A stretch of 33,165 nt of DNA from an uncultured Clostridia bacterium (GTDB lineage Bacteria > Bacillota > Clostridia > Oscillospirales > QAKW01): contig CANQVN010000006.1 of assembly GCA_947627315.1 (NCBI GenBank), positions 1 through 33,165 on the forward strand, in the 5' to 3' direction. Positions 1-33,165 of the stretch are shown piece by piece; the stretch's first letter is position 1; every line of letters begins with the position of its first letter. A program made the position numbers and the translations under genes. The notes beneath the pieces are model-generated. The model saw only the letters and a program-made list of their open reading frames with translations. It was not told where the DNA came from and made no database searches.

Positions 1-1
1 C

Positions 2-1354
2 ATAGCGGACGACGATCCGCTGAAGGTCGGAACAATGCTTCGGGGAATACCTGTTTTGGGCAAGACGGACGACGTGCCGCGGCTTGTAACGGAGCGCGGT
101 ATAGACACTATAATAATCGCGATACCCTCCGCCTCGCCGGAGCAGATATCCCGCATCGCGGGCGTCTGCACGCAGACCGACTGCGCGGTTAAAATCCTGC
201 CGTCGATATCCAAAATCATAAGCGGGGGCGCGGGATTTTTACAGTCGATGAAAAATATAAATATGGAAGACCTGCTCGGCAGAGCGCCCATTCAGGTGGA
301 TACCACCGCGGTGCGGGAGATGATAACGGACAAGGTCTGCCTTGTGACGGGCGGCGGCGGCTCGATAGGCTCGGAGCTGTGCCGACAGATAATGGAGTAC
401 CACCCGCGGCTTTTGGTCATTGTCGACATCTACGAGAACAACGCCTACGACATTCAGCAGGAGCTAAAGCTGAAATACGGCGCGGGTCTGCCGCTCAGGG
501 TGGAGATAGCGTCGGTGCGCGACTTTGACAAGCTGGATTTGATTTTCGAGCGGTACAAGCCGCAGCTTGTCTTCCACGCCGCGGCGCACAAGCACGTGCC
601 GCTGATGGAATACTCGGCGGAGGAAGCGGTCAAAAACAACGTCGCGGGTACTTATAACGCGGCAAAGCTTGCGATAAAGCACGGCGTGTCCCGCTTTCTG
701 CTCATTTCGACCGACAAGGCGGTAAACCCGACAAACGTGATGGGCGCGACAAAGCGCTGCTGTGAAAAGGTGATAAAGTTCCTTTCGGAGCAGGACACCG
801 ACACCGTTTTCGTGACGGTGCGGTTCGGCAACGTGCTGGGTTCAAACGGCTCGGTCGTGCCGCTGTTTGAAAAGCAGATTGAAAGCGGCGGACCCATCAC
901 CATCACCCACCCCGACATCACACGGTATTTTATGACGATACCGGAGGCGGTGTCGCTCGTACTCCAGGCGGAGACGCGGGCGCAGTCGGGGCAGATATTC
1001 GTGCTGGATATGGGCAAGCCGGTGAAAATCGTAACGCTTGCCGAAAACCTGATTAAAATGCACGGACTGACGCCGGGCAAGGACATAAAGATAGAGTTTA
1101 TCGGTCTGCGCGAGGGCGAAAAGCTGTTTGAGGAGCTGCGGCTGGACGAGGAGCAGGTGATGCCGACCTATAACGAAAAGATATTCATCGGCAGCCATAT
1201 CGACATCCCCGCCGACTTTGAAAGTCAGCTTGAAAAGCTGTTTTCCCTTGCGGAGCTTAACGACGGCGACGGCGTTATTTCACAGCTTCAGACGATTTGC
1301 AGCACATTTGTTCCGGACAGGCGCGTTCACCCCGCCTGCCGTACCGACGCGTGA
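2..1354 (+). CDS. NDP-sugar epimerase/dehydratase, CapD/FlaA1-type polysaccharide biosynthesis protein (5' truncated by window)
   Basis: Frame open from position 2 (IADDDPLKVGTMLRG...). Rossmann motif VTGGGGSIGSELCRQI, FHAAAHKHVPLME, and RFGNVLGSNGSVVPLFEKQI are typical of the family. Confidence 0.92.
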   Translation: MADDDPLKVGTMLRGIPVLGKTDDVPRLVTERGIDTIIIAIPSASPEQISRIAGVCTQTDCAVKILPSISKIISGGAGFLQSMKNINMEDLLGRAPIQVDTTAVREMITDKVCLVTGGGGSIGSELCRQIMEYHPRLLVIVDIYENNAYDIQQELKLKYGAGLPLRVEIASVRDFDKLDLIFERYKPQLVFHAAAHKHVPLMEYSAEEAVKNNVAGTYNAAKLAIKHGVSRFLLISTDKAVNPTNVMGATKRCCEKVIKFLSEQDTDTVFVTVRFGNVLGSNGSVVPLFEKQIESGGPITITHPDITRYFMTIPEAVSLVLQAETRAQSGQIFVLDMGKPVKIVTLAENLIKMHGLTPGKDIKIEFIGLREGEKLFEELRLDEEQVMPTYNEKIFIGSHIDIPADFESQLEKLFSLAELNDGDGVISQLQTICSTFVPDRRVHPACRTDA

Positions 1355-1380
1355 GCGTATATATTAAATAGAGGAAAAAT

Positions 1381-2589
1381 ATGAAAATTTACGACGAGCT
1401 GGTGGCGCGCGGGCTTATCGCGCAGGTCACCGACGAAAAAGAGATACGGGAGCTTATCGACAACGGGCGCGCCACCTTTTACATCGGCTTTGATCCGACG
1501 GCGGACTCGCTTCACGTCGGGCATTTTATGGCTCTCTGCCTTATGAAGCGGCTTCAGGCGGCGGGCAACCGCCCGATAGCCCTTCTGGGCGGCGGCACCG
1601 GTATGGTGGGCGACCCCTCGGGGCGCACCGATATGCGAAAGATGCTGACGGCGGAGGATATCGCGCACAATATCGAGCGGTTCAAGGTGCAGATGAGCCG
1701 GTTTATCGACTTTGGCGAGGGCAAGGCGCTGATGGTAAACAACGCCGACTGGCTGATGGGGCTAAACTACGTCGACCTGCTCCGGGAGGTCGGCTCCTGT
1801 TTTTCGGTAAACAATATGCTGCGCGCCGAGTGTTACAGGCAGAGGATGGAAAAAGGGCTTTCGTTTCTCGAGTTCAACTATATGATAATGCAGAGCTACG
1901 ACTTTTACCATCTTTTCCGCGAGTACGGCTGCAATATGCAGTTCGGCGGCGACGACCAGTGGTCGAATATGCTGGGCGGCACAGAGCTTATCCGCAAAAA
2001 GCTGGGGCGGGACGCGTACGCTATGACAATCACTCTGCTTTTGAACTCCGAGGGCAAAAAGATGGGCAAAACCGCCTCCGGCGCGGTGTGGCTCGACCCC
2101 GATAAAACAAGCCCGTACGAGTTTTACCAGTACTGGCGCAACGTTGCGGACAGCGACGTTATGCGCTGCATTCGGATGCTGACCTTTCTGCCGCTGGAGC
2201 AGATAGACGAGATGGACAAATGGGAGGGTGCCGACCTCAACCGGGCAAAGGAGATTCTGGCTTACGAGCTGACGTCGCTCGTCCACGGTAAGGACGAGGC
2301 GGAGCGCGCGCAGAAAACGGCGAAAACCCTCTTTTCGGGCGGCGCGGAAAGCGCCGATATGCCGAAGGCGGAAATTGAGTTTTTTGACGGTATGACGATA
2401 CTTGATATTATGATATCGGGCAAAATCGCGCCCTCAAAGTCGGAGGCGCGGCGGCTTGTAACACAGGGCGGCGTGACGCTGGGCGAGGACAAGGTGACAG
2501 ACCCTGCCGCCGCTTTTACCAAAGAGCAGCTTTCCGGCGCGGTTCTTAAAAAAGGGAAAAAGAATTTTTACAAGCTTGTGATAAAGTAA
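1381..2589 (+). CDS. tyrS: Tyrosyl-tRNA synthetase
   Basis: HIGH-like motif (PTADSLHVGHFMAL), KMGKT motif, GGDDQWSNMLGG and a C-terminal S4-like domain. Confidence 0.97.
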   Translation: MKIYDELVARGLIAQVTDEKEIRELIDNGRATFYIGFDPTADSLHVGHFMALCLMKRLQAAGNRPIALLGGGTGMVGDPSGRTDMRKMLTAEDIAHNIERFKVQMSRFIDFGEGKALMVNNADWLMGLNYVDLLREVGSCFSVNNMLRAECYRQRMEKGLSFLEFNYMIMQSYDFYHLFREYGCNMQFGGDDQWSNMLGGTELIRKKLGRDAYAMTITLLLNSEGKKMGKTASGAVWLDPDKTSPYEFYQYWRNVADSDVMRCIRMLTFLPLEQIDEMDKWEGADLNRAKEILAYELTSLVHGKDEAERAQKTAKTLFSGGAESADMPKAEIEFFDGMTILDIMISGKIAPSKSEARRLVTQGGVTLGEDKVTDPAAAFTKEQLSGAVLKKGKKNFYKLVIK

Positions 2590-2597
2590 CTTACATG

Positions 2598-2624
2598 CCC
2601 CGCAGACTTTGTCTGCGGGGTTTT
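2598..2624 (+). terminator. Rho-independent terminator after tyrS
   Basis: CCCCGCAGAC-TTT-GTCTGCGGGG followed by TTTT. Confidence 0.9.
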
Positions 2625-2625
2625 G

Positions 2626-2654
2626 GCATATATAAAAGCGTGTACGCATATACT
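2626..2654 (+). promoter_or_regulatory. Sigma-E-like promoter upstream of the spoIVF-like operon
   Basis: GCATATA, 14 nt spacer, CATATACT. Compare sigma-E consensus KMATATT-N14/15-CATACAMT as recalled from B. subtilis. Eyeball match only. Confidence 0.45.
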
Positions 2655-2680
2655 TTCAAAAAAGCCAAGGATGTGATTTT

Positions 2681-3451
2681 ATGGAGCAGTACACGCACGG
2701 CAGCTTTCGCGAGCTGCGGGAGGAGATGCTTCGCGCGCGCAGACAGCGGCGGGGCAGTATTTTGATAACGCTGCTTATAATCGCCCTGTTTGCGGCGGCG
2801 GGACTGTTTTACGTAAAGACGGCGCAGCCCGCGCTGTGGAACAAGGCGGCGGCATATGTAAAAGACGCGGCGGCGGGCGGCAAAAGTCTTGAAACGATAA
2901 GCCGCGCGCTGTTCGGAAAGGCAAAAAATCAACAGCAGGCGGAGACGGAAAACAAGACGGGCGAGTCGGGAGATATGCTGCTGACGGCAGACAACCTGAC
3001 CTTTAACTACATATCCGAGCCTGTGCGCTGCGACCTTTTAGGCGGCGGGAAAGCCGCCGTCTCCCCGCCCGTTGTCGGCGCGACGGTGACGTCCGACTTC
3101 GGCGCGAGAACAGACCCGGTGACAGGAGAGGCGGACGCCGGACACCACGGCGTCGACCTTGCGGCGCCGGTCGGCAGCGACATTTTTGCCTATGCCGACG
3201 GCGTTGTCGCCGAGACGGGAGAAAGCGAAATCTACGGCAACTACGTACTTATCGACCACGGCGGCGGACTGAATACGTTTTACGGTCATATGTCAAAGGT
3301 GACAGTGTCAAAGGGCGAGAGCGTCGCCGCGGGCGACAGCATCGGCGTTATCGGTTCGACCGGCAAAAGCACAGGCACTCACCTGCATTTCGAGATGAGA
3401 TATGACGGTGAAAGAGTCGACCCTATGCCATACATATATGAAAAAATATAG
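2681..3451 (+). CDS. Membrane-anchored M23/LytM peptidase-domain protein, SpoIVFA-like (SpoIIQ-like alternative)
   Basis: Single N-terminal TM segment, then SDFGARTDPVTGEADAGHHGVDLAAPVGSDIFA...GTHLHFEM. Lies immediately before an M50 protease gene. Confidence 0.85.
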   Translation: MEQYTHGSFRELREEMLRARRQRRGSILITLLIIALFAAAGLFYVKTAQPALWNKAAAYVKDAAAGGKSLETISRALFGKAKNQQQAETENKTGESGDMLLTADNLTFNYISEPVRCDLLGGGKAAVSPPVVGATVTSDFGARTDPVTGEADAGHHGVDLAAPVGSDIFAYADGVVAETGESEIYGNYVLIDHGGGLNTFYGHMSKVTVSKGESVAAGDSIGVIGSTGKSTGTHLHFEMRYDGERVDPMPYIYEKI

Positions 3452-4025
3452 CATTTCGCCGCTGACAGTTATGATTGTCGCGGCGTTTATCGTTATTGAC
3501 GGGAGCTGGTTTTCGCTGTATACCGCCGCCTGCGCGCTGTGGCACGAGCTGGCGCATATCGCGGCGGTGAAAATCGCGGGCGGCGCGCTGCGCTCCTTTT
3601 CGGTGCGGCGGTTCGGCATGGGCATAAAAACGGACGCGCTGAGCTATCGCGCCGAGGCGGGCGTCGCCCTCGCAGGTCCGCTTGCAAGCCTTTTGGCGGC
3701 GGGCGTTTTTATGGTCACAGCCCGCTGCTTTTGCTTTAACGAAACGACGGTGTTTCTGTTTTTTTCAAACCTCGCTCTTTTCTGCCTTAACATACTGCCG
3801 ATATTCCCGCTGGACGGCGGCAGGGCGCTGCGCGCGATACTGCTGTCCCGCATTTCTTACGGGCGGGCGATGGCGGTATCAAAGGCGATATCGGTTATTT
3901 TTTTGTTGCCTCTTTGCACGCTGTCTGTTATAATACTTGTAAAGACGGGCTACAACCTGTCGCTGCTTATTATCTGCATCTATCTTGCGGTGCTGTTGAC
4001 TGGAGCTGTAAAAAATGAAAATTGA
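3438..4025 (+). CDS. spoIVFB: Site-2 protease family M50 intramembrane metalloprotease, SpoIVFB-like
   Basis: HELAHIAAVK (HExxH) and NILPIFPLDGGRALRAIL (NPDG-like) motifs with multiple TMs. Start chosen at the MKKYSISPL methionine, overlapping the upstream gene by 14 nt. Confidence 0.85.
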   Translation: MKKYSISPLTVMIVAAFIVIDGSWFSLYTAACALWHELAHIAAVKIAGGALRSFSVRRFGMGIKTDALSYRAEAGVALAGPLASLLAAGVFMVTARCFCFNETTVFLFFSNLALFCLNILPIFPLDGGRALRAILLSRISYGRAMAVSKAISVIFLLPLCTLSVIILVKTGYNLSLLIICIYLAVLLTGAVKNEN

Positions 4026-5865
4026 TATGCAAAGCCTGCACAGGCTGCTTTTGACCGTGCAAAAGCCCGCCCGCTACACCGGCGGCGAGCTTTACGAGTG
4101 CGTCAAGGACGAAAAGGACGTGACCGTCCGCTTTGCGTTCTGCTTTCCCGATATTTACGACATTGCCATGTCCTGTCTCGGTTACAGGATACTTTACGGC
4201 GCGATAAACAGCGTCGACAGGTTCTGGTGCGAGCGGGTGATGCAGCCGTGGGACGACTTTGAGCAGGCGCTCACGCAGAACAAAATCCCGCTTTACTCGC
4301 TGGAGAGCAAAACGCCGCTTTGCGACTTTGACATTATCGCCTTTACCTTGCAGTATGAGATGTGCTACACCACCGCCCTTAATATGCTGCGCCTCGGCGG
4401 TGTGCCGCTTTTTTCGCGTGAGCGGAAAGGGCTTCATAACCTTGTTATCGCGGGCGGACCGTGCGCCTGCAACCCCGAGCCGCTATGCGACTTTATCGAC
4501 CTGTTCTGCATAGGCGAGGGCGAAAGCCAGCTTGTCGAGCTGTGCGAGCTTTATGAAAAGGCAAAAAACGAGGGCTGGGACAAGCACGCCTTTCTTGTCG
4601 CGGCGACAAAAATCACCGGGATATACGCGCCCGCGCTCTACCGTGCGGAATATAACGAAGACGGCACGCTGCGCTCGTTTGAGCCTGTAGAGGAGGGCGT
4701 GCCCCGCCGCGTGACAAAGCGGATAGAGCAGGACCTTGACAGTATGTATTTTCCCGAAAAGCAGATAGTGCCTTATATCGACGTCGTACACGACCGGGTG
4801 ACAATCGAGCTGTTTCGCGGCTGTATCCGCGGCTGCCGCTTCTGTCAGGCGGGTATGCTCAACCGCCCGCTTCGCTACAAGAGCGTCGACACGCTGGTGC
4901 GGCAGGCGGACACGCTGCTTGAGGCGACGGGACACGACCAGCTTTCGCTCTGCTCGCTCTCGTCAAGCGACTATCCCGAAATAGAGTGTCTTGCGGACAG
5001 GCTGCTTGCTCTCACCGAGCCGAAAAAGATACATCTTTCGATGCCGTCGCTGCGGGTGGATAATTTCCCCAAGGAGCTTGCCGAAAAGATAACCCGCGTC
5101 AAAAAATCGACCTTTACCTTCGCGCCGGAGGCGGGAAGTCAGCGTCTGAGGGACGTTATAAACAAAAACGTGACGGCGCAGGATATCGACCGGGGCTGTA
5201 AGATGGCGTTTGAAAACGGCAACACCTCGGTAAAGCTGTATTTTATGACGGGGCTTCCCACCGAGACGGATGAGGATATTTGCGCGATAGCGGAGCTTTC
5301 GGCGCACGTTGTCGACCTGTTTTTCTCGACCGATAAGTCAAAACGCAGCAGGCGGGTGTCCATCACCTCGTCCGCGTCGATTTTCGTGCCAAAGCCGTTC
5401 ACTCCGTTCCAGTGGGAGGCGCAGGACACGCCCGCCCGCTCGCTTGAAAAGCAGGCGCTGCTCCGCGAGAGGTTTTCCGGCGTCCGCGCGGGGATTGCGA
5501 CCCACGAGCCGTATATGTCCGAGATGGAGGCGGTGCTGGCGCGCGGCGACAGGCGGCTGGGCGCCGTTTTATACGAGCTTGCAAAGGAGCATGACAAGCT
5601 TTCGGCGTGGGACGAGTTTTTTGACAGGGAGCGCTGGGAGCGCGCCTTTGAAAAAGCGGGGGTGGACAGAGACTTTTACGCCCACCGCAAGCGTGAGTTT
5701 TCGGAGCTTCTGCCCTGGGACTTTATAGACGTCGGGGTGACCAAGGCGTTTTTGCAAAGGGAGGCGGAGCGCGCGGCAAAGGGCGTCACCACCAAAAACT
5801 GCCGCGAGGGCTGCGCCGGCTGCGGCGCATCCTTACTGCTTGAGAAAGGAAAATGCCATGGATAA
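4015..5865 (+). CDS. TIGR03960-type B12-binding/radical SAM protein
   Basis: Radical SAM motif IELFRGCIRGCRFCQAG, SLSSSDYPEI, FTFAPEAGSQRLRDVINKNV, C-terminal CREGCAGCGA. Confidence 0.92.
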   Translation: MKIDMQSLHRLLLTVQKPARYTGGELYECVKDEKDVTVRFAFCFPDIYDIAMSCLGYRILYGAINSVDRFWCERVMQPWDDFEQALTQNKIPLYSLESKTPLCDFDIIAFTLQYEMCYTTALNMLRLGGVPLFSRERKGLHNLVIAGGPCACNPEPLCDFIDLFCIGEGESQLVELCELYEKAKNEGWDKHAFLVAATKITGIYAPALYRAEYNEDGTLRSFEPVEEGVPRRVTKRIEQDLDSMYFPEKQIVPYIDVVHDRVTIELFRGCIRGCRFCQAGMLNRPLRYKSVDTLVRQADTLLEATGHDQLSLCSLSSSDYPEIECLADRLLALTEPKKIHLSMPSLRVDNFPKELAEKITRVKKSTFTFAPEAGSQRLRDVINKNVTAQDIDRGCKMAFENGNTSVKLYFMTGLPTETDEDICAIAELSAHVVDLFFSTDKSKRSRRVSITSSASIFVPKPFTPFQWEAQDTPARSLEKQALLRERFSGVRAGIATHEPYMSEMEAVLARGDRRLGAVLYELAKEHDKLSAWDEFFDRERWERAFEKAGVDRDFYAHRKREFSELLPWDFIDVGVTKAFLQREAERAAKGVTTKNCREGCAGCGASLLLEKGKCHG

Positions 5866-6508
5866 ATACGTTCCCTTTTACGAGCTGCGCGCCGTGTTTG
5901 AAAAAACGGGCGCGGCGAAGTATTTTTCACATCTCGACCTTACCCGCGCCGTCTCCCGCGCGCTGCGCCGCTCCAAGCTCGATTTGTGGTTCAGCGAGGG
6001 CTTTACGCCCCGCCCGCACCTTGTTTTCACGCCTCCCCTGCCGCTCGGCAGCGAGAGCGTATGCGAGCTTATGGACTTTCGCTTAAAGCTCGGCTCGCCG
6101 TTTGATAAATCCGCGTTTGTCGCGTCATTTCCGCCCGCGCTGCGCGTTTTGGACGTGTATGAGCCCGAGACAAAGCTTAAAGACATAGCCTTTGCCCGCT
6201 ATGAGCTTGATGTTGAAACAAGCTGTGAAAAAGACGCGGCGGACGCGCTTTTTTCAAAGCCGGTGATACTGCTTAAAAAGACAAAACGGAGCGAGACCGA
6301 AACCGATATAACAAAATTTATAAAGACTCTTGACATTACGTCAAATTGTGGTATTATACACATAGACGCGACTCTTTGCTGCTCCGCGGATATGACCTTA
6401 AGCCCCGCCTACCTTGTGTCGGCGCTCAAAAGCGCGGGGTATGAGGCGCAGGCTTTATCCGTAAGGCGCACTGCGTTTTTTGACAGGCAGATGAATCTAT
6501 TCGTCTAA
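5858..6508 (+). CDS. TIGR03936/DUF2344 family protein
   Basis: YFSHLDLTRAVSRALRRSKLDLWFSEGFTPRPHLVFTPPLPLGSES is typical. Start ATG at 5858 overlaps the upstream stop. Confidence 0.9.
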   Translation: MDKYVPFYELRAVFEKTGAAKYFSHLDLTRAVSRALRRSKLDLWFSEGFTPRPHLVFTPPLPLGSESVCELMDFRLKLGSPFDKSAFVASFPPALRVLDVYEPETKLKDIAFARYELDVETSCEKDAADALFSKPVILLKKTKRSETETDITKFIKTLDITSNCGIIHIDATLCCSADMTLSPAYLVSALKSAGYEAQALSVRRTAFFDRQMNLFV

Positions 6509-6551
6509 AGAGGTAATCGCCGTGAAAACCGCATTTAACGAAAACCGATAC

Positions 6552-6576
6552 AGGCAGGGATAACCCCTGCCTTTTT
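6552..6576 (+). terminator. Rho-independent terminator
   Basis: AGGCAGGG-ATAAC-CCCTGCCT followed by TTTT. Confidence 0.85.
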
Positions 6577-6603
6577 GCGTTAATTAAAAAGGGAGGTGCC
6601 GTC

Positions 6604-7757
6604 ATGGAAAATCCGAAGCTTTTGCCCGAGCTAAGGTTTACGCCCGCCGTGTTTGCGGTAAAGGACGAGTATCAGATAATAGTTCTCGCCCGCGCGGAAA
6701 TCGTGTTCTGGGTCACGGTAAACGGAAAGGAGTATTACGACTGGTCAAGCGGGGTATTGCGCTCCGCCGGCTCGCCCCACCGCGTATCGGTGCCGATGAG
6801 CGAGCTTGACGCCGCGCGGGAATACACCGTTCACTACCGCAGGATGGTAGACAGACTTATCGCCTTTTCAACGACCGAGGAGGTGCAAAGCGCGACCTAT
6901 CCCTTTAAGCCGGTAGACCCGAACGGGGATATCAGGCTCTGTCAGGTGGCGGACGTGCTTGCGGTAAAAACGTTCGACAATCTTTCAAATCCCATGAACG
7001 CGGGCGACTTTTTCGGCGAAAATCTCGATCTTCTGGTGTTGAACGGCAACATACAGAACAACAGCGAGCAGACCTTCAAGTTCGACTTTATATACAGGTT
7101 CTGCGACAGACTGGCGCACGGCAACATTCCGATTGTGTTCTCCCGCGGCGAACGCGATATGCGCGGCGCGGCGGCGGAGCTTATGGAGTATTACACGCCG
7201 ACCGACCGCGGGGTAAGCTACTATTCCTTCCGACTTGGCAGTCTCTGGGGACTTGTTCTTGACGCGGCAGAGGATAAGGACGACAGCTGCCCCGAATACG
7301 GGTTTACAAACTGCTGTCACGAGTTTCGGCTTCAGGAGACAAGGTGGCTGCAAAGCGTTATCGACAACGCCCGAAACGAGTATGCCGCGCCGGGCGTGAA
7401 ATACAGGCTTGTCATATCCACAGCCCGTTTTTCTACACACAGGACGCGCCGTATGACATTGAACAGCCGCTTTATACAAAGTGGTGCGAGATGTTAAAGA
7501 AGCATATAAAGCCGCACCTGATGCTGTCGGGTCAGCTGTGCCGCGCCGTCATCGCCCCTGTCGGCGGCGAGCTTGACAGCAAGGGTCAGCCCTGCCCTGC
7601 CGTCATCAGCGGCGAATATATAAGAAACGAGAAAAACAAGAAAATAGACTATCTCGGCGCGGCGGTAACGCTCGCCGGCGATAAAATCAGAATAGATATC
7701 ACAAACAAAGACCGTAATGCGGTAAAAACCGAAATAATAGACGTCATGGAGGTATAA
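6604..7757 (+). pseudogene. Metallophosphoesterase paralog A: frameshifted and lacking most metal-binding residues
   Basis: ORF 6604..7497 aligns to the N-terminal ~75% of the downstream paralog. ORF 7344..7757 in another frame continues the alignment (HSPFFYTQDAPYDIEQPLYTKW...GGELDSKGQPCP). Frame break near 7417-7420. Confidence 0.85.
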
Positions 7758-7758
7758 T

Positions 7759-8889
7759 ATGAAAAACACGTCACATCTTCCCGAGCTTCGCACCGCGCCC
7801 GCAGTGTTCGCGGTAAAGGACGAATATCAGATAATGGCGATTTCCCGGTCTGAAATCCTTTTCTGCGTCACGGTAAACGGAGTGGACTATTACGACCATA
7901 CAAACGGCATCATCCGCTCCGCCATGTACGCCCACCGCGTGTCTGTTCCGATGAGCGAGCTTGACGCCGCGGGCGAGTATACCGTAAGCTACCGCAGGAT
8001 TATAGACAGGCTTCCCTATTTTTCGACGACGGAGGAGCCGGTGAGCCAGACCTATAAGTTTAAGCCCCTGCCGAAAGAGGGCGACATTAAAATCTACCAC
8101 CTGTCCGACACGCACGGTCACTTTACCATGCCGGCGCAGGCGGGCGAGTTTTTCGGGGATAATATCGACCTTTTGATACTCAACGGCGACATTCCCGACC
8201 ACAGCGGCAACGTCCGTAATTTCGACCTTATATATAGGCTGTGCGAGGCGATAACGGGAGGAGAGCGCCCGATAGTTTTCTCCCGCGGCAACCACGACAC
8301 GCGCGGCATATTCGCCGAAAAGCTGGCAGACTACACGCCGACCGAAAACGGACATTCGTATTTCACCTTCCGCCTCGGTCGAATCTGGGGTATCGTTATG
8401 GACACGGGCGAGGATAAGCCGGACGACCACGAGGCATACGGTCACACCAACGCCTGCCACCAGTTCAGGCTGGAGGAGACGCGCTATCTTGAAAAAATCA
8501 TAGAAAACGCCGATAAGGAATACGCCGCCCCCGGCGTCCAGTACCGGCTTGTCATCGTACATAACCCCTTCACCCTCACCCTCTCCCCGCCCTTTGACAT
8601 AGAACAGCCGCTTTATAAAAAGTGGGCGGATATGCTCAAAGAGACGGTAAAGCCGCAGGCGATGATAGTGGGGCATATCCACCAGACAGGCATAAGCCCG
8701 ATAGGCGGAAAGTGGGACAGCAAGGGTCAGCCATGCCCAGTCATTTCCGCATCAAAGCCGACAAAAGTAGACGGGCACAGCGATCACGTCGGCACGGCTT
8801 TCACCCTGTCGGGAGATAAAATGAAGGTGGAATTTACCGACGGAGAGCATACCGTGCTTGAAAGCGCCACGCTTGATTTGATTAAATAA
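7759..8889 (+). CDS. Metallophosphoesterase (calcineurin-like) with N-terminal beta-type domain, intact paralog B
   Basis: Motif series LSDTHGH, NGDI, GNHD, VHNPF, GHIH. Confidence 0.92.
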   Translation: MKNTSHLPELRTAPAVFAVKDEYQIMAISRSEILFCVTVNGVDYYDHTNGIIRSAMYAHRVSVPMSELDAAGEYTVSYRRIIDRLPYFSTTEEPVSQTYKFKPLPKEGDIKIYHLSDTHGHFTMPAQAGEFFGDNIDLLILNGDIPDHSGNVRNFDLIYRLCEAITGGERPIVFSRGNHDTRGIFAEKLADYTPTENGHSYFTFRLGRIWGIVMDTGEDKPDDHEAYGHTNACHQFRLEETRYLEKIIENADKEYAAPGVQYRLVIVHNPFTLTLSPPFDIEQPLYKKWADMLKETVKPQAMIVGHIHQTGISPIGGKWDSKGQPCPVISASKPTKVDGHSDHVGTAFTLSGDKMKVEFTDGEHTVLESATLDLIK

Positions 8890-8894
8890 ACGTT

Positions 8895-8926
8895 CCCCGC
8901 GCGGCGTTTGCCGCGCGGGGTGTCTT
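8895..8926 (+). terminator. Rho-independent terminator
   Basis: CCCCGCGCGGC-GTTT-GCCGCGCGGGG followed by TGTCTTTTT. Confidence 0.88.
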
Positions 8927-8965
8927 TTTCTCAGCCTTTTTCAATCGGCTTATTGTATATGGGGC

Positions 8966-8998
8966 AAAAAATCACGCCGCAAAAGCGGCGTGATTTTT
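8966..8998. terminator. Bidirectional terminator-like hairpin
   Basis: AAAAATCACGCCGC-AAAA-GCGGCGTGATTTTT. Confidence 0.75.
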
Positions 8999-9127
8999 AT
9001 ATGTCTTCTTTATATAATATTATATCTTCCACCCTACAGTGTAAAATCCTGCTTGTCAACGGTTTTTGGGAAATTCAAAAATTCGCCGTCGGACAAATAA
9101 AAACACCGTGACTTACACCGCGATGTT

Positions 9128-9211
9128 TCATTTTATGTCCGAAAGCCGCTCGGCAAGCGATTTTGTGAGAGCCCTGTCCCGCTCGAACATTTTTCTGTAA
9201 TTGTCTATCAC
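9128..9211 (-). pseudogene. Possible 3' remnant of a minus-strand gene
   Basis: Minus-strand frame reads ...VIDNYRKMFERDRALTKSLAERLSDIK-stop, with protein-like composition. Interrupted upstream by an in-frame stop near the junction with the LRR/SLH fragment. Confidence 0.3.
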
Positions 9212-10010
9212 CGCCGCGTTTTACGGCTGCACCGCTCTTGAAAGCATCGACCTTACCGGCTGTGACAAGCTCGGCAAGATAGGGGAGCGCGTCTTTTACG
9301 AATGCGAGTCGCTGACCGACGTGTATTATTCCGGCACCGAAGAGCAGTGGAACGAGATTGTGATCGAGGCGTTTAACGCCCCGCTTAAAAATGCGAATTT
9401 CCATTTTAACTACACCGAACCCGATACCCCCGAAATCGTGGACACCACAAAGATATTCTCCGACGTCGCGGAGGGGAGATGGTACACAGAGTTTGTAAAC
9501 TACGCCTACACATACGGATTTTTCAAGGGCGTGTCCGAAACCGACTTCCGGCCCCAGGCAAACGTCAACCGCGCGATGTTTGTGACCGTTCTGTCGCGAA
9601 TCGCGGGAATTGAGGAAAGCAACGACGTCACCACCAAATTCGCCGACGTTGAAAGCGGCAGATACTACACCGGAGCTGTCAAGTGGGCAAGCGAAAACGG
9701 CATTGTCAACGGCGTCGACGAAATGACGTTCGGCGTTAAAAATGACATCACGCGCGAGCAATTATGCACCATGATAGTCCGTTTCGCGGATTATATGAAA
9801 GTAACGCTTGCTAAGAGCGTTCCCGCGATGACCTTTGCGGACGACGCGCAGATAAGCAATTACGCGCGCGATGCAATAGCCGCGTATCAAAAGGCGGGCA
9901 TAGTAAACGGCAGCGTGGAAAACGGCGTAACCCCCTGTTCAAGCCCAAAGGCACCGCCACCCGCGCCGAGGCGTCTAAAATACTTACCGTATTTCACAGA
10001 GACTATGTAG
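9201..10010 (+). pseudogene. LRR (BspA-type)/SLH-domain surface protein fragment: 5' truncated and 3' frameshifted
   Basis: FYGCTALESIDLTGCDKLGKIGERVFYECESLTDVYYSGTEEQWNEI (BspA-like LRR), then SLH repeats (IFSDVAEGRWYTEFVNYAYTYGFFKGVSETDFRPQANVNRAMFVTVLSRIAG...). No RBS or proper start. The C-terminus leaves the SLH frame near 9931. Confidence 0.8.
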
Positions 10011-10022
10011 CATAAAAAAACC

Positions 10023-10056
10023 GACACCCTGCGGAATAATCCGCAGGGTGTCTTTC
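10023..10056 (+). terminator. Rho-independent terminator
   Basis: GACACCCTGCGG-AATAAT-CCGCAGGGTGTC followed by TTTCT. Confidence 0.8.
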
Positions 10057-10121
10057 TATGGGTTTCCTTGTGGGTTTGATTAGGCAATACGATCAGCCTG
10101 CACAAAACCACCGTAACTTTT

Positions 10122-10610
10122 TCACTCAATCTTTTTCAGTGATTTTTCAATCGACTTATCGGACATCGCGCCGATAAAAGCGTCCTTTACATACCCGTCC
10201 GCGTCTACAAAATAGGTGACGGGCGCCGCGCCTATGTTGTATTTTTCAATCGCGTCCGTACATTCAAAGCAAAGCCCGTCAAGCTCCAAAATATCGTCTG
10301 TGAGCTTTTGCCGCTGCTCGCTTTCCGAAAGCGAGCTTACCGACAGGGCGATAACGTCCGCGCCGCCGTTTGCCTTTATAATCCGGGACAGCAGCAGCGT
10401 CGACCCCTCGACTTCGGGGTCGATAAAAATCACGACCGTACCCCGCTTTTTGAAATTGTCCGACAGCGAAATGACCTTCCCCGACTGTGTGCCGACGGTA
10501 AAATCGTGCGCCTTTTGCGGCTTTTTCGTCACGGCGCGCAGCGTGAAAAATATCACAATGACAAGCAGCAGAACCCCCGCCGCTATGCCGATGTTTCTTA
10601 TCCTGTTCAC
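10122..10610 (-). CDS. Membrane-anchored thioredoxin-fold (TlpA/redoxin-like) protein without canonical CxxC
   Basis: N-terminal TM; DFTVGTQSGKVISLSDNFKKRGTVVIFIDPE...; cis-Pro-like GAAPVTYFVDADG. Confidence 0.7.
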   Translation of the reverse strand: MNRIRNIGIAAGVLLLVIVIFFTLRAVTKKPQKAHDFTVGTQSGKVISLSDNFKKRGTVVIFIDPEVEGSTLLLSRIIKANGGADVIALSVSSLSESEQRQKLTDDILELDGLCFECTDAIEKYNIGAAPVTYFVDADGYVKDAFIGAMSDKSIEKSLKKIE

Positions 10611-11161
10611 CTGTCGCTCTCCTCAAACAGCTTTTCGTCTATCAAAAGCTGCAAAATGCGCTTATACTGCCCGATAGGCTCTTTTTTAAACTGCTCGGTT
10701 ATCATCTGTGCCTGAATCTGCATCGGCACGAAAACGCGGTATTCCAGCATGGTATCGTCGCCGTCCAGCAGCGCGCAGACCGCCTCGTACCCCTTTTCCT
10801 TTTTCACAACGTCGCTATGTATCTCCCTTTGCCGCTCCGTCTCCGCGAGCAGGCGAATGAGCGCCGCCTGATTCCTGCGCCGCACGTTGTAGGGCAGCTC
10901 CCGCTCGAAAACAGACAACGTCTGCCTGCCAAGCTCTGTGATATACAGCCTGTCCGGCGTGTGCTGCGAGGTAAAGTCGATAAGCCCCGAGTTCATAAGC
11001 CCGTCTAAAGCTTCCGTTATGTCTATGTATTCGGCAGTGCCGCCGTCAAGCGCTATGCGGATAAGCTCACCTCGGGAAAGCTCCCCGCCCGCGTAGCTGA
11101 GTATGTAAAGAACCAGCACCTTAACGTCAGGCACGCTGTTAAGCCCGCCGATTATCGCCAC
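10607..11161 (-). CDS. DUF4364 family protein (winged-helix-like)
   Basis: VPDVKVLVLYILSYAGGELSRGELIRIALDGG...YIDITEALDGLMNSGLI...YITELGRQTLSVFERELPYNVR. GTG start with a good SD. Confidence 0.8.
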   Translation of the reverse strand: MAIIGGLNSVPDVKVLVLYILSYAGGELSRGELIRIALDGGTAEYIDITEALDGLMNSGLIDFTSQHTPDRLYITELGRQTLSVFERELPYNVRRRNQAALIRLLAETERQREIHSDVVKKEKGYEAVCALLDGDDTMLEYRVFVPMQIQAQMITEQFKKEPIGQYKRILQLLIDEKLFEESDR

Positions 11162-11185
11162 TCTATCACCTCCGAAATCAATATA

Positions 11186-11214
11186 ATTATATATCCGCCG
11201 CCGCCTTATGTCAA
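11186..11214 (-). promoter_or_regulatory. Sigma-A promoter for the DUF4364 gene
   Basis: On the minus strand TTGACA-17 nt-TATAAT (perfect consensus). Confidence 0.85.
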
Positions 11215-11241
11215 CCGCTGCGGAAATTTGTTAAAATACAG

Positions 11242-11270
11242 TTGTAATTAAAAAACGGGTGTGATATAAT
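11242..11270 (+). promoter_or_regulatory. Sigma-A promoter for the nucleotidyltransferase/kinase pair
   Basis: TTGTAA-17 nt-TATAAT, 34 nt upstream of the start. Confidence 0.8.
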
Positions 11271-11303
11271 TGGTACACTAAAATGCTGAAAGGAGCATAA
11301 ACC

Positions 11304-12221
11304 ATGGCAAAAGGCACAATCGTCGTTATGGCTGCGGGAATGGGCAGTCGATACGGCGGACTCAAGCAGATAGATCCTATTGATGAACACGGGAATCTTA
11401 TAATAGATTTCTCTATTTACGACGCGCTGCGTGCCGGATTTGAGAAAATCGTGTTTGTTATAAAGCATCAGATAGAGGCGGAATTTAAGGCGTCCATCGG
11501 CGACAGAATGTCCAAAATCGCCGACGTCGAGTATGTCTATCAGGAGCTGGATAAGCTGCCCGCCGGCTACTCGGTTCCCGAGGGCAGGGTAAAGCCGTGG
11601 GGTACCGCTCACGCCATTCTCTGCTGCAAGGACGTTATCGACGGACCGTTTGCCGTCATAAATTCAGACGATTATTACGGACCTAACGCGTACAAGGTGC
11701 TGTACGACCATATGATGCACGCCGAAAAGGCGGATAAATACGGCATCGCGCTTGTCGGCTACAAGCTCCATAACACGCTTACCGACAAGGGCAGCGTCGC
11801 CCGCGGCATCTGCCGCGTCGAAAACGGCAAGCTTTTGGGTATCGACGAGCGCACCCAGATAGAGATGGACGGGGAAAACGCCAAGTACACCGAGGACGGC
11901 GGCAAGACATACCATTTCCTGCCGGGCGACAGCATAGCCTCGATGAATATGTGGGGCTATGAGCGCGCGTTTATCGACGAGCTGGAGGCGCGCTTCCCGA
12001 GGTTTTTGGATACAACCGCCGTTCAAAACCCGCTCAAGAGCGAGTTTTTCCTGCCGATTACGGTGGACGATATGCTGCGCGACAAAATAGCGTCGGTAGA
12101 CGTGCTCACCACTCCCGACAAGTGGTACGGCGTCACCTACGCCGAGGATAAGCCCGCGGTGCAGGCAGGCATAAAATCACTTAAAGAAAAGGGGCTGTAT
12201 CCGGAAAAGCTATGGAAATAA
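11304..12221 (+). CDS. Sugar-phosphate nucleotidyltransferase family protein
   Basis: N-terminal VVMAAGMGSRYGGLKQIDPID signature, WGTAHAILCCKDVIDGPFAVINSDDYYG. Confidence 0.88.
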   Translation: MAKGTIVVMAAGMGSRYGGLKQIDPIDEHGNLIIDFSIYDALRAGFEKIVFVIKHQIEAEFKASIGDRMSKIADVEYVYQELDKLPAGYSVPEGRVKPWGTAHAILCCKDVIDGPFAVINSDDYYGPNAYKVLYDHMMHAEKADKYGIALVGYKLHNTLTDKGSVARGICRVENGKLLGIDERTQIEMDGENAKYTEDGGKTYHFLPGDSIASMNMWGYERAFIDELEARFPRFLDTTAVQNPLKSEFFLPITVDDMLRDKIASVDVLTTPDKWYGVTYAEDKPAVQAGIKSLKEKGLYPEKLWK

Positions 12222-13255
12222 AAGATATTTTAAAACAGTTTAAGATAAAGGGAGACGTTATCAGCGTCGCCCCGCTCGGACACGGGCATATAAACGACAC
12301 GCGGCTTGTGACGACAGACCGCGAAAAGTACACCTTTCAGCGCATAAATACAGACGTTTTCAAAAACCCCGAGGAGCTGATGGAAAACCTGGTCGCCGTG
12401 ACCGAGTACCTCAAAGCGAATTATCCGAACGACAAGACGATAAACTACGTCAAAACGCTGGACGGGAAAAACTATCTCACCTGTGACAGCGGCTGCTACC
12501 GCCTGTCGGTATACATAGACGAGGTTATCTCGCTGGATAACGCGCGCAGCGCGGATGATTTTTATGAGAGCGCCGTCACCTTCGGCAACTTTCAGCGCAA
12601 GCTCAGCGGCTTTCCGGCGGATACGCTGCATGAGACGATAAAGGACTTTCACAACACCGCGTGGCGGCTGCAAAACCTCAAAACCGCGGTGAGAAAAGAC
12701 GTCTGCGGCAGGCTGAAAAACGTACTGAAGGAAGTCGACTTCTGCCTTGCAAGAGCGGGCAAAATCGAGACGGGGGTAACGCTGCCGCTGCGGGTCACCC
12801 ACAACGACACCAAGCTCAACAACGTCCTTTTGGACGAGAAAACCGGCAAGGGCGCCTGCGTTATCGACCTTGACACGGTGATGCCGGGGCTTTCCATAAA
12901 CGACTTCGGCGACTCTATCCGCTTTGGCGCGTCCACCGCCAAGGAGGACGAGCGCGACCTTGACAAGGTGCATTTTTCGCTCGAGCTTTTCGAGGCGTAC
13001 ACCCGCGGCTATTTCGACGGCGTGGGCGACGCGCTGACCGAGCAGGAGATAGACCTTCTGCCCCACGGCGCGGTTATGATGACCTACGAGTGCGGGATGC
13101 GGTTTTTGACAGACTATTTAGAGGGCGACACCTATTTCAAAACCCAGTATGCCGACCATAACCTTGTCCGCGCGCACACCCAGTTTAAGCTGGTGTACGA
13201 GATGGAGCAAAGCTATGACAAAATGCGGGAGATTGTAAATAAATACCGCAAATAA
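12212..13255 (+). CDS. APH-fold kinase similar to N-acetylhexosamine 1-kinase (NahK/LnpB)
   Basis: GHGHINDTRLVTT, LRVTHNDTKLNNVLLDEKTGKGACVIDLDTVMPG, FGDSIRFGASTAKEDERDLDKVHFSLELFEAYTRGY, CGMRFLTDYLEGDTYFKTQYADHNLVR closely resemble bifidobacterial NahK as recalled. Confidence 0.82.
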   Translation: MEIKDILKQFKIKGDVISVAPLGHGHINDTRLVTTDREKYTFQRINTDVFKNPEELMENLVAVTEYLKANYPNDKTINYVKTLDGKNYLTCDSGCYRLSVYIDEVISLDNARSADDFYESAVTFGNFQRKLSGFPADTLHETIKDFHNTAWRLQNLKTAVRKDVCGRLKNVLKEVDFCLARAGKIETGVTLPLRVTHNDTKLNNVLLDEKTGKGACVIDLDTVMPGLSINDFGDSIRFGASTAKEDERDLDKVHFSLELFEAYTRGYFDGVGDALTEQEIDLLPHGAVMMTYECGMRFLTDYLEGDTYFKTQYADHNLVRAHTQFKLVYEMEQSYDKMREIVNKYRK

Positions 13256-13268
13256 GCTCAGGCTTTCA

Positions 13269-13302
13269 TTCCCACGAAGCACCGCTTCGTGGGAATTTTT
13301 TT
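13269..13302 (+). terminator. Rho-independent terminator
   Basis: TTCCCACGAAGC-ACC-GCTTCGTGGGAA followed by a T run. Confidence 0.9.
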
Positions 13303-13312
13303 ATGCGCGGGC

Positions 13313-13345
13313 GCAACTTTTTTGTCCCCTGATGTGTTTTATATA
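13313..13345 (+). promoter_or_regulatory. Candidate ECF-type promoter (GCAAC -35 / GTGTTTTAT -10 region)
   Basis: GCAACTTTTTTGTCCCCTGATGTGTTTTATATA directly upstream of an ECF sigma gene resembles GCAAC...CGTC-type ECF promoters. Visual comparison only. Confidence 0.4.
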
Positions 13346-13359
13346 TGAAACATGTTTCA
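13346..13359. promoter_or_regulatory. Perfect 14-bp palindrome upstream of the ECF sigma gene
   Basis: TGAAACATGTTTCA equals its own reverse complement. Confidence 0.6.
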
Positions 13360-13373
13360 AAAAGGAGGCAGGC

Positions 13374-13877
13374 GTGAAAACAAAAGACTTTGACAAGGAG
13401 CGGTTCGATACGCTTTACAACCGATACTCCGCCATGATATACCGCGCGGCATACGGCTGCCTGCAAAGCCGCGCCGACGCGGAGGACGTGGTTCAGGACG
13501 TGTTTGTGACGCTGTTTACCAAAGCGGTGAGCTTTAAGGACGACGAGCATCAAAAGGCGTGGCTTTTGAAGGTGACGGCAAACCGCTGCAAAAACCTGCT
13601 GCGTGCAAAAGCCCGCACGGTCGAGCTGCCGGACAGCGCCGCCGCCGCCGATTTCGAGAGCGAAAGCGACGCGCACATAGACCTTGCCCGCGCGCTTTGC
13701 GAGCTTTCCCCCGACCAGCGGCTTGCGATGCACCTGTACTACTTCGAGCAAATCCCGCTGCGCGGCGTCGCGGGGATAATGCGGTGCGGCGAAAACACGG
13801 TAAAATCCCATCTGCGCCGCGCCCGGGCAAAGATGAAAACATTCCTTGAAAAGGAGCAAAAAGATGACCTACAATGA
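13374..13877 (+). CDS. RNA polymerase ECF-type sigma-70 family factor
   Basis: YNRYSAMIYRAAYGCLQSRADAEDVVQDVFVTLFTK (region 2) and DQRLAMHLYYFEQIPLRGVAGIMRCGENTVKSHLRRARAKMK (region 4). GTG start behind AGGAGG. Confidence 0.93.
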   Translation: MKTKDFDKERFDTLYNRYSAMIYRAAYGCLQSRADAEDVVQDVFVTLFTKAVSFKDDEHQKAWLLKVTANRCKNLLRAKARTVELPDSAAAADFESESDAHIDLARALCELSPDQRLAMHLYYFEQIPLRGVAGIMRCGENTVKSHLRRARAKMKTFLEKEQKDDLQ

Positions 13878-14859
13878 ATTTAACAGTAAAATCACCCCCG
13901 ACGGCGGGCTTTATCAAAAGACGCTGGAAGCCGTCCGTGACGGGCTGACGCAAAACGCGGCGGCGGCAAAAAAACGCCGCCGCATATGGGTGACGGCGAT
14001 AGCGGCGGCAGCGCTGATAGCGTCGGGCGCCGCGGCAGTCACCGGCGGGTATATTTTCAAAAAGCCGCAGGCATATGACCCCGAAACGGAAAGCGAAATA
14101 ACTCAAAGCGACGTAGATATTGCGCTTACCGAAGACAAAGCGCGGGAAATCGGCAAAAAGACGCTTGAAAAGCTGGGTGTCGAAACAAAAGGGCTTGAAA
14201 AAAGCTTTCTTGAAAAGTTCCCGCAGGATGGAAAAATAGTGTGGAATATCGACACGGGAAGCGTGCAGGTGACAATAGACGCGAAAACGGGCGCGTTTAT
14301 AAGCTACACCGACAAAAGCGGGCTTTGCGGCGACGACAGCAGCGTAGATGAGAGCGAGGCGCGGGAAGCGGCGGATAAGCTTTGCGCCGAGCTGGGCTAC
14401 AAAGACAAAGACTATATGCCGTCCGCCCTTGAAAATATCGGAAACGGGCTGTGGCGCGCCGATTTCTGCCAAAAATACGGCGAGGTCTTCAACCCCTACC
14501 AGTGCGTGAGAATCACCTTTAACGCGAGTACCCAAAAGCTTGTAATGCTCCGGCTTTTTGACTATGAGTTTGAAAACAACCCGTATGAGATAACAAAAGA
14601 GCAGGCGGAAAGCATCGTGCTTGGCAGATACGCCGACAGGGGCTATAAAACGGTCTCTGTCAAAAAGGATATCCGTGAGATAAACTACTATCTGTATCAG
14701 AGCGAAAACCCAAGCCCCGAGGGTCAGGAGTACAGAGGCGACGGGACGGTGCGCAACATCTGGCTTGTCGAGATGAAAGCGGACGGGCAGGACTTCAGCG
14801 AATTTTTCTACGTCGACGGCACGACGGGCGAGCTTATCGGCGGAGATATGACAAAATAA
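13864..14859 (+). CDS. Putative membrane anti-sigma factor / PepSY-like extracytoplasmic protein
   Basis: Overlaps the sigma gene. Cytoplasmic N-terminus, one TM (WVTAIAAAALIASGAAAVTGGYIF), and extracellular repeats resembling PepSY/YcdB units (VQVTIDAKTGAFISYTDKSG; FFYVDGTTGELIGG). Confidence 0.7.
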   Translation: MTYNEFNSKITPDGGLYQKTLEAVRDGLTQNAAAAKKRRRIWVTAIAAAALIASGAAAVTGGYIFKKPQAYDPETESEITQSDVDIALTEDKAREIGKKTLEKLGVETKGLEKSFLEKFPQDGKIVWNIDTGSVQVTIDAKTGAFISYTDKSGLCGDDSSVDESEAREAADKLCAELGYKDKDYMPSALENIGNGLWRADFCQKYGEVFNPYQCVRITFNASTQKLVMLRLFDYEFENNPYEITKEQAESIVLGRYADRGYKTVSVKKDIREINYYLYQSENPSPEGQEYRGDGTVRNIWLVEMKADGQDFSEFFYVDGTTGELIGGDMTK

Positions 14860-14884
14860 AAAAACACCCCTCGGGGTGTTTTTT
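14857..14884. terminator. Bidirectional terminator between convergent genes
   Basis: AAAAAACACCCCTCGGGGTGTTTTTT. Confidence 0.85.
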
Positions 14885-14895
14885 ATATTTAACAA

Positions 14896-16098
14896 TTATC
14901 CGAAAATGGTGAGCAGAAAGCCCGCCGCGACGGCAGAGCCGATAACGCCCGCGACGTTTGGTCCCATCGCGTGCATAAGCAGGAAGTTGGACGGGTTTGC
15001 CTTTTGCCCTTCAACCTGCGAAACGCGCGCCGCCATAGGCACGGCGGAAACGCCGGCAGAGCCGATAAGCGGGTTTATCTTGCCGCCCGAAAGCTTGCAC
15101 ATCAGCTTGCCGAGCAGCAGACCGCCGACGGTGGAAAACGCAAACGCGATAAGTCCGAGCAGAACGATGTACAGCGTCTCCTTAGTGATAAAGTTGCTGC
15201 CGACCGTCGTCGCGCCGACAGAAATGCCGAGGAAAATGGTGACGATGTTCATCAGCGCGTTCTGCGCCGTGTCGGAGAGCCTGTCACACACGCCGCACTC
15301 GCGGAACAGGTTGCCAAGCATAAGACAGCCGAGCAGCGGGGCGACCGACGGCAAAAGCAGCACGGTGAAAATGGTGACGACTATCGGGAAAATTATCTTT
15401 TCGCGCTTGGAGACGGGGCGAAGCTGCTCCATTTTAATCTCCCGCTCCTCTTTTGTGGTGATAAGCCGCATTATAGGCGGCTGAATCAGCGGGATAAGCG
15501 CCATATAGCTGTACGCCGCGATGGCTATCGCGCCCAAAAGCTGCGGCGCGAGCTTTGTCGTTAAGAATATGGCGGTAGGACCGTCCGCGCCGCCGATTAT
15601 CGCGATGGACGCGCCCTCCGGACCGGAAAAGCCGAGCAGAATCGCCATTATCAGCGCGCAGTAGACGCCAAACTGCGCCGCCGCACCCAAAAGAAACGAT
15701 TTCGGGTTTGAAAGCATAGGACCGAAGTCTGTCATCGCGCCGACGCCGAGGAAAATGAGCGACGGGTACAGCCCGCTTTTAACGCCGATATACAGTATGT
15801 CCAAAAGCCCGCCGTTTGCAAGAATATGCCCGTAGCTGTGGTAAAACTCGCCGCCCTCTTTCATAAACTCGTCCCACAGCGCCGGGTTGTAGATGGCGGT
15901 CGCGCCCTGCGGGGTGGGCAGATTTGTAAGCAGCATACCGAAAGCGATGCCGACAAGCAGCAGCGGCTCAAACTTTTTGACAATGCCGAGGTATAGCAAA
16001 AGGCAGGCGACAACAATCATCACGGCTGACTGCCAGGTCATCGACGAAAAGCCGGAGCTTTCCCATATGCCTTTTAACGTTTCAACAACAATATTCAC
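14896..16098 (-). CDS. oadB: Sodium ion-translocating decarboxylase subunit beta
   Basis: MTDFGPMLSNPKSFLLGAAAQFGVY, GGADGPTAIFLTTKLAP, NPLIGSAGVSAVPMAARVSQ, HAMGPNVAGVIGSAVAAG. Confidence 0.95.
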   Translation of the reverse strand: MNIVVETLKGIWESSGFSSMTWQSAVMIVVACLLLYLGIVKKFEPLLLVGIAFGMLLTNLPTPQGATAIYNPALWDEFMKEGGEFYHSYGHILANGGLLDILYIGVKSGLYPSLIFLGVGAMTDFGPMLSNPKSFLLGAAAQFGVYCALIMAILLGFSGPEGASIAIIGGADGPTAIFLTTKLAPQLLGAIAIAAYSYMALIPLIQPPIMRLITTKEEREIKMEQLRPVSKREKIIFPIVVTIFTVLLLPSVAPLLGCLMLGNLFRECGVCDRLSDTAQNALMNIVTIFLGISVGATTVGSNFITKETLYIVLLGLIAFAFSTVGGLLLGKLMCKLSGGKINPLIGSAGVSAVPMAARVSQVEGQKANPSNFLLMHAMGPNVAGVIGSAVAAGFLLTIFG

Positions 16099-16110
16099 AA
16101 ACGCGCCTCC

Positions 16111-16491
16111 CTATGCAAGATAAACAAGCGCGTCGCCGCTCTCGACCGTCTGCCCGTTTGAGACGGCAACGGATGAAACGGTGCCGTCCGTCGGGGCGGC
16201 TATCTCGTTTTCCATCTTCATCGCCTCTATTATGACAAGCACGTCGCCCGCCTTTACCGCCTGCCCGGCGGAAACCTTCACGTTAAGTACCGTACCCGGC
16301 AGCGGCGCGTTTACAGGCGTGCCGGAGCCGGCGGGAGCGGGCGCTGCCGCCGCAGGGGCGGGAGCTGCCGCCGGGGCGGGCGCGGGAGCTGCGGGCGCTG
16401 GTGTCGCCGCGCGCTCGTCCAGCACAATCGCGCTTCCCTTTTCAACCTCAATTTCGTATGTCTTGCCGTTAAGCGTTACTTCATATTTCAT
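16111..16491 (-). CDS. Biotin carboxyl carrier subunit of the decarboxylase
   Basis: C-terminal biotinyl domain with [17 protein letters not shown] and an Ala/Pro-rich flexible linker. Confidence 0.95.
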
Positions 16492-16492
16492 A

Positions 16493-16807
16493 TCACTTTA
16501 CCTCTTTTATCGAAATAAATCTAAGGTTGTCAAGCGGCATTTCAAGCTCGCTTGCGACTATCGCCATTAAAGTTGCGGCGGTCTTGTCGTCAACGCCGTT
16601 CAGCTTAACTCCCGTGTAGCCGTCCTTTTCCGGCGCGGGCGCGGGTGCTGCCGGCGCGGGCGCGGGCTGCGGCGCGGTCTCTTTTTTACCGCCGAAAGTA
16701 AGGGAGATAAGCTTAATTATCGCCATTAACAGTATCAGCACCGCGAAAACGGTGAGAAAGCCGACAAGAGAAATAAGCAGCGTTTCCGCTATCGTGGGGT
16801 TTTGCAT
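16493..16807 (-). CDS. oadG: OadG family decarboxylase gamma subunit
   Basis: Small protein with an N-terminal TM, Ala/Pro linker and [21 protein letters not shown]-terminal tail, located in the oad operon. Confidence 0.85.
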
Positions 16808-16818
16808 ACTGCGCCTCC

Positions 16819-18201
16819 TTAATCTATCCGCCTTATGGTGTAGGCGACGGTGTTCTCCTCGCGCTTTTTACGCTCGGCAAAAAACTTCTCCGCGACCTGC
16901 GGGAAAGCGATGTAGGACAAAACGTCCTCGTCGCACCGCGCTCTGTCGCCCAGCTCCGCCTTTGTCTTTTCAAACTCGTCTTCAAGGTCGTCGGCAGGGC
17001 GGTAGGTTATCGGCTTTTCGCCCTCCAGCACCTTTTCGGCAAGCTTTTCATCTATCTTGCCGGGGGCTTTGCCGTATTCTCCGCGAACGTAGGCCTTGAC
17101 CTCCTTGCCTATGCTCTTATACCGCTCGCCCAGCAGCACGTTCTGCGCCGCCTGAACGCCCACCATCTGGCTCATCGGCGTGACAAGCGGCGGATAGCCC
17201 AGCTCCGCGCGCACGCGCGGGACTTCGGTAAGCACCTCGTCGAATTTATCCATCGCGTTTTGCATTTTAAGCTGCGACACAAGGTTTGAAAGCATACCGC
17301 CCGGCACCTTGTAGTCAAGACAGGCGGTGTCGGTCGCCATCATCAGCGGGTCGAGCGTGCCGTTTTGCAGATACTCGTTGCGTATCGGCGCGAAAAATGA
17401 ATTTATCTTTGAAAGCTGCTTGTCGTCAAGGTCGACTTCATACCCAAGGTCGCGCAGAGCGTAGCAGAGCGTCTCTGTCGCGGGCTGGGAGGTGCCGCCC
17501 GAAAAACAGCTTGTCGCGGTGTCGATAACGTCCGCGCCCGCCTCAATCGCCTTGAGATAGGTCATAAAGGCAAGCCCCGCCGTGCAGTGGGTGTGAACGA
17601 CTATCGGCAAATCGACGTTTTCCTTGAGCGCCTTTACAAGCTCGTAAGCCTCCCGCGGCGACATAACGCCCGCCATATCCTTGATGCAGATGGACGACAC
17701 ACCCAGCTCCCGCATTTCCTTTGCGAGCTTTACGTAGCTTTCAAGGTTGTGGACGGGGCTTGTCGTGTAGGAAATCGCACCGGACGCGTGCGCGCCCTGC
17801 TTTACCGTCTCCTCCACCGCAACGCGGATGTTGCGAACGTCGTTGAGCGCATCGAAAATCCTGATTATATCAATGCCGTTTTTAACGGACAGCTCCACGA
17901 ACTTTCTGACAACGTCGTCCGGATAATGCTTGTAGCCGAGCAGGTTTTGCCCGCGAAGCAGCATTTGCAGCTTTGTGTCCGGCATAGCCTCACGGATTTT
18001 CCTCAGCCTCTCCCACGGGTCCTCGTTCAAAAACCGCAGGCAGCTGTCGAAGGTCGCGCCGCCCCAGCACTCGACCGAGTAGTAACCCGCCTTGTTCATA
18101 TCCGAAAGTATCGGAGCGAATTTTTCAAACGGGAGCCGCGTTGCGATGAGCGACTGGTTGGCGTCCCGCAGAACCGTTTCGGTGAAATTTACTTTCATCA
18201 A
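16819..18201 (-). CDS. oadA: Oxaloacetate decarboxylase alpha subunit (carboxyltransferase)
   Basis: FTETVLRDANQSLIATRLPFE, ECWGGATFDSCLRFLNEDPWERLR, MLLRGQNLLGYKHYPDDVV, IVVHTHCTAGLAFMTYLKAIEAGADVIDTA. Confidence 0.96.
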   Translation of the reverse strand: MMKVNFTETVLRDANQSLIATRLPFEKFAPILSDMNKAGYYSVECWGGATFDSCLRFLNEDPWERLRKIREAMPDTKLQMLLRGQNLLGYKHYPDDVVRKFVELSVKNGIDIIRIFDALNDVRNIRVAVEETVKQGAHASGAISYTTSPVHNLESYVKLAKEMRELGVSSICIKDMAGVMSPREAYELVKALKENVDLPIVVHTHCTAGLAFMTYLKAIEAGADVIDTATSCFSGGTSQPATETLCYALRDLGYEVDLDDKQLSKINSFFAPIRNEYLQNGTLDPLMMATDTACLDYKVPGGMLSNLVSQLKMQNAMDKFDEVLTEVPRVRAELGYPPLVTPMSQMVGVQAAQNVLLGERYKSIGKEVKAYVRGEYGKAPGKIDEKLAEKVLEGEKPITYRPADDLEDEFEKTKAELGDRARCDEDVLSYIAFPQVAEKFFAERKKREENTVAYTIRRID

Positions 18202-18233
18202 AATTTCATCTCCTCAAAATCCAATTTTTTGTC

Positions 18234-18261
18234 ATTATATAGTTTATCATAATTATGTCAA
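18234..18261 (-). promoter_or_regulatory. Sigma-A promoter for the oad operon
   Basis: Minus strand TTGACA-16 nt-TATAAT. Confidence 0.75.
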
Positions 18262-18272
18262 AAGTCAAGCCG

Positions 18273-19454
18273 TTATTCGCTAAAATCGCCCTTATGCGGC
18301 AGCTTTTTATAAAGCAGAGCAAATCCCGCGGCGATAACGAAAAAAACGGCGATTAAAACCGTCGTTATCGAAAAGCGCGAGCTTAAAAATCCGAGCAGAG
18401 CAAAGCCCGCCGGCAGCGCGCCGGTCGTCACCATAGTGTAAATTCCCATCGCGCGGGTTATAGCTTTTCTGTCGTTTTCCGCCTGTATGACAGACAGCGC
18501 GAACGTGAAAAAGAGGTAGTCGCAAAGCCCGTAGGCGACGGCGGCGGCGCAGACAAGCGCGGCGCTTTTTACAAACGCGAGCGTCAGCGCGCAAAGCGAC
18601 AGCCCCAAAGCGGCATACGCCTGGTTTTTCGACCTTCGCCGCCCTGCAAACGCTGCCGCGCCGACAGCGGCGCCCGCGCCCACCATCGCCATAAAAACCG
18701 AAAACCACACCCGCGAAAGTCCCAGCTTTTCCGACACGCCGGTGAAAACAACGTTATACGCCGTGCCGACAAGCGACACGATGAAAACAAGGCTCAAAAG
18801 CGGGACGGAAAGCTTCACCCTGCCCCGTTTTTCCCTTTGCTCCCGCTTTGCCTTGAAATCTATTTTTGACAGAAAAAAGACGGAGGGCAGGTAGCTTAAA
18901 GCGTTGCAGGCAAAAGCCGCGCGGTAGTCGAAAGCGGCGTATAGCGCCCCCGCCGCCGCCGGACCTGCCGCACGGGAGAGCGCGAGAACAAGGCTCAAAA
19001 GCGCGACGCTCGAATTAAGCTCGTCTTTTTCACACAAAAGCCGCGGCGCCGCGGCGGCGGCGGGAGCCTGAAACGCGCGTGCGGCGCCCCACACCGCGCC
19101 GAAAGCCAGATACCCCCAAAACGGCATATTGTAAAAAACAAGCAGTCCCGCCGACAGAATAAAAAGCAGGCACTCGCTTAAAATAAGCAGCCGCTTTACC
19201 GAAACTCGCGCCGACAGCTTCGCCGCGGGGTATGACAGCAGAAAAACGGGCGCGTAGGCGACGCACAGAAACAGCCCGAGCGACATACGACTGCCCGTTT
19301 TTTCGGTTATAAGCGCGCTCAGCGCGACGTTTTGGATATACCCGCCCGTCTGGGACAAAAGCTGGGATATAAGCATTTTGACAAACCCGCCGTTTTTGAA
19401 AGCGGGGTAACGTTTTATAATCCAACCTTTTTTAAAAGAAAAAATTTCGTTCAT
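18273..19454 (-). CDS. MFS transporter
   Basis: Multiple TMs and MFS-like N-terminus YPAFKNGGFVKMLISQLLSQTGGYIQNVALSALI. Start placed at MNEIFSFKK; the longer ORF extends into the upstream SDR gene. Confidence 0.88.
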   Translation of the reverse strand: MNEIFSFKKGWIIKRYPAFKNGGFVKMLISQLLSQTGGYIQNVALSALITEKTGSRMSLGLFLCVAYAPVFLLSYPAAKLSARVSVKRLLILSECLLFILSAGLLVFYNMPFWGYLAFGAVWGAARAFQAPAAAAAPRLLCEKDELNSSVALLSLVLALSRAAGPAAAGALYAAFDYRAAFACNALSYLPSVFFLSKIDFKAKREQREKRGRVKLSVPLLSLVFIVSLVGTAYNVVFTGVSEKLGLSRVWFSVFMAMVGAGAAVGAAAFAGRRRSKNQAYAALGLSLCALTLAFVKSAALVCAAAVAYGLCDYLFFTFALSVIQAENDRKAITRAMGIYTMVTTGALPAGFALLGFLSSRFSITTVLIAVFFVIAAGFALLYKKLPHKGDFSE

Positions 19455-19474
19455 ACTAACAGTATGAACGAAAT
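19444..19474. promoter_or_regulatory. Perfect inverted repeat (14-bp arms, 3-nt spacer) containing the MFS start codon
   Basis: ATTTCGTTCATACT-AAC-AGTATGAACGAAAT. On the minus strand it is followed by a T-rich tract. Confidence 0.8.
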
Positions 19475-19482
19475 CGGTTTTT

Positions 19483-20190
19483 TTACACCATGCCGCCGTC
19501 CACCGCCAGCGTCTGCCCCGTGACGTAGCCGTGCCGCGCAAGGAAAAGCGCCGCCTTTGCGACCTCCAGCGCGTCCCCCGGCCTTCCCATCGGGATTTTG
19601 CCGCACATCTCCTTTTCGTCAAGCCCGCGCAGCATATCCGTTTTGATACAGCCGGGGGCGACGCAGTTTACCGTAATCCCGCTCGGCGCAAGCTCCTTTG
19701 CAAGCGACTTGGTAAAGCCGATAAGCCCCGCCTTCGCGCTGCTGTAAAGCACCTCGCACGACGCGCCCGAAATCCCCCAGACGGATGAGATATTGACTAT
19801 CGCGCCCTGCCGCGCCCTCAGCATCTGCGGGATTATAAGCCGCGTCAAATCAATGTGCGACATAAGGTTTGCGTTTAGCATATCCCGCGTTTTCTGCTCG
19901 TCGGTATCCAAAAACGCGCAAATGTCCGCGACCCCCGCGTTATTTATAAGCAGGGCGCAGCCGCCCGCCTTTTTTGCGGCGTCCGCTATCCTCTCCCTGC
20001 CGGCAGCGTCCGTTATGTCCGCGCCGCAAAGCCCGATTTTAACGTCAAAGCCGGAAAGCATATCCGCCGTGTCCTCGGCGCGCGCTTTTGAACTGTTGAA
20101 GCAGAGCAGCAGGTCGTACCCCAGCCGCGCCGCCTCGTATGCGCACATCGAGCCGATGCCGCCCGACGCTCCCGTTATTACAGCAAGCAT
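19483..20190 (-). CDS. Short-chain dehydrogenase/reductase (FabG-like)
   Basis: AVITGASGGIGSMCAYEAA, LINNAGVAD, SSVWGISGASCEVLYSSAKAGLIGFTKSLAKELAPSGITVNCVAPG. ATG at 20190 behind AAAGGAG. Confidence 0.92.
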   Translation of the reverse strand: MLAVITGASGGIGSMCAYEAARLGYDLLLCFNSSKARAEDTADMLSGFDVKIGLCGADITDAAGRERIADAAKKAGGCALLINNAGVADICAFLDTDEQKTRDMLNANLMSHIDLTRLIIPQMLRARQGAIVNISSVWGISGASCEVLYSSAKAGLIGFTKSLAKELAPSGITVNCVAPGCIKTDMLRGLDEKEMCGKIPMGRPGDALEVAKAALFLARHGYVTGQTLAVDGGMV

Positions 20191-20244
20191 ATTATCACTC
20201 CTTTCATCCATTTTATTTGAAAGAAATCAAAAATTCAAGAGTTA

Positions 20245-20273
20245 TTGAAATTTCTCCCTGTTTTTATTATAAT
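20245..20273 (+). promoter_or_regulatory. Sigma-A promoter for recG
   Basis: TTGAAA-17 nt-TATAAT. Confidence 0.8.
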
Positions 20274-20302
20274 GAAGAAAAGAGCCGACAAGGGGAAATA
20301 AT

Positions 20303-22312
<2,010 letters not shown>

Positions 22313-22334
22313 CACATTTTACATGGTATTTATG

Positions 22335-22376
22335 CTCCCCTTACGGCAACACTACTACTGAAACCGATAAGGGGAG
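22335..22376 (+). promoter_or_regulatory. 5'-leader hairpin overlapping the SASP ribosome-binding site
   Basis: CTCCCCTTA pairs perfectly with TAAGGGGAG, extended by CGG/CCG across a 1-nt bulge. The right arm is part of the SD GGGGAGGTG. Confidence 0.7.
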
Positions 22377-22385
22377 GTGAAAATA

Positions 22386-22568
22386 ATGAACAACGAAACC
22401 AAAAAGAACGCAAAAAGCGCTCTCGACAAGATGAAGTATGAGGTAGCGCGCGAGATCGGCGTTGACCTGAAAGAGGGCTACAACGGTAATCTTACCTCTG
22501 CTCAGGCCGGTTCTGTGGGCGGCAACATGGTCAGAAAGCTCATAGAAAAGGGCGAGCAGTCTCTGTAA
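22386..22568 (+). CDS. Alpha/beta-type small acid-soluble spore protein
   Basis: ALDKMKYEVAREIGVDLKEGYNGNLTSAQAGSVGGNMVRKLIEKGE. Confidence 0.95.
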   Translation: MNNETKKNAKSALDKMKYEVAREIGVDLKEGYNGNLTSAQAGSVGGNMVRKLIEKGEQSL

Positions 22569-22598
22569 GCTCGTACAAGCTTAAAAGCATTAAAGATA

Positions 22599-22634
22599 TT
22601 TCCCACGCAGCTTATTGCGTGGGAAATTATTTTT
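22599..22634. terminator. Rho-independent terminator after ssp
   Basis: TTTCCCACGCA-GCTTAT-TGCGTGGGAAA followed by TTATTTTTT. Confidence 0.88.
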
Positions 22635-22643
22635 TGCAAAAAC

Positions 22644-23483
22644 TTAACCTTCTTTTTTCATCACGGCGTTATATACCTCGCTTTTGGACATTTTGCGGTC
22701 AAGAGCTGTGCGCTTTATCGCCTCTTTTCTGTCGCAGCCGGTGTTTACATAGTAGCCGACGTGATCCGAAAGGCTCAGCTTTTGCCAAAACTTGTCAGTA
22801 TCACACTCACGCGCGCCCTCCACCACTATCACAAACTCGCCGCGCGGCTCGTTTTGCAAAAAGTAGTCGATTATCTCGCTCAACCTTCCACGCACCGTCT
22901 GCTCATACAGCTTTGTAAGCTCGCGGCAGACGGCGGCGCGCCTGTCGCCAAGCTCATCCATAACGTCCCGAAGTGTGCCGACAAGCTTTGACACGCCCTC
23001 GTAAAAAATAAGCGTGCAGTCCTGCCCGCGCAGTTTCAAAAGGCGGGCTTTCCGCTCTTTTTTCTGCGTCGGCAAAAATCCCTCGAAGGTAAAGCGCGCC
23101 GTGTCCAGCCCGCTGAGCACGAGCGCCGTCGAAAAGGCGGTGGGACCGGGTACGGCGGTCACCGAAAACCCGTTATCGTGTAAAAGCCGCACAAGCTCCG
23201 CGCCGGGGTCGGAGACGGCGGGCATACCCGCGTCTGTCACAAGCGCGCCCCGCCTGCCCTTTTCAAGCTCCGCTATAATCTGTCCGCCCCGCTTTTCCCT
23301 GTTATGCTCAAAGTAGCAGATAAGCGGCTTTTTGATTTCAAAGCGGTTTAACAGAATCATCGCGCGGCGGGTGTCCTCCGCCGCGATGAAATCGACCGAT
23401 TTCAGCACCTCGACCGCGCGGGGCGACATATCGCCAAGGTTGCCTATCGGCGTGCCGACTATGTAAAAATCAAACTCTCTCAT
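22644..23483 (-). CDS. rsmI: 16S rRNA (cytidine1402-2'-O)-methyltransferase
   Basis: YIVGTPIGNLGDMSPRAVEVLKSVDFIAAEDTR, LVTDAGMPAVSDPGAELVR, VPGPTAFSTALVLSGL. Confidence 0.96.
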   Translation of the reverse strand: MREFDFYIVGTPIGNLGDMSPRAVEVLKSVDFIAAEDTRRAMILLNRFEIKKPLICYFEHNREKRGGQIIAELEKGRRGALVTDAGMPAVSDPGAELVRLLHDNGFSVTAVPGPTAFSTALVLSGLDTARFTFEGFLPTQKKERKARLLKLRGQDCTLIFYEGVSKLVGTLRDVMDELGDRRAAVCRELTKLYEQTVRGRLSEIIDYFLQNEPRGEFVIVVEGARECDTDKFWQKLSLSDHVGYYVNTGCDRKEAIKRTALDRKMSKSEVYNAVMKKEG

Positions 23484-24243
23484 ATGCCTCCCTGCCGTAA
23501 AAGGCGGCGCACTCGGCGGTAAGCCCGCCGTTTTTATCGTATATCACAAGGTTCTTTTCCGCTTCAAGATAAGGCGCGCCGCCCTTGACCGCCCAAAGCA
23601 GCACCATCGACGGCGCGCTGTCCGCATAGGACTGAACAAGCCTGTACCTGCGCGGCTCCAGCCCGTTTTGCCGCAGCGCGCAGAAAACGTCGCACAGCCT
23701 TGAAGGGCGGTGTATCATATACAGCCTGCCGGCGGGGCGCAGAAGGTGCGCCGCCGCGCGCGCAATGTCGCCGATGTCGCACAGCGTCTCCCGCCGCGCC
23801 GCGTTTATAATGCCGTTTTTGCTGTCAATCCCGTGCCCGTTTTTCTCATATGGCGGGTTGACTGTCACAACGTCAAAGCTGTTTTTTACAAAAATCCGCC
23901 CGACGTTACGCACGTCCTCGCAGACCGGCTTTATCCTGTCGGCACAGCTGTTGAGCCGCGCCGTTTTTTCAATAAGCGAGCAAAAATACTCAAAATATTC
24001 AAGGGCGGTAATCTCTTTCACTCTGTTTTTTGCAAGCAGGATAAAGGGAATAACCCCCGTACCGCTGCATAAATCTATCACCGCCTCCCCCTCACGCGGC
24101 GCGGCGTAGCCCGAGAGCAGCACCGCGTCTATCCCAAACCGGAACAGCCCGCTGTTTTGGTAAATGCGCCAGCCGTTTACGTTAAGGTCGTCTATCCTCT
24201 CCAGCGTGCGGTCTATAATATTTTCAAACTGATTTTCACTCAT
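23470..24243 (-). CDS. trmN6: tRNA1(Val) (adenine37-N6)-methyltransferase-like
   Basis: FRFGIDAVLLSGYA, VIDLCSGTGVIPFILLAK, FDVVTVNPPYEKNGHG. Confidence 0.9.
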   Translation of the reverse strand: MSENQFENIIDRTLERIDDLNVNGWRIYQNSGLFRFGIDAVLLSGYAAPREGEAVIDLCSGTGVIPFILLAKNRVKEITALEYFEYFCSLIEKTARLNSCADRIKPVCEDVRNVGRIFVKNSFDVVTVNPPYEKNGHGIDSKNGIINAARRETLCDIGDIARAAAHLLRPAGRLYMIHRPSRLCDVFCALRQNGLEPRRYRLVQSYADSAPSMVLLWAVKGGAPYLEAEKNLVIYDKNGGLTAECAAFYGREAYERV

Positions 24244-24266
24244 TTACATTTGTTACCTTAAAACTA

Positions 24267-24303
24267 CGCCCCGCAAAGCCATGCGGCTTTGCGGGGCGCT
24301 TTT
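24267..24303. terminator. Terminator hairpin
   Basis: CGCCCCGCAAAGCC-ATGC-GGCTTTGCGGGGCG followed by CTTTT. Confidence 0.85.
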
Positions 24304-24352
24304 AATTTGTTCCGCAAACTGAGGTTTCAAAAAACGTCAGAAAGCTTTCGGA

Positions 24353-26182
24353 TTACTGACCGAACTTAACGCTGTTCTTGATATAGGCGTGGACACGGTT
24401 GGCACACTTGAGAGCCTCGGTTCTTACGTTGTAAGCCGCGTTGCCCTGCAAAGCCTTGGTAAAGTCGTCAATCCACGGATCCATACCGTCGAAGTTACAC
24501 ACGTTCTGGTCGAACGTGACGTTCTTCGTGACAAAGTCGAAGTACTGCTTTCTCCTCAGGTAGTCGTACTTGTAGTACTCAAAGGTGAACAGGTTGTCAA
24601 ACAGCGTCTCTGTAAATCTTGTAGCCCACAGCTCCATAAACTTCAGAGCATAGTCGACGTTCTTCTCGTTTGATGTCTTCTTGGGAAGCAGCATACCGAA
24701 ACCGTAGTACCAGCAGCCGTCTCTGCCGCTCTCGTTGGTCGACTTCGGATAAGGCACCCACATAATACGGATCTTCTTGGAATACTCGGTGTCGCGGTAT
24801 ACCTGAGTATACATGGTCGCGGACATCATTGTAGTACCCTGATAGAGACCGATGTGCGATTTCTCATCCCAGCCTGCCTGTACCTGCTTTGCAACGTCGC
24901 AGTAGAACTCCCACGCTTCAAGAACGCGGGCATCCTCCCAGCTGTCTATAACTGTAGGCACACTCGCATCCGGGTCGATTGCTACCGACTCGACGCCGTT
25001 GGTTATCGGCCATGTGAAGCGGTTGTTGCCGCGGAACGAGCACCATGCGAGCAGCTTTTCGCCGTTCTTATTGGTCTTGTCCATGTTGAGCATATATTTT
25101 TTGAAGGAATCCCAGTTCCACTTGCCGTTCTCCCACAGATAATGGGGATCGGAATAGCCCATCTCCTGGTTGAGCGTCTGGTTGTACCACAGTACGTCGA
25201 CAAGACCGATAGGCGCGATAAGACGCAGCGTGTTGCCCCATTTGCAGGTGTCCATCGTGTTCTTGCAGATGCCGGGGGACGAGCCGAGGTTGTTTATGTT
25301 CGTCTTGTCCGTAATCGAACGGGACAGACACAAAACGGAAGGCCAAACGTAGTGGTTGGTGTAGATAAGGTCGCAGGGCTTGCCCGCGTTCATATTCTGC
25401 ATAACCCACTCGAGGTTTGACATATGCTGTTTTACGGTGTACTTGATGTTAAGACCGATTTCGCTCTTGAGCTGCTTGAACCACGTCCACTCGTCGATAG
25501 TCTCGCCCTTTTCGTTGCGGTAAGACCACGCCGCAAAGTTATCGGACGTGCAGAAAGTGAGCGTTTTGCCCTTGAGGTCAGATACCTTTGTACCGGCGCG
25601 GACAAAGCCCGTGTCGTTGATATCAAACGAAGGCATCGCCTTTTTATTCTGCTGTCTGTCGCGGTTGATGAGCGGGTTCTGGTCAAAGTTGTACTTTGAC
25701 GCCTCGGTCGCACGACGCTCGGACTTTTCAAGACCCTGAAGCTCATCAGGAACAAAGTCGACCGTGTTCGTTATCGCCTCTTGGAAAACGCCGTCCTCGT
25801 TGACCTGCTTGTCAGAGTCGGTATGAGTGACGTTACGATCCTCGTCGACAACGGTACCGGTACCCTCGACCTGTTCGCCGCCGCCGGTAGAACTGGTGTT
25901 GCCTCCGGCGTTGCCGTTGGTGCCGCCGCCGCTCGGGTTTTTGCCGCTTGTGCTTGTGCCGCCGCTCGGCGTTTTGCCGTTCGAGGTGCTGCCGGTATTG
26001 CCGGTGGTGCCGTCGGTAGACGCACCATCGTCGCCGTCGCCGTTGCCCTCGGTGCTGCTGCCGTCCTCGCCCTCAATAGCCGCGCCCTCGTCATCGGACG
26101 GCGCCTTTTTACAGGAGACGGCAAGCGAAGCAAGCATGAGCACAATAAGCAGCAAGGCTATAATTCTGCTTACTTTTTTCAT
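24353..26182 (-). CDS. Extracellular solute-binding lipoprotein (ABC-type SBP) with low-complexity linker
   Basis: Signal peptide with lipobox LAVSC, Gly/Ser/Thr/Asn-rich segment of roughly 90 aa, then an SBP-like body (LRLIAPIGLVDVLWYNQTLNQEMGYSDPHYLWENGKWNWDSFKKYML). Confidence 0.82.
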   Translation of the reverse strand: MKKVSRIIALLLIVLMLASLAVSCKKAPSDDEGAAIEGEDGSSTEGNGDGDDGASTDGTTGNTGSTSNGKTPSGGTSTSGKNPSGGGTNGNAGGNTSSTGGGEQVEGTGTVVDEDRNVTHTDSDKQVNEDGVFQEAITNTVDFVPDELQGLEKSERRATEASKYNFDQNPLINRDRQQNKKAMPSFDINDTGFVRAGTKVSDLKGKTLTFCTSDNFAAWSYRNEKGETIDEWTWFKQLKSEIGLNIKYTVKQHMSNLEWVMQNMNAGKPCDLIYTNHYVWPSVLCLSRSITDKTNINNLGSSPGICKNTMDTCKWGNTLRLIAPIGLVDVLWYNQTLNQEMGYSDPHYLWENGKWNWDSFKKYMLNMDKTNKNGEKLLAWCSFRGNNRFTWPITNGVESVAIDPDASVPTVIDSWEDARVLEAWEFYCDVAKQVQAGWDEKSHIGLYQGTTMMSATMYTQVYRDTEYSKKIRIMWVPYPKSTNESGRDGCWYYGFGMLLPKKTSNEKNVDYALKFMELWATRFTETLFDNLFTFEYYKYDYLRRKQYFDFVTKNVTFDQNVCNFDGMDPWIDDFTKALQGNAAYNVRTEALKCANRVHAYIKNSVKFGQ

Positions 26183-26237
26183 AGACTTTCCTCCACTTGT
26201 TGTTGTCTTTACCGTAAATAAAGACCTGTTAATTATG

Positions 26238-26267
26238 ATTATACATAACTTTGCCGAGAGTTGTCAA
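26238..26267 (-). promoter_or_regulatory. Sigma-A promoter for the solute-binding lipoprotein gene
   Basis: Minus strand TTGACA-18 nt-TATAAT. Confidence 0.75.
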
Positions 26268-26486
26268 TAATTATTTTATAAATTTTTCACAATTTACAAC
26301 TTCGTAAAGTCATAGCGGCGGAAATCTCCGCCATTACATTACCATTTGAGTAAATCCTCCTTTCCGTCCGTCGTTTTCAACTATATATGTTTTAAATCAC
26401 CCAAAACGTTGCAAAATTTTATAAAAAATTTATTTTTGTTTAATATAACAAAAAGCACGGATGGAATTTATGCAAAATAACGGAAC

Positions 26487-26966
26487 TTACTTGTGATAGG
26501 TCTCGCCCGCGCGGATTTTATGGGCGCGGTAGAGCTGTTCGAGCAGTATAACGCGGAAAAGCTGATGCGGAAAGGTCATATCGGACAGCGAAAGGCGCAG
26601 GTCGCAGAAATCCTTGACCTTTTTACTCAGCCCGTAAGACGAGCCGATAAAAAACGCCGTCCCGCCTCGCCTAAGCGCGGCATTTTCCAGCAGGGCGGCA
26701 AAATTTTCCGAGCTTTGCCTTTTGCCCTCGACGCAAAGCGCGACGGCGTATGCCCCGGCGGGCGCGGCGCTTATCATCGCCTCCCCCTCCTTTTCAAGCG
26801 CGCGCTCGACGTCCGCCTGCCGCGGGTCGCGGGGCAGACGCGCCTCGTCCAGCTCTGTTATTTTCAGCCTGCAAAAGCGGGAAAGCCGCTTTTCATACTC
26901 ACGCGCCAGCTCGCGCAGCGCGCTCTCCTTGAGCGTGCCGACACAGATTATATCAATTTTTTCCAT
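26487..26966 (-). CDS. rlmH: 23S rRNA (pseudouridine1915-N3)-methyltransferase
   Basis: IDIICVGTLKE, FFIGSSYGLSKKVKDFCDLRLSLSDMTFPHQLFRVILLEQLYRAHKIRAGETYHK. Confidence 0.97.
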   Translation of the reverse strand: MEKIDIICVGTLKESALRELAREYEKRLSRFCRLKITELDEARLPRDPRQADVERALEKEGEAMISAAPAGAYAVALCVEGKRQSSENFAALLENAALRRGGTAFFIGSSYGLSKKVKDFCDLRLSLSDMTFPHQLFRVILLEQLYRAHKIRAGETYHK

Positions 26967-27495
26967 AAAGCAGCCTGTACGCTTTCAAAATCGCGATCTG
27001 CGTCTTGCAGTCGGTGATTTTTCCGTTCATAACGTCCTCCAGCGCACTTTCAAAGGGGATTTTCACCGCCTCCAAAAACTCGTCGTCGTCAAGGCTCCTC
27101 TCCGTTTCCGAAAGCCCGCGGGCAAGAAAAATATAGGTTTTCGCGGTGTTGTAGGCGGCGGATACGTAAAAAAAGCCGAGCGGAATAAGCTCGCGGGCGC
27201 GCAGACCCAGCTCCTCCGAAAGCTCACGCGCGGCGCCCTCGGCGGGGGTCTCCCCCTTTTCAATCCTGCCGGCGCAAATCTCCGTCAAAACGCCGTCCGC
27301 GCCGGGGCGGTACTGACGCACCAGCGTCACGTTTCCGTCATCGTCTATCGGCAAAATGCCCGCGCCGCCCGGGTGGATTATAAGCTCGCGCGCGGTGCGG
27401 CTGCCGTCCGGCAGCTCCACCTCGTCACGCACGATGTTAAGCACCCTGCCGTCAAACGCCTGATTTCTTGACAGCCTTTTTTCAATCAGATTCAT
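26953..27495 (-). CDS. NUDIX hydrolase (ADP-ribose pyrophosphatase-like)
   Basis: Nudix box GRIEKGETPAEGAARELSEELGL. Confidence 0.93.
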   Translation of the reverse strand: MNLIEKRLSRNQAFDGRVLNIVRDEVELPDGSRTARELIIHPGGAGILPIDDDGNVTLVRQYRPGADGVLTEICAGRIEKGETPAEGAARELSEELGLRARELIPLGFFYVSAAYNTAKTYIFLARGLSETERSLDDDEFLEAVKIPFESALEDVMNGKITDCKTQIAILKAYRLLYGKN

Positions 27496-27940
27496 TTATT
27501 ACTCCTTTCGTCTCGCTGTAATACTCAACGGCGCGGTGCATAAAGCTCTCGCTGACGCCGAAAAGCTCCGCAAGCTCGCCGTTTCCGTAAAACCCGGCGC
27601 GGTATGCCGCGATAAGCCGCCCGTACGGCACGCACTTTCTTATCGCCCACTCCTCCGCCCGCCGCTCGCACCGCGAGCGCAGCGAAAAAGGGGAATACTC
27701 GTTGTAAAACGCGCCGGTGCTGCAATGCCCCAGCTCGTGCGCCAGCATCGTCTTTTGCTCCGCCAGGCTGTGACGCTTGCTGCAATCCAGCCCGATGGTA
27801 CACCTCCCGCCGCTGTCCATCACCGACACCGCGCCGCACTCCGGCAGCGGAAAGTCGCACACCCGCACGTCCATGTCGCTTGCCAGCTTATACAGCCCGT
27901 CCAGCTCAGGAATTGTCTCTTGATTTGATAAATCTCGCAA
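27482..27940 (-). CDS. ImmA/IrrE family metallo-endopeptidase
   Basis: MLAHELGHCSTGAFY (HExxH) and RCERRAEEWAIRKCVPYGRLIAA. Confidence 0.9.
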   Translation of the reverse strand: MRDLSNQETIPELDGLYKLASDMDVRVCDFPLPECGAVSVMDSGGRCTIGLDCSKRHSLAEQKTMLAHELGHCSTGAFYNEYSPFSLRSRCERRAEEWAIRKCVPYGRLIAAYRAGFYGNGELAELFGVSESFMHRAVEYYSETKGVINESD

Positions 27941-28265
27941 ATTTTTTCACCTCGTCCAGCATCTCGTCCGAGATATCGCCCTGCCCGAAAAGCGCAAATT
28001 TGAGCGCCTCATCGTCCGTCGGCTCGCGCCTTCCCCGTCCGAGCTCAATGTCAACAAGCTCGCTTTCGGGAAGCCCCAGCGCCCCCGCGAGCTTGCGGAT
28101 TGTCGCGCCCGTCAGGTTGACCGCCCTGCCCGAACGCACGTCATAGCCCTTTTCGATGCTGTCGATATGCGTGTGGCTTATGCCGCACACCGCGGCAAAC
28201 TCCCGCAGCGACATACCCATCTCCTGCCTGCGCGCTCTGACGTATTCTCCTAATTTATTATCCAT
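27906..28265 (-). CDS. XRE-family HTH transcriptional regulator
   Basis: YVRARRQEMGMSLREFAAVCGISHTHIDSIEKGYDVRSGRAVNLTGATIRKLAGALG. Stop overlaps the ImmA gene by 35 nt. Confidence 0.93.
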   Translation of the reverse strand: MDNKLGEYVRARRQEMGMSLREFAAVCGISHTHIDSIEKGYDVRSGRAVNLTGATIRKLAGALGLPESELVDIELGRGRREPTDDEALKFALFGQGDISDEMLDEVKKFARFIKSRDNS

Positions 28266-28289
28266 AACGTTTCACTCCGTTCTGATTAC

Positions 28290-28318
28290 ATTGTAAGCTC
28301 AAAACAACAGCTTGTCAA
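28290..28318 (-). promoter_or_regulatory. Sigma-A promoter for xre-immA-nudix-rlmH
   Basis: Minus strand TTGACA-17 nt-TACAAT. Confidence 0.8.
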
Positions 28319-28346
28319 GTTTATTTTTCGTTTTCGGGCAAAAATT

Positions 28347-28397
28347 TGTTGTTTATAGTTGACATATCCGTCTGACAGGTGTAAACTATATACAACA
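28347..28397 (+). promoter_or_regulatory. Inverted operator-like repeat bracketing the promoter of the zinc-ribbon/HTH gene
   Basis: TGTTGTTTATAGTTGACA (28347-28364) and the reverse complement of TGTAAACTATATACAACA (28380-28397) match at 16/18. Promoter TTGACA (28359-28364)-17 nt-TAAACT (28382-28387) lies within. Confidence 0.75.
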
Positions 28398-28414
28398 GAA
28401 GGGAGATGATAACC

Positions 28415-28861
28415 TTGGGTTACAGATGTCTGCATTGCGGAAACGACTTTGATGATGAGCGCGACTGCCCGCGCTGCGGCTGCGGGCAGATTGACAAGGT
28501 CGAGCGGCTGCGCGCGACAAAAAAACAGCTGAGGCAGTACCTCAGCTTGAAAAGGGAGCTGGAGCGGGAAAGCGAGAGGCTTTCGGCGATGGCGGCGCGG
28601 GGCGAGCAGGACGGCGAGCTTTACGAGCTTGTGGAAAACAACCGTATGAAATGCAGCGCGCAGCTTTTGAAAACAAAGCGGTTTATATATTCAATCGACG
28701 ACGCGATGCTGCGCGGGATATTCGACCTGCGCTACATACAGGGGCTCAAATGGGACGGGGTCGCCGCGCATATGGGCGGCTACTGCACAGGCGACTACGC
28801 GCGAATTCTTCACGACAGGTACCTTGCCCGGGTGCTAAAAGACGGGCAGGAGATTTTTTAA
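28415..28861 (+). CDS. Zinc-ribbon protein with phage regulator-like (DUF1492/sigma-region-4-like) C-terminus
   Basis: N-terminal CLHCGNDFDDERDCPRCGC, coiled-coil-rich middle, C-terminal SIDDAMLRGIFDLRYIQGLKWDGVAAHMGGYCTGDYARILHDRYL. TTG start at 28415 has the better SD spacing; ATG at 28406 is the alternative. Confidence 0.65.
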   Translation: MGYRCLHCGNDFDDERDCPRCGCGQIDKVERLRATKKQLRQYLSLKRELERESERLSAMAARGEQDGELYELVENNRMKCSAQLLKTKRFIYSIDDAMLRGIFDLRYIQGLKWDGVAAHMGGYCTGDYARILHDRYLARVLKDGQEIF

Positions 28862-28936
28862 CAAAAATCTACATATTATATATATGTCCGCGCCTTACTT
28901 TACATAATTTTAAAAATAATATTATGGAAAAAACAG

Positions 28937-28988
28937 TTATCAACATTTTGAACAGAGTTTTGAACATATCTCAACCCCTGTTGTTAAC
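28937..28988. repeat. Cluster of DnaA-box-like 9-mers
   Basis: TTATCAACA (28937-28945), TTTTGAACA (28946-28954), TTTTGAACA (28958-28966), and TGTTGTTAA (28979-28987, reverse complement TTAACAACA). Outer IR GTTATCAACA/TGTTGTTAAC matches 9/10. Confidence 0.5.
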
Positions 28989-29053
28989 TACTCAATCGGG
29001 TGTTTCGGGCAAAAAAATCAAACCTCGGGAAATGAAATTCTGTTAAAAACTTT

Positions 29054-30079
29054 TCAGGCTTTTGGTTTACATAATGCGTCTCTTATGTCCGCCGTGGCAA
29101 ACGCGTTTTGGTCGAGAGGTGCGACAAAGCCGGCGCGGTACTCGTAAAAGCCCTGCGCGCCGACCATAGCGGCGTTGTCGCCGCAAAGAGAGATATCGGG
29201 AAGGTAAAGGGAGCGCCCCTGCGGCAGGTTGTCGTACAGCTTTTGCCGCAGCATCGAGTTTGCGCAAACGCCGCCCGCGACGACAAGCTTTTTTTCGTTA
29301 AAATCGCGCGCCGCGGCGTAAAACTTGTCGCAAAGCGCGCCCGTCACAGCGTCGCTGTACGACGCGGCGACGTCGGCGGCATTAAAGTCCTGACCGCGCT
29401 GACGCATGGTGTGAACAAGGTTGATAAGCGCGGTTTTGACGCCGGAAAATGAAAAGTCGTATGGCGCGTCCTTAAAGCTTACCCGCGGAAACGCGAACGC
29501 TTTCGGGTCGCCTTTTTTTGACAGCGCGTCCATCGCGACGCCGCCCGGGTATGACAGACCAAGCGTGCGCGCGCCCTTGTCAAAAGCCTCGCCCGCCGCG
29601 TCGTCCCGCGTCATACCGATAAGCTCGTAATCGGTGTACCCGCGCACCCGCACGATGTGGGAATGCCCGCCCGATACCACCATCGCCAGAAACGGCGGGG
29701 TCAGGTCGCCGTGGCACAGGTAGTTTGCCGCGATGTGGGAGCGCAGGTGGTGGACGGGTACAAGCGGCAGCCCGTTTGAATAGGCAAAGCCCTTGGCGTA
29801 GTTTAACCCCACCAGCAGCGCGCCGATAAGCCCGGGCGCGGACGTCACGGCGACAGCGTCGATATCCTTTTCCGAAAGCCCGCTTTGCTCTATCGCCGCG
29901 CGGGTGAGCGGCGCGATTTTCTCGATGTGACAGCGCGAGGCTATCTCCGGCACCACCCCGCCGTAGACGCTGTGCAGGTCTATCTGCGAAAAAACGGCGT
30001 TTGACAGTATCTTCCGCCCGTCCCGCACGACGGCTGCCGCCGTCTCGTCGCAGGAGCTTTCAATTGCAAGTATGTTCAT
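29054..30079 (-). CDS. tsaD: tRNA N6-adenosine threonylcarbamoyltransferase
   Basis: ILAIESSCDETAAAVV, VTSAPGLIGALLVGLNYAKG, PLVPVHHLRSHIAANYL, VVAGGVCANSMLRQKL. Confidence 0.97.
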   Translation of the reverse strand: MNILAIESSCDETAAAVVRDGRKILSNAVFSQIDLHSVYGGVVPEIASRCHIEKIAPLTRAAIEQSGLSEKDIDAVAVTSAPGLIGALLVGLNYAKGFAYSNGLPLVPVHHLRSHIAANYLCHGDLTPPFLAMVVSGGHSHIVRVRGYTDYELIGMTRDDAAGEAFDKGARTLGLSYPGGVAMDALSKKGDPKAFAFPRVSFKDAPYDFSFSGVKTALINLVHTMRQRGQDFNAADVAASYSDAVTGALCDKFYAAARDFNEKKLVVAGGVCANSMLRQKLYDNLPQGRSLYLPDISLCGDNAAMVGAQGFYEYRAGFVAPLDQNAFATADIRDALCKPKA

Positions 30080-30498
30080 AAGTTCCTCCAAAACACCGCC
30101 GCGTCCTCGGCGGGATTGCTGTAGTAGCGGCGGCGGGTCGCTATTTTTTCAAAACCCGCGCGCTCATAAAGCGAAATCGCGGCTTTGTTCGACGCCCGCA
30201 CCTCCAGCATCAGGCGCGAAATCCCGCGGCTTTTGCAAAGGTCTGCGGCATAGCTTAAAAGCGCCGTTCCCACGCCCTGCCGGCGCATATTCCCGCAAAC
30301 GGCGATATCCGCAATATCCGCCGTATCGCCGCCGAAAATAAGTATCAAAATGGCGCAGACGCGCTCTTTTTTAACGCAAAAAAGCTCCGCCGCCGGGTTT
30401 TCAAGATATTCTTTAAGCTCCCTTTTGCCGTCCCTGACGCAGAGCGACAAAAGCCTTGCGGCGTCTTCGTCGAAAGCGGAAAGCGGCTCTATTTGCAT
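30076..30498 (-). CDS. rimI: Ribosomal protein alanine N-acetyltransferase (GNAT)
   Basis: IADIAVCGNMRRQGVGTALLSYA, LMLEVRASNKAAISLYERAGFEKIATRRRYY, adjacent to tsaD. Start taken at MQIEPLS. Confidence 0.92.
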   Translation of the reverse strand: MQIEPLSAFDEDAARLLSLCVRDGKRELKEYLENPAAELFCVKKERVCAILILIFGGDTADIADIAVCGNMRRQGVGTALLSYAADLCKSRGISRLMLEVRASNKAAISLYERAGFEKIATRRRYYSNPAEDAAVFWRNL

Positions 30499-32984
30499 TC
30501 GTACCATGTCCTTCCCCACTTCACGTCCACCGTAAGCTTTACGTTCAGCTTCATCGCGTTTTCCATCTCGCGGACAAGCAGGCGTTCCACCTGTTCCCGT
30601 TCGTTTTCGGGCGCCTCGATTATAAGCTCGTCGTGTACCTGTAGGATGAGCCGCGCCGAAAGCCCCTCTCTTTGCAGGGCGCGGTGGGTGTTCACCATCG
30701 CCGTTTTTATAATGTCCGCCGCCGTACCCTGTATAGGCGTGTTGAGCGCGGCGCGCTCGCCGAACGAACGGATATTGAAGTTTTGGCTTTTAAGCTCGGG
30801 AAGCTCTCTGCGCCTGCCCGAAAGGGTCACGACAAACCCGTCCTCCCTTGCCTTTTGCACGATATTTTTCATATACTCTTTAACGCCGCTGTAATGGGCA
30901 AGGTAGCCCTCGATATACTCCCGCGCCTGCTTTCGCGAAACGCCGATGTCCTGCGCCAGCGAAAAGTCGGAAATGCCGTAGACTATGCCGAAATTCACCG
31001 CCTTTGCAAACCGCCGCATTTCGGGGGTCACCATCTCCCGCGTCACGCCGAATACGCTTGCCGCGGTGACGGCGTGTATGTCCTCGCCCCGCTCGAAAGC
31101 CTCCAGCATCGCGCGGTCGTTTGCCATATGCGCCAAAACGCGAAGCTCTATCTGCGAGTAGTCCGCGTCCACCAAAACGCATCCGTCCGCCGCGGCAAAC
31201 ATCGCGCGAAGCTCGCGCCCCAGCTCCGTTCGCACCGGGATATTCTGCAAATTCGGCTCGGCGGACGAAATCCTGCCCGTCAGCGTCACCGTCTGGTTGA
31301 AGCTGGTGTGTATCCTGCCGTCCTGCCCTATAAGCCCCAAAAGCCCGTCGCAGTAGGTGCTTTTGAGCTTGACGTATCTGCGGTATTCCAAAACCCTGCC
31401 GACAATCTCGTGCCTGTTTTCAAGCTTTGACAGTATCTCGGCGTTTGTCGAGTAGCCCTTTTTCGTCTTTTTGCCGTGCGGCAGTCCCAGCTTTTCAAAT
31501 AAAATCACGCCGAGCTGCTTCGGGGAGTTTATGTTAAACTCCTCCCCCGCAAGCTCGTAGATTCTCCGCTCCGCCTCCGCCGCCATTTTCGCAAGCTTTT
31601 CGGAATAGCGTAAAAGCGCCTCGCGGTCAACCGTAAAGCCCTGCTTTTCCATATCGGATAAAACGACGGTCAGCGGCAGCTCTATGTTGTAAAGAAGCTC
31701 TTTCTGCCCCCGCCGCTCCAGAATCCCGCGCTGCTTTTTCACGATCTCCCGCAGTCCCGTCGCAAGCGCGGCGGGAGACGACGCGCGCATGCCGGTATAT
31801 TCGTAAAATATGTCGGCAAGCTCGTATTTTGCGGCGGACGGATCTATCACATACTGCGCCACCGCGATATCGTAAAACGGCTCTATCCCCTCCGGCAGCG
31901 ATTTGTATAAGCTTTTCGCCTCAAAGGTGAATTTTTCAATATCGGGGTTTTCAAAAAGCGAAAGGTAATTTTCAACCCTGCACACGCCAAAGCCCGTGTC
32001 CGCCAAAATCGCGCCGCCGTCCGGCAGAAAATACAGCCCGTTTTTCATAAGCTCCGGCAAAAGCTCCTCCGCCGTTTTTTCCGTCACCTGCGGCTCGGCG
32101 GTCTTTCGCTTTTCCGCGGCGGCGGGCATTCCCAGCCGCTCGGCGATGCTTGTAAGCTCGTATCGTTCCAAAAGAGGGGTCAAACGGCTGCCGTCGCACT
32201 CTTTTATTTTCAAATCGTCGTCGTTTATTTCAAGCGGCAGGTCGCGCAGAATCGTTGCAAGCTTATATGATTTATACGCGCTCTCTTTTCCCTCCGCAAG
32301 CTTTTTGGCGGTCGCGGGCTTTATATCGTCCAGCGCGGCGTAGACCCCGTCCAGACTGCCAAACCTGCGTATAAGCTCCAGCGCGCCCTTTTCACCGATT
32401 CCCGGCACTCCCTTTATGTTGTCCGAGCTGTCCCCCATTATCGCCTTGAGGTCTATAAGCCTTTTCGGCTCAAACCCGTAGTTTTGCAGAAAATAGGCTT
32501 TGTCGCATATCTCCACCTCCGACATACCGCCGCGCGTCACCGGCATTATCACGCGGGTGCGCTCGCTTATCAGCTGAAAGTCGTCCCTGTCGCCCGAGAC
32601 TATGTCGCACTCGCAGCCGCGGGCTTCGCAGTATGCCGAAAGCGTGCCGATTACGTCGTCCGCCTCGTAGCCCTCAAGCTCAAACCGCTTCACGTTCATG
32701 GCGGACAGCAGCTCCTTTAACGCCTCTATCTGAAAGGTAAGCTCCTCCGGCTGCGGACGGCGGGTCGCCTTGTACGCGTCGTACATCTTGTGTCGAAAGG
32801 TCTTCGCATGCACATCGAAGGCGACGGCGACCATATCCGGCTTTGACATTTCCAGATACTTAAAATACAGCCTTAAAAACCCGAAAAGCGCGCCTGTCGG
32901 CTCGCCCCTGCGGGTAGTCAGCCCCTTTATCGCGTAAAACGCGCGGTTTATAACCGAGTTTCCGTCAAAGACAAGAAGCTTCAT
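30489..32984 (-). CDS. polA: DNA polymerase I
   Basis: 5'-nuclease domain (MKLLVFDGNSVINRAFYAI...GVPGIGEKGA) and family A polymerase motifs (VDADYSQIELRVLAH, RRFAKAVNFGIVYGIS, LQVHDELIIEAP). Confidence 0.98.
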   Translation of the reverse strand: MKLLVFDGNSVINRAFYAIKGLTTRRGEPTGALFGFLRLYFKYLEMSKPDMVAVAFDVHAKTFRHKMYDAYKATRRPQPEELTFQIEALKELLSAMNVKRFELEGYEADDVIGTLSAYCEARGCECDIVSGDRDDFQLISERTRVIMPVTRGGMSEVEICDKAYFLQNYGFEPKRLIDLKAIMGDSSDNIKGVPGIGEKGALELIRRFGSLDGVYAALDDIKPATAKKLAEGKESAYKSYKLATILRDLPLEINDDDLKIKECDGSRLTPLLERYELTSIAERLGMPAAAEKRKTAEPQVTEKTAEELLPELMKNGLYFLPDGGAILADTGFGVCRVENYLSLFENPDIEKFTFEAKSLYKSLPEGIEPFYDIAVAQYVIDPSAAKYELADIFYEYTGMRASSPAALATGLREIVKKQRGILERRGQKELLYNIELPLTVVLSDMEKQGFTVDREALLRYSEKLAKMAAEAERRIYELAGEEFNINSPKQLGVILFEKLGLPHGKKTKKGYSTNAEILSKLENRHEIVGRVLEYRRYVKLKSTYCDGLLGLIGQDGRIHTSFNQTVTLTGRISSAEPNLQNIPVRTELGRELRAMFAAADGCVLVDADYSQIELRVLAHMANDRAMLEAFERGEDIHAVTAASVFGVTREMVTPEMRRFAKAVNFGIVYGISDFSLAQDIGVSRKQAREYIEGYLAHYSGVKEYMKNIVQKAREDGFVVTLSGRRRELPELKSQNFNIRSFGERAALNTPIQGTAADIIKTAMVNTHRALQREGLSARLILQVHDELIIEAPENEREQVERLLVREMENAMKLNVKLTVDVKWGRTWYECK

Positions 32985-33165
32985 TCGTTTTCCTCCATAA
33001 GCTTTTTCATATCGTCCGGCAGCGGCAGCTCAAAGCGCATATGCTCCCCCGTCACCGGGTGGTCAAACTCGACTACCGCCGAGTGGAGAGCCTGCCGGGA
33101 TATCCCGCCCGAAAACTCTCTGCCGATGTCCTTGCGGATGGCCTTGCGCTCGCGGAAGCCCAACT
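32981..33165 (-). CDS. RluA/RluD family pseudouridine synthase, C-terminal end (truncated by window)
   Basis: SRQALHSAVVEFDHPVTGEHMRFELPLPDDMKKLM is the typical C-terminus. Stop overlaps the polA start (ATGA). Confidence 0.8.
   Translation of the reverse strand, partial: LGFRERKAIRKDIGREFSGGISRQALHSAVVEFDHPVTGEHMRFELPLPDDMKKLMEENE

Follow-up and report, generated by a model that had tools for sequence, protein, structure and literature searches.

A frameshifted, ligand-less metallophosphoesterase beside its intact paralog in a Clostridia genome: probable remnant of a pseudoenzyme

Introduction

To our knowledge, dead metallophosphoesterases are known mainly from eukaryotes, with VPS29 and the B subunits of replicative polymerases as the examples. 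The metallophosphoesterase fold of VPS29, a component of retromer, acts as a scaffold and is not a functional metalloenzyme (PMC3101248). The B subunits of eukaryotic replicative polymerases carry an inactivated calcineurin-like domain, while their archaeal counterpart, DP1 of PolD, is active (PMC4996933, PMC7308368). Our literature search found no paper that combined metallophosphoesterase with pseudoenzyme, although this is not proof of absence elsewhere.

Here, we describe two adjacent metallophosphoesterase-type genes in an uncultured Clostridia bacterium, the first of which (copy A) has lost most of the active site that the second (copy B) retains. The likeness of A to VPS29 lies in the keeping of a metallophosphoesterase fold for protein contacts after loss of activity (PMC3101248). 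However, VPS29 retains much of its metal pocket and is not encoded beside an active paralog, whereas A is bacterial, lacks five of seven ligands, sits beside an active copy and is frameshifted. The polymerase B subunits and DP1 offer a dead domain related to an active one, and the ligand set of DP1, seven residues (D, H, D, N, H, H, H), matches that of B. There, the dead and active forms occur in different lineages, while here they are neighbors or are fused in the same genome. The cell-surface proteins ShfP/YvnB of Bacillus, with their FN3 and SLH fusions, belong to the same superfamily, and secreted relatives in our genomes that combine a signal peptide, phosphoesterase and SLH repeats are of this general kind. 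A and B differ from them in lacking a signal peptide, and the part of the ShfP/YvnB report that we draw on describes no dead second phosphoesterase domain (PMC11488536). Among metallopeptidases, inactive homologs have been described that bind their active relatives or regulate them (PMC11266112). As these have a different fold and belong to a different family, they are a precedent for the mechanism only.

Results

Copies A and B are tandem paralogs, and A is frameshifted. The window that we analyzed, 33,165 nucleotides long, is an entire contig. The draft genome to which it belongs totals 1.53 Mb in 149 contigs and is 86.5% complete. Copies A and B and the hairpins that flank them are on the forward strand of the window. 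Copy A (6604-7757) is a full-length tandem paralog of copy B (7759-8889), and its final stop lies 1 base upstream of the ATG of B. The original prediction had called the two neighbors clear full-length paralogs, and their identity bears this out: 58-59% over the first 271 codons of A (6604-7416), which encode an N-terminal beta-sandwich domain and the first part of the phosphoesterase fold, and 37-39% over the remainder. A one-base loss relative to B at 7417-7419 shifts the reading frame of A. The open frame ends at 7497, and the homologous continuation, the C-terminal part, is found in a second frame at 7416-7757. As assembled, A is therefore missing its last 113 residues in frame, about the last third of the protein, and has the disrupted reading frame of a pseudogene. 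The pair is flanked by terminator-like hairpins on both sides. The upstream hairpin, with its T run (6552-6576; eight pairs, six of them GC, and a T tail; a consensus match only), lies between a DUF2344-type gene and A; the one 3' of B is strong (8895-8927; 11 GC pairs and a T tail).

B encodes an intact metallophosphoesterase of 376 amino acids. It matches Pfam PF00149 Metallophos (E 9.3e-13, 49.5 bits against a cut-off of 21.5) and has all seven ligands (D117, H119, D144, N178, H268, H306 and H308) as well as the catalytic His. We take its predicted activity, from knowledge of the family, to be phosphoester hydrolysis in the cytosol with two metals. A has no Pfam match. It belongs to the metallophosphoesterase superfamily by descent: a profile of active homologs from which A was left out matches it at positions 4-370, reading across the break (E 2e-138), and a homolog tree places it within the B family. 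Neither protein has a signal peptide. The N-terminal domain of B has no Pfam match, and no solved structure was matched by sequence or by profile search. Structure prediction of B and of the first part of A, from shallow alignments, gave a mean pLDDT of 48, with only the N-terminal beta-sandwich moderately confident.

Directly after the pair lies a fragment of an SLH-domain protein (9201-10012), with an LRR-like tail and SLH repeats and with its start missing. It is 70% identical to the SLH region of locus L049 of the same genome, and a one-base loss near 9933 makes it a second broken gene.

A has selectively lost its active site. We compared nine active-site positions in a family alignment, using a reference set of 14 sequences in which D-H-D-N-H-D-H-H-H is found in 14/14 at each position. 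The B type reads DHDNHDHHH and A reads DFNERDHQC. Six of the nine residues are gone in A, comprising five of the seven metal ligands and the catalytic His of GNHD. The first Asp is retained, as is the His of the HxPF motif (VHNPF in B; HSPF in the second frame of A, with its His at 7419-7421). The original prediction that A had lost nearly every catalytic motif thus holds for the six and went too far for the two survivors. The first metal motif (6952-6975) still has its Asp (6952-6954), but five residues inserted in frame (VADvlavkTF) displace the His, and Phe stands in its place (6973-6975). The predicted change to VADVLAV is present here, with a true span of 6946-6966 that is slightly wider than first given and with the Asp unchanged. 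The other motif changes are where they had been placed, give or take a few bases. NGNI replaces NGDI at 7042-7053, turning the bridging Asp into Asn; GERD replaces GNHD at 7147-7158, with Glu for the ligand Asn and Arg for the catalytic His; and GQLC replaces GHIH at 7530-7541, with Gln and Cys for two His ligands (GQLCRAV from 7530). A therefore lacks the complete set of seven ligands plus catalytic His that marks an active metallophosphoesterase.

The site is complete in all of approximately 50 standalone homologs from our order and class samples. Thus, the ligand loss in A is not a chance finding. Taking columns conserved in at least 13 of the 14 reference sequences as near-invariant, we found that A keeps 47/52 of those outside the active site but only 3/9 active-site residues (Fisher p = 0.0005). 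We repeated the comparison with 55 standalone homolog sequences, which in some cases include the same gene from overlapping loci, and A kept 22/24 other residues versus 2/8 active-site residues (p = 0.00075). The same test on intact comparison sequences showed no such bias. That the scaffold was kept while the ligands were selectively lost, as originally proposed, is upheld in both alignments.

A is found in one genome only. Three sister species have a single phosphoesterase at the syntenic place. This is the ortholog of B, with 68-71% identity to B, 48-50% identity to A and all ligands. The shared upstream gene order is presumably TyrS, an M23 peptidase, an M50 peptidase, a radical SAM protein and a DUF2344-type protein, as named by reading the open reading frames; in one sister species the contig ends inside the radical SAM gene. 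The original prediction would have given way to an ordinary duplicate had the sisters held A orthologs with intact metal motifs, and they hold only the B ortholog. The check that it suggested, a search of related genomes for intact ligand-less orthologs of A, gave none: no A-type gene was found in the three sister species or elsewhere in the family, in 394 genomes sampled from the order or in 391 sampled from the class (approximately 790 genomes). Found only here, and frameshifted, A is not an intact gene maintained across species. In trees, A branches just outside B and its sister orthologs, or with B (AU p 0.24 versus 0.63). A scan of viral contigs gave a single distant relative.

Two further loci concern B-like genes. 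A B homolog with 66% identity (L083:1850-2980, genome G384) occurs in a different family of the order and is far closer to B than are the other members of its order. Its short contig has no matches to the neighboring genes of the window, and horizontal transfer or a binning error is possible. Genome G496 has two adjacent, separate phosphoesterase genes (L161:3248-6054) with both sites complete, a tandem pair without a dead copy. Since both copies are intact, tandem duplication does not always yield a dead one.

A evolved under purifying selection. An ordinary duplicate, unselected since the duplication, would decay through random changes, with the frameshift as the first of many lesions. The presence of A in a single genome fits this explanation, as do its frameshift and the similarly broken SLH gene downstream. 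In a codon maximum-likelihood model, we gave A its own omega. Freely fitted, omega for A was 0.33-0.37 versus a background of 0.066, and this roughly fivefold elevation also suits decay. However, omega = 1 was rejected (p = 0.043 under one topology and 0.014 under the other), with synonymous sites so near saturation that the freely fitted values are imprecise. Because adjacent paralogs should have equal age, we also imposed equal age on A and B. Omega for A was then 0.10-0.27, and omega = 1 was rejected at p < 1e-14. There are no in-frame stops across the 383 codons of A, whereas neutral evolution simulated along a branch of 0.76 substitutions per codon, the shortest length fitted, gave approximately 7 (P(0) = 0.0025). 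All indels of A other than the frameshift are in frame, and its ligands were lost far more than equally conserved residues, neither of which is expected of unselected decay. The dN/dS check suggested for the part of A before the frameshift gave 0.34 or 0.37, which is not neutral; for A as a whole, the case against neutrality is weak in the free fit and strong at equal age. Thus, purifying selection on A was weakened but real, and A does not show the neutral evolution of a pseudogene. It has the hallmarks of a pseudoenzyme, with catalytic residues lost and the rest of the fold under selection. So A appears, from its sequence, to have been maintained as a ligand-less protein, and we disfavor ordinary decay as unlikely.

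Another possibility is that A was constrained for most of its life and that a short neutral phase then removed the ligands and caused the frameshift. If A branches before the genus, omega at equal age is 0.10, and approximately 5% neutral time is allowed, with zero stops in approximately 4% of cases. Such a phase should hit conserved sites alike, but 90% of the non-ligand near-invariant sites survive while six of nine active-site residues are gone. In addition, some of the changes could not have come about with fewer than two base substitutions (from Asn to Glu encoded by GAA and from His to Cys encoded by TGC). We consider this sequence of events improbable.

The frameshift is recent. The stretches on either side of the frameshift have similar omega values (0.34 upstream and 0.30 downstream in one fit; 0.37 for both in the other), and therefore the break is late. 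This agrees with the original suggestion that A may only recently have begun to decay. A may no longer work; what was once a pseudoenzyme may have become a pseudogene, and in this strain the function of A has probably gone or is disappearing. The pseudoenzyme reading accordingly stands as history, through selective ligand loss and purifying selection, and fails to describe a present-day gene whose last 113 residues are out of frame. We consider it very improbable that an error of assembly or sequencing created the frameshift and that A still is an intact, working pseudoenzyme: equal constraint on both sides, a break of a single base, a draft in many contigs and a second one-base break approximately 2.5 kb away (near 9933) would all suit an artefact, but the break, at approximately 7418, is outside any long homopolymer, and none of the 74 genes of the assembly comparable with sister genomes has a frameshift. 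The assembly is therefore not full of indel errors, and pervasive indels are an unlikely cause. We also rejected programmed -1 frameshifting, as there is no canonical slippery heptamer in frame at the break and, by eye, homology changes frame upstream of the T run.

Active and ligand-less domains are repeatedly fused in this class. Fused two-domain phosphoesterases are encoded in the genome and genus of A and in two further families of this class. In 10/10 of those sampled in the class, domain 1 is intact and domain 2 is ligand-less; domain 1 of L049 was matched as two pieces that have the full ligand set only jointly. This recurrent fusion of an active with a ligand-less domain is a new finding of this analysis. 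Dead-domain patterns include, for this genus, NANENE, VANEGE and DGNENEH; for G251, DRDNREHNY and ELKNREHHN; and for G490, DKDNLDH. In a domain tree, A falls in the B clade, the dead domains of G251 are beside their own active domains, and those of the genus are with that of G490. These positions indicate that dead copies arose at least three times, the fused dead domains independently of A. Between G001 and G003, omega was 0.029 for both domains of one protein and 0.13 (dead) and 0.16 (active) for another; the case for purifying selection on the dead domains comes from these two unsaturated comparisons, two others being saturated. The fused dead domains of the genus are thus intact and maintained across species, as expected of pseudoenzymes.

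A shares the combination of Asp to Asn and Asn to Glu with the fused dead domains of its genus and shares the change of the catalytic His to Arg with the dead domains of G251 (two fused proteins). We asked whether the first combination reflected gene conversion of A from the fused dead domains and rejected this, as A resembles B much more closely along its entire length and falls within the B clade.

The doublets in the genome of A itself (L048:9195-12245, L049:5031-8882 and L049:8976-10529) and in sister species (L093-L097) are secreted proteins in which a conserved ligand-less domain comes after an intact one. SLH repeats are present in one of them, and L049 also contains part of another gene of this kind. 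The active-then-dead doublets of the two other families are at L084:710-4135, L085:3334-9171 and L162:2342-6646. In the dead domain, the catalytic His is replaced by Arg in L084 and L085, and the first His is replaced by Lys in L162.

Discussion

We think it likely that A is what is left of a metallophosphoesterase pseudoenzyme that had a non-catalytic job, most likely ligand binding or contact with B, and that was recently truncated. In the pathway we propose, a tandem duplication of the gene that is now B would have taken place when the lineage of this species arose, or earlier. B would have kept its two-metal site and would remain an active cytosolic phosphoesterase. A would have lost the site while retaining its fold and surfaces, with selection maintaining a non-catalytic job. 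Most likely, A bound the same phosphate-ester ligand without cutting it or made a regulatory or structural contact with B, and it would have been translated immediately before B from a shared transcript. Within the pocket, two of the replacements, catalytic His to Arg and Asn to Glu, could compensate for the missing metal charges. The recent one-base loss would then have truncated A, with the partner probably lost or being lost in the strain.

The A/B pair looks like an unfused version of the active-plus-dead pairing. The recurrent fusion of active with dead domains is indirect support for A as a partner of B, a role that we consider plausible. There are points against the pseudoenzyme reading. 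Its long maintenance is inferred from one sequence, with no intact ortholog of A in three sisters or approximately 790 genomes; A is frameshifted in the sole genome that has it; the dead domain is second in the fused proteins, but A is first; and the tandem pair of G496 has no dead copy.

It is also conceivable, although we offer this only tentatively, that this class of Clostridia-like bacteria repeatedly evolves active-plus-dead doublets, both fused and secreted and, as with A and B, unfused. The dead module would then be a conserved ligand-binding or allosteric partner in which side chains replace the charges of the metals.

A bacterial dead copy beside an active one, together with the fused doublets, provides a small expressible system for the role of a ligand-less phosphoesterase domain. 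The several independent origins allow a search for convergent replacements, such as Asp to Asn with Asn to Glu, or the catalytic His to Arg. The case also cautions against taking every ligand-less, frameshifted copy for an ordinary duplicate in decay.
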